From Clostridiales bacterium (GTDB taxonomy: Bacteria; Bacillota; Clostridia; Christensenellales; CAG-138): a DNA stretch of 64,000 nt. The notes below the pieces were generated by a model. The model saw nothing but the letters and a program-made list of their open reading frames with translations. It had not been told where the DNA came from and did not search any database. How positions within the stretch are numbered: the first letter of the stretch is position 1; every line of letters begins with the position of its first letter. This document shows positions 1-64,000 of this stretch, one piece after another. Made by a program: the position numbers and the translations under genes. The stretch lies in contig JAAYUE010000069.1 of the NCBI GenBank assembly GCA_012517905.1, forward strand, positions 124,001 to 188,000. The letters run 5' to 3'.

Positions 1-186
1 ATGAAACACGGAATCGTAAATCTGCCCCTCGCGCTCACAGCGGTGCGCGCGCCAGAAATAGCGGCGCGGATCGAAAACGCGGTCCGGCAGGGCAAGGCAC
101 AGCAGCGCCAGCAGCAGCGGCGCAATCGCCCAGACGGCGAAGATCAGCGCGATGGTGACCGGTGGACTGAACCGGAAAATCTGCAT
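1..186 (-). CDS. CrtO-like glycosyl-diaponeurosporenoate acyltransferase, N-terminal part, truncated by window edge
   Basis: Not in the ORF track. ATG at 186 on the minus strand gives MQIFRFSPPVTIALIFAVWAIAPLLLALLCLALPDRVFDPRRYFWRAHRCEREGQIYDSVFH, resembling the N-terminus of CrtO-type acyltransferases; starts right after the GT2 stop. Confidence 0.55.
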   Translation of the reverse strand, partial: MQIFRFSPPVTIALIFAVWAIAPLLLALLCLALPDRVFDPRRYFWRAHRCEREGQIYDSVFH

Positions 187-189
187 TTT

Positions 190-1287
190 TCAGCGTTCGA
201 GCTCGATGGCCCGTCCTTTCCATTTTACTTTTCCGCGAAACAGGCGGATTGCGGCGGAGTGGAGAAACACAAGCAAAAACACCGTCAGCGGCAGCGGGTA
301 GAACAACGCGGCCAGCGGAGAATAACGCCCGATCCGCCGGCCGATGCAAAACAGAACGGCCGCCCAGAGCGCATAAAGCGCGGCGTAAAGCAGGACAAGG
401 GGTTCGCCGCGCGCCAGCGAGAGGAACAGATGCAGCGGCGCGGAAGCGCACGACGCGATGAACAGAACGATCAGAAGAAAGAGCCATGCGGGCGTTTTCG
501 CCGCGCCGGTAGCGAGATTTTTCGTAAACCCTTGCCAAAGCGAGCGAAAGCCGCCGGGATACATGCGAAACGAAACGCTCGCGTCGCCGACAAACAGGCG
601 AAACGGAATCCGTGCGCGGCGCAAAACGGCGGCCAGCGCCATATCCTCCACCACGCTGGCCTTCACGCGCTCATGCCCGCCGATGGCGTCGTAATCTGCG
701 CGGGAGAGCGCGATGACCGGCCCGTACAGGCCAAGGTCGATGGGCTTTGGCAGGGCGGCGCCGTTGGCGCCGACTTGGATCAGATTGAAGATCAGCGAAA
801 ATTGTTCATAGCCCTTGTGCGTAACGTGGTACGGCTGAACCGACACCGCGCCGTGAATAGCGAACGCTTCGGCGATGCGGGAGAGCCCGTCGGGAGCAAG
901 TCGCACGTCCGCGTCCAGAAAGACGAGCAAATCGCCGGTGGCCGCCTGCGCGCCCTGCTGGCAGGCCCAGCTTTTGCCGACCCAGCCGGCCGGTTTCCTA
1001 TGAAGCGACAGCACGGTGGCGCCGAACGATTGCGCGAGGCGTTCCGTTTCGTCCTCCGAGTCATCGTTTGCCACGATGATTTCGATCGGCCGCAGCGTCT
1101 GCCGCCGTAGGTCTTCGAGCAGGAGCGGGAGCGTTGCCGCCTCGTTTCGCGCGGGGATGACGACGGAGATCCGCAAGTCCTGCGGAGCGTTCGCGCCCCT
1201 CGGCAGGTGCGGAATGCGCCAAAAAAGCACCGCAGCGGCGAAAAACCCGAGGATCAGGATGGCGAATTCAACAGAAAAAAACGTCAT
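190..1287 (-). CDS. Family 2 glycosyltransferase, CrtQ-like
   Basis: MTFFSVEFAILILG..ISVVIPARNEAATLPLLLEDL..VANDDSEDET..FLDADVRL; start placed at 1287, ATGA overlap with the upstream ORF stop. Confidence 0.8.
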   Translation of the reverse strand: MTFFSVEFAILILGFFAAAVLFWRIPHLPRGANAPQDLRISVVIPARNEAATLPLLLEDLRRQTLRPIEIIVANDDSEDETERLAQSFGATVLSLHRKPAGWVGKSWACQQGAQAATGDLLVFLDADVRLAPDGLSRIAEAFAIHGAVSVQPYHVTHKGYEQFSLIFNLIQVGANGAALPKPIDLGLYGPVIALSRADYDAIGGHERVKASVVEDMALAAVLRRARIPFRLFVGDASVSFRMYPGGFRSLWQGFTKNLATGAAKTPAWLFLLIVLFIASCASAPLHLFLSLARGEPLVLLYAALYALWAAVLFCIGRRIGRYSPLAALFYPLPLTVFLLVFLHSAAIRLFRGKVKWKGRAIELER

Positions 1288-2879
1288 GCGCGCGCACCCC
1301 GCCGTTTCAGCCGTCGCGCGGCTTCGTCCGCCGCGAGCTTGCCCGTAATGATGGAGACGGGCAGCCCGGCGGGGCTGAAGGTCCACATGCCGCATTGAAG
1401 CACATCCGGCAGGCCGGTTCGGATCGCCTGCCTGAGCTTTTTGAAATCGTGTACGGCAGGAATCGGTCGATTTGTATACGCCCAGCCTGTGATGGCGCCG
1501 TGCCGTGCGCCGGTTTCGCGCTCTATGGTCAGCGGTGTTGCGCAGAAGGAATACTCGATTTTTTCGGTCAAGCCGGGCAGGAGGGACGCGCCGAGTACGC
1601 GAAGAATCGTCTTTGTTGCCAGCGATTTGAAGGATTCGTATTCACCGCTGTCCGCAAAGAACTTCGCCAGCTCGTAATCGAACAGCGTGCTGGCAATCCA
1701 GCCTGTTTTTCCCGCGGGCGCAAGCGCAGGATCGCGCAGCGCGGGTATGGACAGTTCATAGGTGGTCGTCTCCAGATAGGAAACGGTCCATCGGCGGAGC
1801 GCCTCCGTTCCGTCGCAGCGAAGCGTGCGCCAGTCCGGCAGCGACGAAAAACCGTCCGCGACCGGCGTATAGAACGCATGGGCGCCGCAGGCCGCCTCCG
1901 CCTCCGCGGGAGAAATGCCCGTCCCGAGATACAGCGTCAGTATGGAATCGATGCCGCGGCTGCGCTCGACAAGGGCTTTTTGCCTGCGGGCTGCCTTCGG
2001 CAGCGGCTCGCCCAGCGCGCGGTAGAGCGCGGTCTGATCCGCCGCCCAGATGAGCTGACCATAGCGAAACGTGCGTCCGTCCGCAAGGGCCGCCGTGCGC
2101 GTCGCCGGGGAAACGCCGACGATGTCCGCGCCGGTGAGCAGTGTTCCGCCCTGTGCGGAAAATATCTCCGCTAAGCGCAGGGGCAGTTGTCCCGTGCCGC
2201 CGACGGGGTAGCGATAGTCGAGATACAGCCCGAAATAGCTCAGCGCAAAAAACGTCGGAGTATCGGCAAAGAAATGCTGGCAGATCATGTCGATGAGCGG
2301 TTCGCTCTGCGTAAACCGCCTCAGATATTGCCGGACGGGCGCGTCGAGCCGCGCCGCCTTTCTCATGTTGACGGAATAGTCCAGCAGCCAGGGCAGGAGC
2401 GTTCCGGCCAGATATTTTGGATCGCGCAGCTCCCGGTCGAGAAAAAGCGGGTTTTCGGCGCCGTACAGCACGTCCATATACCGCATGACCGTTTCGATTT
2501 GCACGGCGATGCCGTCGATTGCGGCCGCCTGATCGGGGAAAAAGGACTTGAACAGATTTGCGTAATCGTGCAGACTGCTTCGATCAAGGAGGCGGACGCT
2601 GCGGCTGCCGATGCCGATCGTTACGGGGTTTTTCACGAATTCGAGCGAGCTGCCGAGCGAGCGCAGCATCGGCGTGATGACGCTGGAGTCTTCAAACGCG
2701 CGGATCCCCGCGTCGAACGAAAACCCCGCGCGCGTAAACGTACCGACAAGGCCGCCCGGCTTGTCGGCCCGCTCGCAGACGAGCGTGCGAAGGCCGGCCT
2801 TTGCGCAGTATGCCGCGGCGGTCAGGCCGGCGACGCCTCCGCCGGCAACGACGACATCGTAGCGTTGGGTCGTTTCCAT
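1284..2879 (-). CDS. Phytoene/diapophytoene desaturase-family FAD oxidoreductase (CrtN/CrtP-like)
   Basis: N-terminal Rossmann motif DVVVAGGGVAGLTAAAYCAKAG; YPVGGTGQLPLRLAEIF typical of CrtI/CrtN family. Confidence 0.85.
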   Translation of the reverse strand: METTQRYDVVVAGGGVAGLTAAAYCAKAGLRTLVCERADKPGGLVGTFTRAGFSFDAGIRAFEDSSVITPMLRSLGSSLEFVKNPVTIGIGSRSVRLLDRSSLHDYANLFKSFFPDQAAAIDGIAVQIETVMRYMDVLYGAENPLFLDRELRDPKYLAGTLLPWLLDYSVNMRKAARLDAPVRQYLRRFTQSEPLIDMICQHFFADTPTFFALSYFGLYLDYRYPVGGTGQLPLRLAEIFSAQGGTLLTGADIVGVSPATRTAALADGRTFRYGQLIWAADQTALYRALGEPLPKAARRQKALVERSRGIDSILTLYLGTGISPAEAEAACGAHAFYTPVADGFSSLPDWRTLRCDGTEALRRWTVSYLETTTYELSIPALRDPALAPAGKTGWIASTLFDYELAKFFADSGEYESFKSLATKTILRVLGASLLPGLTEKIEYSFCATPLTIERETGARHGAITGWAYTNRPIPAVHDFKKLRQAIRTGLPDVLQCGMWTFSPAGLPVSIITGKLAADEAARRLKRRGARA

Positions 2880-2901
2880 CGTGGATGCCCTCCGAAAGCG
2901 G

Positions 2902-3702
2902 TTATTCGGGCGTCCGTCTTCTGACGATCAGCGCGAGGATGACCGCAACGAACGCCGCGAGGCTCAGCGAGAGCGCCAGAATCACACCCTGATATGCGCC
3001 CGCAAAGCCTGAGGCGGAGACGTGGTTGAAGAGGATGTTCGCATACGCCCAGATGAACACCAGCAGATACGGAATATCGCGAAACCGCAGCGCGGCCGCA
3101 ATGCCGATTGCCCCGCCGGCAAGCACCACCAGTATCGCCCAGATCGAGTCCCGCAACCCCAGCCCGGTAAAGCCGTAGCCGACGAGCAGCGCCGTTGCGC
3201 CCGCGATGGTCGCGACGGTGACCCAGCCGTAGTACACCGAGAACGGCAGGCGGACGAGCCACTTTTCTTTCGTTGTGAGCGGCTCGCCGGCGCTGATGGC
3301 GAGGCGGATGAATACCATGACCGCCAGAAGCAGCACGAGGATGACGAACGAGACCGCGAGCAGGCCGTAATGCCAGGCGATGATCCAGGAGAGGTTGAGC
3401 ACGCTGGAGAGGATAAACAGCACGCCGGTCCTCGTCAGCAGCGCGGCGTTGACCCGCTCGCCGGAGCGGCGGAACAATCCGAACTGATAGAGCGTGTAGG
3501 TGATGACGAGCAGATAGATCACGCCCCAGATGGAAAACGCCAGAGGAGCGGGGACGAAGAGGTTGGGATACCGGTCGGAGACTTCTTTGGGCGTCACGCC
3601 GTTGATCGGCAGAATCGAAGAGAGCGCGTTGACGGTGAGCATGGCCAGCAGCGCAAGCAGCACAAACCATTTGAGCGACTTGGGGACGGAACGCGATTCC
3701 AT
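2902..3702 (-). CDS. TspO/MBR-like tryptophan-rich sensory protein (long form)
   Basis: Multi-TM protein with YPNLFVPAPLAFSIWGVIYLLVITYTLYQ. Confidence 0.65.
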   Translation of the reverse strand: MESRSVPKSLKWFVLLALLAMLTVNALSSILPINGVTPKEVSDRYPNLFVPAPLAFSIWGVIYLLVITYTLYQFGLFRRSGERVNAALLTRTGVLFILSSVLNLSWIIAWHYGLLAVSFVILVLLLAVMVFIRLAISAGEPLTTKEKWLVRLPFSVYYGWVTVATIAGATALLVGYGFTGLGLRDSIWAILVVLAGGAIGIAAALRFRDIPYLLVFIWAYANILFNHVSASGFAGAYQGVILALSLSLAAFVAVILALIVRRRTPE

Positions 3703-3769
3703 TGCGGTTGCCTCCTTTTTGACGATATTCGTGTTCCTGTGTTCGGGTTGGTTTGGGTTGTGATACGGA

Positions 3770-5023
3770 TTACAACGTGAAGTAATAGGAGCCGAGCAGA
3801 TAGTCTTGACGGTATTTCACCGCGAGGCGGTAGAGTGCGGACTTCGCCTGCCTCAGCCGCATGTCGCCGCGTAGATAGCCGTCCCGCAGGCTGGCGTATC
3901 GCCTTGCCTCCGCGGAGGTGGCATCCTCCGATACGTAACCCCAGACGTGCTCCAGCGCGTTGACGGCGCGGCCTTTGTCCTCCGGCGCTGCGAGCGCGCG
4001 CCCCACGGCGCGATAAAACGCGACGGCATTGTCGCCTGCTTTATCTTTGAGCAGCTCGCGGATGGCTTGATACTCCTGCGGCGAGCGCTCGAGCACGCTG
4101 TATTTATACCGGCCCCACTCGGTTTCGAGCAGGCGCTGGTTTGCTTCCAAGAGACACAGACCGCACTTTACCGCGGAGCGGTTCTTATCCTTTACCTCCA
4201 GCATGATATCGGGAAGTTCGCCTGAAAGTCTGTGACAGTAGTCCAGAAACGGGTCGACGGCGATGGTGTCCGAGTGCGCTCCGCGCGATTTGAGCGGATG
4301 CTGCTGGGAATAATGCGTTTTCTGCGCGCCGTCGGTCGGGCGCCACGTGCCTCGGCAGAGGGAGACCCAGAAATCGTCGCTCTTGGTCCCGTCCGCCGGA
4401 TGGATTGCATTGTGCAGGTTGTCGTAGACTGCGGGCGCGCCGATGCGGCCGCAGAGATCGAGCACCTCGGCAATCGTATAGATGTCGCCGTCGTTTTCCA
4501 GCACGAGGCGTCGGGTGACCGCGGAAGAGAGATCGCGATAAACCGACGCAAAGCGGGCGAGAGCTGCGGCTGCGTCCCCGTATTTTCCGCCGACGTGCAG
4601 AATGATTTTATGCGTCGCGTCCAGATGCAGCGCGTCGAGAAAGCGCGCGTGATAGTTCAGGTCTTCGACCGCGCGCCGAACGACATCCGCATCCGGCGAA
4701 TTGAGCACCGTGTACTGACCCGGGTGCATGGAGACGCGCATGCCGCTTAAGGCGATCTTTTGCGCGAGGGTGTCGAGTCGCCGTCGATTGAGCGCGTCCC
4801 AGGGGAGCGCGGCGGCAATCGACGACCCGAACGGAACGATATCCGAGCTGATTCGATACAGACGTATGCCGTTTGCGATGTTGTAGTCCACCATGCGTTC
4901 GAGCGTGCGCAGATTCTCGTCGGCAAGCGAAAGAAGCCGCTCCTCGGTTGCGGTTTTCAGCGTGCAGGTTTTGATTTGTGTGCCTTCGACGGCGACGGTC
5001 AGGCAAGCGTAACCGATACGCAT
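3770..5023 (-). CDS. uvsE: UV damage endonuclease UvsE/UvdE
   Basis: MRIGYACLT...LYRISSDIVPFGS...MHPGQYTVLNSPD...LENDGDIYTIAEVLDLC; start moved from the ORF-track start to 5023. Confidence 0.9.
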   Translation of the reverse strand: MRIGYACLTVAVEGTQIKTCTLKTATEERLLSLADENLRTLERMVDYNIANGIRLYRISSDIVPFGSSIAAALPWDALNRRRLDTLAQKIALSGMRVSMHPGQYTVLNSPDADVVRRAVEDLNYHARFLDALHLDATHKIILHVGGKYGDAAAALARFASVYRDLSSAVTRRLVLENDGDIYTIAEVLDLCGRIGAPAVYDNLHNAIHPADGTKSDDFWVSLCRGTWRPTDGAQKTHYSQQHPLKSRGAHSDTIAVDPFLDYCHRLSGELPDIMLEVKDKNRSAVKCGLCLLEANQRLLETEWGRYKYSVLERSPQEYQAIRELLKDKAGDNAVAFYRAVGRALAAPEDKGRAVNALEHVWGYVSEDATSAEARRYASLRDGYLRGDMRLRQAKSALYRLAVKYRQDYLLGSYYFTL

Positions 5024-5228
5024 GGACGGGCTCCTCCCGACGGCCGGAAACCGGTATGACTGGCGATCACTTCTGCTTTGATTATAAAACACTGACAGGA
5101 TTGGTGCAACTAAAAGGCGGGCTGTCCGCCCGTTTACGGATGTGGTACAATGCGAAAGGATATTCAAAACGGATGATTGCAAAACATCCGAAGCAACGAT
5201 GCGGGAAAAAACGAAACGGAGAATCGAC

Positions 5229-5795
5229 ATGGGACAACATGAAATCGACCTCACCGAAGAGCGTGTTTCTTCGGAAGAGGTCTACGGCGGAAAACTCGTT
5301 CACCTGTTCAGGGATACGGCGCGCCTGCCGAATGGAAAACTTGCCACGCGCGAGGTGCTGCGCCTGCCCGGCGCGGTCGCCGTCGTGCCGCTCACAAGCG
5401 AGGGAAACGTCATTCTGGTGCGGCAGTACCGCTATCCGTTTGCCGAAGTCATGCTCGAAATTCCCGCGGGCAAACTCGATCCCGGCGAAGATCCGGCGGA
5501 CTGCGCGCGCCGCGAACTGTCCGAAGAGACCGGCATGGAGGCGGAAGAGCTCGTTTCCCTCGGCGTATACTATCCTTCCGTCGCCGTGTTGGACGAAAAG
5601 ATCCATCTCTACCTTGCGCGCGGGCTGACGCAGAAGGAATCCCACCCGGACGAGGACGAGTTTCTGCGCGCCGAAACGCTGCCGCTTAACGAACTGGTCG
5701 AGCGGATTCTGCGCGGGGACGTGCCGGACGGTAAGACGCAGGCCGCCGTACTCAAGGCCTGGCATCTGGTCCGGTTTGAAGGTCATTCCCGATAA
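5229..5795 (+). CDS. NUDIX hydrolase, ADP-ribose pyrophosphatase-like
   Basis: GKLDPGEDPADCARRELSEETGMEAEELV Nudix box; start at 5229 after an AG-rich RBS. Confidence 0.88.
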   Translation: MGQHEIDLTEERVSSEEVYGGKLVHLFRDTARLPNGKLATREVLRLPGAVAVVPLTSEGNVILVRQYRYPFAEVMLEIPAGKLDPGEDPADCARRELSEETGMEAEELVSLGVYYPSVAVLDEKIHLYLARGLTQKESHPDEDEFLRAETLPLNELVERILRGDVPDGKTQAAVLKAWHLVRFEGHSR

Positions 5796-6160
5796 AACGT
5801 CCGGATTAAATCGATGATTTCTTCCTCGCCGATGCCGAGGGACCGATAGTATTCGACGTCTTTTTTCAATTTTTGGAGCGCCATCTCGTTTCGTTTGTCC
5901 AGTCGCTCGACGCGGTTCATGGGGGCGACGAAGCACCCGCGGCCGACCATCGAATGGATCAGGCCCGCGCGCTCCAGTTCTTCCCATGCTTTTTTGACCG
6001 TAATGACGCTGATTTGAAGCTCTTTTGCCACGGTGCGAATCGGCGGCAGGCAATACCCTTCGCGCAGCTGTCCCAGTATGATCTGCGAGGACAGCTGCTC
6101 GAAGAGCTGCTGATAGATGGGCTTATCCGAAGCCGACGAAATGATCAGATCGAGCGGCAT
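5783..6160 (-). CDS. GntR-family regulator, YtrA-like
   Basis: DKPIYQQLFEQLSSQIILGQLREGYCLPPIRTVAKELQISVITVKKAWEELERAGLI. Confidence 0.9.
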   Translation of the reverse strand: MPLDLIISSASDKPIYQQLFEQLSSQIILGQLREGYCLPPIRTVAKELQISVITVKKAWEELERAGLIHSMVGRGCFVAPMNRVERLDKRNEMALQKLKKDVEYYRSLGIGEEEIIDLIRTFYRE

Positions 6161-6807
6161 TATAGATTAACCTGTTCAAATCGTTTGATCGACGCGCGCA
6201 TCGAAGCCCAGGTAAGCAGGACAAACGCGGCGATGCCGCAGAGGAGCACGGGGATCTGCCCGATCAGCGCGTCCCGGCTGATGCCGTCCAGCACGCGCGT
6301 TGCCGCGGGCACGGTCACCACGAGAAGCTCGATGCCGGTGGCAAACAGAAAGGCCAGCGTCAGGGCGACGATCAACGGAGCCGCCAGCCGATATGCCGTT
6401 TTGTATACCATCGGAAAGAAGACCACGTTGAACAGGCCGAACATGGCGAATACACAGCCGATATACGCCACATTGGGATCGATGAAGAAATTTGGTGTGT
6501 GATACAGGGTGATATTCAGGGCGGCGAAGATGGCGACAACGAGCACCTGCGCCGTCTGCAGCAGCGCGAAGGCCAGTATTCTGGCCCGAACCGCGTCGCT
6601 TTTGCGGACGGGCAGCAGCATGGTGAACTCCATGTCTTTCTGTGTTTTGGAAAACTGGATGATGTTGGGCAGCGCGACGAAGAGCAAATACATGGGTGCG
6701 ATGAAAAACACCCATTGCGGGATGAGCACCAGCGCGCCGAACAGCGTGACCAGAAAATAAAGCGGACTGATGACGAGCCGGAATTCTTTATTCAGCAGAT
6801 TTTTCAT
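6160..6807 (-). CDS. ABC-2 type permease
   Basis: Multi-TM; downstream of and coupled to the ABC ATPase and GntR gene. Confidence 0.75.
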   Translation of the reverse strand: MKNLLNKEFRLVISPLYFLVTLFGALVLIPQWVFFIAPMYLLFVALPNIIQFSKTQKDMEFTMLLPVRKSDAVRARILAFALLQTAQVLVVAIFAALNITLYHTPNFFIDPNVAYIGCVFAMFGLFNVVFFPMVYKTAYRLAAPLIVALTLAFLFATGIELLVVTVPAATRVLDGISRDALIGQIPVLLCGIAAFVLLTWASMRASIKRFEQVNL

Positions 6808-7654
6808 GTTGGTGCTCCTCTCTTGCGTGATAGATCATGATGTCTTCCAGCGAAGGCGCCTCGACCGTAACGGCGTCGCGGTCGGTCAGGTCTTTCGTTC
6901 GAATCAGCCCGGTGAAGCCGTAGGCGTGCGTTTTTGCGGAGACCAGACGCGCTTCGATGTCCGGCCGCTGCGCCGCCGTTCCCTTTACGATGCGGTAAGA
7001 GGCGATCAGCTCGTCCTTTTCGCAGCTGGCGATCATTCGCCCGTTTTCGATGTATGTGATGAAATCGGCGCACTTTTCCAGATCGCTTGTGATGTGGGTC
7101 GAGAATAATATGCTGACATCGCCGGTTTCGATGAGTTCCTGAAACAGCGTAAGCAGGTCGTCCCTTGCGACGGGGTCCAGTCCGCTGGTGGGCTCGTCCA
7201 GTATCAAAAGCTTTGCATGGTGCGACATGGCGAGCGCCAGCGCGTATTTGATCTTCATGCCGCCGGACAGTTCCGACGGCCGCTTGGCCTCGTCCAGATG
7301 AAACCGGGCCATATAGGAGCGATATGCGCTGTCGTCCCAGTTGTCGTAAAAGCGGCGGACCACATCGGTGATGGTCCGGATTCTGGTTTTGGCGTAGAAG
7401 TCCACGCCGCCGAACGAGACGCCGATGTGCTGCTTGAACGCCAGTTCGTTTTGAAAGAAATCCTGCCCGAACAGCTGCACGCTGCCGCCGTCCTTGGGCG
7501 TCAGGCCGAGCATGCATTTCAGCGTGGTCGTCTTGCCGGCGCCGTTCGGCCCGATAAACCCCATGATATACCCTGATTCCAAAGAAAAGGATATGTCGTT
7601 CAGTTCAAACGAACTGTAGCGCTTTTTCAGATGGTCAATTTTTAAGAGTTCCAT
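6788..7654 (-). CDS. ABC transporter ATP-binding protein
   Basis: Walker A GPNGAGKTT, signature SELSGGMKIK, Walker B LLILDEPTSGLDP; start MELLKIDHL at 7654. Confidence 0.92.
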   Translation of the reverse strand: MELLKIDHLKKRYSSFELNDISFSLESGYIMGFIGPNGAGKTTTLKCMLGLTPKDGGSVQLFGQDFFQNELAFKQHIGVSFGGVDFYAKTRIRTITDVVRRFYDNWDDSAYRSYMARFHLDEAKRPSELSGGMKIKYALALAMSHHAKLLILDEPTSGLDPVARDDLLTLFQELIETGDVSILFSTHITSDLEKCADFITYIENGRMIASCEKDELIASYRIVKGTAAQRPDIEARLVSAKTHAYGFTGLIRTKDLTDRDAVTVEAPSLEDIMIYHAREEHQHEKSAE

Positions 7655-7676
7655 CGATATCCTCCTGTCACAGCGA

Positions 7677-7729
7677 ATATTGTGTATATTGAACATGCAC
7701 AATATATCACTGGAAAACGAGGCTGTCAA
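7677..7729 (-). promoter_or_regulatory. Promoter with overlapping palindromic operator for the GntR/ABC operon
   Basis: On the minus strand TTGACA (7729-7724), 17-bp spacer, TATATT (7706-7701); inverted repeat ATATTGTG (7677-7684) / CACAATAT (7698-7705) overlaps the -10. Confidence 0.7.
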
Positions 7730-7840
7730 CCCCTGTATTTGGCTGAAAGGCAGAAAAACGTTGCTATTTTTGTTTCACAGCAAGCTCGCCGCATGATTTT
7801 CCCAGAGCATTTGGACGAAAACAAATCTGAATAAGGCCGA

Positions 7841-7877
7841 TAAAAACGGAGAGCGGGTTGTCCGCTCTCCGTTTTTG
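7841..7877. terminator. Bidirectional rho-independent terminator
   Basis: AAAAACGGAGAGCGG-gttgt-CCGCTCTCCGTTTTT. Confidence 0.85.
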
Positions 7878-7900
7878 CGCTTCGGAATTATTGCATTCGA

Positions 7901-8728
7901 TTATTCTGCCGCCGCGTCCTCGGCGGGGATCACGCAATATTTTCCATCGTAGGGCTTCGTCTTGACGACGCCTTTTTTGATCAGGATCAGCAGCACGACG
8001 CCGACGACGACCAGCACGGCGGAGAGCGCCTGGGACACGCGAACGGTGCCGAAGAGATAGAGGCTGTCCGTGCGCAGGCCTTCTATGATTGCGCGGCCGA
8101 TGCCGTAGCCGATGAAGTAGGTCGCCAGCAGCGTTCCGTCCTTGACGCCTTTTCGCCCGAGCAACAGCGTGACCACGAACAGGATAGTGTTCCAGCAGCT
8201 CTCATAAAAGAACGTTGCCTGATGCCACTCGCCAAGCGACCGGATATACACCGCCAGCGGGAAAAACTGGAGATTCGGATTCGACACCAGCGCGCCGAAC
8301 GCTTCCTGATTGATGAAATTTCCCCAGCGCCCCATCACCTGCCCGAGGATCAGGCTGGGAATGACGAGGTCGATGAGCTTGAGAAACGGAAATTTCGCCG
8401 CTTTCGAAAAGATGAACGCCGCAAGAAATCCGCCGATCACCGCGCCATAGATGGCGAGACCGCCTTTGTTGATTGCAAAGATCGAGCCGAGGTTTCCGGC
8501 GTACTGGTCCCACTCGAAGGCGACATAATAGAGCCGCGCGCCGATGATGGCAAGCGGAACGGCGATGAGGATGAAGTCCAGCACCAGATCCGCCGACCAG
8601 CCGCGCTTTCTGGCGCGCAGAGTGGCAAGGAAGATGCCGAGCAGCAGCCCGGAGGCGATGATGACGCCATACCAGGCGATGTTCAGCCCCTGGATTCCAA
8701 ACAGATTTTCTATCGCATACCGATTCAT
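7901..8728 (-). CDS. lgt: Prolipoprotein diacylglyceryl transferase
   Basis: ITWYGVII-like N-terminus; GRWGNFINQEAFG signature; multi-TM. Confidence 0.95.
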   Translation of the reverse strand: MNRYAIENLFGIQGLNIAWYGVIIASGLLLGIFLATLRARKRGWSADLVLDFILIAVPLAIIGARLYYVAFEWDQYAGNLGSIFAINKGGLAIYGAVIGGFLAAFIFSKAAKFPFLKLIDLVIPSLILGQVMGRWGNFINQEAFGALVSNPNLQFFPLAVYIRSLGEWHQATFFYESCWNTILFVVTLLLGRKGVKDGTLLATYFIGYGIGRAIIEGLRTDSLYLFGTVRVSQALSAVLVVVGVVLLILIKKGVVKTKPYDGKYCVIPAEDAAAE

Positions 8729-8884
8729 GGAGAGAACCTCTTTTCGTTGGGTGGCCGCCGAGCCGAAACCGGAAGCGGCACCGTTATTGTACCAAGCCAC
8801 CTTCGGGAGCGCAAGCGAGAGCGGAGGAAAGGCGGCGATTTACCACTTTATTTTACAGAAAAGAAAAAATGCGGAAAAGAAGGA

Positions 8885-8944
8885 TTGACAACTTAAGTTA
8901 GATGGTGTAAACTCCATATCTGAAAGTTAGACGAGTTTAACTTT
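8885..8944 (+). promoter_or_regulatory. feo operon promoter with metalloregulator-like palindrome
   Basis: TTGACA (8885-8890), 17 bp, TAAACT (8908-8913); downstream near-perfect palindrome AAAGTTAGAC-GA-GTTTAACTTT (8923-8944). Confidence 0.65.
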
Positions 8945-9021
8945 ATGCTTCAAAAGAGCGGCGCGCTTTGGAATGCGCAGCGAACAAGCCAATTGGATGG
9001 AACAAGGACGGAGGTGCGGGA

Positions 9022-9234
9022 ATGATGCCGCTGACGATGGCGAGGCCGGGCGAAACGGGCTATATCAAAAAGATCACCGGGAAGGACGAGGTGCGGAGGC
9101 ACCTGGCCGAATTGGGCTTTGTCGTTGGCGAGCGGGTAACGGTCGTCAGCGCCATTGCGGGCAACATGATTTTGCAGGTGAAGGACTGCCGGATCGCGCT
9201 TGGCGGCGAGATGGCAAACCGCATACTGATTTAA
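9022..9234 (+). CDS. feoA: FeoA domain protein (first copy)
   Basis: MMPLTMARPGETGYIKKITGKDEVRRHLAELGFVVGERVTVV...GNMILQVKDCRIALGGEMANRI; RBS GGAGGTG. Confidence 0.9.
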   Translation: MMPLTMARPGETGYIKKITGKDEVRRHLAELGFVVGERVTVVSAIAGNMILQVKDCRIALGGEMANRILI

Positions 9235-9251
9235 ACGAGGAGGAGCAAAGC

Positions 9252-9473
9252 ATGAAAACACTACGAGACGTGCCGATCGGGCAGACGGCGACGGTGGCGA
9301 AACTCCACGGCGAGGGCGCGCTCAAGCGGCGGATTATGGACATGGGCATCACCAAGGGCGTGGAGGTCTATGTGCGAAAGGTTGCGCCGCTTGGCGATCC
9401 GCTTGAGGTGACCGTCCGCGGATATGAACTCTCTGTGCGCAAGGGCGACGCGGCGAGCATCGAGGTGGAGTAA
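9252..9473 (+). CDS. feoA: FeoA domain protein (second copy)
   Basis: MKTLRDVPIGQTATVAKLHGEGALKRRIMDMGITKGVEVYVRKVAPLGDPLEVTVRGYELSVRKGDAASIEVE; nested in ORF 8973-9473. Confidence 0.92.
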   Translation: MKTLRDVPIGQTATVAKLHGEGALKRRIMDMGITKGVEVYVRKVAPLGDPLEVTVRGYELSVRKGDAASIEVE

Positions 9474-9527
9474 ACAAAACGCGGCAGGAGCCGCTTGTTT
9501 TTGGCGTTATAGTTAGAATCATCTAAC
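9474..9527 (+). promoter_or_regulatory. Intercistronic hairpin/T-run and second palindromic operator-like site before feoB
   Basis: GCGGC-agga-GCCGC followed by a T-rich run, then GTTAGA-atca-TCTAAC (9512-9527). Confidence 0.5.
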
Positions 9528-9566
9528 ACGGCGCCGCGGATGTAAAAAATCTACAAGGAGGAAACC

Positions 9567-11711
9567 ATGGGGATCACAATTGCGCTTGCGGGAAACCCGA
9601 ACAGCGGCAAAACGACGATGTTCAACGAGCTCACGGGCAGCGCGCAGTATGTCGGCAACTGGCCGGGCGTAACCGTTGAAAAAAAGGAGGGCAAACTGAA
9701 GGGGAACGCGGACGTCGTCATTCAGGACCTGCCGGGCATCTATTCGCTCTCGCCATACACGCTGGAGGAGGTCGTTGCGCGGAACTATCTCGTCTCCGAA
9801 CGGCCGGACGCGATGATCGACATCGTGGACGGCAGCAACATCGAACGCAACCTGTACCTGACCACGCAGCTGCTCGAGCTGGGCATTCCGACCGTGATCG
9901 CGCTGAACATGATCGACGTCGTCCGGAAAAACGGAGACGTGATCGATCTCGAAAAACTCGGCGCGGCGCTGGGCTGCGAGGTGGTGGAGACCTCGGCGCT
10001 CAAGGGCATCGGCGCAAGGGAAGCCGCGAGAAAAGCCGTCGCAATCGCGAAAACGGACGAACTCGGCGAACGGCCGCACGTCTTTTCAGGCAGTGTGGAG
10101 CACGCGCTGGCGCACATCGAGGAATCGATTGAAAGCCGGGTCGAGCGGCGGCTGCTGCGCTGGTACGCCGTCAAGCTCTTTGAGCGGGATGAAAAGGTGC
10201 AGCAGGAACTCAAACTGGACGCGGACACAAAGGCGCACATCGAAGCGCACATTCGGGACTGCGAGCAGGAGCTGGACGACGACGCGGAGAGCATCATCAC
10301 CAACCAGCGGTATGCCTACATCAGCCGCGCGGTGGACGAGAGCGTCCGAAAAAAGCGCACGGGGCTCAAGCTGACCGCCAGCGACCGGATCGACCAGATC
10401 GTGACGAACCGCTTTCTCGCGCTGCCGATCTTCGCGGTCGTGATGTTTCTGGTCTACTACATCGCCGTGACGACCATCGGCGCGATCGTGACCGACTTTA
10501 CGAACGACACGCTCTTCGGCGGCTGGATCACCGGCGGGTTGTCCGGCCTCTTTGAAAGCGCAAACGTAGCGCCCTGGCTCAGCGGGCTGATCATCGACGG
10601 CATCGTCGGCGGCGTCGGCGCGGTCATCGGATTTGTGCCGCAGATGCTCGTGCTCTTCTTTCTGCTGGCGCTGCTGGAGGACGTCGGATACATGGCGCGC
10701 GTGGCGTTCATCATGGACCGCATCTTCCGTAAATTCGGGCTGTCGGGCAAGTCGTTTATCCCGATGCTGATCAGCAGCGGCTGCGGCGTGCCGGGCATCA
10801 TGGCGAGCCGTACCATTGAAAACCAGCGCGACCGGCGCATGACCATCATGACCACGACGTTCATCCCCTGCGGCGCGAAGATGCCGATCATCGCGCTCTT
10901 TGCGGGCGCCATCTTCGGCGGCGCGTGGTGGGTCGCGCCGGCGGCATACTTCATCGGCGTTGCGGCGGTCATCGTCAGCGGCATCCTGCTCAAGAAGACC
11001 AAGGCGTTTGCGGGCGAACCAGCGCCGTTTGTCATGGAATTGCCAAGCTATCACGCGCCTTCCATGAAAAACGTGCTGCGCAGCACCTGGGAGCGGGGCT
11101 GGAGCTTTATCAAACGCGCCGGTTCGGTGATTCTCATCTCGGCGGTCGTGCTCTGGTTTTTGCAGGGGTTCGGCGTTGTCGACGGCGTGTTCGGCATGGT
11201 GGAGGACAACAATCACAGCATCCTCGCCGTCGTCGGCAACTTCATCGCGCCGGTCTTTTCGCCGCTCGGGTTCGGCGGCTGGAAACCCGCGGTTGCGACC
11301 ATTACCGGCCTGATCGCGAAAGAAAACGTCGTCGGCACGTTTGGCGTGCTCTACGGCTTTGCCGAGGTGGCGGAGGACGGCCTCGAAATCTGGAGCAACC
11401 TTGCGCTGGATTTCACCACGCTTTCGGCGTTCAGCTTCATGCTCTTTAACCTGCTCTGCGCGCCGTGCTTTGCCGCGATGGGCGCGATCAAAACCGAGAT
11501 GAACAGCGCAAAGTGGACCTGGGGCGCAATCGGATACATGACCGGGTTTGCATACGCCGTCGCGCTGATCTACTATCAGGTCGGCGGCTGGATTTCCACC
11601 GGCGCGTTCACCGCCGCGACGGCGGTTGCGCTCGCGTTGCTGGCGCTAATGCTCTATCTGCTGCTGCGCAGGAATCCATACGACAAAAAGCCTGCGAAAG
11701 GCAACGCATAG
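9567..11711 (+). CDS. feoB: Ferrous iron transporter B
   Basis: GNPNSGKTTMFNELTGSAQYVGNWPGVTVEKKEG G1 motif; Gate domains. Confidence 0.97.
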   Translation: MGITIALAGNPNSGKTTMFNELTGSAQYVGNWPGVTVEKKEGKLKGNADVVIQDLPGIYSLSPYTLEEVVARNYLVSERPDAMIDIVDGSNIERNLYLTTQLLELGIPTVIALNMIDVVRKNGDVIDLEKLGAALGCEVVETSALKGIGAREAARKAVAIAKTDELGERPHVFSGSVEHALAHIEESIESRVERRLLRWYAVKLFERDEKVQQELKLDADTKAHIEAHIRDCEQELDDDAESIITNQRYAYISRAVDESVRKKRTGLKLTASDRIDQIVTNRFLALPIFAVVMFLVYYIAVTTIGAIVTDFTNDTLFGGWITGGLSGLFESANVAPWLSGLIIDGIVGGVGAVIGFVPQMLVLFFLLALLEDVGYMARVAFIMDRIFRKFGLSGKSFIPMLISSGCGVPGIMASRTIENQRDRRMTIMTTTFIPCGAKMPIIALFAGAIFGGAWWVAPAAYFIGVAAVIVSGILLKKTKAFAGEPAPFVMELPSYHAPSMKNVLRSTWERGWSFIKRAGSVILISAVVLWFLQGFGVVDGVFGMVEDNNHSILAVVGNFIAPVFSPLGFGGWKPAVATITGLIAKENVVGTFGVLYGFAEVAEDGLEIWSNLALDFTTLSAFSFMLFNLLCAPCFAAMGAIKTEMNSAKWTWGAIGYMTGFAYAVALIYYQVGGWISTGAFTAATAVALALLALMLYLLLRRNPYDKKPAKGNA

Positions 11712-11752
11712 CGTCAAAAACGACAAACATCCGCTGAAAGGAGCGAATTGAT

Positions 11753-11923
11753 ATGTTGAACTGGCTGTCTGCCAACTGGGCGTCCCTTGTGGTCGGCCTT
11801 GCGCTCGCCGCGGTCATCGCGGCGGTGATTCTCAAGATGATTCGGGACAAAAAACAAAACAAAAGCGCCTGCGGCTGCTCCTGCAGCGGCTGCCCCGGCG
11901 CGGACTACTGCCACAGGAGCTGA
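11753..11923 (+). CDS. FeoB-associated Cys-rich small membrane protein
   Basis: Not in ORF track. MLNWLSANWASLVVGLALAAVIAAVILKMIRDKKQNKSACGCSCSGCPGADYCHRS*; directly after feoB with RBS GAAAGGAG. Confidence 0.85.
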   Translation: MLNWLSANWASLVVGLALAAVIAAVILKMIRDKKQNKSACGCSCSGCPGADYCHRS

Positions 11924-11964
11924 CGAACCGCGGCCCGAAGAGCTGCACAGCGCTGCATTGGTTC

Positions 11965-12003
11965 AAAAAAAGCGGGCATGACTTTCGTCAAGCCCGCTTT
12001 TTT
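11965..12003. terminator. Bidirectional rho-independent terminator
   Basis: AAAAAAAGCGGGC-atgactttcgtcaa-GCCCGCTTTTTT. Confidence 0.88.
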
Positions 12004-12013
12004 ATGTGGCGGA

Positions 12014-12514
12014 TCAATGCTCGGTCAGCGCCCGCTCCAGCCAGCCAAAGCGGCGCAGACAGGCGACGTACTCCGCCACGCTGTAGAAGTTTTTCAGGTC
12101 GGTTTCATTCAGCCCGCGGCGTGCAAAGAGCTCGTCCCAGAGCAGGCTGCTTCCCTCGACGAGGAAGTAACCGCTGGTCAGATCGATGCCGACGAGGATG
12201 TCGCACCCGGCAAACACATCGTCCTGATCGCGGTAGAGCGCCTCGCCCGCGCCCTCGTGCGCGATGATCCGGCAGACGGGCGACGGCTGCGTATCCGGCG
12301 GCAGCTCTCGGCGAAAGCACTCGTTTTCCAGAATATTGGCGCAGACGACCCGATTCGCTTGCGCGCCGTCAACGGGCAGAAGCGGATAGCGAGACTCCAG
12401 ATAGGACGGAAGCGCCGCGCCGCTGATCCGGTTGGGACGAAGGCGGTCTTTGTATGTTGCGTATTCCTCTTTCCAGCGCGCAAGATCGGCGTTGGTTGAC
12501 TGATGCGTCAGCAT
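12014..12514 (-). CDS. Hypothetical protein
   Basis: Open frame of 166 aa ending at the shared terminator; no family recognised. Confidence 0.6.
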   Translation of the reverse strand: MLTHQSTNADLARWKEEYATYKDRLRPNRISGAALPSYLESRYPLLPVDGAQANRVVCANILENECFRRELPPDTQPSPVCRIIAHEGAGEALYRDQDDVFAGCDILVGIDLTSGYFLVEGSSLLWDELFARRGLNETDLKNFYSVAEYVACLRRFGWLERALTEH

Positions 12515-12739
12515 GAATCGATGTCCTTTCAGTCGAGGCCCTAGGCTTACCCGACACGATCAGTATACCCGAAAACCACGGAAACATCCCGAAAAACGCG
12601 CAAAAATGGAACCGTTTACAAAAAAGCAACATTTGTTTATGCTGCGTTTATAATTACAGTGTAAACTACGCATGTATTTTGGTCTGGCGTTCATTTCCAG
12701 ACCGAATGTTGCATAACAATCCGAATCGGAGGAAGATAG

Positions 12740-13444
12740 ATGACCCCGTACGTCGTTTTTGAAAAGGTAGGAAAAGTATACGACACCGAAGGCGTTCAGG
12801 TGCACGCGCTGTACGACGTCAGTTTTACCATCGGACAGGGCGAGGTCTGCGTGATCGTCGGCCAGTCCGGCGCGGGCAAGACCACGCTGCTGAACATCCT
12901 CGGCGGCATGGACACGCTCACGAGCGGAAAGGTGATGCTCGGAGAAAGCGAAATCTCCGCCTATAACAAGCGGCAGCTCACGCGCTACCGCCGCGAGGAC
13001 GTCGGCTTCGTGTTTCAGTTTTATAACTTGATTCCCAACCTCACCGCGCTGGAAAACGTGGAGATGGCGACCGAGTTGTCCAAGACGCCGTTTTCGGCGG
13101 AAAAGGTGTTGGGCGACGTCGGCCTCGGCGAGCGGATCAATAACTTTCCCGCACAGCTTTCCGGCGGCGAGCAGCAGCGCGTCGCCATCGCGCGCGCGCT
13201 GGCGAAAAACCCGAAGCTGCTGCTCTGCGACGAGCCGACCGGCGCGCTGGACTACGCCACCGGCAAGCAGGTGCTCAAAATCCTGCAGGACCTCAGCCGG
13301 GAAAAGGGCATGACCGTCGTCATCATCACGCATAACAGCGCGATCACCGAAATGGCGGACCGCGTGGTCAAGATCAAGAGCGGGTCCGTCTCGTCCGTGC
13401 GCATCAACGAAACGGCCAAGCCGATTGAGGAGATCGAATGGTGA
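12740..13444 (+). CDS. ABC transporter ATP-binding protein, MacB/LolD-like
   Basis: Walker [36 protein letters not shown]. Confidence 0.93.
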
Positions 13445-16400
13445 CGCGCAGGAAACGCGCCTGGAACAAAAACTCGCGGCGTGAAATCGGGCATACGCTC
13501 GGGCGATTTCTTGCGATCTTCGCAATCGTCGCGCTCGGGGTCGGCACGTTTGCCGGGCTGAAGGTGACGCAGAGCGCCATGGTCGACACGGCGGACCAAT
13601 ATCTCGCGCAATACCGGATGTACGACGACAAGCTCGTCTCCACGCTGGGGCTGAAGGACGAGGACGTTGCCGCGTTCTCCGCGATGGACGGCGTGGACAC
13701 CGCGGAGGGCGCGGTGAGCATGGACGTGCTCGTCACGCTTGACAGCGGCGCTTCCTATGTGCTGGCGGCGCACTCGATGACGAGAGACGTCAATTTACTC
13801 AAGCTCTCGTCCGGACGGATGCCGCAGGCAAACGACGAGTGTCTGGGGGACGCGCGCATGCTGAATACCGGCATGATCGGCACGCACATCCGCATTTCGG
13901 ACGAAAACGACGAGGACACGCGAAACGCGTTTGCCTGCGAGGAATATACCATCGTCGGCCTGACGGATTCGACGGCGTATCTGAACATGGAGCGCGGCAC
14001 GACCAAGCTCGCCGGGGGAAAGATCACCGCGTACGTATATATCCCCGCGGGCGGGTTTTCGACGGATTACTACACCGAGATCTATGTGTCGCTTGCGAAT
14101 ACCGGCAGGATCTACTCGGACGAATATAACGACGCCGTCGCGGCGATGGAAGAACCGCTGAAGACGGAACTGACCGCGCGCGCCGACCAGCGCTATCGCA
14201 GCATCGTTCAGGACGCGGAGGACGAGATCGCCGACGCGGAGCAGAAGTATCAGGACGGCCTGGACGAATACGACACGCAGAAAGCGGACGCGGACCAGCA
14301 GCTTGCGGACGCGGCGGACGAGCTGCACGACGCGAAGTATGAAATCCTCGCGGGCTGGAACGCGCTGCAGAAAAACGAAGCGAAGCTGGACGACGCCGAG
14401 GATCAGTACAAGGCGGGCATGAGCGCATATCAAGCCGGCGTCAGCGAATTTGAGGCGACAAAAGAGAGCACGCTCGCGCTTCTGGATGCAAGCCAGACGG
14501 AGATGGACAATCAGCGCGGGACGCTCAACGACGCGCTGACCGCGGCGGAGACGGCGGGCGACGCGGACCAGATTGCCGCGGTGCAGGCGCAGCTTGCCGC
14601 GCTCGATATGGCGCAGGGCGAGCTGAGCGCGCAGCGCGCCGCGGCCGAAGCGCAGCTTGCGGCGACGCAGGCGGAGCTGGATGCGAACAAAGCCGCGCTG
14701 GACGAAGCCAAGCGGCAGATCGACGACGGAAACAAACAGATCCGCCAGGGGAAATATGCGCTTAACGACGCGCAGCGGCAATATGACGAGGGATATCAGG
14801 ACTATCTGGACGCCAAGGACGAGGCGGACCAGAAACTTGCGGACGCGCAGCAGGAGTTGGAGGACGCGCGCGTCAAGATCGACGACGCGAAGGGGGAGCT
14901 CTCCAAGATCAAGGCGCCGAGCGTATATGTGCTGGACCGCGAGACGAACGTAGGCTACGTCAACTTTGAAAACGACTCGTCCATCGTCAACGGGATATCC
15001 AAGGTGTTTCCGGTGTTTTTCTTCCTCGTGGCGGCGCTCGTGACCATGACCACGATGACGCGGATGGTGGAGGAGCAGCGTACGCATATCGGCACCTTTA
15101 AGGCGCTGGGATACGGCAACGGAACCATCGCCTGGAAATACATCTCCTATGCGGGCAGCGCGGCGCTGCTCGGCTGCCTTGCGGGGTTTTACGGTGGAAG
15201 CTGGCTGTTTCCCTGGGTCATCTGGCAGGCCTACGGCATGCTCTACGGCTTCGCGCCGATCATCTATACGCTGGACTGGACGCTCTTTGCGGTGTCGCTC
15301 GCGGTGTCGCTGCTCTGCTCGGCGGGGGTGACCTACCTGACCTGCCGCGCGGAACTGCGCCTCATGCCAGCGGAACTCATGCGCCCGAAAGCGCCGAAGG
15401 AAGGCAAGCGCGTGTTTCTGGAGCGGATTCCGTTTCTCTGGAAACGCTTCGGGTTCATGCTCAAGATTTCGCTTCGCAACGTATTTCGCTACACGCGTCG
15501 GCTGATCATGATGGTGCTCGGCATCGGCGGATGTACGGCGCTGCTGATCACGGGATTCGGCATTCGGGATTCCATCGCCAACATCGCGCAGGACCAATTC
15601 GACAACATCATGGTGTACGATTTCGCGCTGGTGTTCGACGAAGGAAAGGATGCGGCGGCGCAGGCGGATTTCGTCGGGCGGACGAAGGATCTCCTTTCTT
15701 CCTGCGTGTTCGTCTGCGATGATACGATTCAGGCGGAGACCCGGGAGGGCATTAAAAACGTCAACGTCATCGCGACGGACGATCCGGACATTACCTCTCT
15801 CATCAGCATGCATATGGACGGGCAGACGCTGGCCTACCCGCCGGACGGCAGCGTTGCCATCAGCGAAAAGCTCGCGCGCATCGCAAACGTTTCGATCGGC
15901 GATACGATCCGCGTGACCGTGGACGACACGAAGACGACGGACCTGCCCGTGAGCGCGATATTTGAAAACTATGTCTACCACTATATGATCATGACGCCCG
16001 CGACCTACGAAGCGGTTTACGGGGAGAGCTGCTCCTATAAGGCGGCGCTGGCCGACTCTGCAGTGGCGGACACGCACGCGGTTGCCGCCGCGCTGCTGGA
16101 CGACTACGGCGTGTCGAATGTGACGGTGACCACGGACATCAAGGACCGCGTGAACAACATGATGCACAGCCTCAACCTCGTGATCTTCGTGATCATCTTC
16201 TGCGCGGGCGCGCTGGCGTTTGTGGTGCTCTTTAACCTGAGCAACATCAACATCACCGAGCGCATCCGCGAGATTGCGACCATCAAAGTGCTTGGGTTCT
16301 ATGCGCCGGAGGTTGGGGCTTATGTCTTCCGCGAAAACCTTGTGCTCACGCTGCTCGGCGCGCTGGCGGGCGTTCCGCTCGGCATCTGGCTGCACCGCTT

Positions 16401-16572
16401 CGTGATGAGCCAGCTCAGCTTCGACATGGTGAGCTTCCATGTGATCGTCAAGCCCCTGAGCTATCTGCTCGCGGTGGCGATTACGTTTGTGTTTGCATTC
16501 GGCGTGGATATCTTCATGCGGCCGAGGCTGGCGAAGATCGACATGGTCGAGTCCCTCAAAGCCATCGAATAA
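13438..16572 (+). CDS. FtsX-like ABC permease with long extracytoplasmic coiled coil
   Basis: Overlaps the ATPase; N-terminal TM, Ala/Asp/Gln-rich heptad region, two FtsX-type TM blocks. Confidence 0.9.
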   Translation: MVTRRKRAWNKNSRREIGHTLGRFLAIFAIVALGVGTFAGLKVTQSAMVDTADQYLAQYRMYDDKLVSTLGLKDEDVAAFSAMDGVDTAEGAVSMDVLVTLDSGASYVLAAHSMTRDVNLLKLSSGRMPQANDECLGDARMLNTGMIGTHIRISDENDEDTRNAFACEEYTIVGLTDSTAYLNMERGTTKLAGGKITAYVYIPAGGFSTDYYTEIYVSLANTGRIYSDEYNDAVAAMEEPLKTELTARADQRYRSIVQDAEDEIADAEQKYQDGLDEYDTQKADADQQLADAADELHDAKYEILAGWNALQKNEAKLDDAEDQYKAGMSAYQAGVSEFEATKESTLALLDASQTEMDNQRGTLNDALTAAETAGDADQIAAVQAQLAALDMAQGELSAQRAAAEAQLAATQAELDANKAALDEAKRQIDDGNKQIRQGKYALNDAQRQYDEGYQDYLDAKDEADQKLADAQQELEDARVKIDDAKGELSKIKAPSVYVLDRETNVGYVNFENDSSIVNGISKVFPVFFFLVAALVTMTTMTRMVEEQRTHIGTFKALGYGNGTIAWKYISYAGSAALLGCLAGFYGGSWLFPWVIWQAYGMLYGFAPIIYTLDWTLFAVSLAVSLLCSAGVTYLTCRAELRLMPAELMRPKAPKEGKRVFLERIPFLWKRFGFMLKISLRNVFRYTRRLIMMVLGIGGCTALLITGFGIRDSIANIAQDQFDNIMVYDFALVFDEGKDAAAQADFVGRTKDLLSSCVFVCDDTIQAETREGIKNVNVIATDDPDITSLISMHMDGQTLAYPPDGSVAISEKLARIANVSIGDTIRVTVDDTKTTDLPVSAIFENYVYHYMIMTPATYEAVYGESCSYKAALADSAVADTHAVAAALLDDYGVSNVTVTTDIKDRVNNMMHSLNLVIFVIIFCAGALAFVVLFNLSNINITERIREIATIKVLGFYAPEVGAYVFRENLVLTLLGALAGVPLGIWLHRFVMSQLSFDMVSFHVIVKPLSYLLAVAITFVFAFGVDIFMRPRLAKIDMVESLKAIE

Positions 16573-16586
16573 CCGATGCAAATAAG

Positions 16587-16616
16587 AAAACCGGGGCGGC
16601 AGCCCCGGTTTTTTTA
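16587..16616 (+). terminator. Rho-independent terminator
   Basis: AACCGGGGC-ggca-GCCCCGGTTTTTTT. Confidence 0.88.
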
Positions 16617-16625
16617 TGACAACGT

Positions 16626-17225
16626 TCAGTCCCGATCCAGCAATCCCTTGCCCGCGAGGATGCGGGGCAGATATTTTTCGATGCGGGCGGCGCGCGTTTT
16701 CGACTGCTTCGCGTCGGCAAAATACAGCAGATACGCCCGCTGCCGCCCCGGCGTGAGCGAATGGAACGCCAGCTTGGCGGCGGCGTTTTCGTCCAGAACG
16801 GTCTGGAATTCATCCGGCATCTCTGCCGCGGCGGACGGCTTGAATTCGATTTCAAGGCCCGCTTCTTCGATGGCGACCGCCTCGGCGATATATGCGCGCA
16901 GCGTGGCGGCGAGGGATTTGACCTCGTCCGCACGGGTAAACTTTACCATGCGCATCGCCTGCGAGTTTTCGCCGGGAGCCGTGAGGATCTGCGCTTCGTC
17001 CTTCATCAATGCGCCTTTCATGAACCCGATTGCGCAGGATTCCTTAAACGAAAACAGGATGATTGCGTTTTTGCCGTTTATCGTGTAGCAGGGTTTTCCC
17101 CATTTATAATCCTCGACCAGCCCGCCAAAGAGCAGCAGTTCTCTCAATAGCGAGAGCGGCTCCGCCCAGCGCGTGCCGGGGTGAAAAAAGGCTTCCGTTT
17201 TTGACAGTGGTCCGGATGATTCCAT
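16626..17225 (-). CDS. YdeI/OmpD-associated family protein (DUF1801-like)
   Basis: YKWGKPCYTINGKNAIILFSFKESCAIGFMKGALMKD; C-terminal LTPGRQRAYLLYFADAKQSKTRAARIEKYLPRILAGKGL. Confidence 0.8.
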   Translation of the reverse strand: MESSGPLSKTEAFFHPGTRWAEPLSLLRELLLFGGLVEDYKWGKPCYTINGKNAIILFSFKESCAIGFMKGALMKDEAQILTAPGENSQAMRMVKFTRADEVKSLAATLRAYIAEAVAIEEAGLEIEFKPSAAAEMPDEFQTVLDENAAAKLAFHSLTPGRQRAYLLYFADAKQSKTRAARIEKYLPRILAGKGLLDRD

Positions 17226-17343
17226 GGATGATGCCCTCCATTTCAGAAACTATCGCTACCATACTACCTGCGCACAGGAAACACCGTGATTTTTGCACAA
17301 ATCCTGTCGAAAACGAGCTTTCTTTTGCCGAAACCGGACGAAA

Positions 17344-18411
17344 TCAACGCATCAGGCTGTTTTCAAGCATCGCGGTGAATTCCTTCAGGCGGGATTCGCT
17401 GAGATGATAGAGCAGCTTGACGCCCTGCTTTTCGATTGTGACGAGGCCGGTGCTCGCCAGCTCCGCCATGTGGTGCGAAACGGTTGCGGGGGAGAGATCC
17501 GTCACGCTTGCCAGCTCCTGCCCATAGAGCGGGCGCTCGCGCAGCGCGGTCAGAATCTGCAGGCGCTTTTTGTCGTCCAGCGCGTGCAGGATGCCGGAGA
17601 CGGATTCCAGTTCGTCCCGTCCTGCTCTTTCGCTGCGGTCGATCTCGTCGATCAATACGCCATAGTAGATGGACGAGCGCTCTTTCTCGCCGAAGTGCTC
17701 CGCAACGACGATGTTGGATTGGACCGCGATGGACGTAAACTGCAGCACCAGCGGATACACGTCCGCGCGGCGGCAGTCGAGGCGAAGGCCGTCCTTTGCC
17801 AGCAGATCGAAAAAAGCGTCTTCGTCCGGCAGGGCGGACCACTTGTCGAGCGCCTGCTTTGCATACGGTTCGAGCAGCGCCGCTTTTTCGCGGATCAACG
17901 CCTCCGCCTGGTCCAGCAGGCGGTCGACGCGGGCTTTGTACGCCTCATAGCGGACGACCGCGTCCGTAAACAGCCACTTCACGCCGTTTGAAACCGGCTG
18001 GCGCTGGACATACGCCAGAAGATCCGCCAAACCCGCTTGCTCGAAACACGGCATGGCGTCGTCCTCGGAAAGAATGAGCGCAATGCGGTTTTCAAGCGAA
18101 CCGGCGCGTTCGCCGCCCAGCTCGTGCTCGAACACCTGGACCAGTTGATACGGGCTGAAATCGAGCCCTTCCAGCACGGTGAACAGCGTGGCGAGTTCCG
18201 TTTCGTCGCAGGTGAAGTTCGCCTTCACGTGCTCGTAAACTTCGATCATGCCGGAGAACCTTTCCGGTGAAACGGCGTATTTTTTGGCGTAGTATTCCGC
18301 TGCGGCGCGAAGGTCACCAGAGCGGACGTTGTCGCCGCGGTATGCCAGGCGCATGAGCGCGGCGGCCGCCTCAAGACGCAGATCGATGGGATGAAAACGA
18401 ACGGATTCCAT
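17344..18411 (-). CDS. ArsR-like winged-helix transcriptional regulator
   Basis: C-terminal ILHALDDKKRLQILTALRERPLYGQELASVTDLSPATVSHHMAELASTGLVTIEKQGVKLLYHLS. Confidence 0.8.
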   Translation of the reverse strand: MESVRFHPIDLRLEAAAALMRLAYRGDNVRSGDLRAAAEYYAKKYAVSPERFSGMIEVYEHVKANFTCDETELATLFTVLEGLDFSPYQLVQVFEHELGGERAGSLENRIALILSEDDAMPCFEQAGLADLLAYVQRQPVSNGVKWLFTDAVVRYEAYKARVDRLLDQAEALIREKAALLEPYAKQALDKWSALPDEDAFFDLLAKDGLRLDCRRADVYPLVLQFTSIAVQSNIVVAEHFGEKERSSIYYGVLIDEIDRSERAGRDELESVSGILHALDDKKRLQILTALRERPLYGQELASVTDLSPATVSHHMAELASTGLVTIEKQGVKLLYHLSESRLKEFTAMLENSLMR

Positions 18412-18505
18412 AACGGCACTCCTGTCTTTCCGGCCGGCCGCGGAGTCCATAAACCGGGACGGCCAACTTCAGTATAGCAGACGGACGGAACAAATCAAAT
18501 TCTCT

Positions 18506-19744
18506 TTACAACGCCTCGAGGCTCTTGACGCGCGTGAGGAGCAGATAGAGCAAAACGCTGAGCACGCCGGAGGCGAAGATGGCGGCGGGAACCGGTAAAA
18601 CCGCGGCAAGCGCCGAGCAGAGAAAGCTGCCGATCGGCATGGAGCTGACGAGGATCGCGTTGGAAAGCCCGGAAAGCCGTGCCATGTAATCCTGCGGCAC
18701 GAGCCGCAGAAACGCCGCGCTGTAGACCACGTTGATGACGCCCGCGGTAAAACCCAGCAGCGCGCAGGCAAGCAGCACCAGCGCATAGCGGAGCACCGCG
18801 GAGGCAAGGTATCCGCCCGCGGCAAAGACGCAGAGCGCGACGCCCTCGATCAGGCCGCAGGCGATCAGCTGCGTTTTGCCGGAAACGCGCGTGATCTTTG
18901 GCGCGACCATGGAGCCGAGCCCCAGCGAGGCGACGAGCGCGATGTTGATGACGGAGAGCGCCTCCGCGCCGCCTTTGAGAAAGTCCGCGACAAACGGCGC
19001 GCCATAGGCGTTGAGCGGCACGAACATGAAGTTCATGAGCGCGCCGACGAAAAGCAGCACGACGAGCACGCGGGAGGAGCGAATCAGCGAGAACCCCTCG
19101 AGAAAACTTTTCGCCGTCTTGCGGAGGCTCACACGATCCGGCGGCAGCTCTTCGCGCAGGCGGATAAAGCCGATGATCAGCGCGGAGAGGAAGAACGTCG
19201 CCGCGTCGATCAGCAGCGCGCCCTGGCAGCCGAGCAGTGCGACCACGCCGCCCGCCAGCGCGAGACCGACCAGCTCCGTCACGCGGCTTGCGGTCTGGTT
19301 GAGCGCGGAGCCGACCTTGTAGAGCCCCGGGGAAAGCAGCTTTGGCACAACGGCGGAGCCGGCGGGGGAGCGGAACGATTCCAGCGTGGAGATGAGCAGC
19401 ATCATGGCCGTCAGCAGCACGGGCGTGAGCAGGCGCAGCACATAACAGACGGCGATGGCCGAGACGACCAGCCCGCGCCCGACGTCGAAGAGGATCATCA
19501 CGCGCTTTTTGGACATATGCTCCACCATCGCGCCCGTGATGGGCTGGAGCAATATGGTCGGGATGTAGTTCAGCCCGAGAATCAGCGCCATGAGCGCCGC
19601 ACTGTTGGTAATTTCGTACATCAGCCAGGCGATGGCGATGCCGTCGATGGAATCGCCAAAGCGGTTGATCACGTTTGCGGCGATCAGCTTGAGGTATTCC
19701 GGCTGCGTTTTGAGCGGGCGGTAACTGGTTGCCTGGCTTTCCAT
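18506..19744 (-). CDS. MFS transporter
   Basis: 12-TM pattern, NRFGDSIDGIAIAWLMYEIT, start at 19744. Confidence 0.88.
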   Translation of the reverse strand: MESQATSYRPLKTQPEYLKLIAANVINRFGDSIDGIAIAWLMYEITNSAALMALILGLNYIPTILLQPITGAMVEHMSKKRVMILFDVGRGLVVSAIAVCYVLRLLTPVLLTAMMLLISTLESFRSPAGSAVVPKLLSPGLYKVGSALNQTASRVTELVGLALAGGVVALLGCQGALLIDAATFFLSALIIGFIRLREELPPDRVSLRKTAKSFLEGFSLIRSSRVLVVLLFVGALMNFMFVPLNAYGAPFVADFLKGGAEALSVINIALVASLGLGSMVAPKITRVSGKTQLIACGLIEGVALCVFAAGGYLASAVLRYALVLLACALLGFTAGVINVVYSAAFLRLVPQDYMARLSGLSNAILVSSMPIGSFLCSALAAVLPVPAAIFASGVLSVLLYLLLTRVKSLEAL

Positions 19745-19809
19745 ATCGAACACCTTTCCGGCAAAGTAAACCATACGATTTTGACTGTTGTAAAACCGAT
19801 TGTTTTATA

Positions 19810-19876
19810 ATTGTCGAATAAAGAATAGCATAAATTAGATAAATGTCAATATAATATTTTGATAATTATCGAATAA
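19810..19876 (-). promoter_or_regulatory. MFS promoter flanked by repeated ATT(G/A)TCGAATAA boxes
   Basis: Boxes at 19810-19821 and 19865-19876; minus-strand TTGACA (19849-19844), 16 bp, TATTCT (19827-19822). Confidence 0.55.
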
Positions 19877-20013
19877 TATGGACGACGATCGGTTGATATT
19901 GGTTGATATGGATGAAAAAGGGGACAACCGGCGGTTCGGGCGGCCGGACAGGTGCGTTTCGGCAATCAAAAAGGCGCGGGACGAACCGCGCCGGGTGAAG
20001 CAGGGCAAGAGGG

Positions 20014-20268
20014 TTATCGTTCGGAAAAAGAGGAAGCGTCCGCACTTTTTTTCGCGGAAGCCTTCCAGTTTCGATAGATCGAAATCGCCTCGACTACGGC
20101 GAACGCGAGCGCGCAGACGGAGACGACGACGATCAGCACCGGCTGAAGCGCGTTGACGGTGTCCGACAGCGCGGGCACGAGCCGCCCGAGCAGGAACACG
20201 GCGAGCACGAGCGCGGCGACGACCAGCAGCAGATTTGCAAACCAGAGCCGGAATCCATATCGTTTCAT
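20014..20268 (-). CDS. Small two-TM hypothetical membrane protein
   Basis: 84 aa, two hydrophobic segments; overlaps the next gene by 4 bp. Confidence 0.6.
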   Translation of the reverse strand: MKRYGFRLWFANLLLVVAALVLAVFLLGRLVPALSDTVNALQPVLIVVVSVCALAFAVVEAISIYRNWKASAKKSADASSFSER

Positions 20269-21287
20269 CCTTCGTCTTCCGTCCTTCCGAGATAGATGAT
20301 ATCGCCGACGCGGCGGCCGCCGTTTGCGGGCATATTGACGAGGTTGTCGTCCAGCACCATCTGCGCGGTCTGCCCGCCGTCCAGATTATACGCGGCCTTG
20401 CAACCGAGCCCCGCCATGAAGGTGGAGAGCTCGGTGAGCGTCATGCCGTCGGAGTAGTATTTCTGCCGCCCGTCCACGACGACGAAGCAATAGTGTCCGG
20501 GTGCGTAGTAGCCGATTGCGCAGCGCGGGTTTTCGCGGGCGATCTTGTGGGCGATCTCCATGGCGTTGCCGTTTTCGTCCAGTAGGTTCGGGCCAAAGCA
20601 CCAGGTCTGCCAGACGCTGCCGTCGTTGAGTTCTTCCGTGGTTTTGTCGTGCGGGCCGTAGACTGCGACGGTGCCGTCCACATAGAGCACGCAGATGTCC
20701 GTATAGTCGTTGTCCTGCAGGAGCTCCCCGTTTCGGATGACGAGCCCGTCCTCTCGGATGGATACGAAATCGCCTGAGACGGCGAACATGGCGTTGGTGT
20801 CCTGGCAGAGCTCGACGATGTTTTCGTATTTCGAGCTCCGGCCCTTGAAGCTGCCGTTGGAAAACGCCGTCTGCAGCAGATGGACATCCCGAATCGATAC
20901 ATCCGCAACGAACAGCACCGCGTCCTCGACGTAGTATTCCTCGATGCCGATGAGGTAATCGTTGCAGCGATAGACGTAGTCCATGCCCTCGGGGATTTCC
21001 GCCGTTGCGAACGAGGCGGAGAAGTCGCCCGGCGCGGGGGTCGGGGTCGGTTCCGGCGTCGGCGTCAGCGTCAGCGTCGGCGTGGGAACCGGCGTTTCTT
21101 CGATCGGCGCGGGGGTGACGACCATCGGGGTCGCGGACGGCGTCGGCTGCACAAACGCGCTCTGCACCAGCGCCCGTCCCGGCGGGTAAACGCTCAGCGC
21201 GATCACGGCCAATACGATGAGAAACGCGGCGATGTCCGTTAAAATATACACGCGGGCACGCGGGGGAGCGTACTTGTTTTGATTCAT
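20265..21287 (-). CDS. Phosphodiester glycosidase (NAGPA)-family protein with TM anchor and Thr/Pro linker
   Basis: TPTPEPTPTPAP linker; NAMFAVSGDF, CAIGYYAPGHYCFVVVDGRQ, YNLDGGQTAQMVLDD. Confidence 0.85.
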   Translation of the reverse strand: MNQNKYAPPRARVYILTDIAAFLIVLAVIALSVYPPGRALVQSAFVQPTPSATPMVVTPAPIEETPVPTPTLTLTPTPEPTPTPAPGDFSASFATAEIPEGMDYVYRCNDYLIGIEEYYVEDAVLFVADVSIRDVHLLQTAFSNGSFKGRSSKYENIVELCQDTNAMFAVSGDFVSIREDGLVIRNGELLQDNDYTDICVLYVDGTVAVYGPHDKTTEELNDGSVWQTWCFGPNLLDENGNAMEIAHKIARENPRCAIGYYAPGHYCFVVVDGRQKYYSDGMTLTELSTFMAGLGCKAAYNLDGGQTAQMVLDDNLVNMPANGGRRVGDIIYLGRTEDEG

Positions 21288-21518
21288 GAACGAATCTCCG
21301 TTTGCAGTCTGGAAAGATTGAGAACGTCGCGCGCGCATGCCGGCCGTCCGCCTGACAGCGGCGCGTAGGCGAGTGAATTCTCTAGGTTGCATCTTACTGC
21401 ATTTTCGGGCGTATTACAAGACGGGCGGCCGAGTTCGCCGCGCAACATACAGCGCCGCGGCATGCCTGCGCGCGGCGGGAGGGGCGGTTTAGTCGCAAAG
21501 AACTGCCGGATGTGGGGA

Positions 21519-22052
21519 TTATTCCGATTTTTGAAACCCGTTGAACCAGGCGCGCTCCGAAAACGGTTTTTTCCGCGGGCGCTTTGTCGGCTCGGCCGCT
21601 TTGCCGATCGGAAGGAAGCAAACGAGGGCGTATTCTTCCGGCACGCCGAGCGCGTCCGCCATCTTGCGGCCGGTGTTGTCCTCATCCGTCACCTGGCCTT
21701 CGACCCAGCAGCTTTCATAGCCGAGCGAGACGGCGGCGAGCAGGATGTTTTCGATGGCGGCGGCGTAGTCCTGCATGAAATAGGTGCGGCCTCCGTAGGC
21801 GAGGATGCGGCGCGTGAGCACGAGGATCATCGCGGGCGCGGTTTGGCCGACGGGCGAGCCGGAGAGTTCGCTGAGCCGGTGCATCAGGTCGGGATCGTCC
21901 ACGGCGATAAAGCTCGTGGTCTGCTTGTTGCAGCCCGACGGGGCGGCGACGCCCGCCTCCAGCAGCTGCTGAAGGTGTTCGCGCGGGACGGGGGTGGGGT
22001 CGTACTTGCCGCGATAGCTGCTGCGGGTCTGGATTGCGGTGAGGGTGTTCAT
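21519..22052 (-). CDS. Nitroreductase-family protein
   Basis: MNTLTAIQTRSSYRGKYDPTPVPREHLQQLLEAGVAAPSGCNKQTTSFIAVDD; YESCWVEGQ. Confidence 0.88.
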   Translation of the reverse strand: MNTLTAIQTRSSYRGKYDPTPVPREHLQQLLEAGVAAPSGCNKQTTSFIAVDDPDLMHRLSELSGSPVGQTAPAMILVLTRRILAYGGRTYFMQDYAAAIENILLAAVSLGYESCWVEGQVTDEDNTGRKMADALGVPEEYALVCFLPIGKAAEPTKRPRKKPFSERAWFNGFQKSE

Positions 22053-22092
22053 GAGGTCTCCTTTGTATCCATTGATGATTGCGGTTTTTTGC

Positions 22093-22557
22093 TCAGCTCT
22101 TTCGCTTGAAGACGCGCACGATCCAGAGAATGGAAAGGGTCGATAGCAGCAGAGCAAAGGCAAAAAGCGCCAAACTGATTTTGAACTGGGTATGGAAGAA
22201 CGCCTGAATGACGCCGTTTCGGACGAGTGATATCGACTTGACGATACCGACGACTGCCGCAACGAGCAGCAAAACGACGCCGATGATGCCAAATATCTGC
22301 AGCTCATATCCGCTGGCTTTCGGATTCGGGTCGTAGGGCGGTTCGGGCGGGGTAATTTCTCGCGTTTCCTCGGATGGCTGCGCGCTGCAATAGGGGCACA
22401 GGATAAAAAAGTCCGGGTCTTCGAAGCGCGGGTCGCCGCTGCAGTCCGCCGGACGGTAAAACCCGGTATCGTTACAGGTTGGGCACTTCACCGCTGCGTT
22501 CGGAGTTTCTTCGGGCGGGCGGGTGAGGGTGTCTACTTCCGTCTTCATGGTCTCCAC
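22093..22557 (-). CDS. Zinc-ribbon membrane protein, hypothetical
   Basis: CPTCNDTGF...CPYC plus two TM segments. Confidence 0.65.
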   Translation of the reverse strand: METMKTEVDTLTRPPEETPNAAVKCPTCNDTGFYRPADCSGDPRFEDPDFFILCPYCSAQPSEETREITPPEPPYDPNPKASGYELQIFGIIGVVLLLVAAVVGIVKSISLVRNGVIQAFFHTQFKISLALFAFALLLSTLSILWIVRVFKRKS

Positions 22558-22837
22558 TCCTTTCGGTCGGTTCTGAGAGGAAACAGAGTAAGAAAATGAA
22601 AGTCGCCGTGTTGATAGTCAGGTTTCATTCAGTTGTGAGAGGTGCAGTTCAGGGGTTCTTTTGTATCTATATTATAGCATGGAATCACGGGGATGTAACA
22701 GGGGGAATGCGGCAGCACCATACTAATATCGGGCCCCGGCTATGGGCTCCTTCAATATAATTTACGAAAATCTGATTGTTCAGTAATATTAAATCGATAG
22801 AATAATGGAGATTTGACGGATTACAGGGAGGAACATT

Positions 22838-23221
22838 ATGAAGAGAATAAAAGCAGCGGGTGTTTTGATGCTCATACATGGCATCTTTGAAGTTTTTGGA
22901 TTTGTCGGCGTTATGTTGGCAGATCTGACCGCTTCTGTAAACATCGGAGATTATATGCATTTTATAGTACCTTACTTCAACAGCAATCTTGTGCTGCTCA
23001 ATGTGTGCAGTCTGATTTACGGGGCTTTGAGAATAATCGCGGCGAAGGGATTATTTTCAAACCGCAAATGGGGACTTGAACTTTCTATCATTCTTTCTGT
23101 GATTACGCTGACATTGATGATGTTTGTATTACCGGCCGGGATTATGGACGGATTGCTCTCGGGTGCGGTTTTACTGCTGCTGTTAATGGCAAAGGAACAA
23201 CGAAAAGAGATCATCACATGA
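22838..23221 (+). CDS. Hypothetical four-TM membrane protein
   Basis: RBS AGGGAGG, hydrophobic 127 aa; noticeably AT-richer than neighbours. Confidence 0.65.
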   Translation: MKRIKAAGVLMLIHGIFEVFGFVGVMLADLTASVNIGDYMHFIVPYFNSNLVLLNVCSLIYGALRIIAAKGLFSNRKWGLELSIILSVITLTLMMFVLPAGIMDGLLSGAVLLLLLMAKEQRKEIIT

Positions 23222-23419
23222 CGCGCAGCAAACATTAAACGCTTGATCGGAACGATATCAAAGAACCGAGCGTCAGGCATACGGGAAAGGAATACATCCC
23301 TGCTTCGTACGCCTGAAGTTATCGGCAGTTGATTTGCGTTCCCTCCGTTGCTTTCCCTCCCCTCATATGATACACTCACGTGAACGAAAGTATATATCAT
23401 GATTGGAGCCCTGTCATCC

Positions 23420-23689
23420 ATGCACGCCATCGTCACTGTCATCGGCCACGACCGCGTGGGCATCATCGCGGGAATCTGCGTGGCGCTCGCCGGCATCAAC
23501 GTTAACGTTCTCGACATTTCGCAGACCATCCTCGGCGGAATGTTCACCATGGTCATGCTCGTGGACATCGCGGAAGCGAGCGTGCCCTTTACGGACATCG
23601 CAGCCGTGCTGGACAAGGAAGGCGAACGGCTCGGCATGACCATCCGCATCCAGCGGGAGGACATCTTCAACGCCATGCACCGCATCTAG
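23420..23689 (+). CDS. ACT domain protein (UPF0237-like)
   Basis: MHAIVTVIGHDRVGIIAGICVALAGINVNVLDISQTILGGMFTMVMLVD. Confidence 0.92.
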   Translation: MHAIVTVIGHDRVGIIAGICVALAGINVNVLDISQTILGGMFTMVMLVDIAEASVPFTDIAAVLDKEGERLGMTIRIQREDIFNAMHRI

Positions 23690-23701
23690 GGAGGCCGCGC
23701 G

Positions 23702-25060
23702 ATGATCGACCTGCAGGAAATCTTTGAAACGCAACATATGATCGACCGCGAGCACCTCGACATCCGCACCATCACGATGGGGATTTCGCTGCGCGACTGC
23801 GCGGACGGCGACCCCAAGCGCGCCGTGCAAAAGATCTACGACAAGATCACGCGCTGCGCGGAACGGCTCGTCCCCGTCGGCGAGGACATCGAGCGCGAGA
23901 TGGGCATCCCAATCGTCAACAAGCGCATCTCGGTGACGCCGATGGCGCTGATTGCGGACGCGAGCGACACGGAGGATTACGTGCCCTTCGCCGAGGCGAT
24001 GGACCGCGCGGCGGAAACCTGCGGCGTGAACTTCATCGGCGGGTATTCCGCGCTGGTACAGAAGGGGTTCACCCGCGGCGACCGGCTGCTGATCCGGTCG
24101 ATTCCGGAGGCGCTGGCGGTTACAAAATACGTCTGCTCCTCCGTCAACGTCGCCTCCACGCGCGCGGGCATCAATATGGACGCCGTGCGCCTCATGGGCG
24201 AAATCGTCAAGGCTGCGGCGGAGCGTACCGCCGATCAGGGCGGCCTGGGCTGCGCGAAGCTCGTGGTGTTTTCAAACGCGGTGGAGGACAATCCCTTCAT
24301 GGCGGGCGCGTTCCACGGCGTCGGCGAGGCGGAGTGCGTCATCAACGTCGGCGTCTCCGGCCCCGGCGTGGTCTGCCATGCGCTCAAGGACGTGCGCGGC
24401 GAGGCGATCGACGTCGTGGCGGAGACGGTGAAGAAGACCGCGTTTAAGGTGACCCGCATGGGCCAGCTCATCGCGCGGGAGGCGTCCAACCGGCTCGGCG
24501 TTCCGTTCGGCATTGTGGACCTGAGCCTCGCGCCGACGCCCGCGCAGGGCGACTCCGTGGCGCGCATCCTCGAAGAGATGGGGCTGGAGCGCTGCGGCAC
24601 GCACGGCACGACGGCGGCGCTGGCGCTGCTCAACGACGCGGTGAAAAAAGGCGGCGTGATGGCGAGTTCGCAGGTCGGCGGGCTTTCGGGTGCGTTTATT
24701 CCGGTTTCGGAGGACGAGGGCATGATCGCCGCCGCGCAGGCGGGCACGCTGACCATCGACAAGCTCGAGGCGATGACCTGCGTCTGCTCCGTGGGGCTGG
24801 ATATGATCGCCGTCCCCGGGAACACGCCCGCGGAGACGATCTCCGCCATCATCGCGGACGAGGCCGCCATCGGCATGATCAACAACAAGACCACCGCCGT
24901 GCGCATCATTCCTGCGCCGGGCAAGCAGGTCGGGGACATGGTGGAGATGGGCGGCCTTCTCGGCAGCGCGCCGGTCATGCCGGTGCACACCGAGTCCAGC
25001 GCGGAATTCATCCGCCGCGGCGGGCGCATCCCCGCGCCGCTGAACAGCCTGAAGAACTGA
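23702..25060 (+). CDS. PFL/UPF0210 (DUF711) family protein
   Basis: Characteristic pairing with the ACT protein; [25 protein letters not shown]. Confidence 0.93.
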
Positions 25061-25128
25061 TAAAAAACGCATGGCATAGTCAAACAGCCCGCCGGAAGGC
25101 GGGCTGCTGCGTGTGTCACTCTATATTT

Positions 25129-25665
25129 TTATGCGTCCGGCAGATCGATTTCGTCCGGATCGTTTTCGTAATGGTAGGTTTCCCAGGTTTCGTCGTTCGC
25201 CTCGAAGTCCGAAATGGCGGATAGCGGCATCTTCATGTATTTTGCCGTCGCGGTCACGGCGACGGTGCCGTCCGGCAGCAGGATCTCGCCCTCGCCGGTG
25301 AAGATGCGGCGGTTGTTTTCGACCACGCGGCCGACGACGGTCAGTTCGACGTCGTAAGGCACGGGTTTCTTATAACGCGTCGAAATCTCGACGGTGACCG
25401 CCCAGGCATCCGGCTCGATCACGTTGATGGCCCTGCCGATGGTTTCGTCCAGCAGCGCGGCGCTCACGCCGCCATGCACGCGGCCGGGGTAGCTCTGGTG
25501 GTGTTCGCCGGGTGTGACGCGCGCCGCGAGCGTGCCGTCCTCCAGCTCGTAAAAGTCCGTGTGCAGTCCGAACGGGTTGTTTACGCCGCAGACGAAGCAG
25601 TGCTTGCCCGCGTAGTGTTTCTTTACGACATGTCTCTTCAAAAAAGTACTAGCTCCTTGGATCAT
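25129..25665 (-). CDS. Hotdog-fold thioesterase (PaaI-like)
   Basis: YPGRVHGGVSAALLDETIGRAI motif; exact start uncertain. Confidence 0.82.
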   Translation of the reverse strand: MIQGASTFLKRHVVKKHYAGKHCFVCGVNNPFGLHTDFYELEDGTLAARVTPGEHHQSYPGRVHGGVSAALLDETIGRAINVIEPDAWAVTVEISTRYKKPVPYDVELTVVGRVVENNRRIFTGEGEILLPDGTVAVTATAKYMKMPLSAISDFEANDETWETYHYENDPDEIDLPDA

Positions 25666-25765
25666 GTGTTCTGTGGCGATCGTGTTCGTGCCGTTATGCA
25701 TGCGCGGCATGCTTCTTTTAAGTAAAGTCCCCTGGCGAACGGATTTCAGCGAACGAAGCCCGCGC

Positions 25766-26611
25766 CTATTTCGTGACGAAAAACAGCCCGAACGCGTTCG
25801 GCCCGCCATGGCACGCCACCGCCGCGCAGACGGAGAGCGGAATGATTTTTTCAAAATAGTGCAGCGCGTCGATCTGGGCGATCAGGCTCTGCAGCAGCGC
25901 CTCGTCCTGAATCGAATGGGAGATCATGACCATTTCGGGCCGCATCTGATCGTGCTGCGCCAGCGAGGCGTCGATGTAATCCCGCAGGGCGCGCTTATAG
26001 GTGCCCATGTATTTTTTGCCGACGACGAGCTTGCCGTCGCGGATGTTGATGCTCTGGCGGATCTGAAGCGTGCTCGCGCCGAGATAGGCCAGCGTCGAGC
26101 AGCGCCCGCCCTCGTGGAGATACTGCAGGGTTTCGATAATGAAGTTGCCGACGATTTTGTCGCGATAGGCGTTCAGATAGTCCGTCAGCTCCTTTGCCGG
26201 CATGGCATCTTTTTGCCGCGCCGCCTCCATGGCGAGCAACGCGCTGCCGCTCGAGATGGACTTTGAATCGACGACGTACACGTGTTCCATTTCGTTTGCG
26301 GCGATCACCGCGTTTTCATAGCAGCTGGACATGCCGGAGCTCTTTGCGATATGGATGACCGCGTCGTGCCCCTCAAGGCACTGCCGAAAGAACAGTTCGT
26401 AATCGTTTGGGTTCGCCGCGGCGGTCTGCGGAAGCTTTTTCGTGCGCCGGAAGTAGTCGAACAATTCGCTTTGCGGTAGATCGGGGTAGTCGAGATAATC
26501 CGTTTCGTCCATGCGGACATAGGATGCGCTGACTTCAATGCCGTATTCCTGCACCATATCGAGCGTCATGTCGAAGGTGCTGTCGGCCGCTATACAAATT
26601 CGTTCCATCAT
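25766..26611 (-). CDS. DegV family fatty-acid binding protein
   Basis: ICIAADSTFDM; HIAKSSGMSSCYENA; LQYLHEGGRCS. Confidence 0.92.
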   Translation of the reverse strand: MMERICIAADSTFDMTLDMVQEYGIEVSASYVRMDETDYLDYPDLPQSELFDYFRRTKKLPQTAAANPNDYELFFRQCLEGHDAVIHIAKSSGMSSCYENAVIAANEMEHVYVVDSKSISSGSALLAMEAARQKDAMPAKELTDYLNAYRDKIVGNFIIETLQYLHEGGRCSTLAYLGASTLQIRQSINIRDGKLVVGKKYMGTYKRALRDYIDASLAQHDQMRPEMVMISHSIQDEALLQSLIAQIDALHYFEKIIPLSVCAAVACHGGPNAFGLFFVTK

Positions 26612-26901
26612 GCTTCTCCTTGCTGATTAGAATAGTCAGGGGTGCGATGCGACGCCGATAGCGTACGATGAGTATAGATAATTACAGATACCTATTATAC
26701 AGGAAAGCGCGCCGAAAACAAACACAAAACGCATGTGAGCGCGCTTGGCGCGCGCCGGCGCCGACCGGCAGGCGAAAAAATGTTATATTATCGCGTCGCT
26801 ATGGCAAAGAGAAGGGAACTGTGTTAAGTTGATACTGCTTCGAAGGCGGCGCCTTTGGGGAACGGAATATCGCAGTTCCATCACGGTCTTATCTTTTTTG
26901 T

Positions 26902-27933
26902 ATGGGAGCGAATATGAAAAAGCTGATGATCCTGTCCACCGGCGGTACGATCGCCTGCACGCAGACCGAGGACGGGCTGATTCCCACGCTGTCCGCGGAC
27001 GACATCCTCGGCTATGCGGCGAATGCGAAAAAACGCTGGCGGCTCGAAACGAGGACGATCTTCAACCTAGACAGCTCGAACATCCAGCCGGAGGAGTGGC
27101 GCGACATCGCGCGGGAGGTATACGCCTGCCTGCCGCTGTACGACGGCATCGTGGTGCTGCACGGCACGGACACGATGGCGTATACGGCCTCCATGCTCTC
27201 GTTCATGCTGAAAAACGTCGATAAGCCCGTGGTGATCACGGGGTCGCAGCTGCCGATTGGTCACCCGCACACGGACGCGAAGCTGAACCTTCGGCATGCG
27301 CTGCTCACGGCGGCAAGCGGACTTGCGGGCGTATTTGTGGTGTTCGACCACAAGATCTTGCTCGGCTGCCGCGTGGCGAAGGTGCGCACGACGAGCCAGA
27401 ACGCCTTTGAGAGCATCAACCGTCCGCCGGTCGGCGTCGTCCGCGCGGGAAATATCCACCTGCTTGCGCCGCCGGAGCGGCCGAAGGGCGCGCCGGAGCT
27501 GGACGACGCGATCGAGCCCGGCGTGTTTCTGCTCAAGCTGATCCCCGGCACGCGGCCGGAGGTGTTCGACGACATCGCGCGCCTCGGCTACCGGGGTGTG
27601 GTCATCGAAGGCTTCGGCCTCGGCGGGCTGCACTGTCTGCGGCGGAATCTGCTGGAAGGCATTCAAAAACTGCTGGACGCGGAGGTCGCGGTGCTGCTGA
27701 CCACGCAGTGCCGCTATGAGCCGTCCGACCCGACGGTATACGAGACGGGCCGGCTCGCGCTGGAGCTCGGCATTCTGCAGGCCTACGACATGACCAGCGA
27801 ATGCGCGGTGACGAAGCTCATGTGGGTGCTGGCGCACGCAAAGAAGCCTGCGGACGTCAAGCGCATGATGCTGACCAACTTCTGCGGCGAAATTTCTCTG
27901 CCGCGCGCAGATCAGCATGCACTTGCACAATAA
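26902..27933 (+). CDS. ansA: Type I L-asparaginase
   Basis: ILSTGGTIACTQTEDGLIP; VVLHGTDTMAYTASMLSFML; TGSQLPIGHPHTDAKLN. Confidence 0.93.
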   Translation: MGANMKKLMILSTGGTIACTQTEDGLIPTLSADDILGYAANAKKRWRLETRTIFNLDSSNIQPEEWRDIAREVYACLPLYDGIVVLHGTDTMAYTASMLSFMLKNVDKPVVITGSQLPIGHPHTDAKLNLRHALLTAASGLAGVFVVFDHKILLGCRVAKVRTTSQNAFESINRPPVGVVRAGNIHLLAPPERPKGAPELDDAIEPGVFLLKLIPGTRPEVFDDIARLGYRGVVIEGFGLGGLHCLRRNLLEGIQKLLDAEVAVLLTTQCRYEPSDPTVYETGRLALELGILQAYDMTSECAVTKLMWVLAHAKKPADVKRMMLTNFCGEISLPRADQHALAQ

Positions 27934-27945
27934 GCCCCGAAACAG

Positions 27946-27974
27946 TTGACACAGTAAGATGATTTTGTTAAATT
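27946..27974 (+). promoter_or_regulatory. Promoter of the c-di-GMP riboswitch transcript
   Basis: TTGACA (27946-27951), 17 bp, TAAATT (27969-27974). Confidence 0.7.
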
Positions 27975-27987
27975 AACAACATAACAA

Positions 27988-28076
27988 TATATGGCAAAGT
28001 CCGTGAAAGCGGAGGACGCAAAGCTAGAGGGCCTAAAGGCGCGATAACCGCCTATGGCAGCCAGTTGCAATGGATC
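27988..28076 (+). ncRNA. Class I cyclic di-GMP riboswitch (GEMM-I) aptamer
   Basis: GGCAAAGTCCGTGAAAGCGGAGGACGCAAAGCTAGAGGGCCTAAAGGCGCGATAACCGCCTATGGCAGCCAGTTGC: GAAA tetraloop, GGACGCAAAGC, GGGCCTAA, ATGGCAGCCAG are hallmarks. Confidence 0.95.
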
Positions 28077-28096
28077 ATCGATCTTTCAGATGGGAT

Positions 28097-28137
28097 GCAG
28101 CAACCTGGCGCGAATGATGCCGGTTGCTGCTTTTTTT
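28097..28137 (+). terminator. Riboswitch expression-platform terminator
   Basis: GCAGCAACC-...-GGTTGCTGC followed by TTTTTTT. Confidence 0.88.
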
Positions 28138-28203
28138 AGCCGGCGAAAAACCGATCGACAAAGAAAAGTGAAGTTCAGTATACACATTCGAAAGGGAGCA
28201 TAT

Positions 28204-28938
28204 ATGATGAAAAAAACGTTGAACTGCCTGAATAAGCGTATCTTGCCTGTCGTTCTTGCCATGCTGTTTTTGATGGTGTTCAGCGCCTCGTCTCTGGCCG
28301 CATCCGACAAGACGGATCGCGGCAATGGCAAACCGGACCGGGTAAGCGAAAAGAACGAGAATAAGAATACCGAGAAAGACCAGAAACAAAAAACGGAAGA
28401 AGCGAAGAAACGCTATCGTGGAATCTCCATTGAAAAAATCGGTATCGCGATAGAAAGCGTGACAGACGAAGCAACGAAGCTTGAGCTGACCGCACTGCTG
28501 GACGCTTACATCGCCGCCCTGACGGATAAAGACGCGGCGCTTGGCTCGGGGAACGGAAGTTTAAGCGAGCTGTCCCAACTGGCCTCCGATACGCGTTCTG
28601 TGCTGAAAGAAGGATTGGAAGCCGCCGGATTCACGCTCGGCAGCGTTCTCGGCTGGCAGGAGTGGAAAGACTATGGCAACGAACAACTCGATTTGGCCGC
28701 GATTGCCCTTGCTATCGCCGCTCTCGACGACTCCGACGAGAACAAAGCCGCTCTTGAACTGCTTCTGAGCGCGTACGAGTCCGCGCTGGCCGCGCTGGAA
28801 ACGGCGGACGAAGAAAACGAGGAGCTGCTTGGCGAAACGATGAAGGACGCGCGCGAATCCCTGCTGGAAGCGTTGTATTTCACAGGAATCTCGCCGTTTG
28901 CGCAGCCGGAAGTGCCGGAAGAAACAACGGAATCGTAA
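28204..28938 (+). CDS. Secreted, acidic Ala/Glu-rich protein of unknown function
   Basis: Signal peptide MMKKTLNCLNKRILPVVLAMLFLMVFSASSLAAS; downstream of the riboswitch. Confidence 0.8.
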   Translation: MMKKTLNCLNKRILPVVLAMLFLMVFSASSLAASDKTDRGNGKPDRVSEKNENKNTEKDQKQKTEEAKKRYRGISIEKIGIAIESVTDEATKLELTALLDAYIAALTDKDAALGSGNGSLSELSQLASDTRSVLKEGLEAAGFTLGSVLGWQEWKDYGNEQLDLAAIALAIAALDDSDENKAALELLLSAYESALAALETADEENEELLGETMKDARESLLEALYFTGISPFAQPEVPEETTES

Positions 28939-29026
28939 ACTTGACAGGAGCAGGGTGGATTTGCTTTTCCATGCGACGATAACGGGCCTGACCAAGCGAT
29001 GAAAGAAGCGGATGCGTAAAAACAGA

Positions 29027-29054
29027 TTGACAATTCATGTGCTTGTGTTAATAT
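29027..29054 (+). promoter_or_regulatory. Promoter of the polyamine operon leader
   Basis: TTGACA (29027-29032), 16 bp, TAATAT (29049-29054). Confidence 0.65.
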
Positions 29055-29060
29055 AAAAAA

Positions 29061-29395
29061 GCGCGAAGCGAACAGGATCGCTTTGACGCCAAGGCCGAGT
29101 AAAAATGCCCATCGGACAGGGCTGGCCGCCGCCGCGCGTGACGAGAAGCGTCACATTATTGATTGAGTTTGAAGACTCAAATTTTATAAGTTGGTTACTT
29201 CATAACCAGTGCCCGAACGGCACGCCACTTGTGAAACGGTCAATAAGAGTAGCGACAGCATCCTTGCTCTACAACGCTCTGATGAAACGGTCAAGGCCAT
29301 GGTTCTGCCCAATCGCGTTTTTTCGATGAGACGCGCCGGAAAACGGAACACAACCAGCGACAAACAGGTGGTATCGGGATATACCGCCTGTTTTT
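29061..29395 (+). ncRNA. Candidate structured leader RNA upstream of the polyamine operon, class unknown
   Basis: Series of perfect short hairpins (AAGCGA/TCGCTT, GCCC/GGGC within GGCC/GGCC, GTGACG/CGTCAC, TTGAGT/ACTCAA, TGGTTA/TAACCA, GTGCC/GGCAC), duplicated TGAAACGGTCAA, terminal terminator. Confidence 0.55.
29363..29395 (+). terminator. Terminator/attenuator before the decarboxylase gene
   Basis: ACAGG-t-GGTAT-cggga-TATACC-g-CCTGTTTTT. Confidence 0.75.
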
Positions 29396-29437
29396 ATGTT
29401 TAAAAGCGGCGCGGGCGGACGATGGGAAGGAGCGGGG

Positions 29438-30895
29438 ATGAATCTCAACGAGCAAAAAAAAGCGCCGATCTACGAGGCGCTCAATCGCTTTCGAAAGCAG
29501 CGGGTGGTCCCATTCGACGTGCCCGGGCATAAGCGCGGGCGGGGCAATCCCGAGCTCGTCGAGCTGCTCGGCGAAAAATGCGTCGGCATCGACGTGAACT
29601 CGATGAAACCGCTCGACAACCTCTGCCATCCCGTGTCGGTGATCAAGGCGGCGGAGGAGCTCGCGGCGGATGCGTTTGGCGCGGCGCACGCGTTTCTGAT
29701 GGTCGGCGGCACGACCTCGAGCGTGCAGAGCATGATCCTCTCCGTCTGCAAGAGCGGGGATAAGATCATCCTCCCGCGAAACGTGCATAAGAGCGCGATC
29801 AACGCGCTCGTGCTCTGCGGCGCGGTGCCGGTCTACGTCGACCCGCGCGTGGAGCCGAAGCTCGGCATCCCGCTGGGCATGGAGTTCGGGGATGTGCGCC
29901 GCGCGGTGGAGGAAAATCCGAACGCGGTGGCGGTGCTCGTCAACAAGCCGACGTATTACGGCGTCTGCTCCAACCTCGCCGCCGTCGTGCAGATTGCGCA
30001 CGAGCACGGCATGATGGCGCTGGTGGACGAGGCGCACGGCACGCATCTGTATTTCAACGACAGTCTGCCGCAAAGCGGCATGGCGGCCGGAGCGGACATG
30101 GCGGCGGTGTCCATGCATAAGTCCGGCGGGAGTCTGACGCAGAGCTCGCTCCTGCTGCTCGGACCGAATGTGAACGCGCGGCACGTGGACCAGATCATCA
30201 ACCTCACGCAGACGACGAGCGCGTCGTATCTGCTCATGAGCAGCCTTGACATCTCCAGAAGAAACCTTGCGCTGCGCGGCGAGCAGTCGTTTGAAAAGGT
30301 GGCGCAGATGGCGCAGTACGCGCGCGAAGAGATCAACGAAGTCGGCGGCTATTACGCCTATGGGCGCGAAATCGTCAACGGCGACAGCGTGTTCGACTTC
30401 GACGTGACGAAGCTCTCGGTCTATACGCGGGATATCGGCCTGGCAGGCATCGAGGTATACGACCTGCTGCGGGACGAATACGATATCCAGATCGAATTCG
30501 GCGACATCAGCAACATCCTCGCCTACATCTCCATCGGGGACCGGCTGCAGGACATCGAGCGGCTCGTCGGCGCGCTCGCGGACATCAAGCGGCTCTATTC
30601 CAAAGAGCCGAGCGAGCTGTTTCTCGCGGAATATCTCTCCCCGATCGTGGCGGCGACCCCGCAGGCGGCGTTTTATGCCGAAAAGGAGTCCTTGCCCATC
30701 CGGGACACGGTGGGCCGCATCTGCAGCGAGTTCGTGATGTGCTATCCGCCGGGGATTCCGATCCTCGCGCCGGGCGAGGTGATCACCAAAGAGATCGTGG
30801 ACTATGTGCTCTACGCGCAGGCGAAGGGCAGCAGCATGCAGGGGCCGGAAGACCCGGATATCAAGTTTCTCAACGTGCTGAAAGGAGGCGTCTGA
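29438..30895 (+). CDS. speA: Fold-type I PLP Orn/Lys/Arg decarboxylase, probably arginine decarboxylase
   Basis: VPFDVPGHKRGRGNPEL; VGGTTSSVQSMILSV; DEAHGTHLYFND; SMHKSGGSLTQSS; substrate inferred from downstream aguA/aguB. Confidence 0.85.
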   Translation: MNLNEQKKAPIYEALNRFRKQRVVPFDVPGHKRGRGNPELVELLGEKCVGIDVNSMKPLDNLCHPVSVIKAAEELAADAFGAAHAFLMVGGTTSSVQSMILSVCKSGDKIILPRNVHKSAINALVLCGAVPVYVDPRVEPKLGIPLGMEFGDVRRAVEENPNAVAVLVNKPTYYGVCSNLAAVVQIAHEHGMMALVDEAHGTHLYFNDSLPQSGMAAGADMAAVSMHKSGGSLTQSSLLLLGPNVNARHVDQIINLTQTTSASYLLMSSLDISRRNLALRGEQSFEKVAQMAQYAREEINEVGGYYAYGREIVNGDSVFDFDVTKLSVYTRDIGLAGIEVYDLLRDEYDIQIEFGDISNILAYISIGDRLQDIERLVGALADIKRLYSKEPSELFLAEYLSPIVAATPQAAFYAEKESLPIRDTVGRICSEFVMCYPPGIPILAPGEVITKEIVDYVLYAQAKGSSMQGPEDPDIKFLNVLKGGV

Positions 30896-30898
30896 CGC

Positions 30899-30970
30899 AT
30901 GGAGCTTTGGGTTAACGACATGCAAACAAGAACTGTGCGACCGCCTTTTTCAGAAAAAAGGGGGTGCTGA
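30899..30970 (+). pseudogene. Vestigial speE 5' end (23-codon ORF)
   Basis: MELWVNDMQTRTVRPPFSEKRGC* closely matches the start of the intact SpeE at 30975 (MEFWFNDMHTQNVQ). Confidence 0.6.
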
Positions 30971-30974
30971 ATCA

Positions 30975-31832
30975 ATGGAGTTTTGGTTTAACGACATGCA
31001 CACCCAGAATGTGCAGCTCTCCATCCGCGTGGATAAACAGCTCTTCAGCGGAGAGAGCGACTATCAGCGCATCGACGTGTTCGACTCTCCGGAGTTCGGC
31101 CGCTTTCTCGCCTCGGACGGCAGCGTGATCTTCTCGGAAAAGGACGAATTCACCTACGACGAGATGATCGTGCACGTGCCCATGGCGGTGCATCCGAACG
31201 TCAAGCGCGTGCTCGTCATCGGCGGCGGGGACGGCGGCGTGGCGCGCGAGCTGACGCACTATGAGGAGATCGAGGCCATCGACGTGGTCGAGCAGGACAA
31301 GCTCTTTGTGGACGTCTGCCACAAATATTTTCCCGCCAACGCCTGCGGCCTCGACGACCCGCGCGTGAAGATCTACTATCAGGACGGGCTGCGCTTTCTG
31401 CGATCCCGCCAGGACGACTACGACCTGATCATCAACGACGCGACCGACCCGCTCGGGCACACGGCGGGGCTCTTTACCAAGGAGTTTTACGGCAGCTGCT
31501 TCAAGGCGCTGCACGACGACGGGATCATGGTGTATCAGCACGGCAGCCCGTTTTTTGACGAGGACGAGGACCCCTGCCGCGCCATGCACAAGAAGGCGTA
31601 CCGGAGTTTTCCGATCAGCCGCGTCTATCAGGCGCATATTCCGACCTGTCCCGCCGGCTACTGGCTTTTCGGGTTCGCGTCCAAGAAGTATCACCCGCTG
31701 GAGCATTTCGACAAGAAGCGCTGGGAAGAGCGGGGCATCAAGACCTGGTATTACACGGCAAACCTGCACGTCGGCGCGTTTATGTTGCCGCGGTATGTGG
31801 AAGATTTACTGGAGGAGGAAGAAAATTCATGA
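30975..31832 (+). CDS. speE: Spermidine synthase family aminopropyltransferase
   Basis: VLVIGGGDGGVARELTHYEEIEAIDVVEQDKLFVDVCHKYFP; DLIINDATDPLG. Confidence 0.92.
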   Translation: MEFWFNDMHTQNVQLSIRVDKQLFSGESDYQRIDVFDSPEFGRFLASDGSVIFSEKDEFTYDEMIVHVPMAVHPNVKRVLVIGGGDGGVARELTHYEEIEAIDVVEQDKLFVDVCHKYFPANACGLDDPRVKIYYQDGLRFLRSRQDDYDLIINDATDPLGHTAGLFTKEFYGSCFKALHDDGIMVYQHGSPFFDEDEDPCRAMHKKAYRSFPISRVYQAHIPTCPAGYWLFGFASKKYHPLEHFDKKRWEERGIKTWYYTANLHVGAFMLPRYVEDLLEEEENS

Positions 31833-33091
31833 ACCGAAAACTGCTTGTCATCGGCTGCGGGGGCGTCGCCTCCGTCGCGATTCAGAAATGCTGCCAAAAC
31901 AGCGAAATGTTTCCGGAGCTCGTGCTGGCCAGCCGCACGGTGGAAAAGTGCGACGCGCTGGTTGATTCGCTCAGTGGAAAGACGGACACCGTGCTCTCGA
32001 CCGCGCAGGTGAACGCGGACAACGTCAAGGAAGTCGTCGCGCTCATCCGCCGCGTGCAGCCGTACGCGGTGCTCAACGTCGCCCTGCCGTATCAGGACCT
32101 GACCATCATGGAGGCCTGCCTCAACTGCGGCGTGCACTACATCGACACCGCAAACTACGAGCCGGAGAACACGGAGGACCCCGCCTGGCGCGCCGTCTAC
32201 GACAAGCGCGTCGAAGAAGAGGGCTTTTCCGCGCTGTTCGACTACAGCTGGCAGTGGGCGTATCAAAAGAAGTTCGAGGACGCGGGCTTAACCGCGCTGC
32301 TCGGAACGGGGTTCGACCCCGGCGTGACCAGCGTGTTCGTTTCGTATGCAAAAAAACACTATTTCGACCGCATCGACACCGTGGACATCCTCGACTGCAA
32401 TGGCGGCGACCACGGCTATCCGTTTGCCACGAACTTTAATCCCGAAATCAACCTGCGCGAAGTCTCCGCGCCGGGCAGCTACTGGGAAAACGGCAAGTGG
32501 GTCGAAATCCCCGCTATGAGCGTCAAGCGCGAATACGACTTTCCCGAGGTCGGCAAAAAGGACATGTATTTGCTGCACCACGAGGAGATCGAGGCGCTCG
32601 GCAAGCACTACCCCGAGATCAAGCGGATTCGCTTTTTCATGACGTTTGGACAGAGCTACTTAACGCACATGAAGTGCCTCGAAAACGTCGGCATGCTCTC
32701 GACCACGCCGATCGAGTTTCAGGGGCGGCAAATCGTGCCGATTCAGTTTCTCAAGGCGCTGCTGCCGGACCCCGCGTCGCTGGGCCCGCGCACCAAGGGC
32801 AAGACGAACATCGGCTGCGTGATCAGCGGTGTCAAGGACGGCAAGGAGAAGACCATCTTCATCTACAACGTCTGCGATCACGAGGCGTGCTATCGCGAGC
32901 TGGGCAGCCAGGCCATCAGCTATACCACGGGCGTGCCCGCCATGATCGGCGCCGCGCTGGTGCTCGACGGCAGCTGGCGCAAACCCGGCGTATTTACAAC
33001 GGACGAGTTCGATCCCGACCCGTATATGGACATGCTCAACAAGTGGGGGCTGCCCTGGGTGGTGGAAGAGCACCCCGAAACGGTGGAATAG
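31829..33091 (+). CDS. Carboxynorspermidine/carboxyspermidine dehydrogenase (saccharopine dehydrogenase family)
   Basis: LLVIGCGGVASVAIQKCCQN; GVHYIDTANYEPEN; adjacent decarboxylase. Confidence 0.9.
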   Translation: MNRKLLVIGCGGVASVAIQKCCQNSEMFPELVLASRTVEKCDALVDSLSGKTDTVLSTAQVNADNVKEVVALIRRVQPYAVLNVALPYQDLTIMEACLNCGVHYIDTANYEPENTEDPAWRAVYDKRVEEEGFSALFDYSWQWAYQKKFEDAGLTALLGTGFDPGVTSVFVSYAKKHYFDRIDTVDILDCNGGDHGYPFATNFNPEINLREVSAPGSYWENGKWVEIPAMSVKREYDFPEVGKKDMYLLHHEEIEALGKHYPEIKRIRFFMTFGQSYLTHMKCLENVGMLSTTPIEFQGRQIVPIQFLKALLPDPASLGPRTKGKTNIGCVISGVKDGKEKTIFIYNVCDHEACYRELGSQAISYTTGVPAMIGAALVLDGSWRKPGVFTTDEFDPDPYMDMLNKWGLPWVVEEHPETVE

Positions 33092-33096
33092 AACCG

Positions 33097-34224
33097 ATGC
33101 GCAGGGAAGAACTGCCGACGCCGTGCTTCATTGTAAGCGAGGCGGCGCTGCGGCACAATCTGGAGATTCTCGCGGGTGTGGAGAGGCGCACGGGCGCAAA
33201 GATTCTGCTTGCACAGAAGGCGTTTTCGATGTTTTCCGTCTATCCGCTTGTGCGAAAATACCTCTCTGGCGCAAGCGCGAGCGGCTTATACGAAGCGCGG
33301 CTTTCGCACGAGGAGATGGGCAAGGAGAACCACGTGTTTTCGCCCGCGTATACGGACGAAGAACTGCGCGAGCTCGTGACCATCTGCGACCACGTGATCT
33401 TCAACTCCTTTTCCCAGCTGGAGGCGCATCGCGCCGTCTGGCAGAAAAGCGGCGCGAGCGTCGGCATCCGCGTCAACCCCGCCTGCAGCACGCAGCAGGG
33501 ACATGCCGTCTATGACCCCTGCGCGCCGTTTTCGCGCCTCGGCGTCACGCGGGCAAACTTCCGCCCCGACCTGCTGGACGGCGTGGAGGGGCTGCATTTT
33601 CACACGCTCTGCGAGCAGAACAGCGACGATCTCGTGAAGACGTTTGAAGCGTTCGAGCGCGACTTTGGCGAGTATCTGCCGAATATGAAGTGGCTCAACC
33701 TCGGCGGCGGGCACCATATCACCAAGCCCGACTACGATAGTTACGCGCTGGATGAGATTCTCTACTACATCCGCGCGAAGTATGATCTGCAGGTCTATCT
33801 CGAGCCCGGCGAGGCGGTCGCGCTCGACGCGGGCTGGCTGGATACCGCCGTGCTGGACGTCGTGGACAACGGCATGCCGATATTGATTCTGGACGCGTCC
33901 GCTGCCTGCCACATGCCGGACGTGCTGGAGATGCCCTACCGTCCGCCGCTTTTCGACGCGGGCGAGCCGGGCGAAAAGACGGTCACCTGCCGTCTCGCCG
34001 CGCGCACGTGCCTCGCAGGGGACGTGATCGGGGACTACAGCTTCGAGCGGATGCCGCAGGTTGGCGACCGGCTGTCGTTTGGCGACATGGCGATTTACAG
34101 CATGGTCAAGACGAACACCTTCAACGGCATGCCGCTGCCGGCCATCGCGCTGATGCGCGAGGACGGGGACTGCGAACTCGTGAAAACGTTCGGGTACGAA
34201 GATTTTAAAGGGAGATTATCCTGA
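33097..34224 (+). CDS. nspC: Carboxynorspermidine/carboxyspermidine decarboxylase
   Basis: MRREELPTPCFIVSEAALRHNLEILAGVERRTGAKILLAQKAFSMFS; GVEGLHFHTLCEQN; WLNLGGGHHIT. Start inside the longer ORF at 32497. Confidence 0.92.
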   Translation: MRREELPTPCFIVSEAALRHNLEILAGVERRTGAKILLAQKAFSMFSVYPLVRKYLSGASASGLYEARLSHEEMGKENHVFSPAYTDEELRELVTICDHVIFNSFSQLEAHRAVWQKSGASVGIRVNPACSTQQGHAVYDPCAPFSRLGVTRANFRPDLLDGVEGLHFHTLCEQNSDDLVKTFEAFERDFGEYLPNMKWLNLGGGHHITKPDYDSYALDEILYYIRAKYDLQVYLEPGEAVALDAGWLDTAVLDVVDNGMPILILDASAACHMPDVLEMPYRPPLFDAGEPGEKTVTCRLAARTCLAGDVIGDYSFERMPQVGDRLSFGDMAIYSMVKTNTFNGMPLPAIALMREDGDCELVKTFGYEDFKGRLS

Positions 34225-34226
34225 CG

Positions 34227-35336
34227 ATGCTCCACACGCTGCCCGCAACAGACGGATATCATATGCCAGCCGAGTTTTCGCCGCAGGACGGCGTGCTGCT
34301 GGTCTGGCCCGCGCGGACCGGAAGCTGGGGCAAGGACCCGGCCGCGGCGCAGGACGCGTTTTGCGCGGTCATGCGCGCGGCAAGCGAACACGAGCGGGTG
34401 TTTCTGCTTGCGGATGCGGCGCATCTAGAAGAAGCGCGCCAAAGGGCGGGCGAAATTGCAACCGTGCTGGAGATTGCGACCGACGACGCCTGGGCGCGGG
34501 ATATCGGGCCGACGTTTGTGACAAACGGAACAGATGTGCGCGGCGTGAGCTGGCGCTTCAACGCCTGGGGCGGCGCAGTCGACGGTCTCTATGCAAACTG
34601 GGAAAAGGACGACGCGGCGGCGGAGGCGTTCTGCCGCGCGGTCGGCGCGGACTGTTACGACGCGGGGGAGTTTGTTCTGGAAGGCGGATCGATCTGTTCG
34701 GACGGCGAGGGGACGCTGCTCGTCACCGAAGCCTGCCTGCTCAGCGCGGGGAGGAATCCGAACCTGAATAAGCCGCAGATCGAGCAAAAGCTGAAGGACT
34801 GGCTCGGCGTGCGGAAGTTGCTCTGGCTGCCGCGCGGCATCTATCGCGACGAGACGAACGAGCACGTGGACAACGTCTGCGCATTTCTCGCCCCGGGCGA
34901 GGTTGTGCTTGCGTGGACGGACGACGAGACCGATCCGCAGTATCCGCTCAGCCGAGCGGATTACGACTATCTTTCGCGCGAGACGGACGCGCGCGGGCGA
35001 AAGGTCATCATCCACAAACTGCCGGTTCCCGACCATCCCGTGCGCGTGACCGAGCAGGACATGGAAAACTTTGCGTTCGAACCGGGGGAGGACGCACGGG
35101 AAGTTGGCGAGCGGCTCGCCGCAAGCTATGTGAATTTTTATTTCGCCAACGATGCAATTTTGCTGCCGCAGTTCGGCGGCGAAAACGCCGCCTCGGACGC
35201 GCGCGCGGTCGAAATAATGCGCTGCCTCTGCCCGCGGCGGCAGATCGTGCCGATCGATTCGCGGGCCATTTTGCTCGGCGGCGGCAACATCCATTGCATC
35301 ACCCAACAGATACCAAAAGGGCTGTTTCAGGAATAA
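34227..35336 (+). CDS. aguA: Agmatine deiminase
   Basis: MPAEFSPQDGVLLVWPAR; DAWARDIGPTFV; VLEGGSICSDGEGTLLVTEACLL; LGGGNIHCITQQIP. Confidence 0.94.
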   Translation: MLHTLPATDGYHMPAEFSPQDGVLLVWPARTGSWGKDPAAAQDAFCAVMRAASEHERVFLLADAAHLEEARQRAGEIATVLEIATDDAWARDIGPTFVTNGTDVRGVSWRFNAWGGAVDGLYANWEKDDAAAEAFCRAVGADCYDAGEFVLEGGSICSDGEGTLLVTEACLLSAGRNPNLNKPQIEQKLKDWLGVRKLLWLPRGIYRDETNEHVDNVCAFLAPGEVVLAWTDDETDPQYPLSRADYDYLSRETDARGRKVIIHKLPVPDHPVRVTEQDMENFAFEPGEDAREVGERLAASYVNFYFANDAILLPQFGGENAASDARAVEIMRCLCPRRQIVPIDSRAILLGGGNIHCITQQIPKGLFQE

Positions 35337-35378
35337 AACGAGATGAATCACGCCACGGACACCGAAAGGAGCGCCGAC

Positions 35379-36254
35379 ATGAACGAAACCGTCGTTGCCG
35401 CCGTGCAGATGCGCATGACGGCCGACCCCGCCGAAAACCTTGCCCGCGCGGAAGCGTTCGTGCGCGCGGCGGCAGAGCAGGGCGCGAACATCGTGCTTCT
35501 GCCGGAGCTGTTCGAGCGCCCGTATTTCTGCCAGCAGCGCAGGTATGACTATCTGGACTTCGCGCTGCCGGTTTCGGAAAACCCGGCGGTGTCGCGCATG
35601 CGCTCGCTGGCAAACGAGCTCGGCGTCGTCATTCCGGTGAGCTTCTATGAGCGGGACGGCAACCGGCTGTATAACGCCTGCGCGATGGTCGACGCGAGCG
35701 GGGAACTGCTCGGCGTCTACCGAAAGACGCATATTCCGGACGACCATTTCTATCAGGAAAAGTTCTATTTTTCGCCCGGAGACACGGGTTTTCGCGTGTT
35801 TGAAACGAAGTTTGGCCGCGTCGGCGTCGGCATTTGCTGGGACCAGTGGTTTCCCGAGGCCGCGCGCGCCATGGCGCTGCTCGGCGCGGATCTGCTGCTC
35901 TATCCGACCGCCATCGGCTCGGAGCCCATTCTCGACTGCGACAGCATGCCGCATTGGCGGCGCGCGATGCAGGGGCACGCGGCGGCGAACATCGTCCCCG
36001 TCGCCGCGGCAAACCGCGTTGGTATGGAGCGCGTCGAACCCTGCGCGGAAAACGGCATGCAGCAAAGCGCGCTGACCTTCTACGGCTCCTCGTTTCTCAC
36101 CGATGAGACGGGGGAGGTGTTGCAGCAGGCGGACCGAACGAGCGAAACCGTGATCAGCGCGCGCTACGACTTTGCGCGCATCCGCAGAAACCGGCTCGAC
36201 TGGGGGCTTTTCCGCGATCGCAGGCCGGAGTGTTACGAGCTCCTGACGCGGTAG
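35379..36254 (+). CDS. aguB: N-carbamoylputrescine amidase
   Basis: Nitrilase-family: LLPELFERPYFCQ, YRKTHIPDDHFYQEKFYFSPGDTGF, GVGICWDQWFPEAARAMAL. Confidence 0.93.
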   Translation: MNETVVAAVQMRMTADPAENLARAEAFVRAAAEQGANIVLLPELFERPYFCQQRRYDYLDFALPVSENPAVSRMRSLANELGVVIPVSFYERDGNRLYNACAMVDASGELLGVYRKTHIPDDHFYQEKFYFSPGDTGFRVFETKFGRVGVGICWDQWFPEAARAMALLGADLLLYPTAIGSEPILDCDSMPHWRRAMQGHAAANIVPVAAANRVGMERVEPCAENGMQQSALTFYGSSFLTDETGEVLQQADRTSETVISARYDFARIRRNRLDWGLFRDRRPECYELLTR

Positions 36255-36315
36255 GGAAACGCGTCGTTTTTTGAGCACCGGAGCGCTCGCCGGAGAAAAG
36301 GCACGCAGCAATATT

Positions 36316-36370
36316 TTTAGACGGCAAAATATATTATTTAGATTGCAAAATCAGGTTTAGATGATATAAT
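36316..36370 (+). promoter_or_regulatory. gltB promoter with tandem 15-bp repeats
   Basis: TTTAGACGGCAAAAT (36316-36330) and TTTAGATTGCAAAAT (36337-36351), 21 bp apart; -35 TTGCAA (36343-36348), 16 bp, -10 TATAAT (36365-36370). Confidence 0.6.
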
Positions 36371-36381
36371 ATATGAAACTT

Positions 36382-36488
36382 TGCAAGATGAGCCGTTCCA
36401 TCTTGCAGTTTTTAACTGGAACAACGGTGTTCCGAGGCCCGAGCCCTTTCCGAATGGGAGCGGCGCGGACGTTCGGATCGTTTTTTTT
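36382..36488 (+). ncRNA. Attenuator-like gltB leader (two hairpins plus terminator)
   Basis: TGCAAGATG-agccgttc-CATCTTGCA; GGAAC-aacggt-GTTCC; TCCGAA...TTCGGA followed by T8. Confidence 0.6.
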
Positions 36489-36656
36489 ATCCAGAGGCGC
36501 GAATGTGAAGGGAAAGCTGCAAAAAACGCAGCGTATGCAGGAGCGAACCTAGGGCGGCGCGGAACCGCAGAAGACAAATCCGCACGATAAAAATTCATTG
36601 GGAAGAGATGGATGTTGCCCGGCCGATTTGGGGCGGCGCAGTCCGGCAGGAGAAAG

Positions 36657-39600
36657 ATGAAACAGCAAGAACTGCAGCAAAGATGCTCGACAACATTTCG
36701 ACAGCAAGAGACCGAGAATCAGGACGCTCCGGTCGCTCCGAATCGCGGGCGGACGGCATGTTCCATGGCGGGCGCGACCCTCTGGCGCCCCGAGTTTGAG
36801 CATGACGCCTGCGGAACAGGTTTTATCGCGCATACCCACGGCGTTCGCTCGCATGCGATCATCGAGGATGCGCTCGAGATACTCAAGCGGCTCGCACACC
36901 GCGGCGGAACGGGCTCCGACCCCGACACGGGCGACGGCGCGGGCGTGCTATTACAGATACCCGATCGTTTTTTCCGCAAAGCGACGGAATTTGACCTCCC
37001 CGAAGAGGGGCAGTATGCGGTCTGCATGTTTTTTCTTCCGCTCGACGAAGCGGATTGTCTCACGGCGCAAGCCTCTATCGAAGCCATTGCAAAAGAAGAA
37101 GCGTTCACACTGATCGGCTGGCGAAAGGTTCCGACCAATCTGCACGCCTGCGGCGCCGGCGCCTGGGCCAGCGTGCCGAGCGTGCGGCAGCTGTTTATCA
37201 CATGGAAAGAAACGGACCTGCCTTCCGACGTTCGCCTGTTTGTGCTGAGAAAGCGCATCGAGCGGGCGATGAAGGAGCAGGGCTGTGAAGCATATGTTCC
37301 CAGTCTCTCTGCAAAAACCGTGGTGTATAAAGGCATGATGCAGGCATGGCAGGTGTCCGATTTTTATCCGGACCTGCTGGATGAGGATTTCCTGTCCGGC
37401 ATCGCGCTGGTGCATTCGCGCTACTCCACCAATACGTTTCCAAACTGGGAGCGCGCGCAGCCGTTTCGCATGGTTGCGCACAACGGAGAAATCAACACGC
37501 TAAAGGGCTGCGAACATGCGGTGCTCGCGGCGTCTTCGGCGATGGACGGCGGGCGGCTTTCCAGACGCTTTGCCGATATTCTGCCGATTCTGGACACGGA
37601 CGGTAGCGACTCGACAAAATTCGACAATCTGCTGGAGTTTCTCGTGGTTGCGGGCAGGTCCCTTCCGCAGGCGCTGTTTATGATGATGCCCGGCCCGTGG
37701 TCGAAGGACCCGACCATGGACGAAAACCAGCGGGAGTTTTTCCGCTACGCAGCCTGCCTGATGACGCCGTGGGACGGTCCGGCCGCCATGTGTTTCACCG
37801 ACGGGAGGCAGGTCGGCGCCGTTCTGGACAGAAACGGTCTTCGCCCCGCACGCTGGGTGCTAACAAAAGACGACATACTGGTGCTCGCCTCCGAAAGCGG
37901 CGTGGTGGACATCCCGCCGTCCGAGGTTGTGCGCCGCGGTCGGCTCGGCCCGAACCAGATGCTGCTGCTGGACACGGAAACCCGCGCGCTGCTGGAGGAC
38001 CAGCAGATCAAGGACCGGTATCTCGACGGCCCCTGGAAGCAATGGCTTCCGGAGCAGGTCATCGAGCTGGAGGAGCAGCCCTATCGGCGCCTGAGCGAGC
38101 CTTCCGCCAATCCGACGGAGCTGCAGCGCCTCTTTGGCTGGACCTATGAAGACCGCATGGTGACGGTGCTGCCGATTGCGCAGAGCGGGCTCGATCCCGT
38201 CGGCGCGATGGGGTACGACGCGCCGATCGCGGTCCTTTCGGACAAACCGCAGCCGCTCTTTCATTATTTTAAGCAGCTGTTCGCGCAGGTGACCAACCCG
38301 CCGATCGACGCGATTCAGGAAGAGTGCGTCGTCGGCATGGACGTATTTCTCGGCCCGAACGGCGACCCGACGCTGGATCAGGCCGACAACTGCCGCAAGA
38401 TCCACCTTGCGTCGCCGATTCTCGACACGCCGAACCTCGAGCGGCTGCTCTCCGGCATTCCCGGGTTCAGCGCGGCGGAACTGCACATGGTGTTCGACCC
38501 CAAGCAGGGGCTCGAGGCGGGGCTGGATGCGTTTTTCACCGCGGCGGAGAAGGCGATTCGCGGCGGCAACTCGATTCTGGTGCTCTCGGACAGAACGGCC
38601 GGCCCCGAGCTTGCGCCGATTCCGTCCCTGCTCGCCACGGCGGGCGTGCATCACCACTTGATCCGCAAAGGGCTGCGCGGCGGGTGTTCTTTGATTGTGG
38701 ACAGCTACGAACCGCGCGAAATCCACCACGTCGCCTGCCTGATCGGCTACGGCGCAAAGGCCGTGCATCTGCGCGGGGTCTACGAGGCGGTGGAAGCGCT
38801 CTCGGACGAAGGATATCTCGAGGGCATGCCGCTCGAAGACGCGATGCGCAACATCTTCCACGGATACGATCACGGCATTCTCAAGGTGATGTCCAAGATG
38901 GGTATCTCCTGCGTGGACGGCTATCACAACGCGCAGATTTTCGAGGCGCTGGGGCTGTCGCAGGAGCTGGTGGACCGCTTTTTCAACGGCACGGTCACCC
39001 GCGTCGGCGGCATGAATCTGGACGACCTTGAGCGCGAAATCCTGAAACGGCACAAAGAAGCGCTGGAAGCGCCGATCAACGAGCTGCCATCCGGCGGGCG
39101 GTTCCAGTATAAGCGGGACGGCGAGAAGCACCTCTATAACCCCGAGACGATCCACCTGCTGCAGACGGCGGTGCGCAATGGCGACTATGAGCTGTTTAAG
39201 GAGTTTGTCCGGCGGATCGAGGGCGAAGCGCCCGTAACGCTGAGAAACCTGCTCGGGTTTCAGAACTGCCACCCGATTCCGCTGGAGGAGGTCGAGCCGG
39301 TCGAAAAGATCGTCCGCCGCTTCAAGACGGGCGCCATGTCTTACGGCTCCATCAGCAAGGAGGCGCACGAGTGCATCGCCATGGCGATGAACCAGCTCGG
39401 CGGCAAGAGCAACTCCGGCGAGGGCGGCGAGGCCTCTGAGCGGTATTTCACCGACAAAAACTCCGCGATCAAGCAGATCGCCTCCGGCCGCTTCGGCGTG
39501 ACGGGGCCGTATCTCGCCTCCGCAAAGGAAATACAGATCAAGATGGCGCAGGGTGCAAAGCCCGGCGAGGGCGGCCAACTGCCCGCGGGCAAGGTGTATC

Positions 39601-41219
39601 CCAGCATTGCCCGCACGCGTCACTCCACGCCCGGCGTGGGGCTGATTTCACCGCCCCCGCACCACGATATCTATTCGATCGAAGATCTCGCGCAGTTGAT
39701 CTACGACCTGAAGAACGCAAACCCCGACGCGCGCATCAACGTCAAGCTCGTCTCTGAGGCGGGCGTCGGCACCATCGCGGCGGGCGTCGCCAAGGGCGGC
39801 GCGGACGTGATCCTGATCTCCGGCTACGACGGCGGAACGGGCGCCAGCCCGCGCACGAGCATTCAGCATGCGGGTCTGCCCTGGGAGCTCGGCCTTGCCG
39901 AGACGCACCAGACGCTGATTGCAAACGGCCTGCGCGGCCGCGTGCGGGTCGAGACGGACGGCAAGCTCATGACGGGGCGGGACATCGCCATCGCCGCGCT
40001 GCTCGGCGCGGAGGAGTTTGGCTTTGCCACCCTGCCGCTGGTGTCCATCGGCTGCGTGGTGATGCGCGTCTGCAATCTCGACACATGCCCCGTCGGCGTG
40101 GCGACGCAGAATCCCGCGCTGCGCGCGCGGTTTACCGGCAAGCCGGAGTATGTGATCAACCTCATGCGCTTTCTTGCGCAGAATCTGCGCGAACAGATGG
40201 CGGAGCTTGGGTTCCACACGCTGGACATGATGGTCGGCATGGCGGGACACCTGACGCAGATAAAGCAGTCCCCGAAGACGGACGGCATGGACCTCTCCGG
40301 CCTGATTCCCGGGGATCAGCCGCTGCCTTGGCGCGATCTGAAACCCCATGGCGACGAACACAACCGCCTGTTTCACGACATGCTCCGCTCGCTGGTCGAG
40401 CAGGGCGACGCCGTGGTCAAGCGGCCGATCTGCAACACGGAACGGGCGGTCGCCACGCGGATTTCGGCGTTCATCAGCCGCGAATACGGCCGTCTGCCGG
40501 ACGGGCGCATCCGGTTCCAATTCAACGGCACGGCCGGGCAGAGCTTCGGCGCGTTTGCGACCGCGGGCATCGAGCTTTTGATCGAGGGCGATACGAACGA
40601 CTATCTCGGCAAGGGCCTGTGCGGCGCGCGCATCATCGTCCGGGCGCCGAAAGACGCCGGATGGTCCGCAAAGGACAACCTGCTTACGGGCAACGTGGCG
40701 CTCTTCGGCGCGACGGATGGAGAACTGTATCTGGCCGGGCGCGCGGGCGAACGCTTCTGCGTGCGCAACAGCGGCGCGCTCGCCGTCTGCGAGGGCGTCG
40801 GCGACCACGGCTGCGAATACATGACGGGCGGCACCGCCGTCATTCTCGGGCCCGTTGGCCGTAACTTTGCCAGCGGCATGTCCGGCGGCATCGCGTATGT
40901 GCTGGACGACGGCAACCTCAGGCGCATGGTGAACACGAAGATGGTTGCGCTCTACGATCTCGACGCGCTCGACCTTGTGCTGCTCTACCGCCATCTGACG
41001 AACCATGTGAACTACACCGGCTCGAAGATCGCCGCGAAGATACTGGACAAATGGCCGTCCGAACACGCGCGCTTTGTCAAAGTGCTGCCGCACGACTACC
41101 GTGAGATGCTCGAAGCCATGGACGCTGCCGAGCGCGAAGGGCTGGAGGGCGACGAGATGCTCGAGCGGGCGTTTCAGCTCAAGACGGGCAAGACCGGACC
41201 GTCCGGCATCAAGCTCTAA
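36657..41219 (+). CDS. gltB: Glutamate synthase large subunit
   Basis: FEHDACGTGFIAHTHG (N-terminal catalytic Cys), FMN/FeS domain SGYDGGTGASPRTSIQHAGLPWELGLAETHQTL, C-terminal GXGXG domain; start after AGGAGA. Confidence 0.95.
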   Translation: MKQQELQQRCSTTFRQQETENQDAPVAPNRGRTACSMAGATLWRPEFEHDACGTGFIAHTHGVRSHAIIEDALEILKRLAHRGGTGSDPDTGDGAGVLLQIPDRFFRKATEFDLPEEGQYAVCMFFLPLDEADCLTAQASIEAIAKEEAFTLIGWRKVPTNLHACGAGAWASVPSVRQLFITWKETDLPSDVRLFVLRKRIERAMKEQGCEAYVPSLSAKTVVYKGMMQAWQVSDFYPDLLDEDFLSGIALVHSRYSTNTFPNWERAQPFRMVAHNGEINTLKGCEHAVLAASSAMDGGRLSRRFADILPILDTDGSDSTKFDNLLEFLVVAGRSLPQALFMMMPGPWSKDPTMDENQREFFRYAACLMTPWDGPAAMCFTDGRQVGAVLDRNGLRPARWVLTKDDILVLASESGVVDIPPSEVVRRGRLGPNQMLLLDTETRALLEDQQIKDRYLDGPWKQWLPEQVIELEEQPYRRLSEPSANPTELQRLFGWTYEDRMVTVLPIAQSGLDPVGAMGYDAPIAVLSDKPQPLFHYFKQLFAQVTNPPIDAIQEECVVGMDVFLGPNGDPTLDQADNCRKIHLASPILDTPNLERLLSGIPGFSAAELHMVFDPKQGLEAGLDAFFTAAEKAIRGGNSILVLSDRTAGPELAPIPSLLATAGVHHHLIRKGLRGGCSLIVDSYEPREIHHVACLIGYGAKAVHLRGVYEAVEALSDEGYLEGMPLEDAMRNIFHGYDHGILKVMSKMGISCVDGYHNAQIFEALGLSQELVDRFFNGTVTRVGGMNLDDLEREILKRHKEALEAPINELPSGGRFQYKRDGEKHLYNPETIHLLQTAVRNGDYELFKEFVRRIEGEAPVTLRNLLGFQNCHPIPLEEVEPVEKIVRRFKTGAMSYGSISKEAHECIAMAMNQLGGKSNSGEGGEASERYFTDKNSAIKQIASGRFGVTGPYLASAKEIQIKMAQGAKPGEGGQLPAGKVYPSIARTRHSTPGVGLISPPPHHDIYSIEDLAQLIYDLKNANPDARINVKLVSEAGVGTIAAGVAKGGADVILISGYDGGTGASPRTSIQHAGLPWELGLAETHQTLIANGLRGRVRVETDGKLMTGRDIAIAALLGAEEFGFATLPLVSIGCVVMRVCNLDTCPVGVATQNPALRARFTGKPEYVINLMRFLAQNLREQMAELGFHTLDMMVGMAGHLTQIKQSPKTDGMDLSGLIPGDQPLPWRDLKPHGDEHNRLFHDMLRSLVEQGDAVVKRPICNTERAVATRISAFISREYGRLPDGRIRFQFNGTAGQSFGAFATAGIELLIEGDTNDYLGKGLCGARIIVRAPKDAGWSAKDNLLTGNVALFGATDGELYLAGRAGERFCVRNSGALAVCEGVGDHGCEYMTGGTAVILGPVGRNFASGMSGGIAYVLDDGNLRRMVNTKMVALYDLDALDLVLLYRHLTNHVNYTGSKIAAKILDKWPSEHARFVKVLPHDYREMLEAMDAAEREGLEGDEMLERAFQLKTGKTGPSGIKL

Positions 41220-41240
41220 GCGGGCGGAAGGAGACGACGA

Positions 41241-42671
41241 ATGGGAAAACTGACCGGTTTTTTGGAATATGACAGGCGGACGGCCGAAGAGCTGCCCTGC
41301 GATGCGCGCGTTCAGAACTGGGACGCGTTTCATCCCGCGCAGAGCGAGGACGAGATTTGCGAACAGGCCGCGCGCTGCATGAACTGCGGCGTGCCGTTTT
41401 GCCACGCGGGCGTGACCTGGCGCGGCGTGGGGTCCGGCTGCAGCCTCGGAAACCTCATCCCCGAATGGAACCATCTGGTCTTCAAGGGGCATTTTGAGGA
41501 AGCGTTCCGCAGGTTGGAGCAGACGAACCCGCTGCACGAATGCACCTCCCGCGTTTGCCCCGCCCTCTGCGAGGGCGCCTGCACGAACGGGCTGAACGGC
41601 GAACCCGTCGCCATCCGCGAGATCGAGCGCTTTTTGAGCGATATGGCCTGGGAAAAAGGCTGGGTGATCCCGCGTCCGCCGAAAGCCTACCGGGACAAGA
41701 GTGTTGCGGTAATCGGCTCCGGCCCATCCGGACTGACCGCGGCGCACATCCTGAACCAACGCGGATTCCATGTGACGGTGTTCGAGAAATCCGAAGAGCC
41801 CGGCGGGCTTCTGATGTTCGGCATCCCGAATATGAAGCTGCCCAAGGAACTGGTCCGAAGGCGCGTCGATATCTTTCGGCAGGAAGGCATCGAATTCGTC
41901 TGCGGGAAGGACGTCGGCAAAGACCTGCCGGTGTCCGAACTGGACCGTTTTGACGCGGTGCTGCTCTGCGGCGGCGCCGGTCAGCCGCGTGATCTGACCG
42001 TATCCGGCCGCAATCTGCCAGGGGTACGCCTGGCCGTGCCGTTTCTGGCTGAGGCGACGCGCCGCGTGCTTGCGGGGGATACGGAAGAAAAGCCGCTGCT
42101 CGGACACAAGGTGGTGGTCATCGGGGGCGGCGACACCGGCAACGACTGCGTTGCGACCTCCATTCGCATGGGCGCAAACGCCGTTGTCCAGCTCGAGATC
42201 ATGCCACCCGCGCCGGAGATGCGTGCGGCGGGCAACCCCTGGCCGCGCTGGCCGCTGGTGCTCAAGACCGACTATGGTCAGCAGGAAGCCATCTGGCTGT
42301 TTGGAAACGATCCGCGGACGTTTGAAACCACGGCAGTGTCCATCCTAGGCGACGAGACGAGCGGCGTGACCGGCATTGAAACCGCAGAGGTCGAGTGGGT
42401 AACCACGGAGCGCGGGCGCATTCCCAAACCGATCGAGTCCACGCGCAGCAGACAGGAAGCGACGGACGTGCTGATCGCCATGGGATTCGTCGGTGCGGAG
42501 ACGTATCTGCCGGAGGCGCTGCAGCTCACGCTGGACCGCAGCGCCTATGCGACCTCGCGAAAGGGCGTCTTTACCGCCGGCGATATGCGAACGGGCCAGA
42601 GCCTCGTCGTGCGCGCGTCGGCGGACGCAAAGCGCGCCGCCGAGGAAGTGGAGCGCTATCTCGGCGAGTAA
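41241..42671 (+). CDS. gltD: Glutamate synthase small subunit
   Basis: ARCMNCGVPFCH; SVAVIGSGPSGLTAAHILNQRG; VVIGGGDTGNDCVATSIR. Confidence 0.96.
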   Translation: MGKLTGFLEYDRRTAEELPCDARVQNWDAFHPAQSEDEICEQAARCMNCGVPFCHAGVTWRGVGSGCSLGNLIPEWNHLVFKGHFEEAFRRLEQTNPLHECTSRVCPALCEGACTNGLNGEPVAIREIERFLSDMAWEKGWVIPRPPKAYRDKSVAVIGSGPSGLTAAHILNQRGFHVTVFEKSEEPGGLLMFGIPNMKLPKELVRRRVDIFRQEGIEFVCGKDVGKDLPVSELDRFDAVLLCGGAGQPRDLTVSGRNLPGVRLAVPFLAEATRRVLAGDTEEKPLLGHKVVVIGGGDTGNDCVATSIRMGANAVVQLEIMPPAPEMRAAGNPWPRWPLVLKTDYGQQEAIWLFGNDPRTFETTAVSILGDETSGVTGIETAEVEWVTTERGRIPKPIESTRSRQEATDVLIAMGFVGAETYLPEALQLTLDRSAYATSRKGVFTAGDMRTGQSLVVRASADAKRAAEEVERYLGE

Positions 42672-42702
42672 CGCAACAAGCGGGTTGAAGATCGTAAAGC
42701 GC

Positions 42703-42730
42703 AAAAAGTCCGGAACGTTCCGGACTTTTT
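42703..42730. terminator. Bidirectional rho-independent terminator
   Basis: Perfect palindrome AAAAAGTCCGGAACGTTCCGGACTTTTT. Confidence 0.88.
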
Positions 42731-42839
42731 TCCATATCGCCGTAAGGGGAGATACAGACGCTGTTCATAGGCAAATATCTATAGATTTGATTTTATAATT
42801 CTATTTATCCGATGGAAGCGCACAGTATATAATAGACAC

Positions 42840-43451
42840 ATGGATAAACTGGATAAACATGGGAATAAGCTCGTCAAACTCTTTACGTCGACCATGCTGA
42901 TTAGCACGTTTACGTTTGGCGGCGGCTACGTCATCGTGCCGCTGATGAAAAAGAAATTTGTGGACGAGCTGCGCTGGCTGCAGGAGGACGAGACGCTGGA
43001 CTACATCGCGATTGCGCAGTCTTCGCCCGGCGCCGTGGCCGTCAACGCCTCGATCCTGCTGGGCTACCGCATCGCGGGCGTTCCCGGCGCGCTCGTCGCA
43101 ATATTGGGCACGATCCTGCCGCCGATGGTGATCCTTTCGGTGATTTCGTATTTCTATCTTTCGTTTCAGGCAAACCCGGTCGTGAACGCGGTGCTCGGCG
43201 CGATGCGCGCGGGCGTCGCCGCGGTGATCATCAACGTCGTCGTGCGGATGGGCTGGGGAATCGTCCGGCAGAGGAAGATCGTCCCGGTCGTCGTCATGCT
43301 TGCGGTGTTTGCGGCGGTCTATTTTTTCAAGGTCAGCATCATTCTGATCATTCTGCTCTGCGCGGCGCTCGGGGTGGCGACGGCGCTGATCGAATCCGCG
43401 CGGGAGAAGAAAGACGGCCCTTCTTCAGACGACGATATGCGCAAAATTTGA
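42840..43451 (+). CDS. Chromate transporter, half 1
   Basis: FGGGYVIVPLMKKKFVDELRWL; IAQSSPGAVAVNASILLGYRIAG. Confidence 0.9.
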   Translation: MDKLDKHGNKLVKLFTSTMLISTFTFGGGYVIVPLMKKKFVDELRWLQEDETLDYIAIAQSSPGAVAVNASILLGYRIAGVPGALVAILGTILPPMVILSVISYFYLSFQANPVVNAVLGAMRAGVAAVIINVVVRMGWGIVRQRKIVPVVVMLAVFAAVYFFKVSIILIILLCAALGVATALIESAREKKDGPSSDDDMRKI

Positions 43452-43465
43452 CCGGGAGATAAGAT

Positions 43466-44131
43466 ATGGTTCTGCTTAAACTGTTTCTCAGCTTCATCCA
43501 GATCGGGCTTTTCAGCATCGGCGGCGGGTATGCGGCGCTGCCGCTGATACAGAATCAGGTCGTCGAGCTGCACGGCTGGCTGACGCTTTCGGAGTTTGCG
43601 GACGTGATCAGCATCGCCGAAATGACGCCGGGGCCGATTGCGGTGAATTCCGCGACGTTTGTCGGCATCCAGATTGCGGGCATCCCGGGCGCGATTGTCG
43701 CGACAATCGGCTGCATTCTGCCGTCCTGCGTCATCGTGCTGCTGCTGGCGTACCTGTATCAGAAATATAAGACGATGACGGTGATGCAGGGCGCGCTGGC
43801 CGGCATCCGTCCGGCGGTCGTGTCCATGATCGCGTCCGCCGGGCTGACAATCCTGCTGCTGGCGTTGTTCGGCTCGAGCGCGGCGTCGCTGCAAAACGTC
43901 GATCTCAAAAATGCCGGTATCGTGCTCGCAGGGCTGGCCATGTCGTTTTGGCTGGACCCCAATCCCATTCTGATCATCGGCGGGGCGGGCGTCGTGGGAC
44001 TGTTTTTCTATGTGCAGGGCACGCTTTCCGGTCCGGCGCGCGCGATCGTGGACGCGGCGGCGGGGGCGCTGGTGCTGCTTAGCGTCGTGCTGCTGGCGAT
44101 TGCGGACCGGCGCAGAAGACGGGCGTCGTAA
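43466..44131 (+). CDS. Chromate transporter, half 2
   Basis: FSIGGGYAALPLIQNQVVELHGWL; IAEMTPGPIAVNSATFVGIQIAG. Confidence 0.9.
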   Translation: MVLLKLFLSFIQIGLFSIGGGYAALPLIQNQVVELHGWLTLSEFADVISIAEMTPGPIAVNSATFVGIQIAGIPGAIVATIGCILPSCVIVLLLAYLYQKYKTMTVMQGALAGIRPAVVSMIASAGLTILLLALFGSSAASLQNVDLKNAGIVLAGLAMSFWLDPNPILIIGGAGVVGLFFYVQGTLSGPARAIVDAAAGALVLLSVVLLAIADRRRRRAS

Positions 44132-44176
44132 CATACGGCCAACCGCATGGGATTACGGCAAGAAAGGATCGGCGCA

Positions 44177-44761
44177 ATGCAGAGCGCAATTGAGCTCGCG
44201 GAGCAAATAGAAGCGATGGGCGCGTTTCGCGCGGCGGCAATCGAGGTCGATGCGATCCCCTTCGACACCGCGTTTCGCGACGCCTGCAGGCAAAATTCCT
44301 GCGGGTTCTATAACCGCTGCTGGACCTGCCCGCCGGACGCGGGGGAGATCGACGAGCTGATCGCGCGGGTGCGGGCCTATCGGTACGCGGTGGCGTTTCA
44401 AACCGTCTCTTCGCTGGAGGATTCCTACGACATGGAGGGGATGCACGCGGCCGCGGCGGCGCACAACCGCCTGACGCTGAAGATACAGGACCTGCTCAGT
44501 ACGCTCGCGCCCGAAAGCATGGTGCTCGGCGCGGGCGCCTGCGGCATCTGCAAGACCTGCACGAAGCCGGACGGGCTGCCCTGCCGCTTTCCCGACCGGG
44601 CGATCCTCTCGCTGGAAGCCTGCGGCATAGACGTTTCGGCGCTGGCTAAGCGCTGCGGTCTTCGGTATATCAACGGAAAAAACACCGTGACCTACTTTGG
44701 AATCGCGCTGTACGAAGCGCGCGGGCCATCCCGCGATCAGGATGGCGTTTCGGACGGGTGA
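44177..44761 (+). CDS. DUF2284 Cys-rich metal-binding protein
   Basis: CRQNSCGFYNRCWTCPPDAG; GACGICKTCTKPDGLPCRFPDRAILSLEACGIDV. Confidence 0.82.
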   Translation: MQSAIELAEQIEAMGAFRAAAIEVDAIPFDTAFRDACRQNSCGFYNRCWTCPPDAGEIDELIARVRAYRYAVAFQTVSSLEDSYDMEGMHAAAAAHNRLTLKIQDLLSTLAPESMVLGAGACGICKTCTKPDGLPCRFPDRAILSLEACGIDVSALAKRCGLRYINGKNTVTYFGIALYEARGPSRDQDGVSDG

Positions 44762-44967
44762 ACGGCGCAGCGCGGCTTCGGGCAAAGCGAAAATACCAGC
44801 GAACGGAGTGAAACGACGGTTCCTGATCCGTATTCCGGCAAAACATTGCGCCGTTATGGGCGAGCGGGCGTGCCGATTTTTGTAAAAATACTGTTCGGCA
44901 GTGGTATTGCGTCCATAGATATGGTATTATGTTATGGTATAATGCACCATATAAGGAGCATACCGTC

Positions 44968-45426
44968 ATGAAATGCAGATATTGCGCCAGCATCGAAAGC
45001 AAAGTGATCGACTCGCGGCCGACGGAGGATGGAAGCGCCATCCGCCGCAGACGCGAGTGCATCAACTGCGGAAAACGGTTTACGACCTATGAGAAGATCG
45101 AGGAAATTCCGATCATGGTTGTAAAGAGGGACGGAAGGCGCGAGCAGTTTGACTCCGAAAAGATCCGCATGGGCATCCGAAAGGCCTGCGAAAAGCGCCC
45201 GGTTGCGGCGGATGTGCAGGACAAGCTGGTCGAGGACGTCAGCCGCGAGGTCTTCAACACGCTGGCCTCCGAGGTGACGACGCGGGATATCGGCGAGGTC
45301 GTCATGAAGAAGCTCAAGGACGTGGACGAGGTCGCCTATGTGCGCTTTGCGTCGGTCTATCGCGAGTTTAAGGACACGCAGACGTTCATGAAGGAGCTGC
45401 AGCGGCTGCTGGACGAGAAGAACTGA
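44968..45426 (+). CDS. nrdR: Transcriptional repressor NrdR
   Basis: [59 protein letters not shown]. Confidence 0.97.
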
Positions 45427-45588
45427 CCGTTCTTCTGAAGGAGTTGCGGCGGCTGCCGGACGAAGAGGACCGATCTCGATATCCTTTCCCGTTCGCGCAA
45501 CACATGCGCGGACCGGCAGTTTTCATCATCCGCTCAGCGGAACCGGCGGCGGCGAGCCGCCTTTTTTATCGGGACACACGGAGACGAC

Positions 45589-46452
45589 ATGGCAAACGAC
45601 GGCACGGACACAACAGAATTTCTCATGCAATATGCGCGGCTTTCCCGCGGCGCGAAGTTTCGTTATGTCAACGGCGTCGGCCTCTATACGGCGCCGCAGC
45701 TGGCGCGCGCCGCAGGGTTTGACCACGGCTTTACCGCGCGGTCGGGCGGGGTGAGTATCGGGGGCTTTTCCTCGCTCAACCTGAGCTTTACGCGCCCGGA
45801 AAACCGCGATAACGTCATGGAAAACTATCGCATCTTCTGCCGGGCGGCGGAGATTCCGTTTGACGGCATGGTCATGGACAACTATGAGCACGGAACCACC
45901 GTGCGCAGGGTGGACCGCGCGGACGCGGGGAGAGGCTATCTGCGCGATCCGCTGCCGCTCTGTGACGGACTTGTGACCAACGATCCGGCGGTTACGCTCA
46001 TCACCGGCCACGCGGACTGCATGGCGTTTTTCGTCGTCGATCCCGTCCGCCGCTGCATCGGCCTTGCGCACGCGGGCTGGCGCGGCGCGCTCGGACGCAT
46101 CGGCGCGCGCGTCGTGGGGATGCTGACGGAGGAATTCGGCACGAACCCGGCGGACGTTCTGGCGGCCGTCGGCCCGTCGATCTGTCCGGATTGCTTCGAA
46201 GTCGGCCAAAACGTCGCCAAAGAGTTTGCGGACGCGTTTCCCGAAATCCCATGCGTGCTGGAGCGCGCGGGCGCAAGGCCGCACGTCGATCTCTGGATGG
46301 TTGCGTTTCGGCAGCTGCTCGAGGCTGGCGTCCTGGCGGAGCGCGTTTCGCTCTTCGACGTATGCACCATGGAGACGCCGCGCCTGTATTCGCACCGGCG
46401 TGACCATGGCAACACGGGCGGGATGGCGGCCTATCTGCGGATATTGCCGTAA
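45589..46452 (+). CDS. pgeF: Peptidoglycan editing factor / polyphenol oxidase family (YfiH)
   Basis: GLVTNDPAVTLITGHADCMAFFVVDPVRRCIGLAHAGWRGALGRI; GPSICPDCFEVG. Confidence 0.93.
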   Translation: MANDGTDTTEFLMQYARLSRGAKFRYVNGVGLYTAPQLARAAGFDHGFTARSGGVSIGGFSSLNLSFTRPENRDNVMENYRIFCRAAEIPFDGMVMDNYEHGTTVRRVDRADAGRGYLRDPLPLCDGLVTNDPAVTLITGHADCMAFFVVDPVRRCIGLAHAGWRGALGRIGARVVGMLTEEFGTNPADVLAAVGPSICPDCFEVGQNVAKEFADAFPEIPCVLERAGARPHVDLWMVAFRQLLEAGVLAERVSLFDVCTMETPRLYSHRRDHGNTGGMAAYLRILP

Positions 46453-46540
46453 ACGGCAAAGTCTGCAAAGACCCGTCAAACGCGACGGCTCGAAGGACTT
46501 TTTTCTCAATAGCATATGGGGGCGTGAAGTCGCCCGTCGA

Positions 46541-46569
46541 TTGACAATCTTTGCGGCCAAGAGTATAAT
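46541..46569 (+). promoter_or_regulatory. Consensus-like promoter
   Basis: TTGACA (46541-46546), 17 bp, TATAAT (46564-46569). Confidence 0.8.
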
Positions 46570-46623
46570 TCATTCGTTTCAACACAAAATCAGGGTTGCT
46601 TTACCAATTGATAAGGGAGACAG

Positions 46624-47757
46624 ATGTTCATGAAACTCAACAAGACGATTGCGCTGGCGGTTGTGATGCTGCTGGCGGTGACCTCGCTGTTCGGCTGCCA
46701 GAGCAAGCCGGTGCTTGCCGCGACGGTCGGCGATCAGGAAGTCACCGTAACCCAGCTGAAAAGCTCGTACACGAACAGCCTGAGCTACGCCTCCGCATAT
46801 GGCTACGATACGTCCACCGACGAAGGCATCGAGGGCTTTCGCAACTATCTGCTTGACAACCTCATCTCGTCTGCGATGAAGGTCTATCAGGCGAAGCAGG
46901 CCGGCCTCACGCTGACCGACGAAGAGATGACCGCGGCGAAGGAAACGGCGCAGACGAACTATGACGACACCGTTCAGAACTTCGTCGACCAGGCGACCAG
47001 CGCGGGCGCGACCAATGTGGAAGCATATGCCAAGACGCTGTTTACCAAGGCGCTCGTGCAGAACAAGACCACGGTCAAGAAGCTCAAGGCGCAAATGCTC
47101 GACGACGCGATCAACCAGACGCTCGTGAGCAAGCACAAGGACGCGCTGCTCGAAGGCGTCGCCCTGACGGACGACGAGTTGCTCTCGAAGTACACCGAAG
47201 AGCTCGCTTCCCAGAAAGCGCTCTTCGACGCGACGCCGTCGCAGTATTTCACCTATGACACCTATGCGCAGTATGGCTACAACGCGCCGCCGGTCTATGT
47301 GCCGGACGGATTCTTCCGCGTGCGCCAGATTCTCGTGGCCGATGAGGAGACCGCGCTTCTGGTCAAGCAGAAACTCGACGCGGGAGAGGACTTTGAAGCG
47401 CTTTTGACGGAATACAACACCGATCCGGGCATGCAGGGCGACACCTATGCGGACGGCTATCTCGTCGGCGAAGGCGCGAGCTTTGTCGAGTCCTTCCTGA
47501 CCGCCGCGCTTGCGCTGACGGAGAACGGTCAGGTCTCCAACCCCGTGCAGTCCGATTACGGCTGGCACATCATCAAGCGCGTCTCCACCGAGCCTGCGCA
47601 CGAAATCGCCTATGAGGACGTCAAGGCGGCGTTCGACACCTACGAGCAGGCGATGTACCAGTCGCAGTATTATTCGGACATCGTGAGCGCCTGGATCGCG
47701 GACGAGACGCTGGTGACACGCTATCCGGACAACTATGCGTCCGTCGGCAAATCCTGA
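46624..47757 (+). CDS. PrsA/SurA-like peptidylprolyl isomerase lipoprotein
   Basis: Lipobox LFGC; VRQILVADEETALLVKQKLDAGEDFEALLTEYNTDPG parvulin-like domain. Confidence 0.88.
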   Translation: MFMKLNKTIALAVVMLLAVTSLFGCQSKPVLAATVGDQEVTVTQLKSSYTNSLSYASAYGYDTSTDEGIEGFRNYLLDNLISSAMKVYQAKQAGLTLTDEEMTAAKETAQTNYDDTVQNFVDQATSAGATNVEAYAKTLFTKALVQNKTTVKKLKAQMLDDAINQTLVSKHKDALLEGVALTDDELLSKYTEELASQKALFDATPSQYFTYDTYAQYGYNAPPVYVPDGFFRVRQILVADEETALLVKQKLDAGEDFEALLTEYNTDPGMQGDTYADGYLVGEGASFVESFLTAALALTENGQVSNPVQSDYGWHIIKRVSTEPAHEIAYEDVKAAFDTYEQAMYQSQYYSDIVSAWIADETLVTRYPDNYASVGKS

Positions 47758-47772
47758 TAAGGGAGTGATAGC

Positions 47773-47862
47773 ATGAGCAAGGGGCTGAGAATCTTCAGTC
47801 TGGTCGTCGCGATCATGATGATTCTGGGGACCGTGGCGTCCATCATCTTTGCCCTGGCATAA
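47773..47862 (+). CDS. 29-aa single-TM small protein
   Basis: MSKGLRIFSLVVAIMMILGTVASIIFALA*; RBS-like GGGAG; not in ORF track. Confidence 0.55.
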   Translation: MSKGLRIFSLVVAIMMILGTVASIIFALA

Positions 47863-47908
47863 ACACAGGGATTGCCTTCCATATTGTTGACAACAGGAAC
47901 TTCTCAGG

Positions 47909-47938
47909 GCGGAGCCGGTCGACCGGCTCCGCTTTTTT
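47909..47938 (+). terminator. Rho-independent terminator
   Basis: GCGGAGCCGGTCGACCGGCTCCGCTTTTTT. Confidence 0.9.
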
Positions 47939-47988
47939 GCCGCCGCTGAGGGTAAATTGGCCGGCGACGTGATTTTGCGGCGCGGCGA

Positions 47989-48017
47989 TTGATGATTTTC
48001 GAGCAAATTGGTATGAT
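47989..48017 (+). promoter_or_regulatory. Promoter for the Amt-HK/RR operon
   Basis: TTGATG, 17 bp, TATGAT. Confidence 0.5.
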
Positions 48018-48105
48018 GAACTGCACGCCGGATGGCGGGCGGACACAAACGATGCGAACAGCCGGATTTGAAACCGGATAATGCGGACGGGAAAGCGGGC
48101 AAGCC

Positions 48106-50022
48106 ATGAACGGAATCGACCATCTCTGGATCGTCATCTGCGCATGCTTTGTATTCTTCATGCAGGCGGGGTTCATCTGTTATGAAGTCGGCTTTGTGCG
48201 CCCGAAAAACGTCGTCAGCGTCGCAATTGAAAACATCATTGCGTTTGTCATCGCCACGCTGGCGTACTGTCTCGTCGGGTTTGCGTTTATGTTCGGCGAG
48301 ACGAAGGGCGGGCTGATCGGAACCGGCAACTGGTTTTTGCAGAATTTAACGAGCGACTACGACAACATCTTCGTGCTCTATGAGCTCATGTTTGCCGGAA
48401 CCGCCGTCACCATCTTTGCGGGCAGCATGTCCGAGCGGACGAAGCTCAAGGCGCTTCTGATCGCGGCGGTGGTGACCGGCGCGGTCATCTACCCGATCTT
48501 CGGGCACTGGGTCTGGGGCGGAAACGACATCCGGCAAGGCACTCTGTTGAGCAACCTTGGATTCATGGATTACGCCGGCGCAACCGTGGTGCACTCCACC
48601 GCGGGATGGGTCGCGCTGGCGGGCACCATCGTCCTTGGGGCGCGGAAAGGGCGCTGGGATGAAACCGGAAAACCAAGACGGCTGGGACGCTCCAATATCC
48701 CGTTTGCCGCGCTCGGCACGTTCATCCTCTGGTTCAGCTGGTTTGGCTTCAACGGCGGAAACCTGCTGAAGTTTGACGACAGGGTCGGCCTGATCCTGCT
48801 CAACACCAACATCGCCGCATCCGCCAGCGTCGTCGGCGCGGTGCTGGTCACCCGGCTGACCGCGCGGGACCAGAGCTTTATGGAGGCGGTGTTCAACGGC
48901 GCGCTGGGCGGGCTGGTTGCCATCACCGCGAGTTCGGATATCCTCACGCTTTGGCAGGCGGCGCTCGTCGGCCTGATCGCGGGCGGCGTCGTGGTGCTGG
49001 GCAGTCTGCTGCTGCTCCGACTCAAAATCGACGACGCGGTGAACGCGATTCCGATCCACGGAATCGGCGGCGCGTGCGGAACGATCCTCTGCGCGGTGTT
49101 TGCCGCGCCGGACAAGCTCGTGCTGCCGACACGGCTGCAGCAGATTCTGGTGCAGCTGCTCGGCGTCGGCGCCAACTTCGTCTGGGCCTTCGGGCTCGGG
49201 CTTGTCATGTTTCTCGTGATCGACAGGACGATCGGGCTGCGCGTTTCGGACGAGGAGGAGGAAAAGGGCCTGAACGTCGTGGAGTTTTCCGATGTGGCGT
49301 CCTGGCTGGAACACCTGAAAGAGGAGCACTACGCGCAGCTGACGCAGGACCTCTACAGCACGATACAAAAGCAAAACGCCGATCTGCAGCGGCAGTCCGA
49401 TCTGCTCGTCGCGACGCAGGAGCGCGAGCGCAAGAAGATTGCGCGGGACCTGCACGACGGCGTGGGGCAGTCGCTCGTCGCGCTGAAAATCAACATTGGC
49501 CTGTTTCAGCGGATGTCCGAGGACGCGGCGGTGAAAGCACACGCGGGCAAGACCATCCGCATGGTGGACGAAACCATCGCCGAGATTCGGAATGTGATCG
49601 GCAATCTGGAGCCCGCGGCGCTGAAAAAAGACGGTCTTGCCGCGAGCGTGAAAAGCCTCTGCGAAAAACTGGAAAAGATCGGCCCGATTCAGTTTCACTG
49701 CGCCATCGCCGGCCGGATGCCGCACTGGAGTGAAACGGAGGAACTGAACATCTTCCGCATCGTGCAGGAGTGTCTGACCAATATCATCAAACATTCCGGC
49801 GCGACGGTGGCGGACGTCAATATGTTTCCGCTGAGCGACCGCCTCTTTCTGATCAGCGTGATCGACAACGGCAGCGGCTTTCCCATCCAGTCGGTCGATA
49901 ACGGCCTCGGGCTGTCTTCCATTCGGGAGCGCAGCGCCATGCTCAACGCGAAAATCGTGATCGACAGCGAGGAAGGACGCGGCACAAAAGTGATACTCGA
50001 GGTTCCCTATGAAAAAGATTAA
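48106..50022 (+). CDS. Ammonium transporter domain fused to HisKA_3-type sensor histidine kinase
   Basis: Amt domain with both conserved His (ATVVHSTAGW, IPIHGIGG) and WFGFNGGN; then RERKKIARDLHDGVGQSLVALKINI (H box), LNIFRIVQECLTNIIKHSGA (N box), DNGSGF, GLGLSSIRERSAML. Confidence 0.93.
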   Translation: MNGIDHLWIVICACFVFFMQAGFICYEVGFVRPKNVVSVAIENIIAFVIATLAYCLVGFAFMFGETKGGLIGTGNWFLQNLTSDYDNIFVLYELMFAGTAVTIFAGSMSERTKLKALLIAAVVTGAVIYPIFGHWVWGGNDIRQGTLLSNLGFMDYAGATVVHSTAGWVALAGTIVLGARKGRWDETGKPRRLGRSNIPFAALGTFILWFSWFGFNGGNLLKFDDRVGLILLNTNIAASASVVGAVLVTRLTARDQSFMEAVFNGALGGLVAITASSDILTLWQAALVGLIAGGVVVLGSLLLLRLKIDDAVNAIPIHGIGGACGTILCAVFAAPDKLVLPTRLQQILVQLLGVGANFVWAFGLGLVMFLVIDRTIGLRVSDEEEEKGLNVVEFSDVASWLEHLKEEHYAQLTQDLYSTIQKQNADLQRQSDLLVATQERERKKIARDLHDGVGQSLVALKINIGLFQRMSEDAAVKAHAGKTIRMVDETIAEIRNVIGNLEPAALKKDGLAASVKSLCEKLEKIGPIQFHCAIAGRMPHWSETEELNIFRIVQECLTNIIKHSGATVADVNMFPLSDRLFLISVIDNGSGFPIQSVDNGLGLSSIRERSAMLNAKIVIDSEEGRGTKVILEVPYEKD

Positions 50023-50659
50023 GGTGTTTCTGGCGGACGACCACAAAATTCTGCGCGAGTCGCTGGAGATATTGCTCTCGCAGAAAGAGAATATCGAGAT
50101 GGTCGGCGCAGCGGGCGACGGGCAGGAGGCCTACCGGAAGATCTGCGAGCTCAAGCCGGATATCGCCGTGCTGGATATCACCATGCCCGGCCTGAACGGG
50201 CTGGACCTGGCGGAAAAACTCAAAGCCGAACTGCCGGATGTGAAGGTCGTGATCCTCACGATGCACAAATCGGGCGAGTTTGTCAGCAAAGCGCTCGGCG
50301 CGGGCGTGCGCGGCTATGTGCTCAAGGACAACGCGCTGGAGGAGCTGATCGAGTGCATCGAGTTGGTCTCCGAGCGCAAGATCTATCTTTCGCAGGACAT
50401 CACGGATATCGTTGTGAGCGGATTTATCAGCCACAGCCGGGAAAATCCGGAGACGATCGAAAGCGCCGTCTCTTCGCGGGAAAAGGAGATCCTCCAGCTG
50501 CTGGCGGAGGGAAAATCCAACAAGGAGATATCGGATCTATTGAACCTGAGCGCGAAAACAGTCGAGACGCACCGCGCGAACATCATGCGAAAACTCGGGT
50601 TTCACAACATCACCGACCTTGTGCTCTACGCCGTGCGCAACCACATCATAGAACCGTAG
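50009..50659 (+). CDS. NarL/FixJ-family response regulator
   Basis: FLADDHKILRESLE, IAVLDITMPGLNGL, LTMHKSGEFVSKAL; LuxR HTH EILQLLAEGKSNKEISDLLNLSAKTVETHRANIMRKLG. Overlaps the kinase by 14 bp. Confidence 0.95.
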   Translation: MKKIKVFLADDHKILRESLEILLSQKENIEMVGAAGDGQEAYRKICELKPDIAVLDITMPGLNGLDLAEKLKAELPDVKVVILTMHKSGEFVSKALGAGVRGYVLKDNALEELIECIELVSERKIYLSQDITDIVVSGFISHSRENPETIESAVSSREKEILQLLAEGKSNKEISDLLNLSAKTVETHRANIMRKLGFHNITDLVLYAVRNHIIEP

Positions 50660-50671
50660 GTACAGCATAAA

Positions 50672-50719
50672 TACGGTAACTTTACAGGAAATACACCGCA
50701 AAAATCAGTTTTTACCGTA
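50672..50719. promoter_or_regulatory. 8-bp inverted repeat upstream of amt
   Basis: TACGGTAA (50672-50679) and TTACCGTA (50712-50719), centres 40 bp apart. Confidence 0.5.
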
Positions 50720-50785
50720 TATGGCGCTCTGTTGAAATTCGATAAAATGCCTGTATCACAATATGGGGTGGAGGCGTTTTTTACG

Positions 50786-51988
50786 ATGATCAATTCAGGG
50801 GATACTGCGTTTGTGCTGATTTGCGCGGCGATGGTGTGCTTTATGACACCGGGGCTCGCGTTTTTTTACGGCGGTCTGGTCCGCAAAAAGAACATGCTGA
50901 CGATCATGATGCAGAGCTTTGTCGCGATGGGCGTCGTGGCGCTCATCTGGTTTGTCTGCGGGTTCAGTCTCGCGTTTGGAACGGACGTCGGCGGCGTGAT
51001 CGGCAATTTTCGGTATGCGTTTCTCAACGGCGTCGGCATCGAGCCGAACGCCGCCTATGCGGGGACCATTCCGTTTGCGGCGTTCTTTCTGTTTCAGTTG
51101 ATGTTTGCGGTGATTACGCCGGCGCTGATCACGGGCGCGTTTGCGGACCGCATGAATTTCAAAAGCTATCTGATTTTTCTGACGCTCTGGTCGCTGCTGG
51201 TCTATGTGCCCTGCGCGCACTGGATCTGGGGCGGCGGGTTCTTGCAACAGATGGGGGTTGCGGACTTTGCCGGCGGCATCGCGATTCATACGAGCGCGGG
51301 CGTGGCGGCGCTGGTTTCGGTCCTCGTGATCGGAAAGCGCAACATCCCGTCGAGCGAAACGACGAAGCCCGCCAGCATCAAGTTCTTCGCGCTCGGCACG
51401 GCGATCCTCTGGTTCGGCTGGTTTGGATTTAACGGCGGAAGCGCGCTTGCGGCGGACGGCAAGGCGGCCATCGCGTTTGTCAACACCGCGCTGGCCGGCG
51501 GAGTCACGATGCTGACCTGGCTTGCGATCAGCTGGAGCCATACGAAGCATCCGAGCCTGACGGAGTCGCTGACCGGCGCGGTTGCGGGGTTTGTCGCCAT
51601 CACGCCCGCGGCGGGATATGTCTCGCCCGCGGCGGCGGTGCTCATCGGCCTCGCTGCGGCGTTTGTCTGCTACGGCGCGGTGCAGCTGCGCAAAAAGAAG
51701 GGGCTGGACGACGCGCTGGACGTGGTCGGCGTGCACGGCGTCGGCGGCATTCTGGGTTCGCTGATGGTCGGCGTATTCGCACAAAAGGCCATCGGCGGCG
51801 TGGACGGGCTCATCGCCGGAAATGCGCATCAGCTGCTCGTCCAGCTGATCGCGATTGCGATCGTTTCGGTCTATTCCTTTGCGCTGACGTTCCTGCTGCT
51901 CAAGGGCGTCAATCTGGTCTCGCGCGTTCGCGTTTCCGACGAGACGGAGCAAAAAGGGCTGGATACCCTCCTGCAGGAAGAGGCGTAA
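50786..51988 (+). CDS. amt: Ammonium transporter
   Basis: MINSGDTAFVLICAAMVCFMTPGLAFFYGGLVRKKNMLTIMMQSF; start moved to ATG 50786 after GGGGTGGAGG. Confidence 0.95.
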   Translation: MINSGDTAFVLICAAMVCFMTPGLAFFYGGLVRKKNMLTIMMQSFVAMGVVALIWFVCGFSLAFGTDVGGVIGNFRYAFLNGVGIEPNAAYAGTIPFAAFFLFQLMFAVITPALITGAFADRMNFKSYLIFLTLWSLLVYVPCAHWIWGGGFLQQMGVADFAGGIAIHTSAGVAALVSVLVIGKRNIPSSETTKPASIKFFALGTAILWFGWFGFNGGSALAADGKAAIAFVNTALAGGVTMLTWLAISWSHTKHPSLTESLTGAVAGFVAITPAAGYVSPAAAVLIGLAAAFVCYGAVQLRKKKGLDDALDVVGVHGVGGILGSLMVGVFAQKAIGGVDGLIAGNAHQLLVQLIAIAIVSVYSFALTFLLLKGVNLVSRVRVSDETEQKGLDTLLQEEA

Positions 51989-52045
51989 TGCCGGCGGAGT
52001 GTGCGCATAGCCTGAGTTTGTCTGGACTGTAAAATACTAACAATC

Positions 52046-52082
52046 AAAAAATCCCGCGGACAATCGCCCTGCGGGATTTTTT
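52046..52082. terminator. Bidirectional rho-independent terminator
   Basis: AAAAAATCCCGC-...-GCGGGATTTTTT. Confidence 0.88.
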
Positions 52083-52114
52083 CATGCTGCATGCGCGGAA
52101 GTAAAACGGTCCGC

Positions 52115-53227
52115 TCAAAGCTGATGATAGGGATATACCTTCGAACGGTTCTGATACACGATGATATCGCTGTTCAGGATTTTTCCTTCTTTGATATCGA
52201 CCGCGCCGGAGATGACCTCGTTTTCAACGCCGCCGACAACGTCGTTCAGATAGGGCAGGAGCGCCTTTGAAATCTCCCAGGTCGCGCTGTCCCAGAGCAG
52301 CGTCGGCGTATGGTCCACGCCGTAATAGGTGATGTTTCCGAGCTCGACGACGGGGTTTGAAAACGTCGTCGGGCAGGCGAAGTCGAAACCCATCGCCCTG
52401 GAGCAGCTTACGTCGATGATCAGACAGCGGTTTGAAAAGCGCGGCGCGTCCTCTTCCGTGACGAGCACGATCGGCTTGACGGGGTTTTGCAGGATGCCAT
52501 TGACGATGATATCCGCCGAGGAGAGCGCCTCCAGCATCGTCGTACGGCTTCCGTCCATGTTGACGACCTCGAATCCGCCGGATTCGGTTTCGACAAAATG
52601 CTTATAGGAAACGCCCGGGATCTGGTTTGCGACCAGGGCCGCCGGGCGCTGGGTATAGACCGTTATATCGTGAATGCCGTGCGAGCGCAGGGAGAAGATT
52701 GCGCCGCGGCTGACGGAACCGAAGCTGATGACGGCGGCTTTGCGCACCGGGCCGAAGTTGCCGTCGATTCCGGCGACCTCCAGCGCGTGCTGCACGCCGC
52801 AGTATCCGGCGAGCTCGTTGTTGCGACTGAAGGTGTGGATCAGCTCGCGCCCGCTCTGGTAATACATGTTTTCCCAGGCGATGAGCGTGAGTTTTTTATC
52901 GATGCCGAGCTGCGCGATGTAACGCTGCTGCACGCTGTGCAGCCAGCCCCAGACCAGCGCGCCGTTTCGCATCTCTTCAAAGTCCTCGATGACCGGTTTT
53001 GTGATGAGGACCGCGCCGAAGCCGCCGAGCAGTTTTTTCCGCTCCAGCGGACGATTGCCCGTCAGGGATTCGATCGTATCGTCGCTCATACCAAACGGCT
53101 TGCCGTAGTCCTTTTCAAAGAAAAGCTGGTTGCGGATGTCCTCGCGTATGCTTGCAATATGCTGTGGGTGGATGGGGCGTCGTCTTTCGTTTTCTTTTCT
53201 CGATGTGCCGATCACTGCAAAATTCAT
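52115..53227 (-). CDS. N5-(carboxyethyl)ornithine synthase-like (alanine dehydrogenase/PNT family)
   Basis: MNFAVIGTSRKENERRRPIHPQHI; AVISFGSVSRGAIFSLRSHG; DVSCSRAMGFDFACPTTF. Confidence 0.82.
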   Translation of the reverse strand: MNFAVIGTSRKENERRRPIHPQHIASIREDIRNQLFFEKDYGKPFGMSDDTIESLTGNRPLERKKLLGGFGAVLITKPVIEDFEEMRNGALVWGWLHSVQQRYIAQLGIDKKLTLIAWENMYYQSGRELIHTFSRNNELAGYCGVQHALEVAGIDGNFGPVRKAAVISFGSVSRGAIFSLRSHGIHDITVYTQRPAALVANQIPGVSYKHFVETESGGFEVVNMDGSRTTMLEALSSADIIVNGILQNPVKPIVLVTEEDAPRFSNRCLIIDVSCSRAMGFDFACPTTFSNPVVELGNITYYGVDHTPTLLWDSATWEISKALLPYLNDVVGGVENEVISGAVDIKEGKILNSDIIVYQNRSKVYPYHQL

Positions 53228-53584
53228 AGAACGATCTCCTTTGGGTCCGTGATGTGTTCGGTCGCTTCCGGTTCTCCTTTCGACAGCCTGCGAATGTTGC
53301 CGCTCAAAGCGGCGAAGCAAGCTGCACTTGACAATAAAAGGCTATCACAAACGCACGTCTTCGGCAAGGAAGGGGCGTAAGCGCCGCGGATACCGGCGCT
53401 CGTTACCGATGCGGCCAACGTAAAAGATAGAAAAAATTACTGAATTTAACATGGATCTGAACAGCTCTTAATATAGTTTTGAGACAAATATCGGATAATC
53501 AAATTGGGAAAATTTGTTTGAACGGGCCGTCGACAGGGACGATTGTGTAAATCGTTGAAGCCGTTTATTGGGAGGGAAGATATC

Positions 53585-55165
53585 ATGAAACGTATTTTGG
53601 CCGTTCTGGCGGCCGTGCTGTTCTTAACCGCAGCGGCCGGCACGTTGCTGACGGGCTGCGCGGGCGGGGAGTCTTTCGTGATTCTGTCCGGCTCGGAAAA
53701 CGAGGCGCTGGAGCCGATTCTGGACGCATTCGGCAGACAGAACCATGTCAAGATCGAAATGGTCTACAAGGGCTCCGTAGACATCATGAACCTGCTCGGC
53801 ACGAGTACGATCAAGCAATATGACGCCGTCTGGCCCGCAAACAGCATCTGGATCAACATGGGGGATCGCAACCACATCGTCAAAAACGCGCAGTCCATCA
53901 TGCGCTCCCCGATCGTGTTCGGAATCAGAAAATCCCTTGCAGAGGAGCTGGGCTTTACATCCGGGGATGTCTACGTGCGCGATATATTGCGCGAAATCCG
54001 CGGCGGCAGGCTCCGGTTTATGATGACGTCCGCAACGCAGAGCAATTCCGGCGCGTGTGCGTATATCGGCTTTCTCAACGCGCTTCTGGACAATCCGGAT
54101 GAGATCACGCTTGAGGATTTGCAGGATGCGACGCTTCAAAAGGATGTGAAGGACCTGCTTTCCGGCGTTAACCGCTCGTCGGGCAGCTCCGGTTGGCTGA
54201 AAAAGCTCTTTTTAGCGGGCGACTATGACGCGATGGTCAACTATGAGAGCATGATCATCGAGGCCAATCAGGAGCTCGTTGCTGAGGGCAGGGAGCCGCT
54301 GTATCTTGTTTACCCCGTGGACGGGCTCGCGATTGCCGATTCTCCGCTTGGGATGATCGACAAGGGCGACGAGCGGTCTGCCGCAGTTTTTCAGAAGCTG
54401 ACGGATTATCTGCTCGGCGACGAGGCGCAGCAGGAGCTCATGAACCTCGGCCGGCGCACGGGGTTCGGCGGATCGATCGAGGGCGCGGATCCGAAAGTGT
54501 TCAACCCGGACTGGGGCATCGACAGCGCGCGCACGCTCTCCGGCATCCGTATGCCGGATTCGGACGTGATCATGGCGGCGCTGGAGCTCTATCAGAGTGA
54601 GCTGAAAAAGCCTGCGTATACGATCTATTGCCTCGATTTTTCGGGGAGCATGAGCGGCGGCGGCGAACGCCAGCTCAAGCAGGCGATGGCGCTGATTCTG
54701 ACCCAGAGCCAGGCGGAACAATACCTGCTGCAGGCGAACCGGGACGACGTGACGATCGTGATTCCCTTCAGCAGTTATCCGTGGGATCAGCTGCGCGTGG
54801 ACGGCAGCGACGACAACGAACTGTATCTATTGGCAAACCAGATTGCAGGCTTAAGCCCGCTGGGCGGGACCGACATCTATTCACCCGCGATACAGGCGCT
54901 GGACCTACTGCAAAGCGTCGATACGGACCGGTATTTCTGCGCGGTCGTGCTGCTGACGGACGGGGAATCGAACACCGGCGCGTCCTATCGCGACTTTGCC
55001 AAAGCATATGAAGCGCTGGACAAAGACATCCCGCTCTTCGCCATCATGCTCGGCAACGCGTCCGAAAGCCAGCTGCAGCCGCTGGCGGATCTGACGCGCG
55101 GGAGCGTGTTTGAAAGCGACGGCGATCTGGTCTCCGCATTTAAAAAAGTGAAAGGATATAACTGA
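53585..55165 (+). CDS. Lipoprotein: extracellular solute-binding-like domain fused to vWA domain
   Basis: Lipobox LLTGC; SBP-like N-terminal half; MIDAS YCLDFSGSMSGGG, GGTDIYSPAI, LLTDGESNTG. Confidence 0.88.
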   Translation: MKRILAVLAAVLFLTAAAGTLLTGCAGGESFVILSGSENEALEPILDAFGRQNHVKIEMVYKGSVDIMNLLGTSTIKQYDAVWPANSIWINMGDRNHIVKNAQSIMRSPIVFGIRKSLAEELGFTSGDVYVRDILREIRGGRLRFMMTSATQSNSGACAYIGFLNALLDNPDEITLEDLQDATLQKDVKDLLSGVNRSSGSSGWLKKLFLAGDYDAMVNYESMIIEANQELVAEGREPLYLVYPVDGLAIADSPLGMIDKGDERSAAVFQKLTDYLLGDEAQQELMNLGRRTGFGGSIEGADPKVFNPDWGIDSARTLSGIRMPDSDVIMAALELYQSELKKPAYTIYCLDFSGSMSGGGERQLKQAMALILTQSQAEQYLLQANRDDVTIVIPFSSYPWDQLRVDGSDDNELYLLANQIAGLSPLGGTDIYSPAIQALDLLQSVDTDRYFCAVVLLTDGESNTGASYRDFAKAYEALDKDIPLFAIMLGNASESQLQPLADLTRGSVFESDGDLVSAFKKVKGYN

Positions 55166-55174
55166 GGCGGACTT

Positions 55175-55774
55175 ATGCAGAATGGCAAGCAAGGGATCCT
55201 GTCGGGCGCAGCCGCTTCCGCCGTGTTTCTGGCGCTGTTGTTTTTCGCCAAAGCCGGGTTGATCGTTTCGGTTCTGGCGGGGCTGGCGTCCTATCTGCTG
55301 TTTGCGTTTCTGATCTTCAGAAAGCGCACGGTGCGGATCGTTGCGGAAGGCGTAACGCAGGAGGATGTGGAGGAGGCGCTCGCCGAGGGCGACGAGAAGG
55401 TAAAGAGCCTCGAGACGTCGCTCTCCGGCATTCAGGACGAGGCGGTCGCCCGCCCGGTTCGGCAGATCGTCACGGTGGCCAGAGCGATCTATTCGGACAT
55501 CCGGAAAGAACCGAAGAACATCAAGCAGGCGCGGAAATTCATCACGTACTATATGGACACGGCCGGATATATCGTGTCCCGCTATGTCGCGATCAACCAG
55601 GATAAAAACTATGTTGAAAACGGGGACGAGCTCGTGAAAAAGATCGCGGCGACGCTGGAAAACCTGAGCGCGGCGTTCGTCAAGATGAAATCCAGACTCA
55701 TGGAGAACGATCTGTTTGAGCTGGAGACCGAGATCAAACTCCTCGAACAGACCATCAAATCGGAGGGATTCTGA
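55175..55774 (+). CDS. XpaC-family (5-bromo-4-chloroindolyl phosphate hydrolysis) protein
   Basis: Two N-terminal TM then helical RQIVTVARAIYSDIRKEPKNIKQARKFITYYMDTAGYIVSRYV. Confidence 0.8.
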   Translation: MQNGKQGILSGAAASAVFLALLFFAKAGLIVSVLAGLASYLLFAFLIFRKRTVRIVAEGVTQEDVEEALAEGDEKVKSLETSLSGIQDEAVARPVRQIVTVARAIYSDIRKEPKNIKQARKFITYYMDTAGYIVSRYVAINQDKNYVENGDELVKKIAATLENLSAAFVKMKSRLMENDLFELETEIKLLEQTIKSEGF

Positions 55775-56868
55775 TGAAGAAGGGAAGAGCGGCCGGCATC
55801 ATCCTGCTTGTCGCCGTGATCGTCGCGGCGGTGCTCATCGCATCCCTGACCGGACAGAGCGACCTGCTGCGCCTGCCGAAGAAGACGGTGACGGTCAGCG
55901 GCTATGTCGGCGGGGAAAAGATCGGATTTCTTGCGGACGAGCAGGTGCAGAAAATCCTGCGCGACCGGTACGGCATCGAGGTGGACTACACGAAGGCCGG
56001 ATCGATCGAGATGGTCAGCGACTACGACCTGACGCATGTGGACTTTCTCTTTCCGTCCAGCCAGACGGCGTATGAGATCTTTAAACAGGCGCATGGCGGC
56101 CAGAGCGGCAAAAGCGAAAAGGTGTTTTTCTCGCCCATCGTGCTCTACAGCTGGAACGAAGTGGCCGAAGCGCTGGAGAAAAACGGGCTCTGCCAACGGC
56201 AGGCCGGCGGGTATTATACCGCCGATCTGGGGAAACTGGTGGAGCAGGTGCTCGCGGGCGCGAAGTGGAAGGACTTTGGGCTGGACATCTACGGCAACTT
56301 CAAGATCATTTCCACCGACCCGAACAAATCCAATTCGGGCACGATGTACGCCGCGCTGCTTGCCAACATCCTCAGCGGAAACGACGTTGCAGGCGAGACG
56401 GATATCCCGCGCGTTTCCGCTGAAGTCAGCCGCGTGTTCGGCCTGCTGGGGCAGATGGAATCTTCCTCCGGCACGCTCTTTACGCGCTATCTCAACCTCG
56501 GCATGGGCGAGAGTCCGATCGTCGTAGGGTATGAAAACCAGATCATCGAGTTTGCCGAGAGCGATCCCGCGCTCTGGGAAAAGGTGCGCGGCCAGGTCGC
56601 GCTGATCTATCCGGAGCCCACCGTCTGGAGCGAGCATTACCTCATTGCGCTGACGGACAACGGCAGAAAGCTGCTCGATGCGCTGGCGGACGAGGATATC
56701 ATGCGGATCGCCTGGGAGAAACACGGGTTTCGGACAGGAAACTCCATCTACAGCATGGACGAAGCGGACCTGCAGGCGTTGGGCATCTGCCGGACGATTA
56801 CGCAGGTGGTCCCGGTTCCGGACGCGGACAGCATGCTGCGGCTCTTGAAAATGATTGCATCAAATTAG
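55774..56868 (+). CDS. TM-anchored substrate-binding-like protein
   Basis: N-terminal TM without lipobox Cys; SBP-like fold signatures (STDPNKSNSGTMYAALLAN); overlaps XpaC stop by 1 bp. Confidence 0.75.
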   Translation: MKKGRAAGIILLVAVIVAAVLIASLTGQSDLLRLPKKTVTVSGYVGGEKIGFLADEQVQKILRDRYGIEVDYTKAGSIEMVSDYDLTHVDFLFPSSQTAYEIFKQAHGGQSGKSEKVFFSPIVLYSWNEVAEALEKNGLCQRQAGGYYTADLGKLVEQVLAGAKWKDFGLDIYGNFKIISTDPNKSNSGTMYAALLANILSGNDVAGETDIPRVSAEVSRVFGLLGQMESSSGTLFTRYLNLGMGESPIVVGYENQIIEFAESDPALWEKVRGQVALIYPEPTVWSEHYLIALTDNGRKLLDALADEDIMRIAWEKHGFRTGNSIYSMDEADLQALGICRTITQVVPVPDADSMLRLLKMIASN

Positions 56869-56880
56869 GAGGAACACACC

Positions 56881-57963
56881 ATGGAAACGACACAAAACGG
56901 CGAACTGATCCCACTGAAGACCGAACAGCTCACGCCGGAGGAGCGAAGCAGGGTGGACGATCTCATCCGGCAGATCGACATCGGCGATTCGCAGGCGATC
57001 ATCCAGTACGGCGTGGCGGCGCAGAAGAGCATCTCCACTTTTTCGGACAACGTGCTCGAGCAGATCAAGGCCAAGGACGCCGGACACGTCGGCGAGATTC
57101 TGACGGACCTGATGCTGGACGTAAAAACGCTGGACGTCGACTCGCTGTCCCAGCACACCGGGTTCTTCGGCCGGCTCTTTGGCTCGCTGAAGCAGAGATA
57201 CCAGCGGTTCATCGCGCGGTATGAGACGCTGAGCGTGCAGATCGAGCGGATCGTCAACGAGCTCGATGGCGCGAGGATGCAGCTGCTCAAGGACATCGCG
57301 CTGCTGGACGGCATGTATGACAAAAACCTGGAGTATCTCAAGCAGCTCGATCTCTTCATTCTCGCGGGCTCGGAAAAGCTGCAGCAGGTGCAGCAGAGCG
57401 TTCTGCCGCAGATGAAAGCGGAAGCCGAGCAGTCCGGCGATCCCGTCCTGGCGCAGAAGTTCAAGGACATGACGCAGCTGGCCGACCGCTTTGAAAAGAA
57501 GCTCTACGACCTGAAGCTCAGCCGCATGATCTCCATTCAGACCGCGCCGCAGCTGCGCATCATCCAGAATAACGACCAGTTGCTGGTGGAGAAAATTCAA
57601 AGCTCAATCCTCAATACGATTCCGCTCTGGAAAAACCAGATCGTCATCGCGATTTCGCTCTTTCGCCAGCAGAAAGCGCTGGAGATGCAGAAAAAAGTCT
57701 CCGAAACCACGGCGGAACTGCTGGAGAAAAACGCCGAACTGCTCAAGGAAAACTCCCTCGGCGTGGCAAGGGAGAGCGAAAAGGGGATTGTGGAGATCGA
57801 GACGCTCAAAAAGGTGCAGGGCGATCTGATCACCACGCTGGAAGAGACGCTTCGCATCCAGCAGGAGGGGCATACGCGGCGGATGCAGGCGGAGGCGGAG
57901 CTCTCCACGCTGGAGGGGGATTTGAAGAAAAAGCTGCTGCAGCTCAAAGACCAGGCTTCCTGA
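56881..57963 (+). CDS. TelA/KlaA toxic-anion-resistance family protein
   Basis: TFSDNVLEQIKAKDAGHVGEILTDLMLDVKTLD; LDKLKAHKE-like region LLDGMYDKNLEYLKQLDLFILAG. Confidence 0.9.
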   Translation: METTQNGELIPLKTEQLTPEERSRVDDLIRQIDIGDSQAIIQYGVAAQKSISTFSDNVLEQIKAKDAGHVGEILTDLMLDVKTLDVDSLSQHTGFFGRLFGSLKQRYQRFIARYETLSVQIERIVNELDGARMQLLKDIALLDGMYDKNLEYLKQLDLFILAGSEKLQQVQQSVLPQMKAEAEQSGDPVLAQKFKDMTQLADRFEKKLYDLKLSRMISIQTAPQLRIIQNNDQLLVEKIQSSILNTIPLWKNQIVIAISLFRQQKALEMQKKVSETTAELLEKNAELLKENSLGVARESEKGIVEIETLKKVQGDLITTLEETLRIQQEGHTRRMQAEAELSTLEGDLKKKLLQLKDQAS

Positions 57964-57975
57964 CAAGGGGATCGA

Positions 57976-58013
57976 TACGACAGCCGGGATGCAAGCCTTC
58001 TCGGCTGTCGCTT
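57976..58013 (+). terminator. Probable terminator after the TelA cassette
   Basis: CGACAGCC-gggatgcaagccttctc-GGCTGTCGCTTTT. Confidence 0.6.
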
Positions 58014-58250
58014 TTCATGGCCGCAACGGAGGCGCGTCCGCATGCCCCGGACAGCGGCGATGGACGATTGCGATTGCCGGGGAGATGGATGGAAGCCGGT
58101 ATGAACGCGCATCAATATCTAGGATTTACAAACCTGTGACAATCTCTTTGCCAATGCCTGATAACATGAATCCTGGGGACCATTTTTGCGGCGGCAGCGG
58201 AGCGAGAATGGAAACCCATGCGGCGCATACTGCTCAGGAGGAACTCATCA

Positions 58251-60044
58251 ATGCCTTTTTCGCCGATCGACTCCACGACATCTCTTACATCCGGCGGCGC
58301 AGACGAAACCCCGGATGAAAAGAGAGAGATGTTTTACTATATTTTGCAGAATCGCCTGGTATCGACCGTTTTTCAGCCTATCATTTCACTGCGAGACTGC
58401 TCCGTGCTGGGGTATGAGGCTCTGAGCCGGGGCCCGAAGGACACCGAATACGAAGACCCGCAAAAGCTGCTGGACCTGGCGCAGCAATACGAAGACCTCT
58501 GGGATCTGGAATATCTGTTTCGGTATAAGGCCCTCGAGTCGGCCGCGAAAATCGACCCCAAACACAAACTGTTTATCAACGTCAACCCCAACATCATCCA
58601 CGACAAGATGTTCAGCCAGGGGTTCACGCGGCAGTATCTGGAACAGTTTTCCATAAAAGCGGAGCGGATCGTATTTGAGATTACGGAGCAGCAATCGATC
58701 GGGCGCTGCGAAGATTTTGTCAACGCGGTCATCCACTATAAAGAGCAGAAGTACAACATTGCAATCGACGACGCGGGGGCCGGATATTCCGGGCTGAACC
58801 TGATTTCCGATCTGCATCCGCACTACATTAAACTGGATATGAAACTCGTGCGAAACGTCAACCGCGATCACATCAAACAGGCGCTGATCAAAAGCATGTG
58901 CGAATTTGCTTCGCTGACGCAGACCGGGCTGATTGCGGAAGGGATAGAGACGGAAGAGGAGCTCAGCAAGCTGATTGAATTTGGCGTGAATTATGGGCAG
59001 GGCTATTTCATCCAGCGGCCGGATGCCGAACTAAAGCCGATTTCAGACGAGGTTTATAACATCGTTCTGGCCGTTAACGAGCGGAAAAACCGATTTGTCA
59101 GCACCAGAATCTATGATCTGTATATCAAAAACATCAGCAGGAAGACCTGCGCGGTCAATCCCGGCCTGCTCTGCCAGAGCGTGGAGACGATCTTCAAAGA
59201 AAACGAGCAGCTGCAGGGGCTATGCGTTGTGGAAAACGAAATAGTCGTCGGGGTGATTACCAAGAATAAATTCTATAAGCATCTTGGCGGACAGTACGGG
59301 TTTTCCCTTTTCCTGAAACGGCCGATCAGCTATATCATGGACCGCGAGTTTCTCAGTGTGGATTATCACGCCACCATAGACACGGTGGCAAGAAAGGCGA
59401 TGGCCCGCCCGCTTGAGGAAGTCTACAATTTCATCACGGTCACCTGTGAAGGCAAATACTTCGGCACGGTATCCGTTATGGAGCTGCTGGGAAAAAGCAT
59501 CGAAACGATGGTGCTCGACGCCAAAAACCTCAATCCGCTCTCGGAACTGCCCGGCAACGTGCTGATTGAAAAACAGCTGGAGCGGATCGTCGGGTATCAG
59601 CAGGATCTCATCGTGCTGTATTTCGATATCGATAATTTCAAGGCGTACAACGATGTATACGGCTTTACAAACGGCGACAGAGTCATTCGGTATCTCACAA
59701 AAATTCTGAAGGAGTCCGCGCCCGGGGACAATTTTATCGGACATATCGGAGGGGATGACTTCTTGATGATCGCGGCGCTGGATGTCGTCTCCGGCATCTG
59801 CGATGCGGTCATCAGCAAGTTTGACCAGGGGATTCATGCGTTTTATTCGAGCAAGGATTTCGCGGCCGGGTATATCCAGACGAAAAACCGCAGCGGGATG
59901 ACGGAACTCTTTCCGCTGATGACGCTCTCTGTGGTCGGGGTGAAAGCAAGCGAGCATCGGGATATCTATTCTCTCGGAAAAGAAGCGGGCAAACTGAAAA
60001 AAATCTGCAAGCAGACGTCCGGAAGCTGCCGGATACTGCTGTGA
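58251..60044 (+). CDS. EAL - CBS pair - GGDEF(GGDDF) cyclic-di-GMP signalling protein
   Basis: YEALSRGP, INVNPN, EITEQ, IDDAGAGYSGL, EGIET; CBS-like middle; IGHIGGDDFLMI. Start after AGGAGG. Confidence 0.9.
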   Translation: MPFSPIDSTTSLTSGGADETPDEKREMFYYILQNRLVSTVFQPIISLRDCSVLGYEALSRGPKDTEYEDPQKLLDLAQQYEDLWDLEYLFRYKALESAAKIDPKHKLFINVNPNIIHDKMFSQGFTRQYLEQFSIKAERIVFEITEQQSIGRCEDFVNAVIHYKEQKYNIAIDDAGAGYSGLNLISDLHPHYIKLDMKLVRNVNRDHIKQALIKSMCEFASLTQTGLIAEGIETEEELSKLIEFGVNYGQGYFIQRPDAELKPISDEVYNIVLAVNERKNRFVSTRIYDLYIKNISRKTCAVNPGLLCQSVETIFKENEQLQGLCVVENEIVVGVITKNKFYKHLGGQYGFSLFLKRPISYIMDREFLSVDYHATIDTVARKAMARPLEEVYNFITVTCEGKYFGTVSVMELLGKSIETMVLDAKNLNPLSELPGNVLIEKQLERIVGYQQDLIVLYFDIDNFKAYNDVYGFTNGDRVIRYLTKILKESAPGDNFIGHIGGDDFLMIAALDVVSGICDAVISKFDQGIHAFYSSKDFAAGYIQTKNRSGMTELFPLMTLSVVGVKASEHRDIYSLGKEAGKLKKICKQTSGSCRILL

Positions 60045-60094
60045 GAAATATAAGCGGCGTAAGCCGCCCGAAAACGACGTTAGGAGAAACTCAA

Positions 60095-60760
60095 TTGAAC
60101 GAACTACGGTTTATCGACATCAGGAACAACCAGGAAATCAATGCGTATATCGCATCCGGCAACGCCGTGCTCGGCGCGCTGGGATACACGGACCATTCGC
60201 AGGCGCACGCGGGAAAAGCCGCAAACAACGCGGGGATGATTCTGCGGGAGCTGTGCTATGACGAAAAGACGATCGAACTTGCGCAGATCGCCGGCTACAT
60301 GCACGACATCGGAAATACCATCAACCGAACCGATCACGCGCACAGCGGCGCGCTGATGGCGAGGCAGATCCTGAAGGAACTCGGCATGCACTACGACGAT
60401 ATCGCAATCATCACGTCCGCCATCGGCCATCACGACGAAAAGACGGGCACGGCGGTCCATCCCGTTTCGGCGGCGCTGATCCTTGCGGATAAAAGCGACG
60501 TTCATCGAAACCGCGTCCGAAACACGGTCAAGGAAAACTTCGATATCCACGACCGGGTCAACTACGCGGCGATTCGTTCCGTCCTCAGCGTCGACCGGGA
60601 GCACGCCGTGATTCAGTTGGATATCACGCTGGACGAGGCGATTTGTTCGGTTCTGGATTATTTCGAGATCTTTCTGCAGCGCATGATCATGTGCAGGCGC
60701 GCGGCGGAGATTCTCGAGTGCAAATTCAAGCTGACGGCAAACGATGTCAAAATCATCTAG
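60095..60760 (+). CDS. HD-domain phosphohydrolase
   Basis: YMHDIGNTINRTDHAHSGALMARQIL; IGHHDEKTG; TTG start at 60095 after AGGAG more likely than GTG 60041. Confidence 0.85.
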   Translation: MNELRFIDIRNNQEINAYIASGNAVLGALGYTDHSQAHAGKAANNAGMILRELCYDEKTIELAQIAGYMHDIGNTINRTDHAHSGALMARQILKELGMHYDDIAIITSAIGHHDEKTGTAVHPVSAALILADKSDVHRNRVRNTVKENFDIHDRVNYAAIRSVLSVDREHAVIQLDITLDEAICSVLDYFEIFLQRMIMCRRAAEILECKFKLTANDVKII

Positions 60761-60851
60761 CGGCTGCCGACGGCCGAACAAACGCCGCATCAGGCAAATT
60801 GGCAAGGACGCGCTGAAACGCGCTATGAAACACAAGCGAAAGGGAAGTATA

Positions 60852-62219
60852 ATGTTGAAGACATTCGTACTGGACACCAACGTTCTCATCCAATCCCCAT
60901 ACTCGATTCTGTCCTTTGAAGAAAACAACCTCGTGCTGCCGATCGTCTGTCTCGAAGAGCTCGACGACATGAAAAACGACGACGGGGAGCGCGGCTCCAA
61001 CGCGCGGGAGTGCATTCGCGTTCTGGAGCGGCTGAGGCTCGGCGGCAACCTGCTCGACGGCGTGCCGCTGCCGAACGGCGGAACGCTGCGCATCGAGCAG
61101 AATTATTCCGGCATTGAGCTGCCGAGCGGATTTCACGCGTCCAAGCACGACAACCGCCTGCTGAAGGTATGCATCGGCATCGCGAACGAGCAATCGCAGA
61201 CGATACTGGTCACGAAAGACATCCTCCTGCGGCTGAAAGCGCAGCTGATCGGCATCGACGCCCAGGATTTTACAACGGAGCAGTCTCCCGCGCCGTCCGA
61301 ACAATATACAGGCAGAGCGGAGGTCTATACCGCGGATGAAAAGCTGGCCGGGATCAAGAAAAAAGGGATTGATCCGAAGGATGTGTACCTCCTGTCGGGA
61401 GAAGAGAAAAAGCTGTTTGAACCGGTGGTCAACCAGTTCATCATCGTCCGCTCGGAGGTCAACGAAAGGAAAACGATTCTGGCGAGGTTTAACGGGACGC
61501 ACATCATTCCGCTGAGCTACATTCGAAAAGAACCCTTCGGCGTAAAGCCGAAGAACGTGGGACAGTATTTTTTGCAGGAAGCGCTCATGACCAGCGCCGA
61601 GGAAGCGCCGCTGGTCATCGTCAAAGGGGCCGCCGGCACGGCGAAGACCTTTTATTCGCTCGCCGTGGGGATGGAGAAGATGCTGGAGGCCGACGAGCGG
61701 GAGTATCGGAAAATACTGCTGACCCGGCCGAATGTGCAGTTCGACGAGGATATCGGGTTTTTGCCGGGCAGCGAACAGGAAAAAATCGCCCCGTTTCTGC
61801 GGCCGGCCATCGATAATCTCGAATTGCTGGTTGACCGAAACGAAAAAGAGCGGTATAAAAGCGAAAAGGAACTGCATGGGAAAATAGACGAATTGTTCGA
61901 CCGGGGGATCATCGCCGCCGAAGCCATGAATTTCATCCGCGGCCGTACGATTACCCATACGTACCTGATCATAGACGAAGCGCAGAACCTCACGCCGAAG
62001 CAGGCGAAAGGGCTAATTACGCGCGTCGGGCGGGGCACGAAGATCATTCTGCTGGGCGACCCGCAGCAGATCGACCATCCGCTGCTGGACGAGCGCACCA
62101 ACGGCCTGAGCTTTGCCGGGGAACGCATGAAGGGCAGCAGCTATTGCTGGCAGATCACCATGCTGCAGGAGGAGTGCGAGCGCTCGGTGCTTGCAGCGGA
62201 CGCCGCCAACCGGATGTAA
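60852..62219 (+). CDS. PIN domain-PhoH family ATPase
   Basis: TFVLDTNVLIQSPYSILSFEENNLVLPIVCLEELD (PIN); VKGAAGTAKTFYSLAVGMEKM Walker A; LIIDEAQNLTPKQAKGLITRVGRGTKIILLGDPQQID. Confidence 0.93.
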   Translation: MLKTFVLDTNVLIQSPYSILSFEENNLVLPIVCLEELDDMKNDDGERGSNARECIRVLERLRLGGNLLDGVPLPNGGTLRIEQNYSGIELPSGFHASKHDNRLLKVCIGIANEQSQTILVTKDILLRLKAQLIGIDAQDFTTEQSPAPSEQYTGRAEVYTADEKLAGIKKKGIDPKDVYLLSGEEKKLFEPVVNQFIIVRSEVNERKTILARFNGTHIIPLSYIRKEPFGVKPKNVGQYFLQEALMTSAEEAPLVIVKGAAGTAKTFYSLAVGMEKMLEADEREYRKILLTRPNVQFDEDIGFLPGSEQEKIAPFLRPAIDNLELLVDRNEKERYKSEKELHGKIDELFDRGIIAAEAMNFIRGRTITHTYLIIDEAQNLTPKQAKGLITRVGRGTKIILLGDPQQIDHPLLDERTNGLSFAGERMKGSSYCWQITMLQEECERSVLAADAANRM

Positions 62220-62300
62220 ACGACCCGGCGCCTGCCGGTCTTTATGAAATGGATCGAACACGGAACACCCAAATACAGCGGACGAAAGGAAGTACGGCAC

Positions 62301-63950
62301 ATGGACATCATCATCATCGGCGCGGTAGCGGCGGGCACGTCCGCCGCGGCAAAGGCGAGGCGAAACAGCGAGGACGCGCAGATCACGGTCTATGAAAAGG
62401 ACCGGTTCATCTCTTACTCCGGCTGCGGCATGCCTTACTATCTCGGCGGCGAAGTGGTGCGCGCGGAGGCGCTGACGCCGCGCGATCCGGAGTTCTTTCG
62501 AAGCAAATACAACGTCGACATCAAGATCGGACACGAAGCGCTCTCCATCTCTCCGAAGACGAAGACCGTTTCGGTAAAGAATCTGCAGACCGGAGAACTC
62601 TTCGATAAAAGCTACGACAAACTCGTCATCGCGACGGGCGCGCGCGCGGTGGTTCCGCCGATTCCCGGGAAGGAGCTTGCGCATGTGTTCACGCTGCGCA
62701 ACATCGGCGACATGCTGCGCATCAAGGCGTATCTGGACGGAAACAAACCGAAGACGGCGGCGATCATCGGCACGGGGTTTATCGGGCTGGAGGTCTGCGA
62801 AAGCCTTCTCCGGCTTGGAATGCAGGTTACATTGCTGGAAAAGCTGCCGCAGGTAACGCCGGGGCTGGACGCGGATATGGCCGGATATGTGGAAGAGCAC
62901 CTCGTGAAAAACGGGGTGAAGGTGCAGACCGGCGCCGCGGTGGCAAAGATCACCGAGCGCAGCGTGGTTCTGGCCGACGGAAGCGAAATAGACGCCGAAC
63001 TCACGCTGCTTGCCACCGGGGTGAAACCCAACGCCGAGCTCGCCGCCGCGGCGGGGATTCAGCTCGGCGCGTCGGGCGCGATTCTGGTCAACGAGCGCAT
63101 GGAGACCAACCTGCCGGATATCTCCGCCTGCGGAGACTGTACCGAGCAGTTTCACGTCGTGACGGGAAAACAGGTCTACCGCCCGCTTGGCTCCACGGCG
63201 AACAAGACGGGGCGAATTGCGGGCGACTGCATCACCGGTGGGAGGCTCGCGTATCGCGGCACGCTCGGCACGGGCATCTTCCGCGTGCTGGGGCTTGCCG
63301 TCGCGCAGACGGGGCTCAGCGAGCGCGAGGCGCGGGCGGCCGGCTACGATGTCGTTGTGTGCCACAACATTAAGCCGGACAAACCGGAATACTACGGCGG
63401 CAAAGAGATGGTGATCAAAGCGGTGGCCGACCGATCGGACGGGCGCATACTCGGCGCGCAGATCGTCGGATACGACGGCGTGGACAAGCGGATCGACGTG
63501 CTGGTCACCGCCATTTCGTTCGGAGCGAAAGCGGAGGATCTGTTTTATCTCGACCTGGCCTATGCGCCGCCGTTTTCGACGACGAAGGACCCCGTGATGT
63601 ACACCGGCATGATCCTTGAAAATGCGATTCACGGCAGCAGGCCGCTCATGTCCGCGGAGGAGCTGATCGAACGCCAGCGCACGGGAGAGGGCGTCACGGT
63701 GGTGGACGCGCGCATCGCGCCGCAATATGAAACCGCGCATGTCGACGGGGCGGTCAGCATTCCGCATGCCGACCTGCGGGACGCCGTGGACACGCTTGAC
63801 CGCGAATCGGTCGTCGTCACCTATTGCAACAAGGGTACAACTGGCAACGCGGCGCAGAATATCCTGATCAACAAGGGCTTCAAGCGCGTGTATAACCTCT
63901 CCGGCGGAATGAAGCAATACAGCATCGTTCGAAAAAAACGGCCGCAATGA
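62301..63950 (+). CDS. CoA-disulfide reductase with C-terminal rhodanese domain
   Basis: MDIIIIGAVAAGTSAAAKARR; SYSGCGMPYYLGG (active Cys); AAIIGTGFIGLEVCESL; rhodanese VVTYCNKGTTG. Confidence 0.92.
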   Translation: MDIIIIGAVAAGTSAAAKARRNSEDAQITVYEKDRFISYSGCGMPYYLGGEVVRAEALTPRDPEFFRSKYNVDIKIGHEALSISPKTKTVSVKNLQTGELFDKSYDKLVIATGARAVVPPIPGKELAHVFTLRNIGDMLRIKAYLDGNKPKTAAIIGTGFIGLEVCESLLRLGMQVTLLEKLPQVTPGLDADMAGYVEEHLVKNGVKVQTGAAVAKITERSVVLADGSEIDAELTLLATGVKPNAELAAAAGIQLGASGAILVNERMETNLPDISACGDCTEQFHVVTGKQVYRPLGSTANKTGRIAGDCITGGRLAYRGTLGTGIFRVLGLAVAQTGLSEREARAAGYDVVVCHNIKPDKPEYYGGKEMVIKAVADRSDGRILGAQIVGYDGVDKRIDVLVTAISFGAKAEDLFYLDLAYAPPFSTTKDPVMYTGMILENAIHGSRPLMSAEELIERQRTGEGVTVVDARIAPQYETAHVDGAVSIPHADLRDAVDTLDRESVVVTYCNKGTTGNAAQNILINKGFKRVYNLSGGMKQYSIVRKKRPQ

Positions 63951-64000
63951 TCGCGGCCTCCGGCCCGCGCTTTGCCGAAAATCACCTGGACGGCGGCTCA

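Follow-up and report, generated by a model that had tools for sequence, protein, structure and literature searches.

A cassette joining two substrate-binding-type proteins with XpaC and TelA recurs as a unit and may act as an envelope receptor

TelA and XpaC are widespread protein families whose biochemical function is poorly defined. In the stretch of Clostridiales DNA analysed here (64,000 nucleotides, hereafter the window), genes for both stand beside two genes for proteins that resemble substrate-binding proteins (SBPs), one of them fused to a von Willebrand factor A (vWA) domain. The locus raises the question of whether these four genes form one system and, if so, what such a system would sense and do.

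Architecture of the four-gene cassette

The four genes, termed A, X, S and T (Table 1), are co-directional and tightly packed, with A–X, X–S and S–T gaps of 9, −1 and 12 bp, just as a sequence-only reading of the window had described them. Gene A starts with ATG, preceded by GGGAGG ~9 nt upstream, and its product carries the lipobox LTGC at residue 25. Pfam profiles matched A to SBP_bac_11 (65.2 bits, cut-off 25) and VWA (25.0 bits, cut-off 23.8), X to PF10112 (XpaC; 109.3 bits, cut-off 29.8) and T to PF05816 (TelA; 398.7 bits, cut-off 30). S, which has a single N-terminal transmembrane (TM) segment, scored 20.9 bits against SBP_bac_11, below the cut-off of 25.

Table 1 Genes of the cassette and features of their products (positions in the window)
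Gene	Position	Strand	Product and features
A	53585..55165	+	Lipoprotein; SBP_bac_11 at ~residues 33-290; vWA with complete MIDAS (D351-x-S353-x-S355, T429, D459); KGYN C-terminus
X	55175..55774	+	XpaC/PF10112; hydrophobic N-terminal segment (probable hairpin), then cytoplasmic helices
S	55774..56868	+	SBP-fold protein, TM-anchored; homologue of the SBP domain of A; SNSG motif as in A
T	56881..57963	+	TelA/PF05816; cytoplasmic; no TM segment

AlphaFold2 models of A and S (mean pLDDT 93 and 92, respectively) were both placed by Foldseek among type II SBPs. Alignment of the SBP domain of A with S in hhalign gave 98.7% (E 1.6e-16), with the SNSG motifs of the two proteins in register. Because the AlphaFold2 model, the Foldseek result and the homology to A agree, we accept S as an SBP fold despite its sub-threshold Pfam score, and a type II SBP fold is supported for both proteins. 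The predicted inventory of a vWA-fused SBP lipoprotein, a TM-anchored SBP-like protein, an XpaC and a TelA was thus borne out by Pfam, AlphaFold2, Foldseek and homology. Sequence searches with S, X and T returned no convincing match of known structure.

Recurrence of the cassette as a unit

A scan of genome contigs yielded 405 relatives of A, and we took gene neighbourhoods from the best 80 of these 405. The best 80 span Bacillota, Bacteroidota, Spirochaetota, Acidobacteriota, Eisenbacteria and Syntrophaceae, and include the isolates Puia dinghuensis, Oceanobacillus arenosus and Sporolactobacillus shoreae; many loci are from metagenome-assembled genomes. HMM searches found A followed immediately by X in 78 of the 79 loci with enough downstream DNA, X by S in 72 of 73 loci with room and S by T in 49 of 66; as the loci were picked by closeness to the window's A, these rates describe that clade. 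All A–X and X–S gaps among these closest relatives were at most 60 bp. The one exception to A–X adjacency is a spirochaete locus in which A stands alone (L082).

For A, X and S, divergence between pairs of loci correlated at r = 0.93 across 37 loci, a value to which shared ancestry contributes, and the correlation of these three with T was 0.67–0.75. A–X–S–T is also the gene order in four more genomes from the order, where the flanking genes differ, and another of the phylum's families has it in two (L131 and L132). No other gene family recurred at a constant place around the ~80 loci. The neighbourhood survey therefore clearly found the four genes together outside this genome, on which the sequence-only reading had staked its case: A–X–S(–T) is one conserved system and not a chance local arrangement. 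A literature search, whose coverage did not extend to the key 2012 Ter survey, found no description of it.

Two local peculiarities were seen among these loci. In L132, a second, partial A–X copy lies upstream of the intact cassette (8221-12239), and an in-frame TGA interrupts this additional A. In L012 and L013 the cassette has apparent phosphonate genes in its vicinity (PhnC/PhnD/PhnE-like genes and one for a PhnX-like HAD protein, as judged by sequence), a proximity that is probably coincidental.

Permuted versions occur at a greater distance. Plasmid records of the Betaproteobacteria Variovorax and Sphaerotilus contain S–T–A followed by a short X-like membrane protein, the same arrangement is found in Nonomuraea, and Deinococcus has an S–A–X-like order. 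The X-like protein of the permuted sets matches neither Pfam nor our X model and was assigned by position and topology. The permuted orders strengthen the case for one unit. A divergent X'–A'–T' set exists in the window's own phylum. It is found in L147, a member of the family to which the window belongs, and in L219, where the SBP, VWA and TelA profiles all score above cut-off; L217 and L218 have X'–A'. One Variovorax plasmid cassette (L150, 1-13446) lies between flotillin-type genes and Wadjet genes.

The proposal that the four products form one envelope complex thus gained a firm genetic footing from adjacency, correlated divergence and permuted orders, and from this unit we infer the physical complex.

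Could A and S instead serve an ABC importer as its two SBPs, with the permease and ATPase genes at another site and X and T as bystanders? Their folds are close to those of importer SBPs. However, no permease or ATPase lies within the four genes, as had been noted from the sequence, and none recurs at a constant place around the ~80 loci, on which ground we rejected an importer with a missing permease. Moreover, X adjoins A (78/79) and co-diverges with it, the members stay together when their order is permuted, A carries a fused vWA domain, and the window's own genome encodes no second S. Taken together, the importer reading is most improbable.

The cassette is nevertheless patchy: strong A matches were found in 4 of 399 genomes of a phylum sample and 5 of 200 of an order sample, and the seven further genomes examined from the genus all lack TelA. 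Such a rare and scattered distribution is consistent with horizontal spread or repeated loss.

TelA as a frequent but non-obligatory partner

A linked TelA is absent from 17 of the 66 loci with room for it. Cassette and solo TelAs keep apart in the TelA tree, which requires 6 changes compared with ~22 in shuffles, and the unlinked TelAs of genomes that have A–X–S alone belong mostly to the solo clade. The tree does not support a mere relocation of TelA in the loci without a linked T. Given the missing T in 17/66 loci and the solo affinity of most unlinked TelAs, the core of the system is A–X–S, with TelA as a frequent, non-obligatory linked partner; T may be dispensable or swappable. Solo TelAs often adjoin an XpaC without A or S, as in xpaC–yaaN. 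One locus labelled Melainabacteria (L041) has a TelA near-identical to those of clostridial loci and may be mis-binned.

Metal site, binding clefts and candidate ligand

The five MIDAS residues (DxSxS, T, D) do not vary among the 44 A proteins compared (44/44), lending support to the metal-dependent vWA contact that had been proposed from the window. The lipobox cysteine is present in 40 of the 44, and the tyrosine of the C-terminal KGYN tail is invariant among them; distant A proteins have RGYQ or RAYQ at this end. An invariant MIDAS on lipid- or TM-anchored proteins would also suit a metal-dependent adhesion or wall-anchoring complex, in which the vWA domain binds an outside polymer through its MIDAS and the SBPs bind wall ligands, with no signalling involved. 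Several vWA relatives of known structure are receptor- or adhesion-type proteins, which accords with such a role. By contrast, the constant pairing with XpaC and the frequent pairing with a cytoplasmic TelA would be unexpected for a purely surface adhesin, and we regard adhesion as unlikely.

The SNSG motif forms a helix N-terminus in both SBPs, and conserved Ser, Gly and Asn residues stand at the starts of equivalent helices in the SBP domain of A and in S. The invariant residues of the SBP domain of A are enriched at helix N-termini (p = 0.011), whereas the corresponding enrichment in S is not significant (p = 0.18). The nearest solved folds to A and S in Foldseek have as their ligands Fe(III) together with carbonate, hexose phosphate, sulfate or molybdate, so the ligand of the pair is probably anionic (phosphate-like, an oxyanion or an organophosphate).

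A and S have their fold and helix N-terminus pocket in common with AfuA, FbpA, ModA, Sbp and HptA-type SBPs, but these lack a vWA domain and XpaC/TelA partners, and are 9–17% identical to A/S. HptA acts as a sensor with no known importer. Calcium-channel alpha2-delta subunits, found as a vWA match, resemble A in placing an extracellular vWA domain with MIDAS beside a ligand-binding domain. In these eukaryotic proteins the ligand-binding part consists of Cache domains instead of an SBP, and the likeness is an analogy of working, not kinship with the cassette. Proteins of Variovorax and Streptomyces annotated as 'Substrate-binding and VWA domain-containing protein' are distant homologues of A that combine SBP and vWA. 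This is a database name only, and for the partners S, X and T the annotations read 'hypothetical' or 'toxic anion resistance' protein.

A candidate envelope-spanning receptor

We propose that lipoprotein A and TM-anchored S would present two related SBP clefts on the outer face of the membrane, probably for an anionic ligand. Through its MIDAS metal, the vWA domain of A would grip a partner, which may be S, X or a wall component. X would relay the state of this assembly through the membrane to its helical cytoplasmic part, working with cytoplasmic TelA. That A–X–S(–T) is an envelope-spanning receptor/effector complex seems to us somewhat better than an even bet; here we infer the physical complex, the ligand class, the direction of signalling and the protective output. 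The conserved cassette offers a testable proposal for what TelA and XpaC respond to, and is a case of importer-type SBPs employed outside ABC transport across many phyla.

Among the closest known systems is the XpaC–TelA pair (xpaC–yaaN of B. subtilis; lmo1966–lmo1967 of Listeria), in which the same two families are adjacent, as in the cassette. Unlike the cassette, the pair lacks SBP and vWA parts, and cassette TelAs group apart from solo TelAs. The SBP pair and the vWA domain may thus have been added onto this known envelope-stress pair. The xpaC–yaaN genes are part of the core sigmaW regulon (PMC3498285), and mutation of lmo1967 (telA) in Listeria raises nisin sensitivity 4-fold (PMC12791056), an effect also described in PMC11765107. 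From the sigmaW regulation and the nisin phenotype, an envelope-stress output of the cassette, as suggested earlier, is plausible only by analogy.

The accompanying suggestions fared less well. TelA and XpaC had been described as recurring near Ter-type genes, which found no support locally: a search of the genome for TerD (PF02342), the one Ter gene sought, returned none, and we reject a Ter system on this basis. An anti-phage or anti-toxin defence system could be argued from the place of TelA in proposals for Ter-type xenobiotic or phage defence (PMC7824862) and, anecdotally, from the single Variovorax cassette beside Wadjet genes. Against this, PADLOC returned no family of note for the cassette, with weak matches to helical regions of X and none for A, S or T, no defence genes recur around the loci, and A matched no phage record. 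The suggested phage or toxin resistance is thus without direct support, and a defence role is very unlikely.

A broader reading extends the receptor to a widespread class, in which an importer-type SBP heteropair, one member with a MIDAS vWA domain, would signal its occupancy through XpaC to TelA, with neither kinase nor transporter. We put this forward tentatively, as a possibility that we doubt more than we believe. If true, TelA would gain its missing input.

Other genes in the window

Upstream of the cassette, positions 48106-51988 encode an ammonium transporter–histidine kinase fusion (PF00909 + HisKA_3 + HATPase_c); a LuxR-type response regulator and another ammonium transporter come next. 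Downstream, positions 58218-62219 encode an EAL-CBS-GGDEF protein, an HD-domain protein and a PIN-PhoH (PhoH2-like) protein.
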